From: Alteromonadaceae bacterium
GTDB lineage: Bacteria > Pseudomonadota > Gammaproteobacteria > Enterobacterales > Alteromonadaceae
Direction: 5' to 3'
Assembly (NCBI GenBank): GCA_013373625.1
Contig: JABXHM010000083.1
Location: 1 to 64,000 of the forward strand
DNA length: 64,000 bases
Positions 1 through 64,000 of the stretch are shown piece by piece (position 1 is the stretch's first letter; every line of letters begins with the position of its first letter). Both the position numbers and the translations under genes were made by a program. The notes under the pieces are model-generated. The model saw only the letters and a list, made by a program, of their open reading frames with translations. It did not search any database and was not told the DNA's origin.

Positions 1-10
1 CAGAAAGTAA

Positions 11-37
11 CAAGGAGAGCTACGCCCTCCTTGTTTT
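11..37 (+). terminator. Rho-independent terminator-like hairpin
   Basis: Stem CAAGGAG pairs with CTCCTTG around a nine-base loop and is followed by TTTT when read on the plus strand. It probably ends a plus-strand gene lying before the window. On the minus strand it would sit just past the efflux operon, but the T-run there is weak. Confidence 0.6.
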
Positions 38-78
38 ATGCAGCCTTCAATACGGGGCTATCTTATATTGTTGCACCT

Positions 79-1554
79 TCAGGACTCCCATCCCCCGCCC
101 AGCGCTTGATATAAATCGACCAACGCGGTCATTTGTTGTTGACGGGTTTCGATCAGTTCACTGCGCGCCTCAAGCGCTTCGCGTTGGGCTAGTAATACCT
201 CCAGGTACTCACCATGTGCCGACGCAAACAACCTGCTGGCGACATCAACTGACTGTTCAAGCGAGGCGATCTGCTGACTTTTCGCCGCCGCACTTTGTGC
301 TAACTTGTTCATCTTAGACAGACTATTAGACACTTCTGCGACGGCTCTCACCAGCGCCAGTTCATACTCGTAGGCCGCTTGCACCTGCTCAGCACTCGCG
401 TTTTGATAGACCGCTTCGATAGCTCTGCGATTAATCAACGGCGCGAAGATATCGGCAGACAATGAATAAGCCAATGACTCGGGAACGTGAAGCAGGTAGC
501 TGGCGTCGAAGGAAGACAGCCCTACTCCGGCTTTCAAATCAAATGACGGGTAAAAATTGGCTTTCGCCACATCAATATTGAGATTAGCGGCCGCCAGTGC
601 CAGTTCAGCCTGCTTTATGTCTGACCGGTTAGCCAGCAATTCTGAGGGAACCCCCACATTTGGCGCGCGGATGACATCGTTCATCAGCACTTCACTACTG
701 CGCGGGATAGGCTGGGGCGTGCGTCCTAACAACAAGTTTAAGGTATTTTCCTTTTCAACAATATCTTGCTCAATCAGAAACCGTTCGCTTTCATTTTTCT
801 TCACTTCTGCGGTAAATCGTGCAATCGGTAAAGATGAAGAACGTCCGTATTGTTTGAGTGCATGAATAGTGTTGATGACATTTTTCTGTACCGCTATGGT
901 TGAGTCTAAAATCGCGAGCTTGTTATCCAGCGCAAGTAACTCGTAGTAACAACGGGAGACTTCAGAAACCAGTTGGGTAATAAAGAATCTGCGTCCTTCA
1001 ACTGAGGCCATATACTCCAGCGAAGCCACCTTGGAAGCATCCCTGAGCTTATGCCATATATCCAGCTCCCATGATGCATTTAACCCTAAGCGTAAATTTG
1101 CCAGAGGGTCCGGAAAAGCCTTCCCCTCTTTAATATCCAGTTGCTCCTCTACTGCGCCATCGCGGGTATACTCCCCCACTTTTTCAGTGTCAGCGGCGAT
1201 ACCTGCAGTAACACGTGGTAAGTATTCACCGTCACGGGCATACACTTCATTCGCCGCCATGTTGATCCGCTGAGCCAGCACAGCCACTTCCTGGTTATTG
1301 GTGACGGCGACTTGTACTAACTCAGCAAGCTGCGGATCGTTGAACCATTCAGCCCAGTTAATGTTGACGGATTCAGGTTCGGCGTAATCAGCAACTGCAT
1401 CATCCGCTTTCCTATGCGCACTGAAGTGATCAGGTAACTGTACTTGTGGCGCACGTGTCGCAATCGAAGGTAAGGCACATGACTGTACGAGCAATGCACT
1501 GGCCAAAGCCATCGATAATGGATTGCGGATGAACTTCATTGGTTTAGTCATCAC
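79..1554 (-). CDS. RND efflux outer-membrane channel lipoprotein (NodT/OprM family)
   Basis: Outer-membrane TolC-like exit duct of a tripartite efflux pump. The N-terminus is a lipoprotein signal peptide with lipobox L-V-Q-S-C, acylated Cys at about residue 26. The body has the two-fold repeat of long helices typical of outer membrane efflux proteins, and 491 residues is the usual length. It is the last gene of a three-gene operon. Its start overlaps the end of the RND pump gene by 11 bases, which suggests coupled translation. M1, M2 or M6 could each serve as start. The substrate cannot be read from the sequence. Confidence 0.9.
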   Translation of the reverse strand: MMTKPMKFIRNPLSMALASALLVQSCALPSIATRAPQVQLPDHFSAHRKADDAVADYAEPESVNINWAEWFNDPQLAELVQVAVTNNQEVAVLAQRINMAANEVYARDGEYLPRVTAGIAADTEKVGEYTRDGAVEEQLDIKEGKAFPDPLANLRLGLNASWELDIWHKLRDASKVASLEYMASVEGRRFFITQLVSEVSRCYYELLALDNKLAILDSTIAVQKNVINTIHALKQYGRSSSLPIARFTAEVKKNESERFLIEQDIVEKENTLNLLLGRTPQPIPRSSEVLMNDVIRAPNVGVPSELLANRSDIKQAELALAAANLNIDVAKANFYPSFDLKAGVGLSSFDASYLLHVPESLAYSLSADIFAPLINRRAIEAVYQNASAEQVQAAYEYELALVRAVAEVSNSLSKMNKLAQSAAAKSQQIASLEQSVDVASRLFASAHGEYLEVLLAQREALEARSELIETRQQQMTALVDLYQALGGGWES

Positions 1555-4500
1555 TTAACACCTCGTCGTTATAGTGGTAAGTTTCGGTTAATGGAACATG
1601 ATCTTCATTTTTAATCAGGGACTTGCCTTCTTCTAACCTGGCGAACAGATAGTACAGCCCGGGAATCACCAACACGCCGAATATAGTCCCGAATAAGGTG
1701 CCGCCAAGTGCCGACGCACCGATCGTGCGATTACCAACCGCCCCCGCGCCGGTAGCAATCACTAACGGAATCAATCCTGCGACAAACGAAAATGACGTCA
1801 TTAAAATGGGCCTGAAACGTTCCTTCGCCGCCGCAATAGCCGCATCGGCTATAGACATGTTTTGCTGATTCTTCTGTACGGCATATTCAACAATGAGCAC
1901 CGCATTTTTACCCAGCAAACCAACCAGCATAACTAACCCCAGCTGGGCATACACATCATTGGCCAGCCCCATGCCTTTGAGAAATAAAAATGCGCCTAAA
2001 ATGCCAGTAGGTAACGACAATATCACCGCAAAAGGTAACAACAGGCTTTCATACTGGGAAGCCAGTACGATATAAACGAAAAGCAGTACGACGGCAAAAA
2101 TGACAATGGCTTCATTACCCCGTTTTGCTTCATCGAAGGACAGCCCCTCCCAGCCGATGTCATAGCCTTTTGGTAAGGTCGCTGCTGCGACGTCTTCTAC
2201 CGCTTTAATCGCTTCAGCAGACGTATAGCCTTTGGCTGGTTCGGCACGAATAGCAGCTGAGGTATAAAGGTTATAGCGGGTAATTTCATTTGGCCCCTGG
2301 GTTTTCACCAACTTCATAAAGGCTGAGTAAGGCACCATTTCACCTTCTTCGTTGCGTACATAGTAGTCCAGTAAGTCGCTGGGATACCGGCGGTATTCGG
2401 GAGCACTCTGGGTATACACTTTGAAGAAATTATTAAAACGGGTAAAACCTTGTTCATAGGTACTACCAATTAGAATATTCAGGTTTTCCATGGCCTTACC
2501 AATGGATACGCCTTTTTGCATTGCCGCCTGGTTATCAATTTCGATTTTATATTGTGGATAGTCAGCGGCGTAAAAGGTAAACAACCCTTTGAGTTCTTTA
2601 CGCTCTGACAGTGCACTCATAAATTCTTTATTGATCTGGTCAAATTCCTGATAATCGGTAGTGTTAGTTTTATCCAGCAAACGAAAAGACAGGCCGGATG
2701 AGGCACCATAACCCGGCACTACCGGCGGTTCGAAGTATTCAATCACAGCGCCTAAGTGATGCGTTTTTGACTCGAGCTCTTCAATAATGTCACGCACTGA
2801 CTGATCCCGGTTAGCCCAGTCTTCAAGGTTGATCAAACACGTTCCCGCGTTAGAACCACGCCCTTCAGTTAAAATTTCATACCCCGCAAGGGAGGAAACA
2901 GACGACACCCCTTCGACCTCAAGCGCCAGTTCCTGTAGCTCTCTGGCGACCGTATTGGTGACTTCAAGAGTACTACCCGGTGGCGTTTGAATAATGGCGT
3001 AAATCTGGCCTTGATCTTCACCGGGAATAAAACCTGTCGGTAACACCTGATTTAACCCAAAGGTACTGGCTATAAAACCTGCCAGCACAACAACCGTTAC
3101 CATACGCCGTGTTACTAAGGCTTTGATGATACGTGTATAGCGCCCCGTAAGACGGTTAAACCAACGGTTAAATACATCAATAAGCTTGCTCAACGGCGTG
3201 ACTTTTTTGCTGTGAGTATGGGGATTTTTAAGCAACATCGCACACAGTACCGGAGTCAGCGAGAGTGCCACAATACACGATATGATGATTGAGGATGCCA
3301 TGGTAATCGAGAACTGCCGGTAAAATACGCCTACCGGTCCCGTCATAAAAATAAGCGGGACAAACACAGCGGTCATCACCAGTGTAATGGCAATAATGGC
3401 CCCCCCCATTTCACCCAATACCTGTTGCGTAGCAATATAGGGTGTAAGGGTTTTGCTGTCCTCCATTTTGGCATGCACCGCTTCAACAATGACGATGGCA
3501 TTATCGACCACGATGCCGATCGCCAGAACCAGAGCAAAAAGCGTGATCAGGTTAATGTTTACGCCTGTAGCCTGCATACAAAAGAAAGTACCAATAAGAG
3601 AGACCGGCACGGCCAGCAGCGGAATAAGCGTAGAGCGCCATTCGCCAAGAAAAATAAACACCACCAGTGAAACGAGAATAAAAGCTTCGACTAATGTGTG
3701 AAGTACCTGCTCTATGGACGCGTCGAGAAACTTAGATACATCATAATTGATTTCGTACTTCATCCCTTGCGGAAACGTTCCCTCCAGCTCAGCCATTTTG
3801 GCCTTCACCTGGGCAATCACTTCATTCGCGCTGCTACCATAGTTTTGCTTAAGTACAATGGCGGCAGAGGGGTAGCCATCTTTATTTGAATAGATATCGA
3901 AAAACTCACTGCTTAATTCAACCTCTGCAATATCACTGAGTTTTAAGAGTCTTCCGTCACTGTCGGCACGGATAATAATGTTCTTATATTCTTCTGGTTC
4001 GTCATAACGCCCTTCGTAAATAAGCACATACTCTTTTGACTGTGCAGTTAAGCCTGAGCTGCGTCCTAATCGACCAGGCCGGCCAATCAGACTTTGTTCG
4101 TCTATGGCCTCCATTATCTCATCCACTGACACATTGTATGCACGCATACGATCGGGCTTTAACCAGATCCGCATAGCATACTGCCTGCTACCTAAAATCT
4201 TGGCGCTGGCAATGCCATTCACACGTTGTATTTCCGGGATAAGGTTGATGTTTGAATAGTTGTATAAAAACTTCTCATCTGCGGCTTTATCGGTACTGTA
4301 GACGTTGATATACATCAACATGCTGGGTTGTACACGCTCCAGCACCACACCTTCCAGTTGTACCAGTTGTGGCAGGCGATTCATTATCTGATCGAGCCGC
4401 GTTTTCACATTAATAAGCGCCTGATTAGGGTCAACGTCGAGATCAAAAATAACCTGAATAGTGGCCTCACCTGCACTGGTAGCATCTGAGACAATATACT

Positions 4501-4726
4501 TCATGCCTGGCACACCATTTATTGAGCGCTCAATAGTCACCAGTGACGACTTCACCAGTACATCGGCACTCGAACCTGGGTAGGCCAGAGAAATCAGCAC
4601 TCGTGGTGGTGCTATATCGGGAAATTGCGAGGTGGGCAATGAGAAAACCGACAAGACGCCCAAAAAGATAATCATCAGCGACAGCATAATCGCCATCACA
4701 GGTCGTTTAATAAATACGCCAAACAT
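1544..4726 (-). CDS. RND efflux transporter permease (HAE1/AcrB family)
   Basis: Proton-driven inner-membrane pump, 1060 residues, the usual length for hydrophobe/amphiphile RND permeases. It starts with the typical FIKRPVMA segment and has the two-fold repeat of a helix plus a large periplasmic loop plus a helix bundle. In transmembrane helix 4 the proton-relay pair, D-D in AcrB, reads D-N (GIVVDNAIVIVE), as in many HAE1 subfamilies. A strong ribosome-binding site, AAAGGAG, lies six bases before ATG and overlaps the stop codon of the adaptor gene. The cargo is unknown. Confidence 0.95.
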   Translation of the reverse strand: MFGVFIKRPVMAIMLSLMIIFLGVLSVFSLPTSQFPDIAPPRVLISLAYPGSSADVLVKSSLVTIERSINGVPGMKYIVSDATSAGEATIQVIFDLDVDPNQALINVKTRLDQIMNRLPQLVQLEGVVLERVQPSMLMYINVYSTDKAADEKFLYNYSNINLIPEIQRVNGIASAKILGSRQYAMRIWLKPDRMRAYNVSVDEIMEAIDEQSLIGRPGRLGRSSGLTAQSKEYVLIYEGRYDEPEEYKNIIIRADSDGRLLKLSDIAEVELSSEFFDIYSNKDGYPSAAIVLKQNYGSSANEVIAQVKAKMAELEGTFPQGMKYEINYDVSKFLDASIEQVLHTLVEAFILVSLVVFIFLGEWRSTLIPLLAVPVSLIGTFFCMQATGVNINLITLFALVLAIGIVVDNAIVIVEAVHAKMEDSKTLTPYIATQQVLGEMGGAIIAITLVMTAVFVPLIFMTGPVGVFYRQFSITMASSIIISCIVALSLTPVLCAMLLKNPHTHSKKVTPLSKLIDVFNRWFNRLTGRYTRIIKALVTRRMVTVVVLAGFIASTFGLNQVLPTGFIPGEDQGQIYAIIQTPPGSTLEVTNTVARELQELALEVEGVSSVSSLAGYEILTEGRGSNAGTCLINLEDWANRDQSVRDIIEELESKTHHLGAVIEYFEPPVVPGYGASSGLSFRLLDKTNTTDYQEFDQINKEFMSALSERKELKGLFTFYAADYPQYKIEIDNQAAMQKGVSIGKAMENLNILIGSTYEQGFTRFNNFFKVYTQSAPEYRRYPSDLLDYYVRNEEGEMVPYSAFMKLVKTQGPNEITRYNLYTSAAIRAEPAKGYTSAEAIKAVEDVAAATLPKGYDIGWEGLSFDEAKRGNEAIVIFAVVLLFVYIVLASQYESLLLPFAVILSLPTGILGAFLFLKGMGLANDVYAQLGLVMLVGLLGKNAVLIVEYAVQKNQQNMSIADAAIAAAKERFRPILMTSFSFVAGLIPLVIATGAGAVGNRTIGASALGGTLFGTIFGVLVIPGLYYLFARLEEGKSLIKNEDHVPLTETYHYNDEVLSDD

Positions 4727-4736
4727 AGTCGCTCCT

Positions 4737-5822
4737 TTATTCTGCGTGAAGCGACAGTTCAGCTAACACGTCACTGTCGGATAACATATCTGGTTCGATT
4801 TGCTGACCATTACTTACTCGCCGTAAGCCTTCTACCAGTATTATGTCATCGTCATGTAAGCCCTCCGACACCACGAACAAATGTGGCAGCTCAGCGCTCA
4901 CTTCAATATGCCGCGTGGCCAGCTTGTTCTCGCTGTCGAGTACATAAACATAGCTTTGATCGAGAATTTCAAAGGTGGCTTTCTGGGGAATCACCAGACT
5001 ATCCGGGTAGTCCACATCCACCAGGATATTGCCAGTCTGACCATGTCTGAGTAGCTGTTCGGGATTAGGGAATGATGCTCGCATCTCAATCGTGCCGGTA
5101 TGATTGTCAAAGTCTGCTTCAATGGTATCGATAACACCTTCGTACGGATAAATGCTGCCATTAGCCAGCTTTAGTCTCACTTTAGTCGCTTGGCTGGCTT
5201 TGCCACTTTGCGCATAATCCAAATACTCGGTTTCAGGCACGTTGAAGTACACCCACATTTGACTGAGATCAGACAAGGTGGTGAGCAACTCACCTTCATC
5301 AAGCAAACTGCCTGTTCGAGCTTCAAGCCGATCCATTTTGCCTGTAAAGGGTGCATTGATATCCGTAAACGCCAGGTGGGCTTTCGCCAGTTCAACATCA
5401 GCCTGGGCTTTTTGATATTCCGCCTTAACTACTGCCAGCTCGTTAGGGGATACAATATTTTGCTCTACCAAAGACTTGGTATTTTTGTATTCCATATAAA
5501 CGGCCTGAGCTTCTGCCTCTGATTTATGCAATTCAGCTTCATACACCGTCGGCATAATTTTAAACATCGGTGCGCCTTTTTCTACGGTTTGCCCTTCATC
5601 CACAAAGGTGCTCTGCAGGTATCCCTTTTCCATCGCTTTAATTTCAATATGCTGAATCGCATGAATTTGGCTGACATATTCTTTAACCAGCGTTGTGTCT
5701 TGCCGAATAGGATGTACTACATCTAACTGTAACGTGGTGTGGTGGGCTTCATGTTCCTGATGACCGCAACCGCTTAGCATTGCAGTGAGAATACTGATTG
5801 CTACAAGTGTTTTTTTGCTCAT
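4737..5822 (-). CDS. RND efflux periplasmic adaptor (membrane fusion protein)
   Basis: Periplasmic adaptor linking the RND pump to the outer-membrane channel. It has a lipoprotein signal peptide with lipobox L-S-G-C (Cys at about 19), then a short His-rich stretch. A split biotinyl-lipoyl domain follows (about residues 60-95 and 165-200) around a short alpha-hairpin rich in Ala/Glu/Lys. Beta-barrel and membrane-proximal domains complete the 361 residues. It is the first gene of the operon adaptor-pump-channel. The 5' flank (5823-6020) shows no regulator gene, so the regulator must lie elsewhere. Confidence 0.92.
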   Translation of the reverse strand: MSKKTLVAISILTAMLSGCGHQEHEAHHTTLQLDVVHPIRQDTTLVKEYVSQIHAIQHIEIKAMEKGYLQSTFVDEGQTVEKGAPMFKIMPTVYEAELHKSEAEAQAVYMEYKNTKSLVEQNIVSPNELAVVKAEYQKAQADVELAKAHLAFTDINAPFTGKMDRLEARTGSLLDEGELLTTLSDLSQMWVYFNVPETEYLDYAQSGKASQATKVRLKLANGSIYPYEGVIDTIEADFDNHTGTIEMRASFPNPEQLLRHGQTGNILVDVDYPDSLVIPQKATFEILDQSYVYVLDSENKLATRHIEVSAELPHLFVVSEGLHDDDIILVEGLRRVSNGQQIEPDMLSDSDVLAELSLHAE

Positions 5823-6026
5823 GATTTAAATTCGTCTTTTAGGAAAAATCATGATCACTGCGCTTTTAAGGCACAGCGATCCTTCGTATGCAGACATTCA
5901 ACGCACAATGATGCAGTTGAAAAAGCACACGAACCTGGCCAGCTTCTACCAAGCTGGAAAAAATATTATGAATATCAACTAAGAAATGCTTTTTAGTGCG
6001 CAGCCTTTCACGCAACCTAAAAAGGC

Positions 6027-6323
6027 TTAAGCCAGAGGCGGTGCTCTGGTGAGTGGCGTTGTATGCCTATAAGACGGGAAGACGCTCTGGTATGTCGTGA
6101 ACGACAATATAATGCTCAGCACAAACTGAGATTCGACCAAGCCGACACATTCCGGGGTGACAGGATGATCACCTCCACTTTCCTCTGTATCAAACTCGAG
6201 AGCCTGCTCTACAACAGCCGCATCAACCTGATGCGTATCAATATTGAGCGAATAGCGCTGACCAAAGCCCAGCAAACAAGTCACCAGCAGCATTATCATT
6301 GCGAATGATATTTGCTGTTTCAT
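6027..6323 (-). CDS. Small predicted secreted or membrane protein, unknown function
   Basis: Product not recognised. From ATG at 6323 it encodes 98 residues: a hydrophobic N-terminal segment that looks like a signal peptide or anchor, an acidic middle (FDTEESGGDHP), a second hydrophobic stretch, and a C-terminus ending in TRAPPLA. Such a Pro/Arg tail is common in small proteins near metal or drug efflux operons. An upstream in-frame GTG at 6341 is an alternative start. No good ribosome-binding site was seen. It precedes the efflux operon on the same strand, 200 bases away. Confidence 0.45.
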   Translation of the reverse strand: MKQQISFAMIMLLVTCLLGFGQRYSLNIDTHQVDAAVVEQALEFDTEESGGDHPVTPECVGLVESQFVLSIILSFTTYQSVFPSYRHTTPLTRAPPLA

Positions 6324-6341
6324 GTTAAATGGGTTAATCAC

Positions 6342-6768
6342 TGGCTATGCACCTGACGTTGACAACAGTAGATAAAAATGCGCGGTCATGCTACACAGCT
6401 ACGGCAAATATGACAAGCCATACAGGCGGTAATTATATGAATTTGGTCGCTTATTTTTGTGCTTCTGTACTTGTCAGGGTTATATCGTTCACCCTTTTGT
6501 TGCTGTTATTTTTAATCATTCATACGCTGCACTTAACCCGATAACATTGTACTTATTGAGCAATGAATGATGCTTGTGTTAACTGCGTAAGATTTACCAG
6601 GTTTGGTTGCTGCTGAATGCAGCCAGCTTAAGATTGTAACGTTGGCTGGAGCGTTACCGACGGGTATGTTGTAGCGCTGTTTTAGGTATTCTTACCTGCG
6701 TTATGCCAATCCGCACTTATGTGGCTTTGCAACCAATAACAGGTGATATGTTCAAATACGCCAAGGCA
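6342..6768. other. 427-base stretch without a convincing gene
   Basis: Lies between the small protein and the DUF2802 gene. It holds only weak open frames. The best is a possible 35-residue single-helix peptide from ATG 6437, and I do not call it. No clear terminator or promoter was found. Confidence 0.5.
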
Positions 6769-7185
6769 TTATTTACGCTGATGAATATTCATCAGCAGCT
6801 GTACTTCAGCAAAGGGAATATCACAATTGTGCATGACCTCGTCGGCGCTGGCGCCGGATTGGATCATTTCGGCAGCGCGCTGGTACAACCGACTGTCAGG
6901 GTCCTGCTCACCCAGCGTTTTTATTTGTTGCTGTAAGGCAGCAATTGACTGTTTAAGCTGCTCAGTATTCTCTGCCACAACCATACTTCGCGCCTGGCTC
7001 TCTTCAAGCGCGCTGACAAACAACTGCAATTGTTTTTTTACTGCGGTAAGTTGATGTTGCTGCGCAGACAATTCAGTGCGTAATTGCTTTATTTTATGAC
7101 GGCTAACGGCCCAGTGCAGAGCCGTTAAAACAATCGCAATTAAGCAAGCAACACCAGCAACAATCAATGGTAGGGATACTTCCAT
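6769..7185 (-). CDS. DUF2802 family protein, last gene of the chemotaxis block
   Basis: One N-terminal transmembrane helix (about residues 3-23), then a long coiled coil, then a C-terminal helical region matching the DUF2802 signature (R-A-A-E-M-I-x-x-G-A, then E-V-x-L-L). I chose ATG 7185 because the helix follows at once and the gene then does not overlap cheW. The longer frame from 7236 would add 17 residues and overlap cheW by 25 bases. DUF2802 genes commonly follow cheW at the end of polar-flagellar chemotaxis operons in Vibrio, Shewanella and Alteromonas. The function is unknown. Confidence 0.75.
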   Translation of the reverse strand: MEVSLPLIVAGVACLIAIVLTALHWAVSRHKIKQLRTELSAQQHQLTAVKKQLQLFVSALEESQARSMVVAENTEQLKQSIAALQQQIKTLGEQDPDSRLYQRAAEMIQSGASADEVMHNCDIPFAEVQLLMNIHQRK

Positions 7186-7211
7186 GTGCTGTACTGATAG
7201 TTCCGGTAAGT

Positions 7212-7700
7212 TTACAGGCTGGTTAACTCGTCCCACTCCTCATCGCTAAGCAGCTTGTTCAAATCAACCAGAATTAGCAGCTCGCCGTCGCGATTACTTA
7301 CGCCCTGAATAAACTTAGCGCTTTCTTCTGTGCCAACGTTCGGAGCGCTGTCGATTTCTGATGATTTAAGGTATACCACCTCAGCCACACTATCAACCAG
7401 TATTCCAACTACCTGCTCGTCTGACTCAATAATCACCACACGGGTGTTGTCGGTGACATCTTCGGGCGGCAAGCCAAAGCGCGCACGGGTATCGATTACC
7501 GTTACCACGTTTCCACGTAAGTTGATTATACCAAGCACGTAATCTGGCGCACCTGGTACCGGCGCAATTTCAGAATAACGAAGTACTTCCTGTACCTGCA
7601 TTACGTTTATGCCATAGGTTTCTTCACCTAACCGGTAAGTTACCCACTGCAAGACCTGATCGTCTACATTCGCAGCGTTGTTGTTTCTATCATCACTCAT
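7212..7700 (-). CDS. cheW: Chemotaxis coupling protein CheW
   Basis: Soluble adaptor linking chemoreceptors to the kinase CheA. The 162-residue protein is essentially one CheW domain, with the typical core (GINVMQVQEVLR, GIINLRGNVVTVIDTR, ILVDSVAEV). A short charged Asn-rich N-terminus precedes it. It lies 18 bases after parP and belongs to the cheY-cheZ-cheA-cheB-parC-parP-cheW run, all on the minus strand. Confidence 0.95.
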   Translation of the reverse strand: MSDDRNNNAANVDDQVLQWVTYRLGEETYGINVMQVQEVLRYSEIAPVPGAPDYVLGIINLRGNVVTVIDTRARFGLPPEDVTDNTRVVIIESDEQVVGILVDSVAEVVYLKSSEIDSAPNVGTEESAKFIQGVSNRDGELLILVDLNKLLSDEEWDELTSL

Positions 7701-7718
7701 GTATTTGGCTCCAATTGA

Positions 7719-8456
7719 CTATGGCACCTGGTCTTTACTGCCCAAGCCGTTATTCAACATTACTATTAGTTCATCAACGTCAAGCAATGCACACATTTTA
7801 TCTTTTACCATACCGGCTAACCAGGGACGCTTCGCACTCACCTGACGCCACTTCACGTCTTCTTTACTCAGTGACACGGTATTGACCAATTTTTCACTCG
7901 CCAGCCCCCACTCACTGTCACTTAACATAATAAGATATTGATAGTGTAGCTGATCTTCCAGAGATTGGTCGCATTTTTCAGGCATTACCCATTGTGCGGT
8001 GTTCACCACGTTATATTTTTCATCGCGATGAATCATAACGCCCATAAACCAACTGGGTTTACCAAACAGCGGACCAATCTTGCCAAGGTTATGTATCCCA
8101 CCTAAAGTGATTAACGGAACAGCCAGCGTTAAACCCGCTACTTCAAAAAAGAGTGCCTGAAAATTATTGTCTAAACGTTCTTCTAACGGCTTTAATGGTA
8201 CGCCTCCCGGTGGCGCCTTTGCTGTATCATCAACACTGTTATTAACGTGCGCAATCACCTCGTCAGCAGGTGTCACAACAGATTGCTCTACCTGCTGACT
8301 TTGCGCTGAATCGTCCGGGGCTAAATCGACAGTCGCTTGCTCCAGCAACTTCGCTGTTCGCTCAGTAACTTCAACAGGATCAACTGCGTCGCTCAACAAG
8401 CTGCTAAGGTACTCTTCCATTACCTTTTCGTTAGCAAACGGCGTATCTTTGCTCAT
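7719..8456 (-). CDS. parP: ParP-type CheW-like array protein
   Basis: 245 residues from ATG 8456, which starts one base after the parC stop codon. The longer in-frame extension back to 8555 lies inside parC and is rejected. The N-terminal half is acidic and low in complexity. The C-terminal half (from about residue 105) is a divergent CheW-like domain. The order cheA-cheB-parC-parP-cheW matches Vibrio, where ParP binds CheA and receptors (AIF domain) and recruits chemotaxis arrays to the pole with ParC. Naming rests on this order plus the CheW-like fold, so the exact role is inferred. Confidence 0.82.
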   Translation of the reverse strand: MSKDTPFANEKVMEEYLSSLLSDAVDPVEVTERTAKLLEQATVDLAPDDSAQSQQVEQSVVTPADEVIAHVNNSVDDTAKAPPGGVPLKPLEERLDNNFQALFFEVAGLTLAVPLITLGGIHNLGKIGPLFGKPSWFMGVMIHRDEKYNVVNTAQWVMPEKCDQSLEDQLHYQYLIMLSDSEWGLASEKLVNTVSLSKEDVKWRQVSAKRPWLAGMVKDKMCALLDVDELIVMLNNGLGSKDQVP

Positions 8457-8457
8457 T

Positions 8458-9225
8458 TTAGTCGCTATCCAGGACGTTAAGTAATTTCTCGTAAGCAAAC
8501 ACGCCGCGAGATTTTGGATACGCCACCGGTGCAGGTATCTGCATTTGGCTGGCATCTCTAAAGCGTGTATCTACGGGTATCATACCTTTCCAAATTTGTT
8601 CTTTATAGTCCAACATTAATTGCTTTTGCGCTGAAATTGCCGCGTTTATTCGGCGATCAAACATGGTAGGGACGATTATTGTATCGAAATCGCGATCCAG
8701 GGTTTTACCCATAATTTTTAGCGTGTGCATCATTCGGTCCAGGCCTTTAAGCGCCAGGAATTCAGTTTGCACTGGCACTACCACCTTCTGACACGCCGCT
8801 AAGGCATTCACCATTAAAACGCCAAGTACGGGTGGGCAATCAATGAGTACGTAATCAAATTGCGACGATATTTGTTGCAACGCTTTTTTAAGCACTAAGC
8901 CCATTCCCGCCTGATTGCCCAATGAGCGATCGAGTGTTGCCAGAGCCATGGTTGATGGCAAAATAAATAAACTATCAAACCTACTGGGACACAAGCAGTC
9001 CAGTACGTTATCGTCCGTCATACCAGAAGAATTAGTAAAAATGTCGTAAATTGATTTGGATAACTCTTCTGAGTCTATGCCAAAATAGTAGCTCAGCGAT
9101 GCCTGTGGATCCATATCGACCAGCAAAACGTTATAGCCACGCTTAGCCAAAATACCGCCAAGTGTGACGGTAGTCGTGGTTTTACCCACACCACCTTTTT
9201 GATTGGCTATCGTCCATACTTTCAC
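8458..9225 (-). CDS. parC: ParA-family ATPase ParC, polar placement of chemotaxis arrays
   Basis: ParA/Soj-type ATPase of 255 residues. It has a deviant Walker A motif KGGVGKTTTT at the N-terminus (about 10-19), the DMDPQAS switch, and the DCPP Walker B segment. In Vibrio the orthologue at this position forms a polar protein gradient that places chemotaxis clusters and works with ParP. This is not a plasmid or chromosome partition ParA: no parB neighbour exists and the gene sits between cheB and parP. Confidence 0.88.
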   Translation of the reverse strand: MKVWTIANQKGGVGKTTTTVTLGGILAKRGYNVLLVDMDPQASLSYYFGIDSEELSKSIYDIFTNSSGMTDDNVLDCLCPSRFDSLFILPSTMALATLDRSLGNQAGMGLVLKKALQQISSQFDYVLIDCPPVLGVLMVNALAACQKVVVPVQTEFLALKGLDRMMHTLKIMGKTLDRDFDTIIVPTMFDRRINAAISAQKQLMLDYKEQIWKGMIPVDTRFRDASQMQIPAPVAYPKSRGVFAYEKLLNVLDSD

Positions 9226-9260
9226 CGCTATTCTCCTGCCAGCGAGGCTGATATGACGCG

Positions 9261-10427
9261 TTAAGACATCTCGGTATTAATACAGTTACCAATATCATTA
9301 ACACCAATATTGACTTCGGCTAATTTATCAACAGTCACCGCCTGAGGCATACCGTACACAACGCTACTTTCGCGGTCTTGCGCCCAAATTTTGGCACCCA
9401 GTGCCTTTATTGTGCGACAGCCTTCGCGCCCATCTGCCCCCATACCGGTTAAAATAACCCCCAAAATATCGCCGCCATAAACCTGTGACAAGCTGTTAAA
9501 GGTAATATCAACACTGGGCTTGTAACCAATATCAGTGGTCTCTGAGGGTTTAATCACTATCCGTAACTGACCTGCAGATTTTTCAATTTCCATTTGCTTG
9601 CCACCTGGGGCCAGATAAGCACAACCCGTTTTAACAACCTCACCATGTTCCGCTTCTTTTACCTGAATTTTGCAGTGCTGATTTAACCGTTCGGCAAATG
9701 CATTGGTGAACGTACCAGGCATATGCTGGATCAAAAATATCGGGTACGGAAATGTTGCGGGTAACTTAACTAATACATTCTGTAGTGCTACCGGTCCACC
9801 GGTTGACGCGCCAATTGCCAGGCAACGGTAGCGTTTACCACTGCGTTTTACCTGCGAAACAATTTCGACATCTTCCGATTTATCTTTTTGCCCACTGATC
9901 AAACCTGAACTGCGTACAAAAGTCGACTTTGGTGCATTGGCAGGCATTGCTCTGGTGGGTTTGACCGGCGCCACAACCTTACTGCCAGCGCCTAACGAAA
10001 ATCGATTAGGACGTCCCAAAGCCAATGGCGCGCGGCGAGCCAGCATGCGCACTTTTGCGCGCAGCATTGTCGCGGCTTCACTACGATCTTTGGCGATGTC
10101 TTCAAATTTTTTGGGTAAGAAATCAACGGCACCGGCATCTAAAGCATCCAGCGTTGCTGTCGCGCCTTCGCTGGTCAGCGACGAAAACATGATAATGGAT
10201 ACCGGACATTCAGCCATTATACGCTTTACTGCCTCAATGCCATCCATTAATGGCATTTCCACATCCATTGTAACGACATCGGGGCGTAAAGACTTTACCA
10301 TTTCGATAGCTTGACGCCCATTTGTTGCCTCACCAACCACCTCTAATGAGGGATCAGCATTGAGAATATCTTTTACCCGACGGCGATAAAAACTCGAATC
10401 GTCAACCACCAGGACTTTAAAGGCCAT
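9261..10427 (-). CDS. cheB: Chemotaxis response regulator / protein-glutamate methylesterase CheB
   Basis: Removes methyl groups from, and deamidates, chemoreceptor glutamyl/glutaminyl sites during adaptation. The receiver domain (about 1-125) has phospho-acceptor D55 in the DVEMP motif. A linker of about 70 residues follows. The esterase domain (about 200-385) has the catalytic Ser in GASTGG (about 208), His in QHMP (about 235) and Asp in GMGADG (about 332). No CheR gene lies beside it in this window. It is 23 bases downstream of cheA. Confidence 0.95.
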   Translation of the reverse strand: MAFKVLVVDDSSFYRRRVKDILNADPSLEVVGEATNGRQAIEMVKSLRPDVVTMDVEMPLMDGIEAVKRIMAECPVSIIMFSSLTSEGATATLDALDAGAVDFLPKKFEDIAKDRSEAATMLRAKVRMLARRAPLALGRPNRFSLGAGSKVVAPVKPTRAMPANAPKSTFVRSSGLISGQKDKSEDVEIVSQVKRSGKRYRCLAIGASTGGPVALQNVLVKLPATFPYPIFLIQHMPGTFTNAFAERLNQHCKIQVKEAEHGEVVKTGCAYLAPGGKQMEIEKSAGQLRIVIKPSETTDIGYKPSVDITFNSLSQVYGGDILGVILTGMGADGREGCRTIKALGAKIWAQDRESSVVYGMPQAVTVDKLAEVNIGVNDIGNCINTEMS

Positions 10428-10450
10428 TAACCAACGTTCCTCTTAAGTCG

Positions 10451-12676
10451 TTACTTAATAATTTTGCGCGCGTAGCGTTTTAGTAAACTCGGAATATCAA
10501 GAATTAACGCAATACCGCCGTCAGAAGTAATTGTCGCGCCCGCCATGCCAGGTGTACCCTGCAATAATGCATCGAGAGGTTTTATAACCACTTCTTCCTG
10601 ACCAATCAGCGCATCAACCACAAAGCCGACTTGCTTAGTGCCCATCTGCACCACCACAACATGCCCCTTATCGCGTTCGATATTCTTGGTTCCGCGAATT
10701 AACCACTCGCCCAGGAAAAATAGCGGAATCGCTTTTGATCGCACGATCATGGTTAGCTGACCATCAACCGTATTGGTCTTTTTGATGTCCATATTGATAA
10801 TTTCGCTGACTGAGCCTAAAGGCAAAGCAAACGTTTGTTTACCAACGACAATCATCAGGGTAGGCAAAATAGCCAGCGTGAGCGGCACTTTGATTTCTAA
10901 CCGGGTACCACGACCAAGAGCTGAATCAATATTTACCGTGCCGTTCAGCTGATTGATTTTGGTTTTCACCACATCCATACCAACACCACGACCAGAAATG
11001 TCACTGATCTCAGTTTTGGTTGAAAATCCTGGTGCAAAAATCAAATTAAATGCTTCGACATCAGACATCCGGGCTGCAGCATCGGCGTCCAGAACACCTC
11101 TGGAAATGGCTATTTCTTTGAGTTTCTCGGCGTCCATACCCTTACCGTCATCTTCGATAACCAGTAATATATGATCGCCTTCCTGAGAAGCAGAAAGTTT
11201 CACTTTACCCATACGGGCTTTACCCGCAGCCTGACGATCATCAGGCATTTCAATGCCATGGTCCACTGAGTTTCTAACCAGATGCACCAACGGATCAGCC
11301 AACGCTTCAACCAGGTTCTTATCTAAATCGGTCTCTTCACCTTCAAGCTCAAGGGTAATTTCTTTTTTCAGCGTGCGTGCTAAATCCCGAACAACCCGGG
11401 GGAAACGACCAAACACTTTTTTGATAGGCTGCATGCGGGTTTGCATGACTGCACCCTGCAGGTCACCGGTCACCACATCTAAATTAGCAATGGCTTTCGA
11501 CATTGATTCGTCAGCATTGTTGATGCCTAGACTAATCAACCGGTTTCGCACCAGCACCAGCTCACCAACCATATTCATGATTTGATCAAGTCGTTTGGTG
11601 TCTACCCTAACAGTTGTTTCAGCCGGGGGCGGCGTAGCTGATGATTTCTTTTCCTCTTTAGCGGCAGGAGCCGGCGATTTAGCCGCCGCGGGTGGCGCTG
11701 CTTTTGCAGCGGGTTGTGACGCCGGTTTGTTCGTTTCTTTAGGCGCTGATTGTTCGTTCTTCGCCGCGCCAGCAGCAGGTTTATCCGCTTGAGTAGTGGT
11801 GTCGGCAGTTTTAGGCGCACCAGCTGCAGGCCCTTTACCCTCACCATGCAACTGATCGAGCAGTGCCTCAAATTCATCATCTGATATTTCATCACCGCCC
11901 TCAGCGTTGCCAGGCGCTGCGGGTGTAGCTTGTGCGGTAGGTTCAGCATTGCTTTCTTTACTAAACTGCCCTTTACCGTGCAGTTCATCAAGCAATGCTT
12001 CAAATTCATCATCAGTGATGTCGTCACCACCAGCACTGGCTGCTGATTCCGTTTTCGGCGCAGCATTGCTCGCGGCGGTAGTTGCCCCTGGCGCACCACC
12101 GGTTCCATGCAACTCGTCAAGTAATGCTTCGAACTCGTCTTCTGAGATATCTTCAATCAACTCAGAAGAGTTTTCATTTGCAATGGGGGGAGCTGCCGGC
12201 TCATCATCTAACTCGAAAGTTTCTTCAACCGGCTCAGGTGCAGCCGGAGTGGCGTCGCTGTCACCAAATATGTTTTCATCTGGAGTTTCAGGTGTACTGA
12301 GTTTGTGCAATGTGTCAACGAGCTGTGCGTCGGCTGGTACCAACGGTTCACGCATTTTGACTTTTTCGAACATATCGACCACAACATCGGTAGCCTGCAG
12401 AATCGTATCCATTAATTCCGGTGTGAGTGTTCGTTGCCCATTCCGCATCACATCAAACACATTTTCGGCGCCGTGGCATATCTCAACCAGTTCGGTTAAC
12501 GACAAGAAGCCTGCACCACCTTTTACAGTGTGATAGCCACGGAAAATGGCATTGAGAAGATCCTTATCATCTGGGTTATTCTCCAGATCAACTAACTGCT
12601 CCTGGAGTTGTTCCAATATTTCTCCGGCTTCCACCAGAAAGTCCTGCAAAATATCTTCATCGACATCAAAAGACAT
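10451..12676 (-). CDS. cheA: Chemotaxis histidine kinase CheA
   Basis: Central chemotaxis kinase, 741 residues. The HPt (P1) domain is at 1-125 with phospho-His H49 in YHTVKGG. A long acidic Ala/Pro/Lys-rich linker (about 130-365) carries three near-identical copies of a DISDDEFEALLDELHG-type motif (near 176, 219 and 262). Dimerisation, HATPase (NSVDHGIE, DDGKGMD, GRGVGMDVV) and C-terminal CheW-like domains follow. The repeats occupy the region where Vibrio CheA has its LID domain that binds ParP, so they are candidate docking sites (inference). Confidence 0.96.
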   Translation of the reverse strand: MSFDVDEDILQDFLVEAGEILEQLQEQLVDLENNPDDKDLLNAIFRGYHTVKGGAGFLSLTELVEICHGAENVFDVMRNGQRTLTPELMDTILQATDVVVDMFEKVKMREPLVPADAQLVDTLHKLSTPETPDENIFGDSDATPAAPEPVEETFELDDEPAAPPIANENSSELIEDISEDEFEALLDELHGTGGAPGATTAASNAAPKTESAASAGGDDITDDEFEALLDELHGKGQFSKESNAEPTAQATPAAPGNAEGGDEISDDEFEALLDQLHGEGKGPAAGAPKTADTTTQADKPAAGAAKNEQSAPKETNKPASQPAAKAAPPAAAKSPAPAAKEEKKSSATPPPAETTVRVDTKRLDQIMNMVGELVLVRNRLISLGINNADESMSKAIANLDVVTGDLQGAVMQTRMQPIKKVFGRFPRVVRDLARTLKKEITLELEGEETDLDKNLVEALADPLVHLVRNSVDHGIEMPDDRQAAGKARMGKVKLSASQEGDHILLVIEDDGKGMDAEKLKEIAISRGVLDADAAARMSDVEAFNLIFAPGFSTKTEISDISGRGVGMDVVKTKINQLNGTVNIDSALGRGTRLEIKVPLTLAILPTLMIVVGKQTFALPLGSVSEIINMDIKKTNTVDGQLTMIVRSKAIPLFFLGEWLIRGTKNIERDKGHVVVVQMGTKQVGFVVDALIGQEEVVIKPLDALLQGTPGMAGATITSDGGIALILDIPSLLKRYARKIIK

Positions 12677-12688
12677 GCACCCGCTCCC

Positions 12689-13438
12689 CTAAAAACCCAG
12701 GCTGGACAATAAATCGTCTACGTCATCCTGGCCAGACACCACGTCGTCGCGCGACTCAGCATCAATAATTGGCCCCTCGGCTTTGATTTCTGATTCAACC
12801 GTCTTAGGCGTTGCACTGGGCGCTTTCGCTACCTCCGTACCACCAAACACGGTCAACATATGCACCAGACTGTCTTCAACTTCTTTGACCAACTCGATCA
12901 CTCTGCGGATTACCTGACCAGTCAAATCCTGATACCCTTGAGCCATCAACACTTCAGTTAATAACGACATAAGCTGGTCAGCATTTTTTGCGGACTCTTC
13001 TAAAAACTTATCCAGATCAAGACACAGAGACTTAAATTCATCCAGCTCAATCTCGCGGTTCATTAACTTTTTCCACTCAGGCATTACACTATCGAGTTGG
13101 CCTTTCATGGTTTCAACAATCGGCATGCTGTTTTCTACAGCATCCATTGTAGTATTAGCCGCTTTTTCGGTTTCTTCAATAACGTAGGTTAATCGAGTCT
13201 GCGCGTCCGGTATTTCTTCGTTGGCTAAACCTGCGATCCGATCATCGAGTTGAAAGTTATTCAACGAATCGTGAAGCTGACGGGTAAGCTTGCCTACTTC
13301 TGCAAATAATTCTACAGACTCTTTCATGGCGACAGCATCGAGCAGGGCATTAGCCGATTCATGATCACCTTTTTCTAAAAAGGTAACTAGCTGCTTTGCT
13401 TCGTCCAGAGTCATGGGGACTTTCTTTTTATCAGTCAT
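12689..13438 (-). CDS. cheZ: CheY-P phosphatase CheZ
   Basis: Dephosphorylates CheY-P to end the motor signal. The 249-residue, largely helical protein has a long four-helix-bundle dimer region. It carries the catalytic-Gln segment AQGYQDLTGQVI (about residue 165). A flexible linker leads to a C-terminal CheY-binding peptide, DDLLSSLGF. It sits between cheY and cheA, the usual polar-flagellar order. Confidence 0.95.
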   Translation of the reverse strand: MTDKKKVPMTLDEAKQLVTFLEKGDHESANALLDAVAMKESVELFAEVGKLTRQLHDSLNNFQLDDRIAGLANEEIPDAQTRLTYVIEETEKAANTTMDAVENSMPIVETMKGQLDSVMPEWKKLMNREIELDEFKSLCLDLDKFLEESAKNADQLMSLLTEVLMAQGYQDLTGQVIRRVIELVKEVEDSLVHMLTVFGGTEVAKAPSATPKTVESEIKAEGPIIDAESRDDVVSGQDDVDDLLSSLGF

Positions 13439-13473
13439 CCAGTTGTCCTCAGGCGGTTAAACACTTAACTGAA

Positions 13474-13857
13474 TTAACCTAAACGTTCGAATATCTTATC
13501 TAGTTTTTCTTTTAATGTAGCCGCGGTGAAAGGCTTAACTACATAGCCATTTACGCCAGCCTGAGCAGCAGCAACAATTTGCTCCTTCTTCGCCTCAGCC
13601 GTCACCATTAACACAGGAAGGTGTTTTAAATTGTCATCGGCACGAATGGCGCGCAACAAGTCAATACCCTGCATACCTGGCATGTTCCAATCAGTTACTA
13701 CAAAGTCAAAATCTCCTTGTTGCAACATTGGCAGCGCGGTGCTGCCATCATCAGCTTCTTGTATATTCGCAAAGCCCAAATCTTTGAGTAAGTTTTTGAT
13801 AATACGTCTCATGGTAGAAAAGTCGTCTACTACGAGAATTTTCATATTCTTATCCAA
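13474..13857 (-). CDS. cheY: Chemotaxis response regulator CheY (TTG start)
   Basis: Single-domain receiver that binds FliM to switch motor direction. The acidic pocket is D11/D12, the phospho-acceptor is D56 (VTDWNMPG), T86 lies in VTAEAK, and K108 in VKPF. I keep the TTG start at 13857: a strong GGAGG lies five bases upstream, whereas ATG at 13845 would be 17 bases from it. The resulting N-terminus [14 protein letters not shown] fits the form I recall for polar-flagellar CheY proteins such as Shewanella's. It is 44 bases after fliA. Confidence 0.95.
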
Positions 13858-13901
13858 AATTGCCTCCAGTGAGGATAGTCATATTGTTAGTATAGTTAAG
13901 G

Positions 13902-14630
13902 TTACTCACCAGTCTGCCATGACCGCATACGAACTTTAAGTTTCAACATTGCCTGGCTGTGTATTTGACTGACCCTTGACTCGCTTACCTCGAGAACCTC
14001 GCCGATTTCTCGCAGGTTCAATTCTTCATCATAATACAGGGATAAAACAATCGCTTCACGCTCTGGTAATGTAGTAATAGCATGAGCAAGCGCTTTTTGA
14101 AACGAACCTTGCATTAAATCTTCTAGTGGGGAGTCTGTGCCACGTGATTCTTCTGTAGCAATTATATCTTCAGACACTCCCAAATCTTCAATACCCACCA
14201 GCTTACCGGCATTCACTTCAGTCAACATTTGATGATACTCAGGCAGAGATACATTCAAACGCGCTGCAATGTCGACATCACGCGCATCACGCCCAGTATC
14301 GGACTCAACCTGAGCGATGGCTTCTGAAATTGCGCGACCGTTACGGTGAACCGACCGTGGTGTCCAGTCGCCTTTACGAATCTCATCAAGCATCGCACCA
14401 CGAATGCGAATACCAGCAAAGGTTTCAAAACTTGCTCCTTTGCTGCCATCAAAATTTTTGGCCGCTTCTAGTAAACCAATCATGCCAGCCTGAATCAGAT
14501 CATCTACAATAACACTAGCCGGAAGCCGCGCCATGAGATGGTAAGCAATGCGTTTGACTAAAGAAGCATGACGCTCTACCAGCTGCGCTTTATCTGATTG
14601 CTGTTTATACGCTGCAGCTCTGCTATTCAC
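13902..14630 (-). CDS. fliA: Flagellar sigma factor FliA (sigma-28)
   Basis: Sigma-70-family factor for late flagellar genes, 242 residues. Region 2 lies at about 20-95 (HLMARLPASV, DDLIQAGMIGLLEA), region 3 in the middle, and region 4 helix-turn-helix at the C-terminus (LREIGEVLEVSESRVSQIHSQA). It begins one base after the flhG stop, so it is part of the flhA-flhF-flhG-fliA transcription unit. That matches class II to class III coupling in FlrA-type hierarchies. Confidence 0.96.
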   Translation of the reverse strand: MNSRAAAYKQQSDKAQLVERHASLVKRIAYHLMARLPASVIVDDLIQAGMIGLLEAAKNFDGSKGASFETFAGIRIRGAMLDEIRKGDWTPRSVHRNGRAISEAIAQVESDTGRDARDVDIAARLNVSLPEYHQMLTEVNAGKLVGIEDLGVSEDIIATEESRGTDSPLEDLMQGSFQKALAHAITTLPEREAIVLSLYYDEELNLREIGEVLEVSESRVSQIHSQAMLKLKVRMRSWQTGE

Positions 14631-14631
14631 T

Positions 14632-15492
14632 CTAACTCCCTGACACCTTTGGAGCGATTAATTGCTCGACAAAAAACTCCAGATGCCCACCCGGTTGCGC
14701 TGGAATCGGCCAGCTTATCGCTTTAGTGGCCAATTGGTCTATTGCTTTTGCTGCCGGCGACGATGGAAAAGCGTCAACAATTGCAGTTTGTTTGCGCACT
14801 GCACGACGAATATTCTCATCGAAAGGTATTGTTGCCACTAATTCTAGCGCGACATCAAGAAAACGCCCTGTAACTTTCGATAACTTACTAAATAATTCCT
14901 GCCCTTCGCGAACATCGCGCACCATATTGGCAACAATTTTAAAACGGAAAATGCCGTAATCACGGTTAAGAATTTTGATCAACGCGTAGGCATCGGTCAA
15001 AGACGTTGGTTCATCACACACCACCACCATAATATCTTGTGACGCCCGGGAAAAGCTCAGTACCATATCCGATATACCGGCGGCGGTATCAACGATTAGC
15101 ACATCAATCTGTGAACGCAGTTCACTGAATGCCCGGATAAGCCCGGCATGCTCGGTGGCTGACAGCTCGGTCATCGACTGACTGCCTGAAGTCGCAGGGG
15201 CGATTTTTATGCCATGAGGACCGGTGACTAACACTTCATCCAGCGTGCATTCGCCGGACAATACATGAGACAAATTCTTCTCTACTCGTAACCCGAGCAT
15301 AACGTCGACGTTGGCTAAGCCCAGATCTGCATCCAGAACCATGACCCGTTTGCCCTGTTTAGCCATGGCAATGGCGGTGTTAAGAGTGACATTGGTTTTA
15401 CCCACTCCACCTTTCCCGCCGGTGACGGCTATTACTTTGATTAATCTTGATTGATTCATCTTTCTTAAGCTACTCGCCTGGTCTTCAATCAT
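14632..15492 (-). CDS. flhG: MinD-like ATPase FlhG (FleN), flagellar number control
   Basis: Limits the number of polar flagella and antagonises FlrA/FleQ in Vibrio and Pseudomonas. The 286-residue protein carries an N-terminal FlrA/FlhF-interacting segment (DQASSLRKMN, about 4-13). A deviant Walker A motif, GGKGGVGKT, lies at 25-33, followed by the DADLGLANVD switch. The C-terminal helix is amphipathic, as in MinD-type membrane binders. Its ATG overlaps the flhF stop codon by four bases, indicating coupled translation. Confidence 0.95.
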   Translation of the reverse strand: MIEDQASSLRKMNQSRLIKVIAVTGGKGGVGKTNVTLNTAIAMAKQGKRVMVLDADLGLANVDVMLGLRVEKNLSHVLSGECTLDEVLVTGPHGIKIAPATSGSQSMTELSATEHAGLIRAFSELRSQIDVLIVDTAAGISDMVLSFSRASQDIMVVVCDEPTSLTDAYALIKILNRDYGIFRFKIVANMVRDVREGQELFSKLSKVTGRFLDVALELVATIPFDENIRRAVRKQTAIVDAFPSSPAAKAIDQLATKAISWPIPAQPGGHLEFFVEQLIAPKVSGS

Positions 15493-16865
15493 ACTGCCTG
15501 TGCTGTGTTTACATCGGAACTGCTATTAGTATGATTCAAACCATACTTTTTATAAAGCTTTGCTGCCAATGAGATTATGGATTTCGCATTTGCTACATGG
15601 ATGTCCTCGGGCACTTGCTGGCCGTCTGCAACATAGCTGATTGGCAACTGCGCCTCAATCATATTACTGATGATCTCACCTAAACTATAGCACTCATCCA
15701 GCTTAGTGATGATACATCCCTGCAACTCAATACTCTTATATGCATCAATGATATGCTTTATTGTAGCTTGTTGCGTATTACCCTGCACAATTAAATAATT
15801 TTTTACTTGTTGTCCGGCAATTTGGCTAAATGTAGAAAGCTGGCTGATTAGTCGGCTATCGCGCTGACTGAACCCGGCTGTATCAATTAACACTAAACGC
15901 TTATCACGCATTTGGAACAATAAATCGGCAAGTTGCTCACCCGATTGTGCTTTACGCACCGGACAACCTATTATCTTGCCATACGTCGCTAGTTGCTCGT
16001 ATGCGGCTATTCGGTATGTGTCAATCGTGATAAGTGCAACCTGCTCAGCGCCATATTTTTGTGCGTAGCGTGCCGCCAGCTTAGCAATAGTCGTCGTTTT
16101 ACCCGTGCCGGTCGGACCAACCAATGCCACGACGCCGCGCTGCGTCAAAATATCATCATTTGCGGTTTGTAAACGATTAGACAATAGTTTTAAAAGATAC
16201 AACCAGGCTTCCCGCTCATTGCATTCGGCAGGCGTATAATGAACCATTTGCGACGCCAGCGACTGACTAATCCCCATGTCGCATAACTGCTGAAGTAAAT
16301 AGCGCTGCAACGGTTTAAGCCGCGACTGCTGCTGTTGTTGCATGTCTGATAGCTGAAACTGCAACACATTACGTAACGACGCAATCTCTGCGCGAATATC
16401 GGCGAGGCTACCACCGTTCTCGCTACCCGCTTCAGCACGACTTTCGTCGTTTTGATTCATTTTAAGCCCGGCATTAGATTCAGGCCGCGAGGTTGATAAC
16501 TGACTTTGTGTATCAGCCGTCTCACTGCGCTTTTCATATCTGGCATTCTCGGCATTCACGCGCTGGGCAACCGCGACTTTTTGTTCGGCTTGCTTTTCCA
16601 TCAGGGCGCGCAGACTATCCGGCCCTTCATCGCCGATAATTTCACTCAGCGTCGGCAAGCTGCCATCAGCGGTTTTTGCACCGCTGGATTTCGCTTTGGG
16701 TGGCATCGTTAATTTGGCATCTGGTTCTTTGTCATACGCAGCGACTAACTCAATACCATCGGCGACTTTGCGGTTAGACATTATCACCGCCTCACTACCC
16801 AGTTCATTTTTTACCTGACTCAATGCTTCACGCATGTCTTTGCCAAAAAATCGTCTAATCTTCAT
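15489..16865 (-). CDS. flhF: SRP-type GTPase FlhF, polar flagellar placement
   Basis: Directs the flagellum to the cell pole. A short conserved N-terminus (MKIRRFFGKDMREAL) is followed by a charged linker (about 50-160). The NG domain has Walker A GPTGTGKTTT at 250-259, the ITIDTYRIAAYEQL loop, DTAGFSQRD and TKLDE. Its length of 458 is typical. It lies between flhA and flhG, the conserved polar-flagellar order. Confidence 0.95.
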   Translation of the reverse strand: MKIRRFFGKDMREALSQVKNELGSEAVIMSNRKVADGIELVAAYDKEPDAKLTMPPKAKSSGAKTADGSLPTLSEIIGDEGPDSLRALMEKQAEQKVAVAQRVNAENARYEKRSETADTQSQLSTSRPESNAGLKMNQNDESRAEAGSENGGSLADIRAEIASLRNVLQFQLSDMQQQQQSRLKPLQRYLLQQLCDMGISQSLASQMVHYTPAECNEREAWLYLLKLLSNRLQTANDDILTQRGVVALVGPTGTGKTTTIAKLAARYAQKYGAEQVALITIDTYRIAAYEQLATYGKIIGCPVRKAQSGEQLADLLFQMRDKRLVLIDTAGFSQRDSRLISQLSTFSQIAGQQVKNYLIVQGNTQQATIKHIIDAYKSIELQGCIITKLDECYSLGEIISNMIEAQLPISYVADGQQVPEDIHVANAKSIISLAAKLYKKYGLNHTNSSSDVNTAQAV

Positions 16866-16895
16866 AATGACCTCAAAGGGATAAGGGGTGTCAAA

Positions 16896-18998
16896 TTACT
16901 GACCCACCGATGACACAATACGGACTTGTTTGTCGTCGGGAATTTCCTGATACGACAATACGTGTAAACCCATCACTGCATTTTTTAAGAAACGCGACAA
17001 CACCGGACGCAGCATTCCAGAGGTTAACAGCACCGCTGGTTCGCCCTCCAGCTCTTGTTGCTGACTGGCCTGTTGCAATGACTTTTGTAAGCGTTCTGCC
17101 AGTCCCGGCTCTATACCGGCGCCATCTTCGCCACCAGCCTGTAAGGACTGATGCAACATTTGCTCCAATTCCGGAGCCAGTGTGATAACCGGTAACTCAG
17201 CGCCACCACTATTGATTTCCTGCACGATTAATCGTTTTAAAGAAATACGGACTGCCGACACCAACACATCAGGATCCTGACTCTTCGGCGCGTACTCGGT
17301 TAGGGTTTGTACAATAGTACGCAAATCACGGATCGGCACACCTTCGTACAGAAGGGTCTGTAGCACTTTCACCACTGTTGCCAGCGATATCAGATCGGGA
17401 ATCAGCCCTTCTACCAGTTTAGGATTATGCTTGGCGAGGATATCCATCAGTTGTTGTACCTCTTCAAAACCAAGTAGCTGATAGGCATTGTTGGTCAGTA
17501 ACTGACTAAGATGTGTGGCAATAACCGTGGCAGCATCAACAACGGTATAACCTAGAGTTTGCGCATGATCCCGCTGACCCGGTTTAATCCACACTGCATC
17601 TAACCCAAACGCCGGATCCTTGGTTTTGCGCCCTTCAAGTTTACCAAACACCTGACCGGGGTTAATTGCCAACTCTTCTTCATGGCTGACATCGGCGTTA
17701 CCGATAGTCACGCCTAACATAGAGATATGATAGGCATTCGGATCCAAATCGAGGTTATCGCGAATATGTACAGGTGGAATTAAGAAGCCTAACTCCTGAG
17801 AAAGCTTTTTACGGACACCTTTAATGCGCGTTAGCAGTTCGCCACCCTGGGTTTTGTCGACCAGGGGAATAAGACGGTAACCCACTTCCAGGCCAATAGT
17901 GTCAACATGTTGCACGTCATCCCAGCCCAACTCTTTAATTTCTGTCGGCGCTTTGTTATCGATATCGTTGTCGACGGCTGGCAGATTAGTCTGTTCTTCG
18001 GTGCGTTTTGCGGCATACGTCTGGTAGTACGCATAGCCGCCAGCAAGCGCCGAAAAACCCAAAAATGCGATGTGCGGCATGCCAGGAACGATGCCCATAA
18101 CAAAGAGTATTCCTGAGGCAATATACAATGCTTTTTGATTACTTAACTGGGTGCTGATCTCGCTACCCATTTCCTGGCTTTCATTTTCTCGCGTTACAAT
18201 AATTGCGGTTGCGACTGATAACAGCAATGAAGGAATTTGCGCTACCAAACCGTCGCCAATGGTCAGGATCGTGTACACCTCAAGCGCTTCACCAAAACTC
18301 AAATCATGCTGGATAATGCCAATAAACAAGCCGCCAACGATGTTGATCATCATAATAAACAATCCGGCGGTAGCATCACCTTTCACAAACTTTGACGCAC
18401 CGTCCATCGAACCATAGAAATCGGCTTCGGCGGTAATATCTTCTCGTCGTTGTCTGGCTTGATCCTGGTCGATATAGCCCGCATTCAGATCGGCGTCAAT
18501 GGCCATTTGTTTACCCGGCATGGCATCAAGGGTAAAACGCGCGCTCACTTCTGAAATACGACCCGCACCTGCGGTAACCACTTTAAAATTAATGATCAGC
18601 AAGATAGCGAAGACGACCACACCCACTGCATAGTTGCCGCCGATAACAACCTCACCAAAGGCTTCGATTACCTTACCGGCAGAGTCTCCGCCTTCGTGGC
18701 CATACAACAATACAACCCGGGTTGATGCGACATTCAGGGCGAGTCGTAAAACCGTAGCAATCAGCAGAACGAGCGGGAAAATACCAAAGTCTACAGGACG
18801 TTGAGTCAGTACTGCGACCAAAATGATGACCAGTGACAGCGCGATATTAAAGCTAAACAGCACATCCAGTAAGATAGGCGGCATGGGCAGAATTACCATG
18901 CCCATGATCGCCAGTAATACCAGCGGTACGCCTATTCCCTGGGTGTACTTATGCAGTTGCGATTTATCGAAACGTTGTAAGTAATTTGATAGCACCAT
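16896..18998 (-). CDS. flhA: Flagellar export gate protein FlhA
   Basis: Membrane component of the flagellar type III export gate, 700 residues. Eight N-terminal transmembrane helices surround the conserved cytoplasmic FHIPEP loop (SARFTLDAMPGKQMAIDADLN). The large C-terminal cytosolic domain docks chaperone-substrate complexes. A 145-base gap separates it from flhB and contains a strong sigma-54-like promoter, so flhA probably begins its own transcript leading into flhF-flhG-fliA and the che genes. Confidence 0.96.
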   Translation of the reverse strand: MVLSNYLQRFDKSQLHKYTQGIGVPLVLLAIMGMVILPMPPILLDVLFSFNIALSLVIILVAVLTQRPVDFGIFPLVLLIATVLRLALNVASTRVVLLYGHEGGDSAGKVIEAFGEVVIGGNYAVGVVVFAILLIINFKVVTAGAGRISEVSARFTLDAMPGKQMAIDADLNAGYIDQDQARQRREDITAEADFYGSMDGASKFVKGDATAGLFIMMINIVGGLFIGIIQHDLSFGEALEVYTILTIGDGLVAQIPSLLLSVATAIIVTRENESQEMGSEISTQLSNQKALYIASGILFVMGIVPGMPHIAFLGFSALAGGYAYYQTYAAKRTEEQTNLPAVDNDIDNKAPTEIKELGWDDVQHVDTIGLEVGYRLIPLVDKTQGGELLTRIKGVRKKLSQELGFLIPPVHIRDNLDLDPNAYHISMLGVTIGNADVSHEEELAINPGQVFGKLEGRKTKDPAFGLDAVWIKPGQRDHAQTLGYTVVDAATVIATHLSQLLTNNAYQLLGFEEVQQLMDILAKHNPKLVEGLIPDLISLATVVKVLQTLLYEGVPIRDLRTIVQTLTEYAPKSQDPDVLVSAVRISLKRLIVQEINSGGAELPVITLAPELEQMLHQSLQAGGEDGAGIEPGLAERLQKSLQQASQQQELEGEPAVLLTSGMLRPVLSRFLKNAVMGLHVLSYQEIPDDKQVRIVSSVGQ

Positions 18999-19065
18999 AA
19001 GAGCGACTTCTCACTAACCGTTTTTTGACACTTCGGTTGGCTTTATTAAGGATTACTCTGGTATG

Positions 19066-19081
19066 TACAATCCCCGTGCCA
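19066..19081 (-). promoter_or_regulatory. Sigma-54 (-24/-12) promoter of flhA
   Basis: On the minus strand this reads TGGCACGGGGATTGTA. The -24 half is a perfect TGGCACG and the -12 half is TTGT instead of TTGC, with correct GG-to-G spacing. It lies 68 bases before the flhA start. FlrA or FlrC is the expected activator. Confidence 0.75.
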
Positions 19082-19090
19082 GCTTTTATT

Positions 19091-19139
19091 GTCGGCGGTT
19101 TAAGCGCTCAAAAAAACAACATCATTAACAGTCGGCGGT
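19091..19139 (-). repeat. Paired 9-bp direct repeat upstream of the flhA promoter
   Basis: GTCGGCGGT occurs on the plus strand at 19091-19099 and again at 19131-19139, 40 bases apart (about four helical turns). The pair lies directly upstream of the flhA -24 element. It could be an activator site pair; this is inference from spacing alone. Confidence 0.35.
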
Positions 19140-19143
19140 ACGA

Positions 19144-20268
19144 TCAATACCGCAGATCCTTGGGGATCGGCAGGTCTCGGCTTAACGGTTTGGGTCGTTT
19201 TGCCTTGCCAGCCCGGTGCGCTTTTAACTGGAATACATACGCTAATACCTGTGCCACTGCCATAAACAACCGATGCGGAATTTCATCATCAACTTCGGTG
19301 GTATAGTAAATAGCCCGTGTCAGCATTGGCGTAGGAATAAGCGGTACGTCATGGGCGGTCGCAATTTTACGGATATGCATCGCCAGTTCATCTGAACCTT
19401 TAGCAATAACCACTGGCGCACGATTGCCATTCTGGTCGTATTTTAAGGCGACCGAATAATGGGTAGGGTTGGTCACCACAACATCAGCGTTTGGCACTTC
19501 TTTCATCATTCGGCGCGCAGCGGCCTGATACTGTAGCTTACGAATTCGGCCTTTAACCTGTGGGTCACCTTCAGAGTTTTTACGCTCATCCTTGACCTCT
19601 TGCTTAGACATTTTCATCTGCTCTTTGTGCTTGTGTGCCTGGTACGGCACATCAAACAACGCTATAGGGATCATGCCCAGAGTCAGCAAAAAGAAGGCCC
19701 ACTCAATCATTTCCAGGGCGTGAAAAACATTAAGCGGGTAGATTTCCTGATCTAAATGCAGCGCTTCATCCTGAAACAGCGACAACGCGAACAAAGCCAT
19801 TGCGCCAATCACCACAAATTTGGCGATGGCCTTGAGGAGCTCAACAATACCATTCATACCAAACATACGTTTTAAGCCGGCCATGGGCCTGAGCTTCTGA
19901 AATCTTGGTTTGGCTGAGTACCAGGTAAAGTTGTATCCCCCTAACGCAATGGAGCCATATATGCCGGCAATCATAGCCACCAGCATAAATGAGATCACAG
20001 GTGTACTGATTTGCAAAAATGCCTCACCCCACGCCGAAAACATATGCGTGGGATCGTAAGTTTCATCCCGCGACAGCGTAAACACCCGCCCGGTAACCTT
20101 AAATAGCGCCTCGGCAATATAGCCGCCATATAGCAGCAACATTATACTACTGGCAATCAGCACCAAGGTAGTAGAAAGCTCTCTGGAACGCGCAATCTGT
20201 CCTTTATTTCGTGCCTGTGATTTTCGTTTTCCCGTGGGATCTTCTGTTTTTTCTGATGAATCAGCCAT
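19144..20268 (-). CDS. flhB: Flagellar export gate/switch protein FlhB
   Basis: Controls the switch of export from rod/hook to filament substrates. Four transmembrane helices lie in residues 30-210. The cytoplasmic domain carries the self-cleaving N-P-T-H site (267-270). A C-terminal tail of about 50 residues is Lys/Arg/Pro-rich. Its length of 374 is normal. It begins 15 bases after fliR, completing fliLMNOPQR-flhB. Confidence 0.96.
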   Translation of the reverse strand: MADSSEKTEDPTGKRKSQARNKGQIARSRELSTTLVLIASSIMLLLYGGYIAEALFKVTGRVFTLSRDETYDPTHMFSAWGEAFLQISTPVISFMLVAMIAGIYGSIALGGYNFTWYSAKPRFQKLRPMAGLKRMFGMNGIVELLKAIAKFVVIGAMALFALSLFQDEALHLDQEIYPLNVFHALEMIEWAFFLLTLGMIPIALFDVPYQAHKHKEQMKMSKQEVKDERKNSEGDPQVKGRIRKLQYQAAARRMMKEVPNADVVVTNPTHYSVALKYDQNGNRAPVVIAKGSDELAMHIRKIATAHDVPLIPTPMLTRAIYYTTEVDDEIPHRLFMAVAQVLAYVFQLKAHRAGKAKRPKPLSRDLPIPKDLRY

Positions 20269-20283
20269 GTCTTATCCGCACCA

Positions 20284-21066
20284 TTAACTCGGGCAAATTA
20301 ACAACAGTTCACACATAAATTGCTGCGCGCGCTGCCATTGATTTTCAAAGTGAGACGAAAAGTTATCAAGCGTTAGCCAAATAATAATAAGGCCCATAAT
20401 CTGCGCTATGGAAAAACCGATACTGAATATATTGAGCTGAGGTGCAGCCTTGGTCATTACGCCAAAAGCCAGGTTCACAATTAACAGCGAAATAATGGGT
20501 GCTAAAGCCAGGGTCAGGGCCGCAACAAACATCCAACTGCCAAAATGCGCGATGTCGCGCAGTTGTTCAGGTGCAAACCAGCCAGAGCCGATGGGAAAGG
20601 CATCAAAACTCATAACGATCATTTGAATCATCGACAAATGCCCGTCCATGCCCCAAAAGAGCAATGTCGCCAGGATCAGGTAGAACTGACCAACTGCCGG
20701 AACATTAATGCCGTTAATAGGGTCCACGATACTGGCAAACCCTAAGCCGGTTTGCATAGCAATGACCTGACCCGCCAGCACAAAAGTATTCAGCACCAGC
20801 ATAGAAATAAACCCTATCGCAATACCAATCAACAATTGCTGAATACCAATAACAAAGGTGCCAACATCAACTAATTGAGTAACCGGCGACGGCGGTATCA
20901 CCGGCATAATCACCAATGCCAGCATAATCGCTAAAAGCGCTTTTACAGTGGGCGGAACCGTTTTGGCACTCAAGCCGACCATCGCGGCAAACATGCCACT
21001 GATACGCATAAATGGCAGTAACATATCGGCCAGAAACTGGTTAATAGTAGCCAGTTGAAATTCCAC
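20284..21066 (-). CDS. fliR: Flagellar export gate protein FliR
   Basis: Inner-membrane gate subunit of 260 residues, with about six hydrophobic helices and the family segments GFASIVDP and NLAFGVMTKAAPQLNIFSIGF. It follows fliQ with no gap and precedes flhB, the order conserved in bacterial flagellar loci. Confidence 0.96.
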   Translation of the reverse strand: MEFQLATINQFLADMLLPFMRISGMFAAMVGLSAKTVPPTVKALLAIMLALVIMPVIPPSPVTQLVDVGTFVIGIQQLLIGIAIGFISMLVLNTFVLAGQVIAMQTGLGFASIVDPINGINVPAVGQFYLILATLLFWGMDGHLSMIQMIVMSFDAFPIGSGWFAPEQLRDIAHFGSWMFVAALTLALAPIISLLIVNLAFGVMTKAAPQLNIFSIGFSIAQIMGLIIIWLTLDNFSSHFENQWQRAQQFMCELLLICPS

Positions 21067-21336
21067 TTAGCCTACCACCTGAGGGATCTGCTCAACCATA
21101 TGAAAAGTAAAGTCTGTGAGTTGCTGTACTAACCAGTTGCCACCCCAGCTCAGCGCGAGCAGCGTCACGATAAGTCTCGGCAAAAAGCTCATAGTTTGTT
21201 CGTTAATTGAGGTGGCAGCCTGAAACACCGCGACAACCAAACCCACAATGAGGCTGGGTACTATCACCGCAGACACCAACAATATAACCATGAACATGGA
21301 TTCACGTAATATCTCGACAAAGACCTCGGGACTCAT
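21067..21336 (-). CDS. fliQ: Flagellar export gate protein FliQ
   Basis: Small two-helix export-gate subunit of 89 residues, the family's usual length. Hydrophobic hairpins are at about 15-40 and 50-75, with the conserved FQAATSINEQTMSFLPR loop between them. It is placed between fliP and fliR with only a few bases between genes. Confidence 0.96.
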   Translation of the reverse strand: MSPEVFVEILRESMFMVILLVSAVIVPSLIVGLVVAVFQAATSINEQTMSFLPRLIVTLLALSWGGNWLVQQLTDFTFHMVEQIPQVVG

Positions 21337-21339
21337 GTG

Positions 21340-22104
21340 CTATACCCCCATACCAAAACTGGTTGCTAATGTGCCAAAAATGAGATTCCAGCCATCTACC
21401 AATACAAATAACATCAGCTTAAAGGGTAGCGATACAATCATGGGAGATAGCATCATCATCCCCATCGCCATCAAAATTGACGCGACGACGAGATCAATAA
21501 TCAAAAAAGGTATAAACAGCATAAAACCAATTTGGAACGCGGTTTTGAGCTCACTGGTGACAAACGAAGGGATCAGTATATTAAGCGGCACATCGGCCGG
21601 GTCGTCGTACTTATCTTCCTCGCCCGCAATCGACACAAATGTTTCTAAATCTTTGACCCGGGTTTGTGACAACATAAAGGCTCGCATCGGGCCTTTCGCT
21701 TGTTCAAATGCGTCAACAGCAGTCATTTCTTCATCCAGGTATGGCTGCAATGCGCGCTCGTTTATTTCTTCGAATACCGGCATCATAATAAACATCGATA
21801 AAAATAACGTTACGCCGATGAGGATCTGGTTAGAGGGAGATTGCTGTAGTCCGATGGCCTGACGTAAAATTGACAATACAATGATGATTCGGGTAAAGGA
21901 GGTCATCATCATGATGAAGGCCGGTAACAGGCTCAGCGATGTCATGATAAACAGCGCTTGCAGCGTCATCGTGTAATCCTGGCTGCCGTCGCTGTTGGAC
22001 GTCACTGTAACGGCCGGAATCCCCTGTTGAGCCAATACCGGTGCAGAGACACTGACTAAGCCCATCAGTAATGGTAACAACCACTTAAGTTTAGTTATCA
22101 TCAT
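21340..22104 (-). CDS. fliP: Flagellar export gate protein FliP
   Basis: Pore-forming export-gate subunit of 254 residues. A cleavable signal peptide (ending near VLAQQ) is followed by four transmembrane segments and the family block [21 protein letters not shown]. The C-terminal segment [20 protein letters not shown] is also conserved. Its first codons overlap the end of fliO by 14 bases. Confidence 0.96.
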
Positions 22105-22576
22105 TACGCTCCTTCACTGATGGATTCATTTTTTGCGCCATCGCCTGCACGAGCTTTTGTTTAAAGGCAGCACCGCTATCAGAGGATGAGGGGGTTGTTG
22201 TCGCAAGCGGCGTTTCGAGCTTACTCAGATGATTAATATTTTGTGCGGTAACGCCTATCAGGTGCTGTTCATCGCCTACCTGCAACACCATTACCCGTTC
22301 GCGGGTACCCGCCGACATACTGGCAACAACTCTGAGTTGTCCGCTGGCACCGGGAGTGACATTAAACCGACGCATGACATACGCCACTGCAAAAATAATG
22401 GCTACCACCAGCAATAGTGATAGAAAAATTGACAGTACTGAGGTGGGATTAGTAATGCTTTGCGTTGCAAAAGCATCCGCTGATTGAAGAACTAAACAGG
22501 GGAACAACAGGTACCCCCCTGTTTTAGAAAGAAATTTACCGAAGCTTTTTGATTCTCTCGATTTGACTAATAACAT
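22091..22576 (-). CDS. fliO: Flagellar export assembly factor FliO
   Basis: Helps FliP assemble. The 161-residue protein has a hydrophobic N-terminal stretch, one transmembrane helix (about 45-68) followed by VMRRFN, and a small FliO/YscJ-like cytoplasmic domain ([28 protein letters not shown]). The only plausible start is ATG 22576, which makes it overlap fliN by 41 bases. The overlap is unusual in size and suggests re-initiation. Confidence 0.92.
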
Positions 22577-22952
22577 CCGTTAACCGAATCCCGAACTTGT
22601 CGTTGACTACTACTACTTCTCCATGAGCAATCAACGTGCCATTTACAAGTACGTCTAACGGTTCACCGGCAACCCGGTCGAGTTCAACCACAGAACCTTG
22701 GTTCAACTGCAGTAAGTTACGGATACTAATTTGACTGCGCCCCACTTCCATGGAAATCGTGACAGGGATATCGAGTATCGCATCGAGTTTTTTCTTTTCT
22801 TCCTGAGTAATGGGCGCATCGTCAGACAATTCGTCAAATTCGGCAACGCGGACATCATCACCTTCACCTTGTTCTTCACCAGGCTCTTCTTCCGAGTCAG
22901 CTTGTTCAGCCATCGCGGCAGCCCAGTCGTCCATACCATCTTCTTCACTCAT
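22536..22952 (-). CDS. fliN: Flagellar switch protein FliN
   Basis: C-ring component at the base of the motor. The N-terminal half (about 1-55) is acidic and variable. The C-terminal SpoA domain (about 60-138) has the family motifs ISMEVGRSQISIRNLLQL, GEPLDVLVNGTLIAHGEVVVVN and FGIRLTDV. It lies 30 bases after fliM. Confidence 0.96.
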   Translation of the reverse strand: MSEEDGMDDWAAAMAEQADSEEEPGEEQGEGDDVRVAEFDELSDDAPITQEEKKKLDAILDIPVTISMEVGRSQISIRNLLQLNQGSVVELDRVAGEPLDVLVNGTLIAHGEVVVVNDKFGIRLTDVISQIERIKKLR

Positions 22953-22982
22953 GATCTTGCCTCTTGTCTAACTAGCTTACGA

Positions 22983-24044
22983 CTATAAGTCTTCTTCTAA
23001 CACCTGCAGTTCCGCATCGTTGTCGATGACTCGCCCGCCCCGGGTCAGTAACTGTAGCTCCGATTTAACCGATGTCGGTCTCGGAATTTTCTCGGTAATT
23101 TTAAGTGCCAGGTTCTCCCGCGAGCGCCCCAGTTTAGCCCGGAACGTAGGGAGGTCCTCAATTAACACGGTAATATGCTCAGGAATTTCAACCGGGATAA
23201 TATCGCCTGGATTAAACTCCATCACATCACGCAGTGTCAGTTCAAAATCAAGCATATGGGTACTCAACTCTACCTGCACGTCCATGATTTCATCGCGCAG
23301 GGCTTTACTCCAACGCAGATCGGTATCTTCTTTATCACTTTGCACACCGGCGTCGAGTAGCTCACGAATCGGCTCCAGCATGGAGTAAGGCAAGGAGACA
23401 TGGAAATCTCCGCCACCGCCGTCCAGCTCAATATGAAACGAGCTGATTACCACCACTTCGGTAGGACTAACAATATTCGCCATGGCCGGATTCACTTCAG
23501 AATCCAGGTATTCAAAAGACACATCCATCACCGGTGCCCAGGCTTCTTTGTAATCCTCAAAAATAATTTTCAGCAGCATCTGGATAATACGCCGCTCGGT
23601 AGGCGTAAATTCACGCCCTTCAATTTTGGCATGGTAACGGCCGTCACCACCAAAAAAGTTATCAACTAAAATAAACACCAGTCTGGCTTCCATGGTGATC
23701 AAACCGGTACCTTTTAACGGTCTGAACCGCACCATATTAAGACTGGTAGGAACAAAGAGTGTGTGGATGTACTCACCAAACTTGATCATTTGGATGCCGT
23801 TAATCGACACCTCGGCACTACGGCGCATCATGTTAAACAAGCTAACCCGTAAATGCCTGGCAAAGCGTTCGTTGACGATCTCAAGGGTCGGCATTCGACC
23901 CCGAACGATTCGATCCTGAGATGAAAAATCATATTCGAGCGCCGATGTATCTCCGCCTTCGTGGGGAGCTTCTTCTTCCTCGACGTCATCTACCCCGTGT
24001 AAGAGGGCATCAATTTCATCTTGTGATAATAAATCGCTCACCAC
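22983..24044 (-). CDS. fliM: Flagellar switch protein FliM
   Basis: C-ring protein that receives CheY-P. The N-terminal CheY-P-binding peptide LLSQDEIDALLHG is intact. The CheC-like middle domain carries GINGIQMIKFGEY and the following segments. The C-terminal SpoA domain ends at residue 353. It lies nine bases after fliL. Confidence 0.96.
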   Translation of the reverse strand: MVSDLLSQDEIDALLHGVDDVEEEEAPHEGGDTSALEYDFSSQDRIVRGRMPTLEIVNERFARHLRVSLFNMMRRSAEVSINGIQMIKFGEYIHTLFVPTSLNMVRFRPLKGTGLITMEARLVFILVDNFFGGDGRYHAKIEGREFTPTERRIIQMLLKIIFEDYKEAWAPVMDVSFEYLDSEVNPAMANIVSPTEVVVISSFHIELDGGGGDFHVSLPYSMLEPIRELLDAGVQSDKEDTDLRWSKALRDEIMDVQVELSTHMLDFELTLRDVMEFNPGDIIPVEIPEHITVLIEDLPTFRAKLGRSRENLALKITEKIPRPTSVKSELQLLTRGGRVIDNDAELQVLEEDL

Positions 24045-24053
24045 GAACTCCCG

Positions 24054-24584
24054 TTATTGCATCACAAAGTCGGTAAATAGTACGCGTTCTACTACTTTTG
24101 CACCGGCTACTTTTTCGAGCTCTGTCTGGACCGCTTCGAGGGCATTTTCCCGTAATTCTATTTTACCCACTTCAGTGACCAAATTATCAGCATTACTGGC
24201 ACTGAAGGTTTGTAGTAACGTCCCTTCAATGAGCGGAATGTGAGTTTGAGCCATCTCTTCGTTATCGGTACCACGTACCATTAGCTGAACTTTAATCTGT
24301 ACTAGCCGATCACGCCCTGAACCAGGCACGTTAAAGACGATTGGTCTTGGCATGGCAACATAAAGCGCGGTGCCCACATCGGCACTGGATGCCGGTTTGG
24401 CCGCCACCTCTTCGCCGCCTTCGGCGGCCAGTTGCTCTGCTGCACTTGGCTCGTCACTGCCGGCAAATAAAAAGAAATACGCTGCGCCCCCACCACCAAT
24501 CAAGACCACGGCAATGATGATTATCAGCATTAATTTACTTTTCTTGCCGCCTTCTTCTTCAATCTGTAGTTCTTCTTCAGCCAT
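24054..24584 (-). CDS. fliL: Flagellar basal body-associated protein FliL
   Basis: Single-pass inner-membrane protein supporting stator function, 176 residues. A short charged N-terminus is followed by a transmembrane helix with a Gly-Gly-Gly kink (about 18-40) and an Ala/Glu-rich linker. The periplasmic FliL domain ends in VLFTDFVMQ. The 134-base gap before it (towards fliK) holds no clear promoter. Confidence 0.95.
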   Translation of the reverse strand: MAEEELQIEEEGGKKSKLMLIIIIAVVLIGGGGAAYFFLFAGSDEPSAAEQLAAEGGEEVAAKPASSADVGTALYVAMPRPIVFNVPGSGRDRLVQIKVQLMVRGTDNEEMAQTHIPLIEGTLLQTFSASNADNLVTEVGKIELRENALEAVQTELEKVAGAKVVERVLFTDFVMQ

Positions 24585-24718
24585 TATTTACTTCTCTTAC
24601 TCATCCAGGTTAGGCGTATTATGTCTACTCATCCATAAATGGCAACGGCTAATACTCAATGCCATCGCTTTTCAACCTAATTATCGACAATGATTAGGCA
24701 ATTTCAGCCATTATGGTA

Positions 24719-26752
24719 TTAAACATAGTCGTCTATGAGACCGTTTGCTGGTCTGACAACCTTAGACTCCTGTGCTTGTGACTCGTCGAATTCCTCATTA
24801 AAACCGTCACCTCGGTGCTGCGCCTGTTCGCCATCGCCCTGTTGACCAGCCTGCTGTTGACTTACAAACGACTCACCCAACTCTAATCCTTGTTCTGAAA
24901 ACATTTCACGTAATCTTGGCATGGCTTCAGACAACACATCTTTGGCATGTTGTGATTGCACAACGAAACTTACTGCCGCGCTATCACCACTGACATTCAG
25001 CCTTACCTGCATACTGCCCAATTCGGGCGGGTCCAGCCGGATTTCAGCCATTGCCTGACGGCCATTAACCATCCAGCGTATTTTTTCGGCTATCTGTTGT
25101 TGTCCCTGTGGCTGATGTATCGGAACCGGCTTGTCCATCGCAGCCTGTTGCTGCATAGACTTCATGGTGTCACCGTGGTGTTGACGAATATCCTGCGACA
25201 CTACATCACGACTCACGGCCACTAATTCGGCTATCTGACGCTCTTGTGAACTGCCTAAGCTTGCCAGACTTGCCAGTTGAGCCAGTTGCTGCGCCTCCTG
25301 CATTACCGGTAGCATTGCATTTTGACCTTGCAGCATGTCAGGCGCGACATCCTGGATAGTTTGCGTTACCAGGGCAGCGATATCGATTCCGGGTTCACGG
25401 CCCTGCTTTAATTGTGAACGGATCTCTTCCATGCCCGTCACCAACTGGCTGCGGATCTGACCGAGCTGATTATCGCTTAACAAAGGATTAGCTTTACTCG
25501 CACTATCGGTCATTACCTGTGCAAGCTGACTGACAGTCTCATCCGTCGCCTGACTTAACAACGCCTCCAGTGACTCCGCGGGTTGGCCGCTGTTGCCGAC
25601 AACGCCGTTCGTTTTCTGGGAGGGGGTTGCTACGCTCCCCGCCTCCCCACTATTAGCTTGCAACTGACGCATCAGGCTGACCAGTAAACTGGCCTGATTC
25701 TGCAAGCTTTGATCCGTGGACTCCGCGACAACAATGGCGTTTTCGGCAAGCTGTATCTCTGCAACCGCTGATAAATCCACCGATGCGGTTTCAATACCCG
25801 CATCTTTATTTGATTTATCATTGGCTGACTGATTAACACGTAAATCACTAAGTAGCTCAGCAGCCAAAACCTGTAATAGCGTATCAGCTTGCTCGGTTGT
25901 ACCAGTTTGATCCAGCTCACCTGCGGTTTTATTAAGTTGCTGCAAGAGGTTTAGCGCATCCGATAACAATGTTTCTGCATTGGCAATTTGTTGAATGGCG
26001 CTGCCATCACCGTCTACTGCCATTCCTTCAGGTAACAGTGCTGCAAGCCATTCCTGTAAATCATTTAGTACATCACTGGGTAACGGTTCACCGCTACCTT
26101 TTTTCCAACCACTCAGATCTAATGCATTCAATTCAGCGTCAGACAACTGCGCTGCTGGGGAGCCTTGACCGTTTAGTTTATCTTGCAGTGCACGAATACT
26201 ATCAATAAATGCCATGTAGTCAGGCTGTTCGCCTGCTGACTCAGCTTCATCGGATTGTGAGGAATCCCAGAATACACCTTCTGGCTTATTACTTTTTTCT
26301 GCCGAAGCTTCGCTGCTTTCGCCTTCTGCCTCAGTCTCAGAGGGATGTCCTGAACTCGTTGCTGAACCTGATGAATCAACAAGATCTTGCGCATCGGTCT
26401 CACTAGCATCGATCTTGTCTTGCTTTCTTTTTGCTGAGTCTTGCGCTTCATTTGTTACCCGGGCACTATCGTCTGAGGCATCTTCTGTTCTTGTCTGATA
26501 CCTGTTTTGCCCGTCGTCTGTTGCGCGCTTTTCACTGCTTGATTTATTGCTCAAAGCATCTTTTTGGGATAATTGCCGACTTTGTTGATTTAACACATCG
26601 GAGAAATCATCTTTACGGTCGGAGCTGGTATCTGGCCAGGCAGATGAAGCTGCTCTGTTTGCGGAGTCTGCAGAGGGGTTTCCTTTGGCATTAACCTCTC
26701 CACCCGGCAAAGCGGCAATTTGTGAACTTTGCGTGGCAAGCTGTTGCATCAT
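24719..26752 (-). CDS. fliK: Flagellar hook-length control protein FliK
   Basis: Secreted molecular ruler that triggers the export switch in FlhB. At 677 residues it is much longer than the roughly 400-residue enterobacterial protein. The first 200 residues are Ser/Asp/Glu/Lys-rich and disordered, and the middle is Gln/Leu/Ala-rich. The C-terminal hook-control domain has the diagnostic AEIRLDPPELGSMQVRL and VQSQHAKDVL..LREMFSEQGL segments (about 560-640). A sigma-54-like element lies 76 bases upstream, so it may start its own transcript. Confidence 0.94.
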   Translation of the reverse strand: MMQQLATQSSQIAALPGGEVNAKGNPSADSANRAASSAWPDTSSDRKDDFSDVLNQQSRQLSQKDALSNKSSSEKRATDDGQNRYQTRTEDASDDSARVTNEAQDSAKRKQDKIDASETDAQDLVDSSGSATSSGHPSETEAEGESSEASAEKSNKPEGVFWDSSQSDEAESAGEQPDYMAFIDSIRALQDKLNGQGSPAAQLSDAELNALDLSGWKKGSGEPLPSDVLNDLQEWLAALLPEGMAVDGDGSAIQQIANAETLLSDALNLLQQLNKTAGELDQTGTTEQADTLLQVLAAELLSDLRVNQSANDKSNKDAGIETASVDLSAVAEIQLAENAIVVAESTDQSLQNQASLLVSLMRQLQANSGEAGSVATPSQKTNGVVGNSGQPAESLEALLSQATDETVSQLAQVMTDSASKANPLLSDNQLGQIRSQLVTGMEEIRSQLKQGREPGIDIAALVTQTIQDVAPDMLQGQNAMLPVMQEAQQLAQLASLASLGSSQERQIAELVAVSRDVVSQDIRQHHGDTMKSMQQQAAMDKPVPIHQPQGQQQIAEKIRWMVNGRQAMAEIRLDPPELGSMQVRLNVSGDSAAVSFVVQSQHAKDVLSEAMPRLREMFSEQGLELGESFVSQQQAGQQGDGEQAQHRGDGFNEEFDESQAQESKVVRPANGLIDDYV

Positions 26753-26827
26753 AACCGAGTCCTCGATACCTAAATGATTGATTTTGTGTTGGTGTTACAC
26801 AACAAAACGAATTTCATATCAAGATGT

Positions 26828-26843
26828 ATCAAGTTATGTGCCA
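26828..26843 (-). promoter_or_regulatory. Sigma-54-like promoter of fliK
   Basis: The minus strand reads TGGCACATAACTTGAT. The -24 half TGGCAC is perfect, and the -12 half TTGA departs from TTGC by one base at correct spacing. It lies in the 130-base fliJ-fliK gap, 76 bases before the fliK start. Confidence 0.55.
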
Positions 26844-26882
26844 GTGTGGCAACTAACAGAGAGTATTCACTTGCAGGGGGTA

Positions 26883-27344
26883 TCACATAGCATTCCGGCG
26901 CAGACGTTGTATGGCCAGTTCGTCCATCATCTGTTGCTCTAAGCGATTGTCGATGACCTGTAACACCTGCTGTTTTTTATCAATCAGTTTTTCCACGGCC
27001 TGACGGTGACGCTGTTGTGCCAGCCATTGTCCACGGCGCTGATCAACGGCCATTTTACTTTGCGCAATGATATGACCTTGTTGCTCGCAGGCTTTATCCA
27101 GTTTTCCCACAAAAGATAAACGCTGTTGATAGTGAAGCGCGCCAACGCCGCTGCCACCTTCCTGCTGTATTTGACGCATGTAATCGAGTCGGTATTGCTG
27201 CAGACTGGTTAATTTTGCTTTTTGCTGCTGATAATAATCCTGTGCGGCCTTAAAAGCCTGGAGCGCTGTTTTCTCTTTGTCCTGCTCGAGGCGCAACACT
27301 GTGGCAAGCTGTCGTAACGATTTCGATACATCGACTCTGCTCAT
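26883..27344 (-). CDS. fliJ: Flagellar export chaperone FliJ
   Basis: 153-residue, almost entirely coiled-coil protein rich in Gln/Lys/Arg, with the FliJ family pattern (ATVLRLEQDKEKTALQAF near the N-terminus). It cycles export chaperones and resembles the stalk subunit of F-type ATPases. It lies three bases after fliI. Confidence 0.93.
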   Translation of the reverse strand: MSRVDVSKSLRQLATVLRLEQDKEKTALQAFKAAQDYYQQQKAKLTSLQQYRLDYMRQIQQEGGSGVGALHYQQRLSFVGKLDKACEQQGHIIAQSKMAVDQRRGQWLAQQRHRQAVEKLIDKKQQVLQVIDNRLEQQMMDELAIQRLRRNAM

Positions 27345-27347
27345 CGC

Positions 27348-28682
27348 TTACCCATTGCCTAGTCCACCTGCGAGTTTACTCATAGCCTGCAGACTCTCGT
27401 CATATTCCAGCACTTGTTTCATGCCTTGTTGTAGCATGGCATTTATTGCGGGTTCGGCATTTATTGCCAAATCGATACGCGGATCGGTTCCCCTGGTGTA
27501 AGCACCCAGCGTAATCAGATCACGATTTTGTTGGTAAGTAGAATATACCTGGCGGATACGCCGGGCCTGGAACAAATGCTCTTCACTGACGACCTGGGGC
27601 ATAACACGACTTATTGACGACTCGATGTCGATCGCCGGATAATGACCACTTTCGGCCAACGAACGAGACAGCACCACGTGACCGTCCAGAATTGCCCGCG
27701 CGGCATCGGCAATGGGATCTTGTAAATCATCGCCTTCAGTTAACACCGTATAAAACGCGGTAATCGCTCCCTGGTTATCACTACCATTACCCGCGCGCTC
27801 AACCAAAGCGGGTAAGCGAGCAAATACCGATGGCGGGTAACCTTTGGTTGCCGGTGGTTCGCCCACAGCCAGGGCAATTTCACGTTGCGCCATGGCATAC
27901 CGGGTTAGCGAGTCAATCAGTAATAAAACGTTCATCCCCTGATCACGAAAAAACTCCGCAATAGTGACGGCAGTTTCACAACCTTTAAGGCGCATAAGAG
28001 GGGATGTATCAGCCGGAGCAGCAACCACCACCGCTCGCTGGCGTTCTTCTTCAGTAAGAATATCGTGGATAAATTCTTTCACTTCGCGGCCCCGCTCGCC
28101 AACAAGGCCCACCACCACGACATCAGCTTTAGATCCGCGTGTCATCATACCGAGCAGCACACTTTTTCCCACGCCACTGCCTGCAAATAACCCCATGCGT
28201 TGACCAGTACCTACCGTTATTAAAGCATTTATAGCCCGCACGCCTACGTCCATAGGCTCGGTAATAGCGCGGCGCGACAGAGGGTTAATTGGCGGCTTTG
28301 TAGTGGGGACACGAGCCGAGGTATCGATGGGGCCGAGCCCGTCAAGTGGCTGCCCATTGCCATCTACGACGCGTCCCATCAACCCAAGTCCAACGGCTAA
28401 ACCACTGTCCCGGTTAAGGGGTAATACACGCGAGCCTGGCACTATGCCTCGAACTGCTTCGGTGGGCATCAGGTAAGTGATTTGCTCACCAAACCCCACC
28501 ACTTCGGCTTCGATTTCACCATCTACAGTTTGCACCATGCACTGGCTACCGACCGGCAATTGACACCCCACCGCTTCCAGAGTGAGGCCGATGCCGCGCA
28601 CCAGTTTTCCTGCCGCCACTACGGGTGGTGACGGAATTTTTTGACCCAATTGTTGCAGGTGTGACAACAAGCTAGTTGCCAT
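27348..28682 (-). CDS. fliI: Flagellum-specific ATPase FliI
   Basis: Hexameric ATPase energising flagellar export, 444 residues. Walker A, AGSGVGKS, is at about 167-174. Walker B is in [10 protein letters not shown], and the arginine-finger region [14 protein letters not shown]-like segment follows. The N-terminal beta-barrel and C-terminal helical domain resemble F1 beta subunits. The start overlaps fliH by 11 bases. Confidence 0.96.
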
Positions 28683-29454
28683 CAGAAAGCCCTTGGTCGA
28701 GTAAAAATTTATCTAACACACCCCGACAGCGGCGCTCGATGGATAAATCTACCGCGTTGTGTTGCGTTACAATATCGCATCCGCCACGCTCCAATGAGGG
28801 CGTATCAATGAGCGTCCAGCCGCGCTCTTTAATTGTAGCGCTACCGAAGTGCTCCTCGACTAGCTTAATGTCGTCGGGGTGTAAATGAATACTGTATTGA
28901 TTTTCTTCCACCGGCAACGCTTTGAGACCTTCACTGAGTGCTTGCAGTATGATGGCTTCATTGGTTTGAACGTCAGTCCTGATCACTGAACGGGCCAAAG
29001 CCACCGCCAATTTAACCACTTCTTTTTTGACTTGTTCATCGACTTTTTCAAGCGGCTCGTGCAACTGAGAAACTAACGTCTGCCATAACTCAGTTTGTTG
29101 TGAAATTTGTGCTTCGCCTTGTTCCAATCCTTGCGCCAGACCTTCTTTTAGCCCCTGCTCTGTGCCCTCCTGGCGGCCTTGTTCTAAGCCTTCGGCCTTG
29201 CCCTGATCAAAACCTTCCTGTTTACCTTCAGCGTATCCTTCTTCGCGGGCAGCCTGGCGTATAGCTTCTATTTCTTCCGCGGTTGGCGGTTTAATTTCTT
29301 CAACTTCTTCCGGGGGTTCATATTTCCAGTCGCTGCGCTTATTCAGTGCGTTGGTTTTACTGTCTTCCTCAATCTGGCGGGCCTCTACATAGGGCAGATC
29401 CCATCCTTTTGCTTCTTCCAGTTCAGCAACAGAAAACGTTTTATAAGACTTCAT
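28672..29454 (-). CDS. fliH: Flagellar export ATPase regulator FliH
   Basis: Peripheral stalk partner of FliI, 260 residues. The middle (about 75-125) is a long run of GxxxG-type repeats ([18 protein letters not shown] and onwards), the signature of FliH. The C-terminal domain matches the V/F-type ATPase delta-like fold ([12 protein letters not shown]). It follows fliG by 15 bases. Confidence 0.95.
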
Positions 29455-29468
29455 AAGTTATGCTGCCA

Positions 29469-30509
29469 TTAGAGGAATTCTTCACCACCGCCACCGCCAA
29501 GCATAATTTCACCGGCATCGGCAAGTCTTCGCGCGACCGACAATACTTCTTTCTGAGCGGTCTCTACTTCGCTGATACGCACAGGTCCCATTGCCTCGAG
29601 GTCGTCGATCAACATTTCCGCCGCCCGCTTGGACATATTTTTGGTAATTTTGTTTTTCAGTTCTTCATCAGCGCCCTTAATAGATTTGAGCAGCGCGTCT
29701 TGTTGAACCTCACGTAAAATAGCCTGAATACCGCGATCATCAACATCAACCAAATTATCAAATACAAACATAAGATCCTGAATTTGTTGGCTCAGCTCTT
29801 CGTCCTGTTCGCGGATAGCATCCATTAACTGGCCTTCGATATTGGTATCGAGGTAGTTCATAATGTCGGCTGCAGATTTCAGGCCGCCCATTTTGGCTGC
29901 CTGCGTACCCGCCTGACCGGCAAACTGTTTCTCCATAATCTCATTCAGTTCCTGCAATGCTGCTGGTTGTACTTCTTCAAGGTTGGCAACCCGCATTAAT
30001 AAATCAAGGCGCACTTTTTCAGAAAACTGTGACAGAATTTCGGCCGATTGTTCAGGCTCCAGATAAGACAACACTATTGTTTGGATCTGCGGGTGTTCGT
30101 TGCGAATAATGCTCGCAACCTGTTTAGAGTCCATCCATTTCAGTGAATCGAGACCTTTTGCCCCCGATCCCATTAAAATTTGATCGATAAGGTTTGCGGC
30201 TTTATCTTCGCCTAATGCAGCCGTTAACGCACGTTTAACGAAGTCCTGACTCTGGAAGCCAATCGTCGAGTAGTTTTGAATTTCTTCAATAAAATGCTTG
30301 TGGACCGCAGTAATTTTAGGTTGCGTCATATCATCGATACGCGCCATGGCAGCACCGAGCTTCTGCACCTGCTTAGGTTCCAGGTGCTTAAGGATTTGCG
30401 CGGCGTCTTCTTCAGATAAACTCAGCAACAATATTGCCGCTTTTTCGACCCCTTCGAGCTTAGTCACGTCATAGCTCTGTTGTTCTTGTGTGGCGAGTTC
30501 TTCGGCCAT
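29469..30509 (-). CDS. fliG: Flagellar motor switch protein FliG
   Basis: C-ring protein that contacts the stator, 346 residues. The N-terminal domain binds FliF, and the middle domain includes the EHPQ motif (RNEHPQIQTIVLSYL, about 153-167). The C-terminal domain carries the charged torque helix DRGIQAILREV. It lies 14 bases after fliF. Confidence 0.96.
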   Translation of the reverse strand: MAEELATQEQQSYDVTKLEGVEKAAILLLSLSEEDAAQILKHLEPKQVQKLGAAMARIDDMTQPKITAVHKHFIEEIQNYSTIGFQSQDFVKRALTAALGEDKAANLIDQILMGSGAKGLDSLKWMDSKQVASIIRNEHPQIQTIVLSYLEPEQSAEILSQFSEKVRLDLLMRVANLEEVQPAALQELNEIMEKQFAGQAGTQAAKMGGLKSAADIMNYLDTNIEGQLMDAIREQDEELSQQIQDLMFVFDNLVDVDDRGIQAILREVQQDALLKSIKGADEELKNKITKNMSKRAAEMLIDDLEAMGPVRISEVETAQKEVLSVARRLADAGEIMLGGGGGEEFL

Positions 30510-30522
30510 TTCTTGCTACCCC

Positions 30523-32214
30523 TTACTCATCCTGCATTAACCAGCCTTTCACTACCTGGGCAGATAGTTCAGGCTCGTTAGCAACCAGTGCACGTACGGC
30601 TTTAAGTACATCTTCGTCTTTGTGCAGATCCGGTAACATTAATGAACCATCGGCGGCAAAGCCAACCTGCCCTTCATCAAAGTCCTGGGACAGCATACTA
30701 ATCGTATCATCGCCTAAGTCCAGTCCTTCATCGGCGTCAAAGTCATCGCCTTGCTGAGCATTATCAGGATTAATGAGTTTTGACAGCATCGGACGTATTA
30801 CGGCAAATATCAATGCAATCACAACCAATCCGCCCATTACCCATTTAAGTATAGGCATGAAAAACGGTTGTTCCCAAATTGGCAGATCTTCAACTTCTCC
30901 GGCGTCGATGCGGCTAAACGGCATACTCACGACTTCGAGGCTGTCGCCACGTGTTACATCAAAGCCAATGCCGCCTTGCAGTAAACGTCTGATACTGAGT
31001 AGCTCTTCCTGACTGCGGGCTTCACTGGTTACCGTACCATCTTCGGCCACTGAAGACTGATAGTCGACCGCCACCGACACACTTAACCGACGAATAACGC
31101 CAGTTTGTTGTTTAGTATGACTAATTGTAGTGTCGAGCTCGTAATTGCGGGTTGATTCTTTAGATGTGCGTCCGGGAACCGGGGCACCCTGGCCGTTATT
31201 CCCCACTGCATTTTCGGGTATATTGGCGTCTAAGGGCGGTTGATTGCTGATGGCGCCGGGAATACCTGCTGCCACTGATCCCACTGTATTTTCTTCAAGA
31301 ATCATTTCACTACGCACAGCAGGCAAGTCGGGGTTATAACGTCGCTGTGTTTGCTCTACCGAGGTAAAGTCCATGCTGACATCGACCTGAGCCGTATAGT
31401 TGCCAATGCCAAGTACGGGGATCAAAATGGCGTCGATTTTTTCCTGGTATTCGCTTTCACGCTGCCGTTCTATTTCGTATTCTTTGCGTGCTCTGGCACT
31501 CACTGAATTTTGTGAGCCGGAGTTTAATAACCGGCCATTGCTGTCGGTTACAGTCACACGTTCAGGTTCCATCCCCTGTACGGCTGAAGCGACAATATCT
31601 ACCACGGCATCCACTTCTTCACCGCTAATAGTAGCGCCTCGGCTGGCGGTCAGTACTACCGTTGCACTGGCTTTCTTTTCGCGACGGGCAAATACGTTTT
31701 CTTTCGGCAACGCCAGCAGAACACGCACCTTTTTAATACTTGCCATGTCTTCAATGGTAGAGGCAATTTGCATTTCGCGGGCGTGCTTTAAACGTTCCAG
31801 TTCAACCCGCTGGGACACACCAAATCCCATGTCCTGCATAATAATATCGCTACCAAGCTGTTCGCTCTGAACCAAACCTTCACGGCTCATACCAAGCTTT
31901 ATTTTTTGATAGTCGTTAACCTGAACATGAACAATATTTCCTTCGAGTCTGTATTCAATTTGATTCGCGTCCAGGTAATCGAGCGTTTGAATAAGCTCTT
32001 CAGTATCCATTTTGGCCAGTGGACGATAATCTGGCTCCTGAATAAAAACCACCACAAATATGGCAATCGCAACACTGATCACTAACACAACAATGAGCGT
32101 CATCTGACGTACCATGTCGGTTGTGCCAATGGTGTCCATAAAGCCTGATTTTTGTTCGATATCTGATTCGTCTGAACCAGACACAGCCAAATTAGTACCT
32201 GTTGCTTCAGCCAC
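30523..32214 (-). CDS. fliF: Flagellar MS-ring protein FliF
   Basis: Forms the membrane ring on which the basal body assembles. It has 563 residues with transmembrane helices at about 34-56 and 455-477. The ring-building YscJ-like domain contains REGLVQSEQLG and RVLLALPKENVFAR. The C-terminal acidic tail is the FliG-binding segment. It lies 15 bases after fliE. Confidence 0.96.
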   Translation of the reverse strand: MAEATGTNLAVSGSDESDIEQKSGFMDTIGTTDMVRQMTLIVVLVISVAIAIFVVVFIQEPDYRPLAKMDTEELIQTLDYLDANQIEYRLEGNIVHVQVNDYQKIKLGMSREGLVQSEQLGSDIIMQDMGFGVSQRVELERLKHAREMQIASTIEDMASIKKVRVLLALPKENVFARREKKASATVVLTASRGATISGEEVDAVVDIVASAVQGMEPERVTVTDSNGRLLNSGSQNSVSARARKEYEIERQRESEYQEKIDAILIPVLGIGNYTAQVDVSMDFTSVEQTQRRYNPDLPAVRSEMILEENTVGSVAAGIPGAISNQPPLDANIPENAVGNNGQGAPVPGRTSKESTRNYELDTTISHTKQQTGVIRRLSVSVAVDYQSSVAEDGTVTSEARSQEELLSIRRLLQGGIGFDVTRGDSLEVVSMPFSRIDAGEVEDLPIWEQPFFMPILKWVMGGLVVIALIFAVIRPMLSKLINPDNAQQGDDFDADEGLDLGDDTISMLSQDFDEGQVGFAADGSLMLPDLHKDEDVLKAVRALVANEPELSAQVVKGWLMQDE

Positions 32215-32228
32215 GGTAACTTACTCCA

Positions 32229-32555
32229 CTACACCGGCATATTCATGATTTGTTTGTACGCTTCAAGTACCTTGTTACGCACTTGAACTGTCGCTTCAAA
32301 GGCAATACCAGACTTTTCTTTGGCCAACATAACTTCAGCCAGGCTAAGCGATTTGTCACCCATTTCGAAACGCTGAGTGAGATCTTTAGACTCAAGCTGC
32401 ATGCTGTTCACTTTTTCTATGGCATCACCCAGCATGGCAGAAAAGTCGCTTTTGGAGGTATTTAACTCAACCTGAGGCTGTGGGTTAACATCCAGCCGGG
32501 ATTGCGCAATCATTGATTGCATTTCCTGATACAAGCTATTGGCTTTGACGTCCAT
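32229..32555 (-). CDS. fliE: Flagellar hook-basal body protein FliE
   Basis: Rod/MS-ring junction protein. I chose ATG 32555 (108 residues) because AGGAG lies six bases upstream and the product then has the family's usual length. The frame from 32585 adds ten residues without a ribosome-binding site. The C-terminus KVLEAYKQIMNMPV and the segment MLAKEKSGIAFEATVQVRNK are diagnostic. It is the first gene of the fliEFGHIJ run. Confidence 0.93.
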   Translation of the reverse strand: MDVKANSLYQEMQSMIAQSRLDVNPQPQVELNTSKSDFSAMLGDAIEKVNSMQLESKDLTQRFEMGDKSLSLAEVMLAKEKSGIAFEATVQVRNKVLEAYKQIMNMPV

Positions 32556-32633
32556 AACGACTCCTGGTTTATCTGAAGTTGCCATCCGATAGTGCCGGAT
32601 TTATGGCAGATTTATCACTGATACTGAATGTAC

Positions 32634-32649
32634 AGCAAGGACCAGACCA
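32634..32649 (-). promoter_or_regulatory. Sigma-54-like promoter of fliE
   Basis: The minus strand reads TGGTCTGGTCCTTGCT. The -24 GG and the exact -12 TTGCT are at correct spacing. It lies 79 bases before the fliE start. Confidence 0.6.
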
Positions 32650-32689
32650 ACTTTGATAATTATTAAAAATCAATTAGTTAAGAAAGAAT

Positions 32690-32703
32690 GCCAATTTAAT
32701 GGC
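32690..32703. promoter_or_regulatory. FlrA/FleQ-like dyad upstream of fliE
   Basis: GCCAATTTAATGGC has GCCA/TGGC arms around ATTTAA and shares the core CAATTTAATG with the site upstream of flrB. It resembles the FleQ box (GTCAATAAATTGAC type). It lies about 40 bases upstream of the fliE -24 element, a usual enhancer position. Binding by FlrA is inferred. Confidence 0.5.
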
Positions 32704-32764
32704 GGCAAGACATCGCAGCAGTAACAGAGTGCGGAACGGTGAAGCAATGTAGTGATTCAATAAA

Positions 32765-32788
32765 AAAGGGCGCAACAATGCACCCTTT
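32765..32788 (-). terminator. Rho-independent terminator after flrC
   Basis: On the minus strand, AAAGGGTGC and GCGCCCTTT form a stem with one mismatched pair around a short loop. TTTTTTA follows. It begins 18 bases after the flrC stop and separates flrBC from fliE. Confidence 0.8.
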
Positions 32789-32805
32789 ATATAGTAAGTA
32801 AAGGA

Positions 32806-34152
32806 TTAGGCAGGCACTTCAATGCCCTGCTCACGCATGCGGGCCAGCTTATACCGCAGGGTACGCGGACTGATGCCGAGTTTTTCGGCAACATCTTTGC
32901 GTTTACCGTTACAATTGACCATTGTATCGAGAATAATCTGATGTTCCTGATGACGTAACTCGGAGCCTAACTTACTGTCATCTTCATCTTGATCGGCCTC
33001 ATCTGCCGCAGTAACCGCCTGACCAGTCATGGGTTCTACCATCAGATCGCTGGCATCGATACTGTCACCCTCGCACAAAATTAAAGCCCGCTGACAGACA
33101 TTTTCAAGCTCCCTTACATTGCCCGGCCAGCTGTGTTGCAGCAGTTTATTACGTGCCGAGGCACTTAACTTATAGCAGCCAAGTGCTTGTTGCGCAGCGT
33201 GTCGGTTAAGCAAATGCTCGGCCAGAGGTATGATATCCCCGGGGCGCTGGGCCAACGGTAACCAACAAATTGGAAAAACGTTTAAGCGGTAATATAAATC
33301 TTCACGAAACTCGCCACGGGCCACTGCTTCTTTCAGGTCGCGGTTACTGGTCGCTATAACACGCACGTCCAGTTCAATGGTTTTGCGAGCGCCTAAACGT
33401 TCAACTTCTTTTTCTTGTAACACGCGCAGTAACTTAGCTTGAAGAGCTAAGTCCATTTCGGTAATTTCATCGAGCAGTAATGTTCCCCCCTGGGCCTGCT
33501 CGAATTTACCCGGACAGGCCTGAACTGCACCGGTAAAAGCCCCTTTTTCATATCCGAATAATGTTGCTTCGAGCATATTCTCAGGAATTGCCGCACAATT
33601 TATTGCCACAAAGGTTTGCTGACGCCGCGAGGAATTATCATGGATATAACGTGACAACACTTCTTTACCTGAACCGCTCGGCCCCAATACCATAACGGTG
33701 GCCTCAGAGCGTGCCACCTTTTTAGCCAGTTGCAATAACTCCAGGCTTTTCGCATCGCCTACTATTGGCTGGCGCGACTCCACTTTTTGCGCTGGCGCGT
33801 AGCGCCCTACCAGGTTCAGTAATACTTCTGGCGCGAAAGGTTTAGACAAATAATCTGTTGCGCCATCCCGCATTGCACTGACCGCATCGTCAACGGTGGC
33901 ATAGGCGGTCATCAGTAACACTGGCAGATTAGCATCTTTGCTCTTGATTGCTTTAAGTAGGGCCAGGCCGTTCATTTCGCCCATTTGGATATCGCTGACG
34001 ACAATGTCTACCGCTTGCCGGGATAGCATCATGATAGCCTGTTCAGCGCTGTCGGCTGCAACCACCTGATAGTCAGCGAGCAACAGCGTATCTACCAGCG
34101 CTTCGCGCAAACCAGCATCGTCTTCAACGATAAGTACGGTCGTTTTTGGCAT
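32806..34152 (-). CDS. flrC: Sigma-54-dependent flagellar response regulator FlrC (FleR)
   Basis: Activates class III flagellar promoters when phosphorylated by FlrB. The receiver domain (about 1-120) has D54 in SDIQMGEMNG. The AAA+ domain has Walker A GPSGSGKE at 157-164 and an intact sigma-54 contact loop GAFTGA at 204-209. The C-terminal Fis-type helix-turn-helix reads GKRKDVAEKLGISPRTLRYKL. It lies three bases after flrB. Confidence 0.94.
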   Translation of the reverse strand: MPKTTVLIVEDDAGLREALVDTLLLADYQVVAADSAEQAIMMLSRQAVDIVVSDIQMGEMNGLALLKAIKSKDANLPVLLMTAYATVDDAVSAMRDGATDYLSKPFAPEVLLNLVGRYAPAQKVESRQPIVGDAKSLELLQLAKKVARSEATVMVLGPSGSGKEVLSRYIHDNSSRRQQTFVAINCAAIPENMLEATLFGYEKGAFTGAVQACPGKFEQAQGGTLLLDEITEMDLALQAKLLRVLQEKEVERLGARKTIELDVRVIATSNRDLKEAVARGEFREDLYYRLNVFPICWLPLAQRPGDIIPLAEHLLNRHAAQQALGCYKLSASARNKLLQHSWPGNVRELENVCQRALILCEGDSIDASDLMVEPMTGQAVTAADEADQDEDDSKLGSELRHQEHQIILDTMVNCNGKRKDVAEKLGISPRTLRYKLARMREQGIEVPA

Positions 34153-34155
34153 AGG

Positions 34156-35310
34156 TTATTCCTCTGTACTGTCCGCAGCAGCCGCCGTCTCGGTGGCAAT
34201 TGTGCGAGGTAATAAAATTGAAAAACACGCACCTTGTTCAGGCGCATTCTCTATTGCAACTTGCCCCTGATGGGCACTTACGACAGACTTCACCACAGCA
34301 AGGCCTAATCCAGTGCCATGCGTTTTTGTAGTGTAAAATGGCTCAAAGATTTTATGTCTGAGTTCACTGGCAATACCGGGGCCGCAATCACTAACCTTAA
34401 TGTTCAGCCACTTATCCTGCACATTAAAATCAACAGTCACGTCGCTGCCCTTAGGGCTTATCTGACTGGCATTCTGGATAAGGTTGAGTAAGGCACCCTG
34501 TAATGCAGTGAGGTTGCCGGTAATTTCAGCTGACGTATCCGTACCATTAAAAATCACATTTTGCGCTTTACCCTGAGTTATAGTCTGGGCGGTACTGGCA
34601 ATGGCGTTGTACAGATCATCAACTGAAATATCACTGACAACCTGCTGCTCGCCACTTTTGGCAAACAGCAGCATATCGTTTACCTGACTTTCGAGTTCTT
34701 TTAAGCGGTCTTGTAGCTTACCTGCAAATTGAACGCCTGCATCGGCTTTAAGGTTTGTGCGCGTTAAGTTAGCTGCGTATAACATTGCTGCTGACAAGGG
34801 AGTGCGAATTTGGTGAGCCAACGATGCCACCATTCTGCCTAGTGACGACAAACGTTGCAGGTGACTTAACCGGGCCTGAAGCTGCCGTGTTTCGGTAAGG
34901 TCGGTCAGTACAATAAGCTGTCCTGGCTCATTGACGAGTGGCGTAATAGAGAGTTTTACCCGACGCCCATCGAACAACGAGACTTCATGGCCATCATCCG
35001 CACGGGGATTAAATGAACGCGCAATGATAGTTCGCCACAATTCGCCTTCCAACGGCTCGCCCAGCAACAAGGTAGCTTGTTCGTTGGCCTGACGTACGAA
35101 GCCCTTACCATCCAGAACAATCACGCCTGCTGGCATCACCTGCAATAAATGATTCAGGCGCGACGCTTGTTGTCGAAGTGAATCTAATTCTTGCTGTTGC
35201 GATTTTGCAGACTCACGCACCAACGATAAATCGGTTAACGGCTGATGCTGCTTTACCGTGTTAACGGGCATAGCTTCTATGGTAGTGGCAGAACGACTTT
35301 TTAATGCCAT
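34156..35310 (-). CDS. flrB: Flagellar sensor histidine kinase FlrB (FleS)
   Basis: Cytoplasmic kinase for FlrC, with no transmembrane helix. A short coiled coil precedes a PAS domain (about 50-145). HisKA follows with the phospho-His in LAHQIRTPLS (about residue 166), then HATPase with NLIQNA, DCGPGI and TGLGLAVVKS. ATG 35310 has GAGGAA five bases upstream and is preferred over TTG 35337, giving 384 residues. A near-consensus sigma-54 promoter lies 47 bases upstream. Confidence 0.93.
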   Translation of the reverse strand: MALKSRSATTIEAMPVNTVKQHQPLTDLSLVRESAKSQQQELDSLRQQASRLNHLLQVMPAGVIVLDGKGFVRQANEQATLLLGEPLEGELWRTIIARSFNPRADDGHEVSLFDGRRVKLSITPLVNEPGQLIVLTDLTETRQLQARLSHLQRLSSLGRMVASLAHQIRTPLSAAMLYAANLTRTNLKADAGVQFAGKLQDRLKELESQVNDMLLFAKSGEQQVVSDISVDDLYNAIASTAQTITQGKAQNVIFNGTDTSAEITGNLTALQGALLNLIQNASQISPKGSDVTVDFNVQDKWLNIKVSDCGPGIASELRHKIFEPFYTTKTHGTGLGLAVVKSVVSAHQGQVAIENAPEQGACFSILLPRTIATETAAAADSTEE

Positions 35311-35356
35311 ACGTTCCTCGTCAATTAGCAGACACAATGTGGACTACAAAGGAACT

Positions 35357-35372
35357 AGCATGAGTCGTGCCA
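35357..35372 (-). promoter_or_regulatory. Sigma-54 promoter of flrBC
   Basis: The minus strand reads TGGCACGACTCATGCT, matching the TGGCACG-N4-TTGCW consensus at every fixed base but one. It lies between flrA and flrB, 47 bases before the flrB ATG. FlrA is the expected activator by analogy with Vibrio. Confidence 0.8.
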
Positions 35373-35426
35373 GTAATTACTCTTTATTTTTCAGCATCTT
35401 AAGTTGATATCATGAAAGGGGCACCT

Positions 35427-35440
35427 GTCAATTTAATGAC
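35427..35440. promoter_or_regulatory. FlrA/FleQ-like dyad upstream of flrBC
   Basis: GTCAATTTAATGAC has GTCA/TGAC arms and differs from the FleQ-box form GTCAATAAATTGAC at three central bases. It lies 55 bases upstream of the flrB -24 element. FlrA binding is inferred. Confidence 0.55.
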
Positions 35441-35481
35441 AAATCGATGCCTGAGAGGCAGGTTGCATCAATAAAAAACAA

Positions 35482-36933
35482 TCAGTCCCGCTGAATATTG
35501 TATTTGCGCATCTTTTCTACCAGCGTAGTTCTGCGCATACCTAGCTTATCAGCCGCACGGGCTACTACCCAGTCCTGCTGCTCGAGTGCTTGCTGTATAA
35601 GGTTAATTTCCAACTCAGACAAGTATTCTTTAAGATTAACCCCTTCATCTGGCAAGAAACTACTTAGAAGCGGTTCAGTAAGTGCGTCGTCACAAATATC
35701 CGTATCGGATGAATCCTGTGACGCAGCCTCAGCAAAAAGTTCGTTGAAGGCATCACGTTCAAGTACTTCTTCCGGGTAGTCAGGCTCAAAGGCTTCCATG
35801 TCGCCATACTGATATTTTTCAGGTAGATCCTGAACATCCACAATCTGACCTGGGAATAAAATCATTAAGCGCTCAACCAGATTGGACAACTCCCTGACAT
35901 TGCCCGACCAGTTATGCTCCATTAGTGACTCGATTGCACGTTCAGTGAATTTTACCGGTGAAACGCCATCGCCCTGAATACGACTAATTAATTCCTGTAA
36001 CAGCAGTGGTATATCTTCTCTGCGTTCACGTAATGCAGGACTATCAATTGGAAACACATTAAGGCGATAGTAGAGATCTTCACGAAACTTATCTTCTTCG
36101 ATTAATTTATCGAGATCCCGGTGGGTAGCGGCAATAATCCGAACATTGCATTTCAGCGGGCGATTACCACCTACCCGCTCGAAAATCCGTTCCTGCAGAA
36201 CTCGCAGCAACTTTACCTGCATTTGCAATGGCATATCGCCAATCTCATCGAGAAACAAGGTACCGTTTTCGGCCAGCTCAAAGCGTCCTTTACGCGCACT
36301 GATTGCACCGGTAAACGCGCCTTTTTCGTGACCAAACAATTCGCTTTCAAGCAACTCTCCGGGAATTGCACCACAATTCACCGGTATAAAGGGGCCGTCT
36401 TTACGCTCAGATAAAAAATGCACGTTACGCGCGACGACTTCTTTACCGGTGCCAGACTCGCCAAGGATCAACACCGTTGCGTCGGTGGGCGCAACCTGCT
36501 CAACCAACCTGCGAACCCCCTGAATTTGTTCGCTTCTTCCCACCAGACTACGAAACAGCCGGGTTTTAGTCGGCACCACACCATTACGCACAGGGTGGCT
36601 GCGAATATATTCCTGACAACGATGAATAGATTGAGTAAGCGACGGGTATGTAATAGGCGAGTTGATATGACCAACCAAATTGCCCACTGATAATAACGCT
36701 GGGTCGGGCATATTTAACGCCACAAAGGGGTGCGTAGGGTACATTTTTATTAGTGACAGCGCACTATCACCATCTTCAACATCAATGATTACCGCGGAAG
36801 GAGTTTTACTTTCCAATACACTTTTAGCTTCTGTAATGGACAGTGATACACACGGCTCCCCTAAAAACGTCAGGATCGTGTGTAAGTTTTGCTGCAATGC
36901 ATTGTTATTGCTAACAAGCAATATATCCTTCAT
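35482..36933 (-). CDS. flrA: Flagellar master regulator FlrA (FleQ)
   Basis: Sigma-54 enhancer-binding protein at the top of the polar flagellar hierarchy, inhibited by FlhG and c-di-GMP in relatives. A divergent receiver-like FleQ domain spans about 1-112. The AAA+ domain has Walker A GESGTGKE (158-165) and GAFTGA (205-210). A 60-residue acidic linker leads to a Fis-type helix-turn-helix ([20 protein letters not shown]). Its length of 483 is typical. A palindrome lies 66 bases upstream. Confidence 0.95.
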
Positions 36934-37210
36934 TCATTCCCCGAAACGCTATTGTTATTCTTATTAGTTTATACCAAACCACAGATTTTTGTGTGCGAGT
37001 GTCAAAATTTGGACACAATTTTTTTTGCAACAGAACAACCAAATGGCTTGCGCGCTATGATAACCACAACGAGCAAGCGCGTTGCCTGTGTAACTCTGTA
37101 CTACCTTCGGTTAACACAAGTCTCATTGGTGCCAAACGTCACTATGCTGTGCATTGGCAATTGTAGTCGTAACAATGTGAATCGCAATGAAAAAGGAGAT
37201 TTTTAGCAAT
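36934..37210. other. flrA upstream region
   Basis: Gene-free stretch between flrA and the flagellin terminator. Apart from the palindrome at 36999-37016, no clear sigma-54 element was found, so flrA is probably expressed from a sigma-70-type promoter. Confidence 0.4.
36999..37016. promoter_or_regulatory. 18-bp near-palindrome upstream of flrA
   Basis: GTGTCAAAATTTGGACAC is symmetric except for one pair. Its inner GTCAAAATTTGGAC resembles a FleQ box at 10 of 14 bases. It may be an autoregulatory or repressor site for flrA (inference). Confidence 0.4.
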
Positions 37211-37233
37211 AAAAAAGGCAGGTAAACCTGCCT
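37211..37233 (-). terminator. Rho-independent terminator of the flagellin gene
   Basis: On the minus strand AGGCAGGT pairs perfectly with ACCTGCCT around a two-base loop (the effective loop is larger), followed by TTTTT. It begins 20 bases after the flagellin stop. Confidence 0.88.
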
Positions 37234-37253
37234 TTGTATTAATTTTGTACTAA

Positions 37254-38054
37254 CTAACCGTTAAGTAAACTAAGCACCTGACCCTGCTGCTGATTAGATT
37301 GAGCCTGTACCGTCAGGGCTGCCTGCCCGGTCACATCGTTAACGGCTTGCTGCGAAGCGGCTTGCGCGTAGTCGGTATCCTGAATACGACTTCTTGCCGC
37401 TGCCTGATTAACATTGGTTTCGGTTAAGTTTCGGGCCGTTGAATCAAATTGACTTTGAATTGCCCCCAAATCGCCGCGCGCACTGCCAACAGTTTCGATC
37501 GCACTATCTGCCGCGGCAAGCGCCTCATCGACTGATTGTGACGTAATATCTATGCCCAAAACATCTGACAAACGGCTGCCGATATCGTTAGTATCGACAC
37601 TGATATTCTGCCCTGCCTGACTACCTACCAGAAAATCAATGGAGCCTTCTTCCGATAGCAGTGGTTTACCGGCGAATTCTGTTCGCTCAATGGTTTGAGA
37701 TATATTTTCCTGCAGCTGAGTAATTTCAGATTGAATAGCCTGACGATCAGCGTCGCTTAAAATGCCGCTGCCTGCCTGTAAACTCAATTCCCGAATTCGA
37801 CTCACATCATTATTGATGCCTTCCAGGCCGCTCTCGGCAACCTGAGCCAGCGAGATGCCGTCATATGCATTGTTAACAGCCTGACGGCCGCCTTCAACTT
37901 CTGACGTCAGACGGTCGATAATTTGCTGTGCAGACGCCCCGTCGGCAGCACTATTTATTTGCTTACCCGACGCAAGTTGTTCTGACAGTTTGTTTTGTCG
38001 TTGCTGAACTTGTTCTAACAGCGACATTGGTTTGTCTGAATTAAAATTAATCAT
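37254..38054 (-). CDS. Flagellin, short and atypical
   Basis: Filament subunit of 266 residues from ATG 38054 (GAGG eight bases upstream). The GTG at 38063 is rejected. Conserved N-terminal (about 1-140: KLSEQLASGKQINSAADG, IRELSLQAG) and C-terminal (about 185-266) coiled-coil domains are joined by only a short middle. The N-terminus MINFNSDKPM and the C-terminus SNQQQGQVLSLLNG depart from the usual flagellin ends (VNTN near the start, Q-A-N-x-x-P-Q near the end). It has its own terminator. The adjacent glycan island could modify it. Confidence 0.88.
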   Translation of the reverse strand: MINFNSDKPMSLLEQVQQRQNKLSEQLASGKQINSAADGASAQQIIDRLTSEVEGGRQAVNNAYDGISLAQVAESGLEGINNDVSRIRELSLQAGSGILSDADRQAIQSEITQLQENISQTIERTEFAGKPLLSEEGSIDFLVGSQAGQNISVDTNDIGSRLSDVLGIDITSQSVDEALAAADSAIETVGSARGDLGAIQSQFDSTARNLTETNVNQAAARSRIQDTDYAQAASQQAVNDVTGQAALTVQAQSNQQQGQVLSLLNG

Positions 38055-38095
38055 ACCTTTCACCTCACAATCATTTTAGCACTTGCACAAACATT

Positions 38096-38111
38096 CGCCA
38101 ACTGCAGACCA
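38096..38111 (-). promoter_or_regulatory. Possible sigma-54-like element of flagellin
   Basis: The minus strand reads TGGTCTGCAGTTGGCG. GG and GC are at -24/-12 spacing but the -12 half is poor. No FliA-type GCCGATAA box was found upstream of this gene. Confidence 0.3.
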
Positions 38112-38133
38112 GGTGATAACAGGCAAAAGCATG

Positions 38134-38157
38134 TATACAAAACGATACCTTTGTATA
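38134..38157. repeat. Inverted repeat upstream of flagellin
   Basis: Perfect 8-bp arms TATACAAA and TTTGTATA separated by eight bases, 80 bases upstream of the flagellin start and 184 before tagD. It could be an operator between the flagellar block and the glycan island. Confidence 0.35.
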
Positions 38158-38340
38158 GTTACGTGTTATTGGTTCGACGTTTTAGGGCGTATCAACCTGT
38201 AACCCGGGTAACACACTTTTTCCCAAAACTACTATATAATCCCGGCTTAAGATAATGATTGAATAGTGATGGCTACGCTGCACTTCGTTGCATGATGCGG
38301 CTGGTAAGCCAATAAAACCTATATTTATTGAGAAGATTGC

Positions 38341-38796
38341 ATGACGACAGTAGTAACTTACGGAACATTTGACCTCTTCCACATAGGCCATGTCAGGTTG
38401 TTGAAACGACTGAAAGCATTGGGCGATCGCTTAGTGATAGGCTTGTCATCCGATGAATTTAATGTGGTAAAAGGCAAACAGGTCATTATTCCTTATGCTG
38501 ACCGCCGCGAAATACTGCTCTCCTGTCGCTATGTTGATGATGTATTTCAGGAAAATACCTGGGAACAAAAACGTCAGGACTTGCTGCGGGAAAAGGCCGA
38601 CATTTTCGCGATGGGCGACGACTGGGCAGGTAAATTCGATGACTTACAAGACATTGTAAAAGTGCTCTATCTTCCTCGCACTCAGGACGTGTCTACCACT
38701 GAACTTAAAACGGTCATCAAAGAAATCCATGACGAAAGGTTACGTGAAGTGCAAAATGTGGCGGCGCATCTTAATGATTTGCTTAGTAAACTGTAA
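38341..38796 (+). CDS. tagD: Glycerol-3-phosphate cytidylyltransferase, TagD-like
   Basis: Makes CDP-glycerol from CTP and glycerol-3-phosphate, the donor for teichoic acid-type polymers. It has the nucleotidyltransferase motif GTFDLFHIGHVRLL (about 8-21) with HxGH, and the C-terminal PRTQDVSTTELK block (about 116-127) that resembles the TagD/GCT R-T-x-x-x-S-T-T signature. The 151 residues slightly exceed the roughly 130 of TagD. It is the first gene of the glycan island and convergent with wbpE. A different cytidylyl or adenylyl substrate is possible, but the motif favours glycerol-3-phosphate. Confidence 0.8.
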   Translation: MTTVVTYGTFDLFHIGHVRLLKRLKALGDRLVIGLSSDEFNVVKGKQVIIPYADRREILLSCRYVDDVFQENTWEQKRQDLLREKADIFAMGDDWAGKFDDLQDIVKVLYLPRTQDVSTTELKTVIKEIHDERLREVQNVAAHLNDLLSKL

Positions 38797-38851
38797 AACC
38801 AGGCTATGACTAGTATTTAGTATTGATATAAACAGGCATCAGTACTGTAGG

Positions 38852-39970
38852 CTATTCCATTAACGTACTGGTAATTTTATAAATCTCGTCATCGGTCAAA
38901 TAAGGATGCATTGGCAAACTAAAACAGCGCTCGGCTAATTGCTCTGAAATCGGACATGGCATCGACAGAGCCTTATCCGTTTTAAACGCAGTTTGTTGAT
39001 GCATGCAAGTGCTGTAATAAATAGCGGTAGGAATATCCTGCTCCTTTAACAGTTGTTGATAATATTCCCGGGGGCGTCTCATCGCCTGCATCGTATACTG
39101 TGCCCAGCTACTGGTAAATTGCGCCTGGCAGCGCGGTGTTTGTAAACCGTCATGGGCGTTCAGCAAAGTGTTGTATTGCGACGCAATGTACTGACGACGC
39201 TTAAGCTCTTCGGGGAAAAGCGTAAGTTTTTCTAGTAGAATAGCAGCTTGGATAGTATCTAAACGGCTGTTCATACCAATCCGTACGTTATCGTACTTAT
39301 TTTTACCTTTTCCGTGTACCCGCAGAGATCTGACCATTTCAGCCAGTTCATCATTATTGGTGAAAATAGCTCCTCCGTCACCATAACACCCCAGTGGCTT
39401 AGCTGGGAAAAAGCTGGTTGTAGCGATGTCACCAAAACTACCAGAGCGATGATTTTTTAAGGTACCACCAAAACCCTGAGCAGCATCTTCAATGACTAAC
39501 AAGCCATGCTGCCGCGCAATGTCGTTAATGCGAACATAGTCTGCTGGCTGACCAAACAAATCTACCGCCATAATGGCTTTCAAATTTAAATTTGTATGAG
39601 TTTGAACGTGGCGAATAGTGTCTTCGAGATGCGCTACCGACAGGTTAAATGTGTTTGGATCTGAGTCAACAAATACGGGCGTAGCCCCAACAAACGCGAC
39701 AGCCTCGGCCGAAGCAAAAAAGGTAAAGGTGGGCACAATAACCGCATCGCCCTGCTTTATCCCCAAAACCATCAGCGCTATTTGCAAAGCATCCGTACCG
39801 TTTGCACAGCTGATAGCGTGCTTTACTCCAACGTAATCAGCCAGCTTATACTCTAACTCATGAACCTCCGGGCCCATAATATACTGGCCATGAGCGAGAA
39901 CCTGTTTAATACGCCCATCAATTTTTTTCTGACAAAACTGATACTGCGCCTGGAGGTCGATAAACTGCAT
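38852..39970 (-). CDS. wbpE: PLP sugar aminotransferase, WbpE-like (DegT/DnrJ/EryC1 family)
   Basis: Predicted to convert UDP-3-keto-GlcNAcA to UDP-GlcNAc3NA (3-amino) using glutamate. The PLP pocket is visible: EDAAQ (D162) and the Schiff-base Lys K191 in FFPAKPLGCYGDGGA. Its length of 372 is typical. It overlaps wbpD by one base and ends the wbpA-B-D-E unit. The neighbours make the WbpE assignment stronger than sequence alone would. Confidence 0.88.
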   Translation of the reverse strand: MQFIDLQAQYQFCQKKIDGRIKQVLAHGQYIMGPEVHELEYKLADYVGVKHAISCANGTDALQIALMVLGIKQGDAVIVPTFTFFASAEAVAFVGATPVFVDSDPNTFNLSVAHLEDTIRHVQTHTNLNLKAIMAVDLFGQPADYVRINDIARQHGLLVIEDAAQGFGGTLKNHRSGSFGDIATTSFFPAKPLGCYGDGGAIFTNNDELAEMVRSLRVHGKGKNKYDNVRIGMNSRLDTIQAAILLEKLTLFPEELKRRQYIASQYNTLLNAHDGLQTPRCQAQFTSSWAQYTMQAMRRPREYYQQLLKEQDIPTAIYYSTCMHQQTAFKTDKALSMPCPISEQLAERCFSLPMHPYLTDDEIYKITSTLME

Positions 39971-40560
39971 TACGCGTTAACCTTACCGAGTTTAAGCAAA
40001 GTGCTGCCGCTGAGTTGATAAGTCACCTGCTGATGCGGGCACACTGCCGTGGCCTCGCCGGTCAATGGCATTTCAAGTTGCTCGCCATATTCACTCATCC
40101 AGCCCACCTGCTTAGCTGGTACGCCTACCATTAAGGCATAATCAGGCACGTCCTTATTGATTACCGCCCCGGCGCCAATAAATGCAAAGCGGCCAATGGT
40201 AACACCACATACAATGGTGCAATTAGCACCCAGTGTAGCGCCCTGTTTTACTCTCGTTGTTTTATACTCACCTTTACGAACAATTGCACTGCGCGGGTTA
40301 TACGCATTGGTAAACACCATGCTGGGGCCACAAAACACATCGTTTTCGAGGATAACGTTATCGTACACTGACACATTGTTGTATATTTTGCAGTTATCCC
40401 CAATCACTGCGGCATTGCCGATAAACACATTTTGGCCTAAGGAACACTGACGGCCAATTCTGGCCCCGCCACAAACATGCGAAAAATGCCACACTTTGGA
40501 GTCTTCGCCAATTTCAGCGCCTTCGTCAACAATTGCAGTATCGTGAAAATATATATCCAC
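39970..40560 (-). CDS. wbpD: N-acetyltransferase WbpD-like, left-handed beta-helix
   Basis: Acetylates the 3-amino group to give UDP-GlcNAc3NAcA. The 196 residues are mostly hexapeptide repeats ([40 protein letters not shown] and more), with the catalytic region NAYNPRSAI typical of WbpD/WlbB. It starts one base after the stop of the oxidoreductase gene. Confidence 0.88.
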
Positions 40561-40561
40561 G

Positions 40562-42872
<2,311 letters not shown>

Positions 42873-43138
42873 GATACCAAAATATCGGCAATTATGACGT
42901 TAACTAAAGAGACATACTCCAAACTTTTGTTAAAGAAAACTGTTAATATCCCGATATATATCACAATGACTACTATAAAGTAGTAAGAAATAAAGTACTT
43001 TAGGTAGAGTAATGGACCTCCTAATTTCCGGGTGCTTATAAGCTCTTCAAGTAATATTTGTAAGCAGGTTTGTAACAGCAAACCAAAAGCTCACAATGAT
43101 ACTCGATAGTTATTATTTATTCGCTTTGGGTAAAAATC
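42873..43138. other. Divergent intergenic region between two sugar operons
   Basis: AT-rich 266-base stretch that must hold promoters for both the wbpA operon (leftwards) and the 43139 operon (rightwards). No RfaH/ops (JUMPstart-type GGCGGTAGC) element was found. The open frame inside it (42866-43081) starts at TTG and looks spurious. Confidence 0.4.
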
Positions 43139-44224
43139 ATGATTGCTTTGAACCGTCCATTTGTGCCGCCTGTAGAAGAATTCAATGACTTCGTTAAATC
43201 TGCCAACGAAATAGCCTGGCTGTCAAATTTTGGTCCACTTGAAACGCGTCTAACAGAAGAGCTAAAAGCCTACTTGGGGGTTGAACATTTGCTTTTAGTA
43301 AACAATGGTTCAACAGCGTTACAGATCGCGTATCGAACGTTCAATATAAAACACGCACTTACAACGCCATTTTCTTTTATTGCTACAGCCTCGACATTAG
43401 ACTGGTTGAACATAGACTTTAGTTTTGCAGACATTAACCCGTTTGATTTCAATATTCATCCAGACAACGTTCTGCAAGGCATTACCGATAATCCTAATGT
43501 TGACAGTGTGGTAGCCACACACATTTATGGTAACCCATGTGATGTGCGTGCTCTGGAGACGCTTTGTCAAGAGCACAACAAAACGTTGATTTTTGATGCC
43601 GCCCATGCATTTTCAATCGAATTTGATGGCGAAAGCATTCTTAATTTCGGCGATGCCAGTATTTTGTCATTTCATGCGACAAAGATATTTAACTCCATTG
43701 AAGGCGGCGCCATCGTTTTCAGGAACAAACGAGACTATGATATAGCCCGTGAAATGACGTGTTTTGGTATGGATAAAACCGCAGTTATCAATCGCACCGG
43801 TATTAATGCGAAAATGAATGAATATCAAGCTGCTGCAGGGCTTGTCTGCCTGCAACATTTTGAAGAAATTCTGCAACATCGTAGGCAGCTATTTGCAACA
43901 TACCAAGCATTATTATCAGATATCGCTTCCTTTCCGCACTGGCACCCTAATGCGAGTACAAGCGGCGCGTACATGCCTTTAATACTTGCCAATGAACAGC
44001 AATTACTTGCAGTTGGCGAGGCTTTTGACGCGCATGGGATTGGTTACAGGCGTTATTTTCACCCAGAGCTAAGCTCATATTACCCTGATAAAAAGACATA
44101 CCCATCTTCTTTAGACGTAGTAAAAGATATTGCTCCAAGAGTGATGTGCATCCCTCTTCATGCCTACTTAACATTAGAAGAGGTCGAAGAAGTTTGTAGT
44201 GTTATTCGTGATGTAGTTTCATGA
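43139..44224 (+). CDS. PLP sugar aminotransferase, VioA-like (DegT/DnrJ/EryC1 family)
   Basis: Predicted to aminate a nucleotide 4-keto sugar. Of 361 residues, PLP contacts are FDAAHA (D153) and the Schiff-base Lys K182 in FHATKIFNSIEGGAIV. This FHATK-x-F-x-x-x-EGGA form and the SNFGPLETRLTEEL start match VioA-type dTDP-4-amino-4,6-dideoxyglucose transaminases better than WecE or WbpE. The exact sugar is not certain. No dTDP-sugar synthesis genes (rmlA/rmlB) lie in the window. Its stop overlaps the wbqC start (ATGA). Confidence 0.8.
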   Translation: MIALNRPFVPPVEEFNDFVKSANEIAWLSNFGPLETRLTEELKAYLGVEHLLLVNNGSTALQIAYRTFNIKHALTTPFSFIATASTLDWLNIDFSFADINPFDFNIHPDNVLQGITDNPNVDSVVATHIYGNPCDVRALETLCQEHNKTLIFDAAHAFSIEFDGESILNFGDASILSFHATKIFNSIEGGAIVFRNKRDYDIAREMTCFGMDKTAVINRTGINAKMNEYQAAAGLVCLQHFEEILQHRRQLFATYQALLSDIASFPHWHPNASTSGAYMPLILANEQQLLAVGEAFDAHGIGYRRYFHPELSSYYPDKKTYPSSLDVVKDIAPRVMCIPLHAYLTLEEVEEVCSVIRDVVS

Positions 44225-44910
44225 AAATCGGCATTATGCAGCCCTATTTGTTCCCTTATATCGGCTACTTTCAGCTAATCCAGGCCGTTGACATCTTTGT
44301 ATTCTTAGATGATGTAAATTATATAAAGCGAGGATACATTAACCGGAACGAGATATTATTAAACGGGCATCCTCACAGGTTTACCAAACCAGTTAATCAG
44401 GTATCGCAAAACAGATTTATCAATCAGCATCAATACAGTAAACAATGCAACCTCATAACCGTATTTGAGCAAGCCTATAAGAATGCTCCAAATTATACCG
44501 CGATTATGCCAATGCTAACCTCCATATTAAACGCAAGTGGGAATGTTGCCTACGTTAACGGGAGTGCAATAAAGTTGGTATTTGAATACCTTGGGCTACA
44601 CAAGCAATTCGCGTTTTCATCAGAAATAGAACACGACACAGCTTTGCGGGGGCAGGATAAAATTATTGCAATTTGTAAGGCAGTCGATGCGTTGACTTAT
44701 GTCAACCCACCTGGAGGCCGATCTCTGTATGATGAAATTACATTTGCAAGAGCGGGGCTTGAATTAACGTTTCTCAGCCCCGAACTGGGCTCATATCCGC
44801 AGCTATCAGACGAATTTATTCCATCATTGTCTCTTATTGATATGTTAATGATGAACTCTGAGCCTGCGATAGTGGAACAGCTTAACGACTACAAATTACT
44901 AAGGGAATAA
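44221..44910 (+). CDS. wbqC: WbqC family protein
   Basis: 229 residues with the WbqC hallmark start IGIMQPYLFPYIGYFQLI, then VFLDDVNYIKRGYINRN and the NPPGGRSLYD segment near the C-terminus. WbqC proteins occur in O-antigen and glycan clusters next to VioA-like transaminases and probably act on the aminosugar, but the reaction has not been settled. It is translationally coupled to the transaminase by a four-base overlap. Confidence 0.85.
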   Translation: MKIGIMQPYLFPYIGYFQLIQAVDIFVFLDDVNYIKRGYINRNEILLNGHPHRFTKPVNQVSQNRFINQHQYSKQCNLITVFEQAYKNAPNYTAIMPMLTSILNASGNVAYVNGSAIKLVFEYLGLHKQFAFSSEIEHDTALRGQDKIIAICKAVDALTYVNPPGGRSLYDEITFARAGLELTFLSPELGSYPQLSDEFIPSLSLIDMLMMNSEPAIVEQLNDYKLLRE

Positions 44911-44911
44911 C

Positions 44912-45673
44912 GTGGACATTATTAGTATTGATACCTGTAATTCCTCCCTGGATGTTCAGAAAACGAAGAGCTTGCTATACCAACTCAGCAATTCTGAGAT
45001 ACCCATTGTTTTTAAAAACGGCATGTCAAAAATGAATCGCCAGCAGTGGTATGACTTTCTTGAACAGGACTGTCAGCTTATCCCCGACAAGCGGCATTTT
45101 GACAATACCCAGTCGCTGAAAATCCAGGATTGGTGGGAAATTTCTTATCAACCCGATAAAGCTGAAACCTATGCTTATAGTGCTACACGACAACCATTAC
45201 ACACCGATAATGCATGGTTTTCAAACCCGGCAGAGCTCAATTTTTTCGTTATGCATAAACAAGCTATTGAAGGCGGCAAACAAACCATTTATCCGCTATC
45301 AATACTAATGGAAGATCTACAAACAAAAACACCAGAGTTATTGAATGACTTAACATCAATCCCGGTAACCATCAAAAAAGGAGAAGGTGCTGAAGAGCAT
45401 ATTACCCCAATAATCAAACTCGGAAACTCCCCAACCATTTTTTGGAATTATTACCGAACTCAGAAAGCCACACCTGCAATTGCAAATATGTGCCAGGCTT
45501 TCTTTGACTTTCTCGCAGAACAAGAAAATACCTCATCTGTATTCAGATTACCTTCAGATACGGGAGATTGTTTTGTTTTTAATGACGCCAAGCTTTTACA
45601 TGGGCGCGAAGCCTTTAGTGCACGCCAATCCCGCGACCGGGTGCTGTATCAATCTATGTGGCGATTACCGTGA
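44912..45673 (+). CDS. Fe(II)/2-oxoglutarate oxygenase, TauD/TfdA-like (GTG start)
   Basis: 253 residues from GTG 44912, with AGGGAA before it. The iron-binding triad is visible: H97-x-D99 in LHTDNAWF and distal H230 in LLHGREAF. A downstream Arg (R242 or nearby) can bind 2-oxoglutarate. It is tightly packed between wbqC and a sulfotransferase, so it probably hydroxylates or oxidises a sugar or its acyl group. The substrate is unknown. Confidence 0.8.
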   Translation: MDIISIDTCNSSLDVQKTKSLLYQLSNSEIPIVFKNGMSKMNRQQWYDFLEQDCQLIPDKRHFDNTQSLKIQDWWEISYQPDKAETYAYSATRQPLHTDNAWFSNPAELNFFVMHKQAIEGGKQTIYPLSILMEDLQTKTPELLNDLTSIPVTIKKGEGAEEHITPIIKLGNSPTIFWNYYRTQKATPAIANMCQAFFDFLAEQENTSSVFRLPSDTGDCFVFNDAKLLHGREAFSARQSRDRVLYQSMWRLP

Positions 45674-46521
45674 AAGAGAGACCTATTTTTTTACTAGGTG
45701 TTGGTTGTCAGAAAGGGGGGACCAGCTGGCTACACCATTATCTACAACATCACCCACAAGCGGATTTAGGGCTTGCAAAGGAATATCATTTTTTCAATGG
45801 TATGTATGCAGAATCAGGTCCTTCCGTAAGAGCATACTTTGAGCAACAATTAGCGGCTGCACCACCAGATAGTATTCTACACCAGCATTTAACACATCAA
45901 TTGAGCTTTTTTGAAGCGCCAAAACGCTACTATCAGTATTTTCAGTCATTAGACAAAGGGCTTGTAGGTGATATAACCCCTGCCTATGCGATGCTCAGCA
46001 AGGACACTTTTACTCTTGCAAAAACTCAATTGGAAGCACATGGATTCCAGGTCAAGGTTGTGTTCATTCTTAGAGATCCGCTAGAACGTATTTGGTCAGC
46101 AATACGCATGCACAAAAAAATTTATCCGCAAAACTTTATTAACAAACCAACAGCGGAATCAGATGATCTGGCAATCTTAAAGGCATACAACGAGTGGCAC
46201 ATTGAAGTTCGTACCCGGTATGAGAAAACCATTACAAATCTTGAAGCCGTGTTTTCAAGGGAAGCCCTTCACTATATATTCTACGAAGAATTCCCTACCC
46301 CGGATACCATGCAACCCCTGTGTGAGTTTCTGGAGATCGATTATATCGAGAAAGATTTTGCCACACGGGTAAACAGTCAGTCAAAATCGACCGAGTTATC
46401 ACTACAAACATGTGAAACCGTCATCAGACATTACGCATCCACTTACAAGTTCATTCAGGGGAAATTCGGCATTAACAAAGTCAATAAAATTTGGCCAAAT
46501 GCGTCAAAACTTGAGACTTAA
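45670..46521 (+). CDS. Sulfotransferase (PAPS-dependent)
   Basis: Transfers sulfate from PAPS. The 5'-phosphosulfate loop GVGCQKGGTSWLHHYL lies at the N-terminus and the 3'-phosphate segment VVFILRDPLERIWSAIRM in the middle. This is the Sulfotransfer_1/heparan-type arrangement. GTG 45670 overlaps the oxygenase stop as GTGA and is preferred; GTG 45658 in the same frame is possible. It ends the 43139-46521 operon, so sulfate is a likely final decoration of the glycan. Confidence 0.85.
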   Translation: MKERPIFLLGVGCQKGGTSWLHHYLQHHPQADLGLAKEYHFFNGMYAESGPSVRAYFEQQLAAAPPDSILHQHLTHQLSFFEAPKRYYQYFQSLDKGLVGDITPAYAMLSKDTFTLAKTQLEAHGFQVKVVFILRDPLERIWSAIRMHKKIYPQNFINKPTAESDDLAILKAYNEWHIEVRTRYEKTITNLEAVFSREALHYIFYEEFPTPDTMQPLCEFLEIDYIEKDFATRVNSQSKSTELSLQTCETVIRHYASTYKFIQGKFGINKVNKIWPNASKLET

Positions 46522-46808
46522 AAATGTATGCTTGTTTGAGATATATTTAACTAATGGTATCAAAAACCGAGGCGCTAACCTCTTATCAATCGTTTGAGCT
46601 GCATACTTCGGTAACAGTTACTTTTTATTACTTATTTTGATAATAGGTAAGTATATAAAGAATCGTTCCAAATGAATGGACATTAAATGCCAAAAAGTGT
46701 CTGTGCTTTAAACAAACGAACGCTGTCTTTGATGAATTATGCATCGCGACCAAATTTAGGTAAGTGGAGCCTTCAAAATTGAATTCGAACCTGGAAAAAC
46801 ATATATTA

Positions 46809-46968
46809 ACTATCTCACATCAGCGACTCGCGACTAGCCCCTAAATAATTAGCCTTACTAAAGTTAAGTAGATTGATGTGGATGCTTTTTTTTTAAAATT
46901 TGCAGTTAAACCTACACAGACTAAGTTCTAATACCGCAAGGGTAAAACAATGTATGATGTGAGATAGT
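46809..46968. repeat. 14-bp perfect inverted repeat, ends 160 bases apart
   Basis: ACTATCTCACATCA at 46809-46822 is the exact reverse complement of TGATGTGAGATAGT at 46955-46968. The interior has no open frame. It may be the ends of a small non-coding mobile remnant, though no target-site duplication was recognised. Confidence 0.5.
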
Positions 46969-47251
46969 CACAGAAGATTAAATTGATAAGCTAAACTCAT
47001 TGTTGAGTGGCGAAATCTCAATTTTTTTAATTGTAAGTGAGTGTAGTCCGATTGAAGTGAAAATAGTGTAGTGAGTCGTGAAAAACGAGACTGTAAGACA
47101 TTTTATGTAAGCCGCTGTTTATGATATTGATATGCGGTCGTTGTAAATAACGAGAAACTGACACAAGTGGCTTTCCAAGCTCTTATTGGTATTGTCCATT
47201 TATTGGATATCCAGTGAAGTGCCAGATACAGTATTTTCATCACAGAATCGT

Positions 47252-47267
47252 CTGTCGGTAACGACAG
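47252..47267 (+). other. Hairpin in the leader of the methyltransferase-like gene
   Basis: CTGTCG and CGACAG form a perfect six-base stem around GTAA, 36 bases before the ATG at 47303. No T-run follows, so it is not a terminator. It may stabilise or regulate the leader. Confidence 0.3.
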
Positions 47268-47302
47268 TGTAATTGTTTAAATAAAAATAAAAAGGAAAGT
47301 CA

Positions 47303-48439
47303 ATGGGAATGTTTTTATCGGATCTACAGGCAGTGCTGCATGTGTTAGGTAATACACATTACGATAAGGATTGTGTGGTCACTTATGGAACACAAACTAT
47401 TCGCGGCCCCTTAAGCGACGTCATTGCCTACAGTGTTAAAAACAACCTTGAATTAAATGATATATCTGAAAAGGACCTTTACAGTGAGAGTAAGAGAGGT
47501 CTTGATTCAAATCTTGAATGCAATGTCTTATTTAAAATGCTTGGGTTCAAAGAAATTATCAACCTCGACCTGCTTAAGAATACGCCATACGCTTATATCC
47601 ATGATTTATCGACCCCCATACCTGAAGACATGCATGGTATTGCCTCCCTTGTAATAGATGGTACAACCGGATATCACGTTTTTGATAGAGCTCAGTCTCT
47701 GAAAAATGTTGCTCGACTGCTTGCCAAAGGCGGACTTGCTATTCATACCTTTTTGATTGATCCTCTTAAACCGCATTTTACTTCTTACAATCCTCAGTCA
47801 CTTGCCCAATTCTATTTAAAAAACGGTTTTGGAGAGCTTCAGTTGTATGTGTGTAACCGAGCTCAATCCAATACGTTTTATAAATTTCATGGTGATCTCA
47901 ATGGTCCCATTGGTCTCGATATGAGCGAAAAATATTGTCTTGTTTTTGCTTGCAAGAAATTGGAAGACGTAGAAGTGACGTCCAATATAATTGAACATGG
48001 TTATAGCCAGACTATTAGGTATCAGGAACTAATAGATAGTTTAGCTTCAATTCTTAACGGTAAAAAATATGCAGTATGGGGCACCGGGGCTCATTACGAA
48101 AGGTATTATCGTTCTTTCGTCAGTGCTGCCTGCAATCAAGAAAAGATGTGGGGATTTGTAGATAATGATAAACAAAAATGGGGGCAAGACTTAGATGGTT
48201 TCAAAGTTCATTCTCCCAAAGATCTTGTGGAGTCCGGTGTTGAGATCGTATTAATTGCAAGCCAAAGACAACCTGAAATTTTTCAGCAACTCTGCGAAAC
48301 ACTTTATTCCAATGTAAATGCTATAAGAAATACCTATTTGCTTTATCAGGACAATATAGACATTAAACGCTTAAATAGAGCAATGGATGAATATACATTT
48401 AGTCTTGGCATAAAAAACCCAATGTCATTAGTAAATTAG
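47303..48439 (+). CDS. Methyltransferase-like protein with C-terminal Rossmann domain
   Basis: 378 residues, strong ribosome-binding site AAGGAAAG. The N-terminal part (about 60-200) resembles a class I SAM methyltransferase (NLDLL, DLSTPIPEDMHGIASLVIDGTTGYHVFD, RLLAKGGLAIH), but the usual glycine-rich SAM loop is weak. The C-terminal part (about 248-340) is a separate nucleotide-binding-like domain: KYAVWGTGAHYERYY, GFVDND, VLIASQ. A degraded copy of its last 60 codons lies at 51889-52068. The exact reaction is unknown. Confidence 0.75.
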   Translation: MGMFLSDLQAVLHVLGNTHYDKDCVVTYGTQTIRGPLSDVIAYSVKNNLELNDISEKDLYSESKRGLDSNLECNVLFKMLGFKEIINLDLLKNTPYAYIHDLSTPIPEDMHGIASLVIDGTTGYHVFDRAQSLKNVARLLAKGGLAIHTFLIDPLKPHFTSYNPQSLAQFYLKNGFGELQLYVCNRAQSNTFYKFHGDLNGPIGLDMSEKYCLVFACKKLEDVEVTSNIIEHGYSQTIRYQELIDSLASILNGKKYAVWGTGAHYERYYRSFVSAACNQEKMWGFVDNDKQKWGQDLDGFKVHSPKDLVESGVEIVLIASQRQPEIFQQLCETLYSNVNAIRNTYLLYQDNIDIKRLNRAMDEYTFSLGIKNPMSLVN

Positions 48440-48579
48440 TGTGATTACCAAGGGACTATGTCGGTCTGGTTACCGAGCGACTTTGTCGTAGTAAGCATAT
48501 CAGCCAGTTGTTAAACTGCTATGATTTGTGCCGATACTGGAGTGAGCGCGAATTCAGTTAATAACCTGCTAAACCGCTA

Positions 48580-49359
48580 TATTTTTAATATCAGTTGCAA
48601 CACAACCATACGATTTTACAATCACTTAGTGACCTTGCCCTATCTCGCATTTCTGGCGAAAGACAAGCTGGAGCCTGCCACTAACGCTAGCGCTGATCCT
48701 CGCCGCGCTTATCTAGCAGCGGCGCTGCCTTTATATTGTTGATCTGTTATGTTTGCTATTATTAGCATAATTATGGCGGTTCTATTAATGATAGCGCCGC
48801 TTGTGATGATGACCTTAATCGCCTTAGCCAGCATCTTTTTAGGGCTGAACATTGTGCTGGAAATACAAGCCCTCTGGGTGAGTGTTGGCGATGTGACTAA
48901 AACCCAGTCGTATTTCCAGATAGTGCGAAAAACAATGTTATTTACGGCTCAGGCAAAGAAGAATATGATGAGCAACGCGTTTGGGATGGCCTAAAACTTG
49001 CAAAATCTAATTATTTGGTTAGGGCTATAAGAATGGATTAGAGACTGTTTTGCTGAGTGATACAGCGTCACTCTCGGGTGGACAAAAACAGCGCTTAATG
49101 CTGGCGCGTATGTTTTATCGCCAAGCAGATATTCTCATTTTGGACGAGGCAACCTCTGTATCGGATAAGTATGACCGAGCAAGCCATCAACACTGCACTA
49201 GATGCTTTAAGAGCTCAGGGGAACGACCATATGTATCGCTCACCGCTTGTCGACCATTCAAAAAGCCGATAGTATTTTATCGCTTGATAATGGCGTACTT
49301 GAAGATCAGGGAACGCTTAATGCCCTGCAAACACAAAACAAATTATTTAATAATAGTTA
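48580..49359 (+). pseudogene. Frameshifted ABC exporter remnant (membrane part plus ATPase)
   Basis: Pieces of one type I ABC exporter appear in shifting frames. A transmembrane segment (YNHLVTLP, then FAIISIIMAVLLMIAP) comes first. ATPase pieces follow in order: NNVIYGSGKEEYDEQRVWDG, a broken linker, LSDTASLSGGQKQRLMLAR (signature motif) with Walker B ILILDEATS, TEQAINTALDALRAQ, and IAHRLSTIQKAD (H-loop). At least three frameshifts and a deletion containing Walker A make it non-functional. It may once have exported a polymer or peptide of this island. Confidence 0.8.
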
Positions 49360-49374
49360 GTGGAGCTTGCAAAA

Positions 49375-50319
49375 TTGACACACGCGAATGAAATATACGA
49401 CCACCTTAATGCAGAGCCCCCGCAAATATCTCTCGAAGCGATTTCTACTGAGATTGATTTAAAGTCAGTTCGAGATGTTATGTTCTATAATATCGGCAAA
49501 ATTCCCACTCTCGCAGGTCCGCGCGTTGTTCCATGCGCCAAGCCTAATCACATAAAAGAGGCATTACGCTCTACAAACATTGTTGGCATCATAACGACAG
49601 ACGCACTCGCCGATCAGGTACCGGAACATTTAGGCTTGATTGTTGATGATAACCCCATCAGAGCTGCGTACCTTATCCATGAGCATCTATGCACTGTGCC
49701 TGGTCACTATTGGCAAGATTTTCCAACAGTTATATGCGATACCGCCACCATTCATCCAAATGCCAGCATCGCCGATAAAAATGTTATTATCGGTCAGCAT
49801 TCACAAATTGGTGCAGGCACTGTGATTGCAGAGCGCACGCTCATTGGAGCGCATTGTGATATTGGGCTAGGCGTAACCATTGGTAGTGACGCCTTTGAGG
49901 TCGTTACTTTACACAACAATAAACGCAGAGTTTTGCGTCAAGGCGGTGGAGTACGAATCGGCAATCACGTTACCATTCAGTCACAAAGCAACATCGTGCG
50001 CGCCACCTTTGCAGGCTTTACCGAAATTGGTGATGAAACCTGTATTGATGCGTTGGTTCATGTGGCGCATGATTGCATAATCGGAAAACGAGTAACCATT
50101 ACGGCCTGTGCCGAAATTTCTGGCCGTGTCCACGTAAAAGACAACGCGTGGCTTGGCCCTAATTGTTCGATTGTAAATGGCCTGACCATTGGCGAGGGCA
50201 GTAGAGTAAGTATTGGCTCTACAGTTATCAGAGATGTCATGGATGGGCAAACGGTCACAGGAAACTTTGCGATTGAACACCAGAAATGGCTTAAATTTAT
50301 ACGCTCACTTGTCAAATAA
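49375..50319 (+). CDS. LpxD-like sugar acyltransferase (left-handed beta-helix)
   Basis: About 314 residues. The N-terminal domain (about 1-95) resembles the uridine-binding part of LpxD. Hexapeptide repeats (IHPNASIADKNVIIG and onward) then form a beta-helix with the catalytic His in LVHVAHDCIIG. It is unlikely to be the housekeeping LpxD, given its island setting and GSDAFEVV in place of the usual LpxD G-x-D-G-F. TTG 49375 has GGAG nine bases upstream; GTG 49360 is the alternative start. It probably acylates a sugar nucleotide. Confidence 0.75.
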   Translation: MTHANEIYDHLNAEPPQISLEAISTEIDLKSVRDVMFYNIGKIPTLAGPRVVPCAKPNHIKEALRSTNIVGIITTDALADQVPEHLGLIVDDNPIRAAYLIHEHLCTVPGHYWQDFPTVICDTATIHPNASIADKNVIIGQHSQIGAGTVIAERTLIGAHCDIGLGVTIGSDAFEVVTLHNNKRRVLRQGGGVRIGNHVTIQSQSNIVRATFAGFTEIGDETCIDALVHVAHDCIIGKRVTITACAEISGRVHVKDNAWLGPNCSIVNGLTIGEGSRVSIGSTVIRDVMDGQTVTGNFAIEHQKWLKFIRSLVK

Positions 50320-50343
50320 CCTTCCATTGAGGATGCACACAGC

Positions 50344-51474
50344 ATGAACATTATCTCTGTAATCGGTAACCGTCCTCAATTTATCAAGGCCGCAATCGTA
50401 CAAAAGGCCTGGCGTGAATCACCAATGCGTGAGGATATGAATTTTAAGTTGGTGCATACAGGCCAGCACTACGACACCAACCTCAGCGACATTTTTTTTG
50501 AGGAGCTTCAAATCGGTGAACCTGATTTTCACCTGAATATCGGCTCCTTGAGCACAACAAAACAAATTTCCACTATGATCGCCAAATTATCAGATGTGTT
50601 TGAATCAGAAAGCCCTGATGCTGTGGTTGTTTACGGAGATACAAATTCTACAATTGCAGGCTCCATTACGGCCGGGCACATGAACATCCCTGTGATCCAT
50701 ATTGAAGCGGGAGAACGCATGTATCTGCGTCAAAACCAGCCTGAAGAGTTGAACCGTATCGTCACTGACACACTCGCTAGCTTGTGCCTGACAGCCTCCA
50801 AAAAGGCCGAAGTTCAATTAAAAGCAGAAGGCATCAACGCCGAACGCATCAGCTTTACCGGTGACACAATGTATGATTTGTTCTTAGCCACACAGCCTAA
50901 AATAACCGATAACGCTGATGCTATGTTGACACGCTACAATCTGACTGCAGACAACTATGTACTTGCGACCATTCACAGAGCAGAAAATACTGATAATCAC
51001 GAGGTACTGTTAAATATTTTTGAAAATTTAGACAATTGCGATTCTACTGTTGTCATGCCCCTGCACCCTCGCACAGCAAACATTTTAAGAGAGTTGGGGT
51101 GGACCGCCAAGAACAACCTTCAAATCATTGAGCCTGTTGGTTACTTTGATATAATGGGATTATTACATCATGCGCGCCTAGTTGTAACAGATTCTGGCGG
51201 CTTGTCGCGCGAAAGCTTTTGGGCAAAGAAAGTCAGTATCGTACCCATGAGCGCCCCTCCATGGCCGGAAATTCACCAATTAGGCTGGATGAATATGGTC
51301 GTGCCGCATGGTGATGCCATCGCCCAAAAGATCCAGAGTGCCAGCCCATCCACAAATTGGCCAGACGACCTGTTCGGCGAAGGCAATGCCGGCGTCAAAA
51401 TTGTGGCGCGAATACATGATTTTTTAAGCGCTCGAAATCAGAGCGCAATTACATGGCGACCAAACGCCCTTTAA
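50344..51474 (+). CDS. UDP-GlcNAc 2-epimerase family protein (non-hydrolysing, WecB/WbpI-like)
   Basis: Epimerises C2 of a UDP-sugar. The 376-residue protein has the family start NIISVIGNRPQFIKAA, the VVVYGDTNSTIAG and HIEAGERM blocks with catalytic Asp/Glu, ATIHRAENTDN (catalytic His) and VTDSGGLSRESF. The last differs from the common DSGGxQEE. It follows the LpxD-like gene by 24 bases. It could act on UDP-GlcNAc3NAcA and so replace the broken epimerase at 54737, but its specificity cannot be read directly. Confidence 0.85.
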   Translation: MNIISVIGNRPQFIKAAIVQKAWRESPMREDMNFKLVHTGQHYDTNLSDIFFEELQIGEPDFHLNIGSLSTTKQISTMIAKLSDVFESESPDAVVVYGDTNSTIAGSITAGHMNIPVIHIEAGERMYLRQNQPEELNRIVTDTLASLCLTASKKAEVQLKAEGINAERISFTGDTMYDLFLATQPKITDNADAMLTRYNLTADNYVLATIHRAENTDNHEVLLNIFENLDNCDSTVVMPLHPRTANILRELGWTAKNNLQIIEPVGYFDIMGLLHHARLVVTDSGGLSRESFWAKKVSIVPMSAPPWPEIHQLGWMNMVVPHGDAIAQKIQSASPSTNWPDDLFGEGNAGVKIVARIHDFLSARNQSAITWRPNAL

Positions 51475-51690
51475 CGCGTGTAACGCATTTAAGAAATGCT
51501 CTGTCAATCTCTCATAGTTATGGTGTTCCAAAACAAAACTGCGTCCACTCTCACCCATTTCTTCGCGTCGAGCGGCTTCAAACAAGCCATCGTTTATATG
51601 ATCTGCAATATCTTGAAGATTTCCACCATCCACTTTATAGCCACAATGTCTGCTCTGGACGATGTCGTTTATAGGTATGCGTGTTAGCTG
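51424..51690 (-). pseudogene. C-terminal remnant of a glycosyltransferase family 4 gene
   Basis: A 69-codon open stretch continues upstream without a start. It translates to the tail of a GT4 enzyme (HCGYKVDGGNLQDIADHIND, REEMGESGRSFVLEHHNYERLTEHFLNAL). The homology stops near 51690 at an in-frame stop, and the catalytic core is missing. It overlaps the 3' end of the epimerase gene by about 50 bases on the opposite strand. Confidence 0.75.
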
Positions 51691-51888
51691 CTAGCAATGA
51701 TGTCCTTTTCAAAGATCGGCATCTCAATGTGCAGAGTGTTTTGCTTGTAGTCTAGTGTCCTTTGAGGTAGAAAAATTCATTACCCTAGGTTCGGAATACG
51801 TACACAAGAGACTGTTAGTTTAGATCTCGCTCTTTTGTCAAAAATTTCAGATTAAGTCGAGACTAATTCAACTAGTGATAACTGCTTA

Positions 51889-52068
51889 TTAGTTGCAAGC
51901 CAAAGACAGCCTGAAATTTTTCATCTACTCTGCGAAACACTTTATTCCAATGTAAATACAATAAGAAATACCTATTTGCTTTATCAGGCCAATATAGACA
52001 TTTAACGCTTAAATAAAGCAATGGATGAATTCACAATTAGTCTTGGAATAAAAAAACGAATGTCATTA
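51889..52068 (+). pseudogene. Duplicated tail of the 47303-48439 gene
   Basis: Aligns without gaps to 48251-48430, the last 60 codons, with 15 mismatches in 180 bases (about 92% identity). An in-frame AAA-to-TAA change breaks it. The sequence just upstream (51841-51888) does not match the parent gene, so only the tail was copied or retained. Confidence 0.85.
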
Positions 52069-52081
52069 TGACATTCTTTTT
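52058..52081 (+). terminator. Terminator-like hairpin at the end of the duplicated tail
   Basis: GAATGTC pairs with GACATTC around ATTAT, followed by TTTTT and preceded by AAAAAA, so it could act in both directions. It lies 24 bases past the stop of the minus-strand gene at 52105. The parent copy near 48430 lacks this hairpin. Confidence 0.6.
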
Positions 52082-52104
52082 CTTAAAGGTAGAAAGTTTG
52101 AAAA

Positions 52105-53196
52105 TTATAGCCATTTGTTCTTTAACTGTTCAATCTCCGCTTTACTGTAAAGAGCTGTTATATATTTTGAGCGATAAAGTCTATCTAGTTGCCACTCAGT
52201 GAAGGTTAGTTCTGTATGGACCATTTTGTATAGTTGGCTGTACCATTTTTCACTTGCATCGTTTTCACGCTGCAACGAAATCCCACCCTTACCAACAAAG
52301 TCCATCAGTGGCTTTTCTAGTTCACTAAGATATTCGTGTTTATATAAGAAAAGATCACAATACTGATTCTGCAACTGCCAGCAAGGAGCTTCCGGGTCTA
52401 AATCACCAAATTCAGGTTGAATGAATAATCCAAGTTGCTCTTCAATCCAATTATCCGTGTAATAGGTATCGAGATATCCAAAGAGTATGTTGCAAAAGCA
52501 GTCTAAAAAACTTTCATTATCAATAAGCGACAGTTCACATCGCTCATAAAGCATGAAATGTAGTGACTGAAAAACAATAGATATCCCTCTTGCTACCGGG
52601 TCGCGTACCCCGGTTACTATGCGTAATTTACTGCTCCTTTGTGACAATACACGAGGTAATCGGTAACGAGCATAATACTCAAGTGCAGGCTCATAAAATT
52701 TGACAGGTAATCGCTCTAAATCCCATTGTCTGGATACATTTGCCAACATTCCGGGGCCAATACAGTGAGACTTAAAATTTTCAACTCCGGCCCGGTTGAG
52801 TGCATTGCATATTGCATACGAACCGACTTTCCCAGGTTGAAAGACAAACACGCCCTGAGTATCTTGTATAAAACCAAGCAGATACTGGATGTACCGCCAT
52901 TGGTCTACAAAACCTTTTTTATTTTCTACTACCAGATAATCGTAAACCTTCATTGAGTTGAGTTGCCTACGCATCTCAAGACGTGAGACCCCACAAAGGT
53001 GGATAATATCGCGCTCGATTTGGTTTATCTGACTGACGTGAAATACGGGAATATTCTGTATTTGTGTACCCGATTTAGCCTCATCATTATCGATAAATCC
53101 AACCACTTCTGCACCTTGCTGATGCAGTTGTTTCAGGTGCATTTTCCCCGCAACGCCTGCGCCGAAAATAACAATCTTTTTATCTGACAACTTCAT
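52105..53196 (-). CDS. Rossmann domain fused to NKWYS/sulfotransferase-like domain
   Basis: 363 residues from ATG 53196 (CAGG eight bases upstream); the frame to 53223 is longer but unsupported. The N-terminal domain (about 5-100) is a small Rossmann type (IVIFGAGVAGKMHL, GFIDND). The C-terminal domain begins VFVFQPGKVGSYAICNAL, a P-loop-like PAPS-binding start. It has an R-D-P segment (VTGVRDPVARGISIVF) and an EKWYSQLY motif close to the NKWYS capsule-synthesis family. It overlaps the upstream gene by 17 bases. Sulfotransfer is plausible but unproven. Confidence 0.7.
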   Translation of the reverse strand: MKLSDKKIVIFGAGVAGKMHLKQLHQQGAEVVGFIDNDEAKSGTQIQNIPVFHVSQINQIERDIIHLCGVSRLEMRRQLNSMKVYDYLVVENKKGFVDQWRYIQYLLGFIQDTQGVFVFQPGKVGSYAICNALNRAGVENFKSHCIGPGMLANVSRQWDLERLPVKFYEPALEYYARYRLPRVLSQRSSKLRIVTGVRDPVARGISIVFQSLHFMLYERCELSLIDNESFLDCFCNILFGYLDTYYTDNWIEEQLGLFIQPEFGDLDPEAPCWQLQNQYCDLFLYKHEYLSELEKPLMDFVGKGGISLQRENDASEKWYSQLYKMVHTELTFTEWQLDRLYRSKYITALYSKAEIEQLKNKWL

Positions 53197-54655
53197 TAAA
53201 TATACCTGCCCATTGCTTTGCAATCCATGCCAGATCGAAGAAACGAGTGGCCTGCTGTCTGTTGTAAATACGCTGTTCTTCAGTTAACAGTTGAATCACC
53301 TCTCCTTGCAACAGGAGGTTTGAATCCATAACCACCATACCGTAACGCTCAGTTAAATGTGCCCATAAGCTTTTGTTTTGCCGGTTAATATATAGAGTTG
53401 CGCCGGTGTATAACAGCGCATACATCGTCGATAACGCAATTTGCGTAGTAGTATGCATAACTGCAACATTAATCGTAGATATCCATTTCCCGTAGTCTGC
53501 AGGCGCCATAAATGTTTTCAAGGCGAAATAGTCATCAAAAAGTAAGCCACCTTCCTGAGCCACTTTATCTGAATAATCATCCCCGCCATACGACAATGGA
53601 GTTATTATTTTGTGATGGGCATTATTTTGAGCCATCGCGCGCAAAATAGGTATGTGATGCATTTCTTCTACAGCACTATGACCTACCATTACATGAGTTT
53701 TTTTATTTCGTAGATGGCGATCGCTTAGATATTCCGGCTTTAATGGATTTGGGTAAAAACCGATGAAGTTCCGCGCAGCACTGAGATAGCGCTTACTGGC
53801 ATGTATGAAATCATATTCCATAAAGGTAATTAGGTTTTGAAACATGCCTTTACTAGCACTTATCTTTTCTTCTATAAACCCCTCACGGGTTGGCACAACA
53901 TGAATATCTCTTCCCCAGGCAACCCAACTGGCGTTTTTATTCAGCTCAGGATCCAGAATAAAAGGAAATCTCGCGACATTGAAATAACTATGAACCATAA
54001 CATGACGACTCTGAGCTATAGCCTTTGCAAAAGTTAGTACATCCCTGATTCGACAAGGGTACCAGCAGCCACTTTCATAAAATACTTCGGGGATATCTTT
54101 TGAGTCAGCACTAAGAACTTGGTGCGAATCACCCGCGGTATGAAAAATAAAACGATGATCCGAGTGATCAGATTTGAGCATTGTTCTGAACGATTCTGCA
54201 AAGCCACCTTTTGGCATTATATGCAAAATACCGTGAGAGGTATTATTCTTAAGTTTAAAGAACCTTTTCGCACAGCTGTATAAAACCTTAAAAGAGTAAA
54301 ACTGCCATACTACCCAAAACTTCGTAGGAGAACTCTCAACAACATCATAACAATGGCAAAACGGAATATTAAGGCCGAATAATTGGTTGAGCATCTGTTC
54401 ATAATATTGGCTGGTGACCACCACATAATCTGGTTTCAGTGAGCTAATTTGTGCAAACGAAAAAATGGGGATACCCGCCAGGTTTCCCCCGGCCTTTTGG
54501 GGATCATTATCCACAAACCCAACGATATTCAGTCTGTTTTTAAATTCGGACAAGAAAACATTCCCCATCCCTGAAGCTCCAAATAAAACAATACGTTTGG
54601 CATTTTGAATTTGCTGCTTAGATTGACTCTTATCTCTCAACATAAACTCCTGCAT
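53180..54655 (-). CDS. Rossmann domain fused to GT56 (WecF-like) glycosyltransferase
   Basis: 491 residues. The N-terminal domain (about 17-100) has RIVLFGASGMGNVFL, GFVDND and YVVVTSQ. The rest (about 140-491) resembles TDP-Fuc4NAc:lipid II transferase WecF: FPFILDPELNKNASWVAWG, HVMVGHSAVEEMHHIPIL, KIITPLSYGGDDY and INRQNKSLWAHLTER. This predicts transfer of a 4-amino-4,6-dideoxy sugar, consistent with the VioA-like transaminase. ATG 54643 has AGGAG close upstream and is an alternative start. Confidence 0.75.
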   Translation of the reverse strand: MQEFMLRDKSQSKQQIQNAKRIVLFGASGMGNVFLSEFKNRLNIVGFVDNDPQKAGGNLAGIPIFSFAQISSLKPDYVVVTSQYYEQMLNQLFGLNIPFCHCYDVVESSPTKFWVVWQFYSFKVLYSCAKRFFKLKNNTSHGILHIMPKGGFAESFRTMLKSDHSDHRFIFHTAGDSHQVLSADSKDIPEVFYESGCWYPCRIRDVLTFAKAIAQSRHVMVHSYFNVARFPFILDPELNKNASWVAWGRDIHVVPTREGFIEEKISASKGMFQNLITFMEYDFIHASKRYLSAARNFIGFYPNPLKPEYLSDRHLRNKKTHVMVGHSAVEEMHHIPILRAMAQNNAHHKIITPLSYGGDDYSDKVAQEGGLLFDDYFALKTFMAPADYGKWISTINVAVMHTTTQIALSTMYALLYTGATLYINRQNKSLWAHLTERYGMVVMDSNLLLQGEVIQLLTEEQRIYNRQQATRFFDLAWIAKQWAGIFNEVVR

Positions 54656-54736
54656 AACGGCTTGTAATAGCCCCTACTATCAATTTGGATGCATTACCAT
54701 TTGCATAAATGGTCATCAGGAATACTGCATGTTTTA

Positions 54737-55353
54737 TTAACCACAGCATTTCAAAACCGGAGTAACTTCAATCACACTGTCAGAAAATACGAGTTGGTAT
54801 TGCTTCATAGTAGATCTTCTACACGGATGAAGCGGAACGACTTCTGTGGCTATTGAACTAACTTTATTTATCGCCTCGAGTAGCTTTTCAAACCGCGACT
54901 TACTATCTGTATTTTCAGCGCTATGCGGAGTCAGCAATTTAAAGCAGTCTGGATAATTGATCTCAGGAGAGAACGAGCCTCGGCTATAAAATAAAGCACA
55001 ATCCATCATGACACTGCCCACGAGTGTAATTTATATTTAAGGTACACCAGCCTTCTACTCTCAGACTACTTACTACATGTTTAGATATACAAAAAAGAAA
55101 AGAACTTTTTCGTTCAGTCAAAATTCTGTTCACTCCTTCTGGTATTTGCATGTTACCCCTGCGTAAGCCTGCTTCAACATGAATAACCGGTACCAGCATT
55201 TTTGCGGCTGCCAACGCACCAGATAATGTTGAGTTAGTATCACAATAAACCAAAGCATAATCTGACTGCTGAACTAGTAGCTATTGCCCGACTTACTGTG
55301 GGCGCTTTATTAAACTGTTGCCTGGCTCCAAGTACCGTCAATATTTTAGCCAA
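54737..55353 (-). pseudogene. Broken UDP-GlcNAc 2-epimerase (WecB/WbpI-like)
   Basis: Three frames together give an epimerase: AKILTVLGARQQFNKAPTVS (start), then YCDTNSTLSGALAAAKMLVP with HVEAGLRR, then DCALFYSRGS, HSAENTDSKSRF and EVVPLHPCR. About 60 residues near the N-terminus and the last third are missing, with at least two frameshifts. It overlaps the stop of the GT4 gene at 55346, as if once coupled to it. It is the wreck of a second epimerase for the ManNAc-type arm of the pathway. Confidence 0.85.
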
Positions 55354-56497
55354 GTTTATCTCTTTTCACGACAGCTAAAACATTGCTGGCAACAACGCGC
55401 CAGGATATCCGATTGCGCGCAAATTTCGCAATGTCAGTTTTTCTTATTTCTATAGCTGTTAATGCTTTGTAGAACTTAACCACATCATTAATATCCACTG
55501 CTGTGTCATTCTCGGGAACTTTGAGTGCATAGGGGTTATCGTACAAAACAGTATCTTCACAGCTATATATAACGGGCAATCCTGAAGCAAGATACTCGCG
55601 AACCTTTAAGGTTGAGCTACGATATAGGTTGATGCGATGTATACCTAAACTTCCAATTGCAACATCAGCACCTATAAATAACTTATTAAGTGCGTCACCA
55701 GACTTAAATCCATGGAACTGCACACTCCTGTGTAATTTCATTTCATTGGCTAACGCTTTCAATTTTGGCAGAGCTTCGCCCTCACCAACGATATCTAAAT
55801 TCACTGTTGTCGCATGTGGAGCTCCGTAATATTCCATCATACCTTTAAGAATTCTATCGACCCCGTGCCAAAGGCTAAGGTTAGCCACTACTAGCAGGTT
55901 AATCCCTTCCGATTTATTAGGCGACGAGGCAAGTCTGTACTTCGCGAAATCATTGATCATTGATTCGCTTAACTGATTGTCAAATGGGTGGTTAACACTC
56001 CCCATTATTCGCGGTTCATAGGAAGTCGAAAATACATGGTCAACATGTTCAAGCATGGCCTGCCGGTTTGCACGCACGGTATCTAAGTTCGCATCAGGCA
56101 ACTCAGACTCGTAAGGATATGTTGGAAATTCGATACATTTCAGCGCGGATGATTGCTGCCCAACTTGCTCAAAGAAACGCGCTAAAGTGGGTGAATGAAG
56201 CATGGGTTCGTAACGTACGTAAATGAAGTCAGGTTGCACATGACTTACAACACTGACGGAGTTTTCCCAAAAGGTCACCGGTTCATCCTTTGCGTTGATG
56301 CCCTGAAACGCCAGCGACTCTGTGACAAACCGGTTGTCATGATACTTCGCCAGGGTCTGAGTACCATACGACATATACAAGCAGAACACCTCACAACCGG
56401 CTTGTTCAAACCCTTCCAGCTGGCCCTTTATTTTATTAAAAACACCCGCAAACTGCTGGGAGTGTTCATTGATGCGACTTATTAACAGGACTCTCAA
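55346..56497 (-). CDS. Glycosyltransferase family 4
   Basis: GT-B enzyme of 383 residues. The N-terminal Rossmann half starts MRVLLISRINEHSQQF. The C-terminal half has NLLVVANLSLWHGVDRILKG, VQFHGFKSG and the donor-binding segment LKVREYLASGLPVIYS. The sugar and acceptor are unknown. Its 3' end runs into the broken epimerase. It is followed (56498-56664) by 167 bases without a gene. Confidence 0.88.
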   Translation of the reverse strand: MRVLLISRINEHSQQFAGVFNKIKGQLEGFEQAGCEVFCLYMSYGTQTLAKYHDNRFVTESLAFQGINAKDEPVTFWENSVSVVSHVQPDFIYVRYEPMLHSPTLARFFEQVGQQSSALKCIEFPTYPYESELPDANLDTVRANRQAMLEHVDHVFSTSYEPRIMGSVNHPFDNQLSESMINDFAKYRLASSPNKSEGINLLVVANLSLWHGVDRILKGMMEYYGAPHATTVNLDIVGEGEALPKLKALANEMKLHRSVQFHGFKSGDALNKLFIGADVAIGSLGIHRINLYRSSTLKVREYLASGLPVIYSCEDTVLYDNPYALKVPENDTAVDINDVVKFYKALTAIEIRKTDIAKFARNRISWRVVASNVLAVVKRDKLG

Positions 56498-56664
56498 ATT
56501 GACTACCTTTTCTCTGTAGCAACGTGCAATTTCACAGCACTTATTAACCAGCTTACAAAAAGCTTAAAAGGGGATTGATTTGCGGTTTGCGCCAATCAAC
56601 CCATTTAGCAGCAACATTGCTTAGCTATCGGCATCATAACCAATTCCATTAATCAGCGGCAGGA

Positions 56665-58038
56665 CTAAAAGTTTAACTCCGAATAGATATCGAGGACTTT
56701 ATTCTCAAGTTTCAATGAGCGCAAAAAAGCCATAATCTCCCAATAGTAACTCTCACTGCAAATAAGGATACTCTCAACCTCTGTGAAATCGATGTCGTTG
56801 AGAGGTAAATATGAAACCCCCTCCAAATGCTTCGGTTGGTCAACATCCTTACTCGTGCCAATGCAGCTATTCACTCGAGCCAAATCAACCCATTTTAACC
56901 AGCGTTTAAGGCCCGCACCATCTCCCCATAACAACAACTTTTTAGACGGCGCTACTTGTTGTAACCGATTAATAATGTTCGTTAATTGTCGTTCCGATAA
57001 CTCAAAAGGTCTTACAGAATAACAAGTTGATAATATATTTTGGTCGGTATAAAAACGCTCAGTTTTCCTGTAACGTCTGTAAAGCAAAGCAAGAATCTGC
57101 TCAATCCAGGGGCCATCCTCCTGTGCACTCGGTGAGCAAAGAATTTCCTGGCGGCAACGCAGCAGCATCCAAATTAGCTCTTGTAGCTCAATATGGCCAA
57201 GGGACTCTTTTGTATTTGATTGTGCCTCATTGATTCTGTCTTTCAGCGGACGGCTGACCAGATCATAAAAGCCATATTTTAGTGCTCCGGTGAGAGCAGA
57301 AACTAACCAGAAAAAACTTAGCACGGCATGCTGCATCTGAGCTTCAGTTAGCAAGTCTGCAAGTACCCTGGCCCGGCTGAGGCGCATGCTCTCAACCTTA
57401 TTCGACATGGATTGACCATGAACAAAATAGTAGCAACCGATACTGTGGCAGGTAACCACTTTCACGCCATTAAGCGCAAGGCGAAGGTTAAAGTCATAAT
57501 CCTCATGCCCTCCCTTGACTTTATCAGACGTTGAGAAGCCGCCAGCCTCAACCACCAGCGCAGTGGGATATAAAAAAATATGTGGCGGACCAATATTAAT
57601 TGCTGCGAGACCGTCAAAAAAATCGCCGAACTTAGGCATAATAACCTGATCGGCGCTGTCATCGCTTCGGGTTAAACAGTAGCCAATAATCGATAGCGTA
57701 TTAGTACTTGCTCCTAACGAAGACAACTGTGTTTCAATACAATCCGGCAGTAGCCAGTCATCTGCATCGAGAAACTTAATATAATCCCCGCCAGCCTGAG
57801 CAATACCTGCATTACGCGCTGATGATAAGCCTTTATTTTCTTGCCTGATAAGCTTAATCCGGGAGTCGGCTGGAAAGTCTTTCTGAGTGATCGGGTCTTC
57901 ATTACCGTCGTCAACAATCAGGATTTCGATATTAGAATGAGACTGCTGAATGCATGAGTCGACAGCCCGGTATAAGAACGCAACCTGCTGATAGCAAGGA
58001 ATAACGATGCTAACAAGTGTGTGCTCTGCCAGACTCAT
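56665..58038 (-). CDS. Glycosyltransferase family 2 with C-terminal Rossmann-like domain
   Basis: 457 residues. The GT-A domain occupies about 8-230: VSIVIPCYQQVAFL, EILIVDDGN, NKGLSSARNAG and the metal-binding DAD at 91-93. A helical linker follows. The last 100 residues form a separate domain (KKLLLWGDGAGLKRWLKW, then ILICSESYYWEIMAFLR) like those on four other island proteins, though without the FxDND element. It overlaps the HAD gene by four bases (ATGA). Confidence 0.82.
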   Translation of the reverse strand: MSLAEHTLVSIVIPCYQQVAFLYRAVDSCIQQSHSNIEILIVDDGNEDPITQKDFPADSRIKLIRQENKGLSSARNAGIAQAGGDYIKFLDADDWLLPDCIETQLSSLGASTNTLSIIGYCLTRSDDSADQVIMPKFGDFFDGLAAINIGPPHIFLYPTALVVEAGGFSTSDKVKGGHEDYDFNLRLALNGVKVVTCHSIGCYYFVHGQSMSNKVESMRLSRARVLADLLTEAQMQHAVLSFFWLVSALTGALKYGFYDLVSRPLKDRINEAQSNTKESLGHIELQELIWMLLRCRQEILCSPSAQEDGPWIEQILALLYRRYRKTERFYTDQNILSTCYSVRPFELSERQLTNIINRLQQVAPSKKLLLWGDGAGLKRWLKWVDLARVNSCIGTSKDVDQPKHLEGVSYLPLNDIDFTEVESILICSESYYWEIMAFLRSLKLENKVLDIYSELNF

Positions 58039-60338
58039 AGGCTTATCACTTCAATATCATCAGCCTGTCCGGTTTCAACGGCCAGGTTGTAAATGTTTTT
58101 GGCAATATCATCCTTAAAGGCAAACGAGGTTACAACAAACTTTCGGGAACCTTTTTCCAGCGCCGCCGCCAAACTATTAACACTCAACCCCTGCACCAGA
58201 TATTCACCGCTTAATTCAGCTTTGCGATCAACTAAACGTTCAACCTTAAAGTTATGCGCTGACGCAACCTCATAAAATTGTTCAAAGAAAATTCCAGCAC
58301 CGTAAACAGTAAAATTACGCCATTGCTTTTCTTCGATAAGCTTTATCAGGTTAACAATATTCAGGTAGTTGTTATTGAGTAATAAGCCTGCTTTGCGGAA
58401 GTGAAAATCAGGATCAAGTAGCGTAAAAATGGCCTGAGGCCAATGTAACACGCCAATTTCCCAGTGTTCAAATGCATAAAAGGTTGAATGTGCCTGCTCA
58501 ACGCCGAGATTGTTAACGACAGCAATTTGCTCATCATTGATGATGGGGTATGAAATGTCGGCGCCAAAATTGTCTTCATGGTGCAGCCGCGTGTATATAT
58601 TTGCCTCTTCAAGCGTTGGCATTCTGACGAACCGCGACAAAATCGCTACCGCGCCTCGCAAAGAGGACTGAGGTAAACTATAGCGAACGAACAAATCAAA
58701 AAATTGCTCAACGCCGTGATAAAAACTAGTTACTAACGCGTCGTTCTCTTTAGTCGCGCTGCCAAGCTGTGGTTCACCTGACGAAGAGTAGCCCAGCGTA
58801 GTACCAATGTTTCCTAACAAAAAGCTCTCTATACACTCCGGTGAGCGAGCCAAAAGCCGGCGTAAGTTGTCGCTATCATTGTGGGCAGCAATAAATGACT
58901 GATAAAGCGTATCGAGACGACCATATATCCTGCTGGTAGAATACAGTAATAAATTCGCTGCAGCGCGCATCCCAAGGGTTTGCTCAAGATGGTTTTGAAT
59001 TGTGCCGCCGTTCCCTAAGTCGACCGTTACACACTGGCTAAAGTCCGTGCCAACCGCTTGCTGATAGTACGCCATAAACTGCGATTTCTGTTGAGCGATT
59101 TTAGCTTTGATCGGCTGCGTGTTCGCTTTTGCTTGTTGACACAACAACTTAAAAACCGACTGCCCTTCAAAATAAACGCCGTCGGTCTTTTTAAAGTCCA
59201 GATCTGCAAACTGGTTTAGCAATGCCTTTGGTGTAAAACCAAAATCTTTACAAAAATCAGCAACACTATAACCACGCCGACCAACGAGAATTTTAATGAT
59301 GTCTCCAAACCAGTCATCACTGGCGATATCTATGGAAGGCCAAAACGTCGATTTACGTGATGCATAAAATTTTACAACTTCAATTGTGCTAAGTTGGCGC
59401 TGTAATAACCGTTTTTCTATTAACGGAGCGAACACTTCTCCTTCTCTCATGACACATAAAATATGCGAAGCTTGCTGAGTTACAGCGTTATCGATGACCC
59501 AGTCACAAAAACTCAAAAGTACCGGGCCCCATATTGTGGCCCCTAGTTCATAGCAGGGTACATCTACGTGCGACGGACGGTGTAAGGTGGCTAACTGCCT
59601 GATAGCATTACAATCAACACGTGCATTAAAAATTTTATTTTCAGCTTCTGTAATGCGCTTTAAATTAAACTCTGGTGCAGCGTGAATTGCCTCAATTCCC
59701 AGTAAGCGCGGGTTCTTCACATCGGATGTCTCATGATCCCCCACATGCAGCCATTGTTTATAATCAACATTATAGATAGCACGGATATTTTTGAATAATT
59801 CACCGGATGCTTTGTTTGCCTGCTGTTCGCAAGATACAAATAACGGTATTTCAGCTAACGCTGGTTCGTTATAAAAAAAGCACTGCCGAATCTGCGCTGC
59901 TGTCAGATACATATCAGAAATAAAGATGATTTGAGTTCCCAGCTTTAGCAGCTCAAGAATCAATACTTTTAACTCGGCATCAATAAAACCATTGCGCTTT
60001 TCTGCGGCTAACTCAGCCTGCAGCAACCTTTCCTGATCTTTTGCCGACACTGGCAAAGTCGCAATAATTTGCTGCAGACTGACTTCTCTGCTCTTCGTTT
60101 TATTTTTTAAGTTCCTTTCAGCAAATTGCCTCAGCTCTTCGTAATCACGAGCGTTTAACTGCATTCCAAGCTTATGACTTACAGAGTCGAAAGCCTCAGC
60201 GAAAACGGAGGTAGGTTTGTCTGTTTTTCTGTAAATAAGGGTATCGAAGAGATCAAAAGAAACCAGCTTGACTGGTTTATTATCAATGGTATGACGTATC
60301 TGCTCTACAAGAAAACTCATCATCTGTGACTTAACCAC
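58035..60338 (-). CDS. HAD-superfamily protein (COG5610-like) with C-terminal Rossmann domain
   Basis: 767 residues. The N-terminal HAD domain (about 22-230) has motif I SFDLFDTL (D29), IIFISDMYLTAAQI (motif II Ser) and HVGDHETSD (motif IV). A large middle region (about 260-660), typical of polysaccharide-cluster COG5610 proteins, contains CVMREGEVFAPLI and VTVDLGNGGTIQ. The C-terminal domain (about 675-767) has NFTVYGAGIFFEQFYEV and KFVVTSFAFKDDI. It lies between the LicD and GT2 genes with overlaps at both ends. The phosphatase or phosphotransferase substrate is unknown. Confidence 0.75.
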   Translation of the reverse strand: MVKSQMMSFLVEQIRHTIDNKPVKLVSFDLFDTLIYRKTDKPTSVFAEAFDSVSHKLGMQLNARDYEELRQFAERNLKNKTKSREVSLQQIIATLPVSAKDQERLLQAELAAEKRNGFIDAELKVLILELLKLGTQIIFISDMYLTAAQIRQCFFYNEPALAEIPLFVSCEQQANKASGELFKNIRAIYNVDYKQWLHVGDHETSDVKNPRLLGIEAIHAAPEFNLKRITEAENKIFNARVDCNAIRQLATLHRPSHVDVPCYELGATIWGPVLLSFCDWVIDNAVTQQASHILCVMREGEVFAPLIEKRLLQRQLSTIEVVKFYASRKSTFWPSIDIASDDWFGDIIKILVGRRGYSVADFCKDFGFTPKALLNQFADLDFKKTDGVYFEGQSVFKLLCQQAKANTQPIKAKIAQQKSQFMAYYQQAVGTDFSQCVTVDLGNGGTIQNHLEQTLGMRAAANLLLYSTSRIYGRLDTLYQSFIAAHNDSDNLRRLLARSPECIESFLLGNIGTTLGYSSSGEPQLGSATKENDALVTSFYHGVEQFFDLFVRYSLPQSSLRGAVAILSRFVRMPTLEEANIYTRLHHEDNFGADISYPIINDEQIAVVNNLGVEQAHSTFYAFEHWEIGVLHWPQAIFTLLDPDFHFRKAGLLLNNNYLNIVNLIKLIEEKQWRNFTVYGAGIFFEQFYEVASAHNFKVERLVDRKAELSGEYLVQGLSVNSLAAALEKGSRKFVVTSFAFKDDIAKNIYNLAVETGQADDIEVISL

Positions 60339-61416
60339 TTATTGTTGGATAGCAATTTAGAATGCGTGTCATGGCTTCCTGGTTAGGCACTAAAGTCGGG
60401 TTATCCACAGCACCATTCCACTGCTTCACCGGCGTGCGCCAATCTCCGTAATGCTCTTCCAAAAAAATTTCGGGATAACAAGGAAAACACAATTTTCCGG
60501 CGGTTGTTGATTTGAACTCGGTAGGAATAAAGCCCTTGGTGCTAATCACGTTAGCATTGGGTTCAAACCAATAGGTTTTTTCACCAACCTGATAGTGAAT
60601 GATGTAATCTACCATCACGCCATCTTTGTAAATCTGTAAAAACGCTGGCAATCGACCTTCAGTGAACGTATCTGGGAAACGTTCACCCCACTTATCGCCA
60701 TAACGTGCATGTAAGAAACGCTCAGTATCAGCAGGTATTTTAAACTGCACATCACCCACTTTGAGTTTTTTCGACTCCAGTAAATTGCAATCCAACCAGT
60801 ATTCACAGTTAAGATCGCGCCATACGCCTTTGTTTTGTGAAAACTCAAAATTAAACAGGTTTATACGCCAACCATTTTGTTCTAAGGTCAGGCTCTTCGC
60901 CCACCCATCCACGCTGCTGGTAAAGCACTGTTCAAAATGGCCGAATTCCTGAGCAAGTGCTTTGAGCTCTGCTGCTGTCATCGCGGGTATTAACAGGGCC
61001 AGCGTATCAGTTTGCGCATTCAGCTTGTCGTCTCTGAACAAAGAGAGCAACGCGCCACTGGTAAGAACATAATTGATACTATGCGAGTCCAGTAATGTGG
61101 TGATGGATGCTAATACGCTTAACCCGCTGGCTAATTCCCTTTCACTGCGCACGCCAACACAGTGCTTGCGGCATTCAAACCCTGCATCTCTGAAATGAGA
61201 CTCTAACGCAAAAATGTCGTCAACCTGATCCTGATAGACACAAAAATCAACGTCTTTATCCCAGGGCAGAAAATCATTGTCCCGCACCATTCCAAGTAGT
61301 GAGCCACCAATTAATATCGACCGGACGCTGGCACTATCCGACACTGACAGCGCTTCCTGACAAATCTGACGTACATTGGCATATTCTGAGTAAATTTTAT
61401 TTAAGCGGTATTTCAT
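60331..61416 (-). CDS. LicD-family protein with a degenerate second repeat
   Basis: 361 residues from ATG 61416; TTG 61467 would add 17. The LicD/fukutin-type active site is clear: ILIGGSLLGMVRDNDFLPWDKDVDF (35-58). A similar block follows at about 114-145 (INYVLTSGALLSLFRDDKLN then TDT), lacking the full D-x-D, so it looks like an internal duplication with a dead second site. The C-terminus has PADTERFLHARYGDKWGER, typical of LicD. Family members transfer phospho-choline, phospho-glycerol or similar groups to glycans. Confidence 0.82.
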   Translation of the reverse strand: MKYRLNKIYSEYANVRQICQEALSVSDSASVRSILIGGSLLGMVRDNDFLPWDKDVDFCVYQDQVDDIFALESHFRDAGFECRKHCVGVRSERELASGLSVLASITTLLDSHSINYVLTSGALLSLFRDDKLNAQTDTLALLIPAMTAAELKALAQEFGHFEQCFTSSVDGWAKSLTLEQNGWRINLFNFEFSQNKGVWRDLNCEYWLDCNLLESKKLKVGDVQFKIPADTERFLHARYGDKWGERFPDTFTEGRLPAFLQIYKDGVMVDYIIHYQVGEKTYWFEPNANVISTKGFIPTEFKSTTAGKLCFPCYPEIFLEEHYGDWRTPVKQWNGAVDNPTLVPNQEAMTRILNCYPTISG

Positions 61417-61490
61417 GACACTACTTTTGTAAACCCACTGACAGACTTTATATCGGTCTTTGTCCAAAAATCATTAATTCAGCCAGGTTG

Positions 61491-63392
61491 CTAAGGGCTG
61501 TCTACACTGATTAAGCCTTTCTGCAACAAATTACGGCCAAGCATGGTTTCGATCCAATGCTTGTCACTAACGGGGCTATTTAGCCAGCGCCCCTGTTGAC
61601 GAGTGAATTGATAAGTCTGATTAAATAAGCGGTCAAACCAATACAGCTTATCGTCTTTCAACAGGCTGAAGTTTGCCGGTGTATTACCTTTAAGGGTAGC
61701 AGAATGGAAAAAGTAACAATATTCCCGTTCATCCAAAGCTAAACTCTGGCCAAAACAGGTGTGACCGTAGTCAATACCAAGCAGGTCAAAGAATGTCGGA
61801 AACAAGTCGAAATGACTTGAATGAGGCAGGGTTTTAGCAGACAGCTTAGGGTGCGTCAGCATAAATGGCACTTGCGTCTGCTCGGGTATAACAGAATTAC
61901 TGTGAAAGCTATAACCATACTCGCCGAAAGACTCGCCATGATCGCCGGTAAACACTAAAATGGTATTCGACAGGTCCAGTTTTTTCGCTAAACGGTTAAG
62001 AAACTCATCAATAATGTAATCGGCTTCTTCAACGGCATTTAAATATAGCGATTTCTGACTGTTCCCTTTATGTCGGTTGAAGCGCTGTTTGTCTACCACT
62101 TCATAAGGCATGTGGGTCTGATCATTGATCAAATGCAGAAAATACGGTTGATCGCCAACCCTATCAACGATTTCATCAACCATATTCCAAAGGCGGTAGT
62201 CGGCTTCTAGTCCATTCGCAGGTAAGTCATCTGTTCCCCAAATATGATCAAAACCAATACGCTCCAACAGCTTCCAGTAGTCATAAAGGCCGGTATTGGC
62301 GCTGTCTAAAAACAATGTTTTATAACCTTGTGCTTTTAGATCACGAATATAATGAGGATCAGCGCCGTAGTAGGCAGAATCATCTTTGTTATAGGGATTA
62401 TTAGAATACATGCCGGTATATATTTGATTGGTTGAAACCGTCGTATTCGGGCAAAGACTAAAATGTTGCTCCGACAGCCAGCGATTACTGCCAAAGCGCT
62501 TTTCCAAGCGCGATTCAACCGGCGCCCCTGGATAAGGTTTAATATAACACCCTAACGACTCCATGGTGATCATGATAACGTTAGCGCCTTTGCAAGTGCC
62601 GAAGAGTTGACTTCTTTTTACCTCGTCCGGCTGAGGAATAAAATGATGGTCAGTGCTGCTATCAGTTTGTTCGGCAACAATAAAGTCATCACTCAACACA
62701 ATATTGGGCAACAGGCTGGGGGTGGTAAAAAAGGCACTTTTTGGCCGCTTAAGCAGCGCGTATATATTGATAAAAAGCAGAAGTGATGCAAGCAGCATGA
62801 ATAAACTGTATTCGAAAACTCTAAACTCACTCTCCAGCAATCCACTCATCAAACACAGGCCGGTTCCCAATAGCCCAACCAGTGCTCTGAATGTTCGCGG
62901 GGTACTCGCAGAAAGCCCGTAGACTACAAACACAATTGCAGCTAATAGCGCAAGTTTCGCGCTTAGGCTGTATGCAGATAACCCAAAAGCGCCAATAATC
63001 AACAGTGGGATAAGAATCGCGGGCCGGTATTTATTAAGAATATCAAATAAGTGCGGCAAGCCTTTGAGTAACCCTTTGGTACCTTTAAAAAACCATGTAA
63101 TGGTTTCACGGTTTACCTCAATGCGGTACTGCACGAATAGCATCGCATCAAGCCATACCAGTAGCCCATACACGGCAAAGATGAGCGCCAGGAATATTCC
63201 TGCGTAACCATTAATACAGCTAACTACTGAGTGCAAAAAAGCAATGCCGGCTAACCAGTTGAGGTCAGCTAATGAAAGCGTCTTACTTAATGCTCCACGC
63301 TTGGAACGCAGTTCTTTGTTCAGCAGCAATATCGCAATAAGGCTTAAATACAAAACAGGAAGCAGATTAGCGATACCAGTCAGAAATTCCAT
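61491..63392 (-). CDS. LTA synthase/sulfatase-like membrane phospho- or sulfo-transfer enzyme
   Basis: 633 residues with several hydrophobic helices in about 1-215, then a periplasmic alkaline-phosphatase-superfamily domain. Metal and catalytic positions are visible: E278 in ITMESLG, a Thr nucleophile in CPNTTVST (317/318), H427 in NDQTHMPYE, D484-H485 in FTGDHGES, and H497. A Thr nucleophile rather than Cys/Ser-formylglycine fits phosphoglycerol or phosphoethanolamine transferases (LtaS, OpgB, EptA) better than true sulfatases. It lies 75 bases upstream of the LicD gene. Confidence 0.8.
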   Translation of the reverse strand: MEFLTGIANLLPVLYLSLIAILLLNKELRSKRGALSKTLSLADLNWLAGIAFLHSVVSCINGYAGIFLALIFAVYGLLVWLDAMLFVQYRIEVNRETITWFFKGTKGLLKGLPHLFDILNKYRPAILIPLLIIGAFGLSAYSLSAKLALLAAIVFVVYGLSASTPRTFRALVGLLGTGLCLMSGLLESEFRVFEYSLFMLLASLLLFINIYALLKRPKSAFFTTPSLLPNIVLSDDFIVAEQTDSSTDHHFIPQPDEVKRSQLFGTCKGANVIMITMESLGCYIKPYPGAPVESRLEKRFGSNRWLSEQHFSLCPNTTVSTNQIYTGMYSNNPYNKDDSAYYGADPHYIRDLKAQGYKTLFLDSANTGLYDYWKLLERIGFDHIWGTDDLPANGLEADYRLWNMVDEIVDRVGDQPYFLHLINDQTHMPYEVVDKQRFNRHKGNSQKSLYLNAVEEADYIIDEFLNRLAKKLDLSNTILVFTGDHGESFGEYGYSFHSNSVIPEQTQVPFMLTHPKLSAKTLPHSSHFDLFPTFFDLLGIDYGHTCFGQSLALDEREYCYFFHSATLKGNTPANFSLLKDDKLYWFDRLFNQTYQFTRQQGRWLNSPVSDKHWIETMLGRNLLQKGLISVDSP

Positions 63393-63417
63393 ATATCCTA
63401 ATTCACCCTTTCGCGAC

Positions 63418-64000
63418 TTAGTCGACGAGGTGCCATTTGCCTTTAGCGTGAAATGCTAACTCATCCCGCAGCGCGTTGTCTGATAATGGTACTATCAACT
63501 CATTCGCAGTGGGAATGCCACTAAAAAACATGCCGAGATTCCCAGCCGCGTCATGGAAATCCTCCTTATTAATACCCGGACGTTTATTCATTGCAACATA
63601 AGTTGAAAATTCCACAAAGCCATCCGTTTCGACGATGCAGTCGATTATGTTGTCGACATACTTTTGCTGCGCAACCATATTTTCTCCATAGAAATTAGCT
63701 TTGGGGATAAATAAACGGTAATACTCACAACTCATAAAGCACTTATAAAGTACATAAGATAAATGATGCGCAACAATCAAAGGCTTTTCACCGCTAGCTA
63801 AGGCCTCATAATCTTCATTGCTGCTAAGGAAATCGCCCAGCAATACATAACTAACAATGGTATCTTTACAATCCAGATGTTCAATTTCACTGGGATCAAA
63901 ACCGCAAATCAGCAATTTTTTAAATTTTCCGCTGGCAATGTCATCACCAACCTCTTCCAGTATTGATTTACTATTACGACCAAGAAAAAGAATACCTGAT
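63418..64000 (-). CDS. Partial gene of unknown function, 5' end beyond the window
   Basis: The frame stays open from the stop at 63418 to the window edge, so the TTG at 63915 need not be the start; at least 193 residues are present. Product not recognised. The visible start (GILFLGRNSKSILEEVGDD, then FKKLLICGFDPSEI) alternates beta-like strands and helices. The middle has SCEYYRLFIPKANFYGE and the end TANELIVPLSDNALRDEL. It lies 26 bases before the LTA-synthase-like gene on the same strand and is probably in one operon with it. Confidence 0.7.
   Translation of the reverse strand, partial: SGILFLGRNSKSILEEVGDDIASGKFKKLLICGFDPSEIEHLDCKDTIVSYVLLGDFLSSNEDYEALASGEKPLIVAHHLSYVLYKCFMSCEYYRLFIPKANFYGENMVAQQKYVDNIIDCIVETDGFVEFSTYVAMNKRPGINKEDFHDAAGNLGMFFSGIPTANELIVPLSDNALRDELAFHAKGKWHLVD

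Follow-up and report, generated by a model that had tools for sequence, protein, structure and literature searches.

A Rossmann-type accessory domain on five unrelated glycan enzymes of one bacterial locus and its occurrence by locus

Described relatives of the domain

Small accessory Rossmann-type domains on unrelated polysaccharide enzymes have been described for WbaP and WbpM (PMC10942596). The WbaP domain, which serves here as a model, is reported to bind uridine nucleotides and to make up much of the dimer interface, and the enzyme is inhibited by UMP (PMC10942596). From this work, a feedback domain shared by two enzyme types was proposed; a reviewer comment in the same source holds that UMP might merely compete at the WbaP active site (PMC10942596). 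A response regulator has been modelled on the domain dimer of EpsZ (PMC10942596, PMC12802240). Bcs3 is described as a multi-enzyme machine within one chain, with a type of ribofuranosyltransferase that uses PRPP and no nucleotide sugar (PMC10299916).

We analysed a stretch of 64,000 nucleotides (the window), in which five proteins carry a Rossmann-type domain: a methyltransferase-like (MT) protein, an NKWYS-family protein, a GT56 protein, a GT2 protein and a protein first labelled HAD. Judged by profile searches, the domain is part of a broad group that takes in the domain at the N-terminus of PglD/NeuD-type acetyltransferases, the one at the C-terminus of sugar C-methyltransferases and the soluble one of WbpM/FlaA1 dehydratases. 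In a Pfam scan of the five proteins, reported at E<=1, a clear domain family was found for NKWYS (PglD_N) and GT56 (Methyltransf_14) only, and weak overlaps were obtained for GT2 (Epimerase, 0.044) and HAD (LPD7, 0.14). PglD_N (PF17836) scored 23.2 bits on NKWYS as a whole protein against a cut-off of 23.4, and 26.4 in the genome search; GT56 stayed below the cut-off, and MT, GT2 and HAD gave no match. Methyltransf_14 (PF08484) exceeded its cut-off of 23.5 on GT56 (28.0), reached 11.8 on NKWYS and matched none of the other three. At E<=0.01, PglD_N was the leading family among the 66 copies of the domain, with 10 matches; Methyltransf_14 matched 8 and C2185-like_N 6.

A profile of the domain matched VioB, of the PglD/NeuD/VioB group, at 8.6e-6, and the PglD order of domain and then hexapeptides was seen in L137:3551-4444 and L123:15322-16233; unlike this group, the window partner enzymes are not acetyltransferases. 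The MtmC-type sugar C-methyltransferase 4rv9 was matched at 3.6e-6, whereas the MT-like protein of the window falls outside PF08484. With WbpM/FlaA1, the profile matched the WbpM-like 3nkl (2.9e-12) and WbpM-type Polysacc_synt_2 proteins of about 650 aa across the order (4/4 checked), and PF13727 matched two of the four. In the five window proteins PF13727, which stands for the soluble domain of WbpM/FlaA1 dehydratases and of large phosphoglycosyl transferases such as WbaP, gave no match at E<=1, and a transmembrane bundle before the domain was not seen by eye. The direct match to WbaP was weak (E 0.08 with profile A1, unlisted at E<=1 with profile A3); the link to WbaP runs through the WbpM-type proteins. 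Unlike in WbaP and WbpM, the partners here are soluble glycosyltransferases, methyltransferases, LicD, HAD/ribosyltransferase proteins and others, with many per locus. C2185-like_N/2g6t was the best Foldseek match of the GT2 domain (1.8e-4, TMq 0.68); 2g6t is an uncharacterised protein, and the C2185-like_N profile match begins past the Gly loop. The superfamily is already known, and the pattern of use is new.

The five domains and their partner proteins

The earlier note on this DNA had placed the domain C-terminally on the MT, GT2 and HAD proteins and N-terminally on the NKWYS and GT56 proteins, and the five ORFs and the domain positions were found as claimed (Table 1). The methyltransferase label was given by eye, and the MT-like protein has no match to a Pfam or NCBIfam family. 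The GT56 protein matches NF002756 at 3.4e-43 over 142-487, which is below the curated cut-off of that family. The ORFs of the locus at 49360, 50344, 55346 and 60331 are without the domain, so the locus is not fully equipped.

Table 1. Partner proteins and Rossmann-type domains in the window; E values of the leave-one-out searches are given as direct/iterated
Feature	Position	Strand	Remarks
MT-like protein, 378 aa	47303..48439	+	domain C-terminal, residues ~254-330
Domain of MT-like protein, short flanks included	48047..48334	+	1.1e-11/4.1e-13
Broken second copy of the MT-like C-terminal end (residues 314-377)	51880..52071	+	77% identity, two stops
NKWYS-family protein, 372 aa	52105..53223	-	domain N-terminal, ~15-88; PF10364 1.8e-11, residues 254-360
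Domain of NKWYS protein	52918..53196	-	3.4e-10/3.5e-16; PglD_N match
GT56 (WecF-like Fuc4NAc transferase) protein, 491 aa	53180..54655	-	domain N-terminal, ~20-92
Domain of GT56 protein	54338..54610	-	4.6e-13/1.6e-17; Methyltransf_14 2.1e-6
GT2 protein, 457 aa	56665..58038	-	domain C-terminal, ~366-439; PF00535 4.5e-28
Domain of GT2 protein	56680..56958	-	1.3e-3/1.6e-4; most diverged copy, without Asp after strand 2
HAD phosphatase and putative PRPP-type ribofuranosyltransferase protein, 767 aa	58035..60338	-	domain C-terminal, ~673-749
Domain of HAD protein	58050..58331	-	0.027/1.1e-13

The homology of the five domains was tested with leave-one-out profiles. A profile made from four domains was searched against the omitted one, and in the iterated version the omitted protein was excluded. 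The best reversed decoy across the five runs had an E of 0.027. The direct value of the HAD domain is at this decoy level and the HAD domain was therefore recovered only via other HAD proteins, after iteration. When the whole host genome (5.09 Mb) was searched, exactly five matches were observed at E<=1e-5, all in the window locus. The final profile gave no match among the other 15 ORFs of at least 150 aa that start after 38000, including a 347-aa Gfo/Idh-like and a 447-aa UDP-sugar-dehydrogenase-like ORF, both named by eye. A chance likeness of Gly-rich loops was rejected on the basis of the leave-one-out searches and of the confinement of all matches in the host genome to one locus. Taken together, these are five genuine homologous domains, representing a small accessory Rossmann-type module of about 75-90 residues.

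The GT2 domain was modelled as a small Rossmann-like domain (pLDDT 87.5, pTM 0.78), and the order of strands and helices was identical in the two models made, of the GT2 domain and of the HAD protein. With the leave-one-out profiles and the Foldseek Rossmann matches of the GT2 model, this supported the common fold proposed earlier. The domain starts as beta-alpha-beta with a Gly-rich loop, the first Gly of which is present in 5/5 window copies and in 64/64 rows having a letter there; the third loop position is Gly in 54. In the window, the NKWYS loop is a full GxGxxG and the GT56 loop is GASGMG, and the last Gly is absent in MT, GT2 and HAD. The column of the Asp after strand 2 (column 42) is acidic in four of the five window copies and has Thr in GT2. 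A conserved pocket of Gly loop and Asp was thus found in 4/5, but not in GT2. Over all copies the Asp is kept in 60/66, and five of the six without it are on GT2 proteins, the window GT2 included. That GT2 copies often lack the Asp argues against one uniform ligand; at the Asp-less copies the ligand may differ or have been lost. The motifs named in the earlier note held in part: GF(V/I)DND in three copies, but not in HAD (LVDRK) and GT2 (Thr in the Asp column), and the strand end TSQ/ASQ/TSF in GT56, MT and HAD, but not in NKWYS and GT2.

The HAD label covered one part of its protein, since a HAD phosphatase is present, but profile and Foldseek searches also indicated a ribofuranosyltransferase and the added domain. 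A profile of 12 HAD relatives matched Bcs3 (1e-78) and 7shg (9e-59) over positions 7-626, and the model of the HAD protein matched Bcs3 in Foldseek (3.5e-24). The HAD and transferase parts are alike to those of Bcs3 CrpP-CriT and 7shg, both modules being matched by profile and fold, whereas the window protein has an extra C-terminal domain and Bcs3 is described with CroT and SH3b domains instead (PMC10299916). The protein therefore appears, from profile and model, to be a Bcs3/7shg-type ribofuranosyltransferase with a domain added. In the 12 relatives, which come from several phyla, YGAG 679-682 and D704 are identical in 12/12, and with I745 they are the invariant residues of the domain. The domain is conserved on par with the catalytic part (6/95 vs 31/672 positions identical in all 12). 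At least one partner enzyme, the ribofuranosyltransferase, apparently has no need of it in its core reaction, because the solved ribofuranosyltransferases are without the domain (Bcs3 and 7shg match to position 626 only).

Distribution of the domain by locus

The HAD enzyme bears the domain in 11 of 80 loci, which come from related taxa and were chosen by similarity to an alignment of the domain-bearing HAD. Another nearby ORF with the domain was present in 11/11 loci with a domain-bearing HAD and in 3/69 of the others (Fisher 3e-11), where sequences are counted rather than independent events. With a profile trained on earlier loci only, the same comparison gave 11/11 vs 2/69, and when the training-set loci of that profile were removed, 8/8 loci had a second domain-bearing ORF (2e-9). 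In L124, one of the 3/69 and still counted there, two overlapping ORFs together make up the HAD enzyme, and the domain is on the second of them. GT2 ORFs had the domain in 12/19 cases in loci with a domain-bearing HAD, but in 0/78 cases in the others; without the two richest loci (L137 and L123) this was 3/10 vs 0/78 (p 0.001). The GT2 ORFs of the HAD-bearing loci L113, L114 and L118 had it in 0/6. The domain tracks loci rather than enzymes, and where there is one bearer, unrelated neighbours tend to bear it. This co-occurrence supports a joint meaning of the copies.

The earlier note had suggested a search for other loci with at least three such fusions, and the outcome was positive: among 148 genomes of the order, five have such a locus, one of them being the host, and much stronger cases are found elsewhere. 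Two other genomes have clusters of 15, 9, 13 and 7 domain copies, with the domain on most enzymes of such clusters, and their remaining multi-GT2 clusters had no copies at E<=1e-5. Up to 15 copies occur within 23 kb. In genome G419, the domain is on 9/11 GT2 proteins in two clusters vs 0/21 elsewhere (p 2e-6). In L137, it is present on 11 of the 16 plus-strand ORFs of at least 110 aa and absent from two ORFs that are ABC-transporter-like by eye. Searches confined to a library of PMC papers found none on such a repeated fusion per locus.

The nearest copy of each of the 66 domains was then classified, with partner labels given partly by eye and three MTTPR rows omitted from one mean. For 23 copies it sat on the same type of partner at a different locus, for 11 on a different partner within the same locus, for 3 on both and for 29 on neither. 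These counts mostly rule out a recent copying of one domain inside a locus; an exception are the NKWYS and GT56 domains, which are 31.5% identical and lie in adjacent genes. The domains of a locus form a diverse set and resemble one another only a little more than expected (29/2000 label shuffles were as high). On the HAD tree, for which FastTree gave a long-branch warning and two rows were dropped, 5 changes are required to account for the 12 domain-bearing rows, and starred branches force at least 3 of these. The domain was gained or lost several times on the HAD enzyme, and a single old gain inherited as a block is not supported by these 5 changes.

Possible role of the domain

By analogy with WbaP, the domain can be seen as an accessory nucleotide-binding-like module acting per locus, most likely in nucleotide-gated control or pathway assembly, a reading that we put tentatively and a little below an even chance. 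The Gly loop, together with the Asp that follows strand 2, would bind a nucleotide or nucleotide sugar, and the enzyme carrying the domain would change in its activity or its association as a result. All enzymes of one glycan pathway would thereby answer one signal or assemble in one state. It is conceivable, and we say this with more reserve, that the module is pathway-wide, so that the unrelated enzymes of one glycan cluster share a nucleotide-responsive association domain and the whole assembly line is put together or slowed down as one.

The pattern per locus and the 11/16 ORFs of L137, with its ABC-transporter-like ORFs left out, would also agree with a scaffold only, in which the domains bind each other as homo- or heterodimers, hold the cluster enzymes together and use the Gly loop structurally. 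The reported dimer interface of WbaP, the EpsZ model (PMC10942596, PMC12802240) and the related one-chain machine Bcs3 (PMC10299916) point the same way. This is unlikely, however, as the near-invariant Asp after strand 2 fits ligand binding better than a pure interface, and the domains of one locus are barely more alike than expected. Each domain might also help its own enzyme to hold its own nucleotide sugar, comparable to PglD and the C-methyltransferases, and the clustering would then have no joint meaning. The profile matches to VioB and sugar C-methyltransferases and the 23/66 copies with the nearest domain on the same partner type elsewhere are in line with this. We consider it quite improbable, since the ribofuranosyltransferase type uses PRPP, as described for Bcs3 (PMC10299916), its solved relatives are without the domain, and both the 11/11 vs 3/69 and the all-or-none GT2 groups are left unexplained.

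Domain-bearing versions could simply be common in the polysaccharide gene pools of some lineages and travel together neutrally, as the related bacterial taxa of the 80-locus sample and the grouping of domain-bearing HAD rows on the tree would allow. Within one genome, however, some GT2 clusters are domain-rich and others are without any, and the domain-bearing partners vary from locus to locus, which makes a neutral pool rather improbable. A Rex-like NAD(H) sensor coupling glycan synthesis to the redox state is very improbable. The profile does match Rex (6e-9), but just 31/64 copies retain the final Gly of GxGxxG, with Phe there in 8, and an incomplete GxGxxG fits dinucleotide binding in Rossmann folds poorly.

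In conclusion, the five unrelated window enzymes with one domain and the domain-rich clusters elsewhere point to a module controlling or assembling a whole pathway. This addresses the open question of what keeps the soluble glycan enzymes of one pathway in step or together, and domain-rich loci beside domain-free loci in the same genome are a natural experiment. The profile would also aid the annotation of many unnamed protein ends that are missed by the existing Pfam families.

Homology of the domain on five glycan enzymes

Every one of the five named proteins of the island at 47303-60338 was found as an ORF, and the Rossmann-type domain lies on each of them where the earlier note had placed it. 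Pfam assigned this domain to a clear family only in the NKWYS-family protein and in the GT56 protein; outside the domain, the former has PF10364 and the latter a WecF-type match in the NCBIfam search. The methyltransferase-like (MT) protein had no Pfam or NCBIfam match at the limits used. That the five proteins have a domain in common is not apparent from Pfam alone.

The five proteins bear one homologous accessory domain. This was analysed by leave-one-out searches, where a profile built from four domains was searched against the fifth and reversed decoys served as a control. The direct search recovered the domains of MT (1.1e-11), NKWYS (3.4e-10) and GT56 (4.6e-13) and, weakly, of GT2 (1.3e-3), and the HAD domain at 0.027 was not above the decoy level (best reversed decoy 0.027). 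When the search was iterated without the left-out protein, all five were recovered (MT 4.1e-13, NKWYS 3.5e-16, GT56 1.6e-17, GT2 1.6e-4, HAD 1.1e-13), with other HAD proteins as the bridge to the window HAD domain. No profile match was observed in the 15 other window ORFs of at least 150 aa starting after 38000, dehydrogenase-like ones among them, and the host genome of 5.09 Mb showed none beyond these five at E<=1e-5. The closest pair is NKWYS and GT56 with 31.5% identity; since their ORFs also overlap, a local duplication is possible.

The first ~626 positions of the HAD protein matched Bcs3 (1e-78) and 7shg (9e-59), and its fold also matched Bcs3 in Foldseek. For Bcs3 it is described that PRPP supplies ribose phosphate to the transferase and that the phosphate is then removed by the HAD module (PMC10299916). 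In contrast to the window protein, these solved relatives lack the domain in the matched part, and the domain is therefore an addition to the HAD enzyme. It has been added onto at least one enzyme type. In three Alteromonadaceae loci (L112, L113, L114), the HAD enzyme has a neighbour of ~745 aa that bears this same domain at its C-terminus.

Coordinates of features in the window and in loci of other genomes
Feature	Coordinates	Observation
Flagellar genes	window 15000-38063	adjoin the glycan island (by eye)
Flagellin-like ORF	window 37254-38063	adjoins the glycan island (by eye)
Two proteins	window 45658-46521 and 52105-53223	loops that we take to resemble sulfotransferase motifs (by eye)
ABC-transporter-like stretch	window 48480-49391	broken (by eye)
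LSGGQ-like ORF	window 49050-49391	within the broken stretch (by eye)
WecB-like ORF	window 50344-51474	intact
Partial second copy of MT-like gene end	window 51880-52071	77% identity, two stops
NKWYS/GT56 ORF overlap	window 53180-53223
UDP-GlcNAc 2-epimerase-like (WecB-like) stretch	window 54737-55258	broken (by eye); intact WecB-like ORF near
Locus L137	L137:806-18600	domain on 11/16 plus-strand ORFs >=110 aa; two transporter-like ORFs without it
Clusters, L137 genome	C1:79416-102059; C20:32119-50161	15 and 9 copies
Clusters, L123 genome	C17:50337-72445; C8:8598-19306	13 and 7 copies
Split HAD enzyme	L124:9959-12035	two overlapping ORFs, the second with domain

Co-occurrence of the domain by locus

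In an order-level survey, 68 of 148 genomes had a match at E<=1e-5. Single matches of ~650 aa were common across the order, and the four that were checked were all of the WbpM/FlaA1 type. The earlier note had proposed a search for loci with three or more fusions, and such loci exist: five of the 148 genomes, the window genome included, had at least three copies within 25 kb of a single contig (G000 and G047 five each, G057 four, G051 and G029 three each). At the class level, 73 of 274 genomes matched and, among the matches listed, one contig besides the window genome had three (G379:C513). Scanning of 93 sources placed the domain on 69 ORFs in 22 of them, 11 in L137 and 10 in L123. Elsewhere, the Pfam partners include GT2, GT4, GT8, GT61, LicD, FkbM, hexapeptide, WcbI, cytidylyltransferase-like and MptE-like proteins.

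The domain co-occurs by locus. Named records were scanned with the HAD alignment, which gave 80 loci that were hence picked by similarity to a domain-bearing enzyme and are counted as sequences, not as independent events. The HAD ORF bears the domain in 11 of them, and another ORF of the locus bore it in 11/11 of these, compared with 3/69 of the others. With a profile trained on earlier loci only, the counts were 11/11 and 2/69, and 8/8 when its training loci were excluded. In L124, one of the three exceptions, the HAD enzyme is split. When only loci containing GT2 were considered, the difference was 8/8 versus 0/36. Of the GT2 ORFs themselves, 12/19 had the domain in loci with a domain-bearing HAD and 0/78 in the others; nine of the 12 come from L137 and L123, without which 3/10 remain versus 0/78. 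The GT2 ORFs of L113, L114 and L118 had none (0/6).

Within the L137 genome, five of the 29 copies lie outside the two clusters, and the domain was found on 9/11 GT2 matches inside the clusters versus 0/21 outside. The L123 genome has 36 copies, 16 of them scattered. Two of its GT2 groups carry the domain on 5/7 and 3/4 members, and the remaining 11 groups of at least two GT2 matches had no domain nearby at the same cut-off. In the window genome, 1/11 GT2 matches carries it.

Domain copies were seldom closest to the copy from a neighbouring gene, in a comparison whose partner names were partly assigned by us, and the domain-bearing HAD rows needed five changes on a rough tree with long-branch warnings. 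Because of these two results, the pattern looks as if it was put together more than once rather than inherited as one block.

Conserved site and possible ligand

Structure models cover two of the five window domains, GT2 and HAD. For the weakest case, the GT2 domain, a model was built with 66 relatives as input (pLDDT 87.5, pTM 0.78), and Foldseek found 2g6t (1.8e-4), 3nkl (5.6e-3) and further Rossmann proteins, with a single match below 0.001. In the HAD protein model (pLDDT 88.4, pTM 0.81), residues 675-766 follow the same strand and helix order.

The Gly loop and the Asp are conserved in most copies. In the alignment of 66 copies from the window and other loci, every row with a letter at the first loop position has Gly there (64/64), the third loop position is Gly in 54 rows, the Asp after strand 2 is found in 60/66 and the Ser after strand 4 in 64%, and the last Gly of GxGxxG is retained in 31/64. 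Among 12 HAD relatives, the invariant domain residues are YGAG (679-682), D704 and I745; the domain (6/95 invariant positions) and the remainder (31/672) are equally conserved. The Asp is absent from six copies, and five of these belong to GT2 proteins. Since GT2 copies often lack it, a uniform ligand across copies is doubtful.

By analogy, the soluble domain of WbaP, a large phosphoglycosyl transferase, is the closest experimental guide to the mechanism; profiles of the domain match WbaP itself weakly. The WbaP domain is described as stabilised by UMP, UDP and UTP and as lying in the dimer interface; the enzyme is reported to be inhibited by UMP at 4.1 uM, where a reviewer of that work considered competition at the active site possible (PMC10942596). 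For EpsZ, a response regulator was modelled onto the domain dimer (PMC12802240). The domain of the five glycan enzymes would bind a nucleotide-like ligand, and the bound ligand would control the enzymes or their assembly. Because flagellar genes and a flagellin-like ORF adjoin the island, the glycan made by these enzymes may belong to flagellin or to the cell surface.
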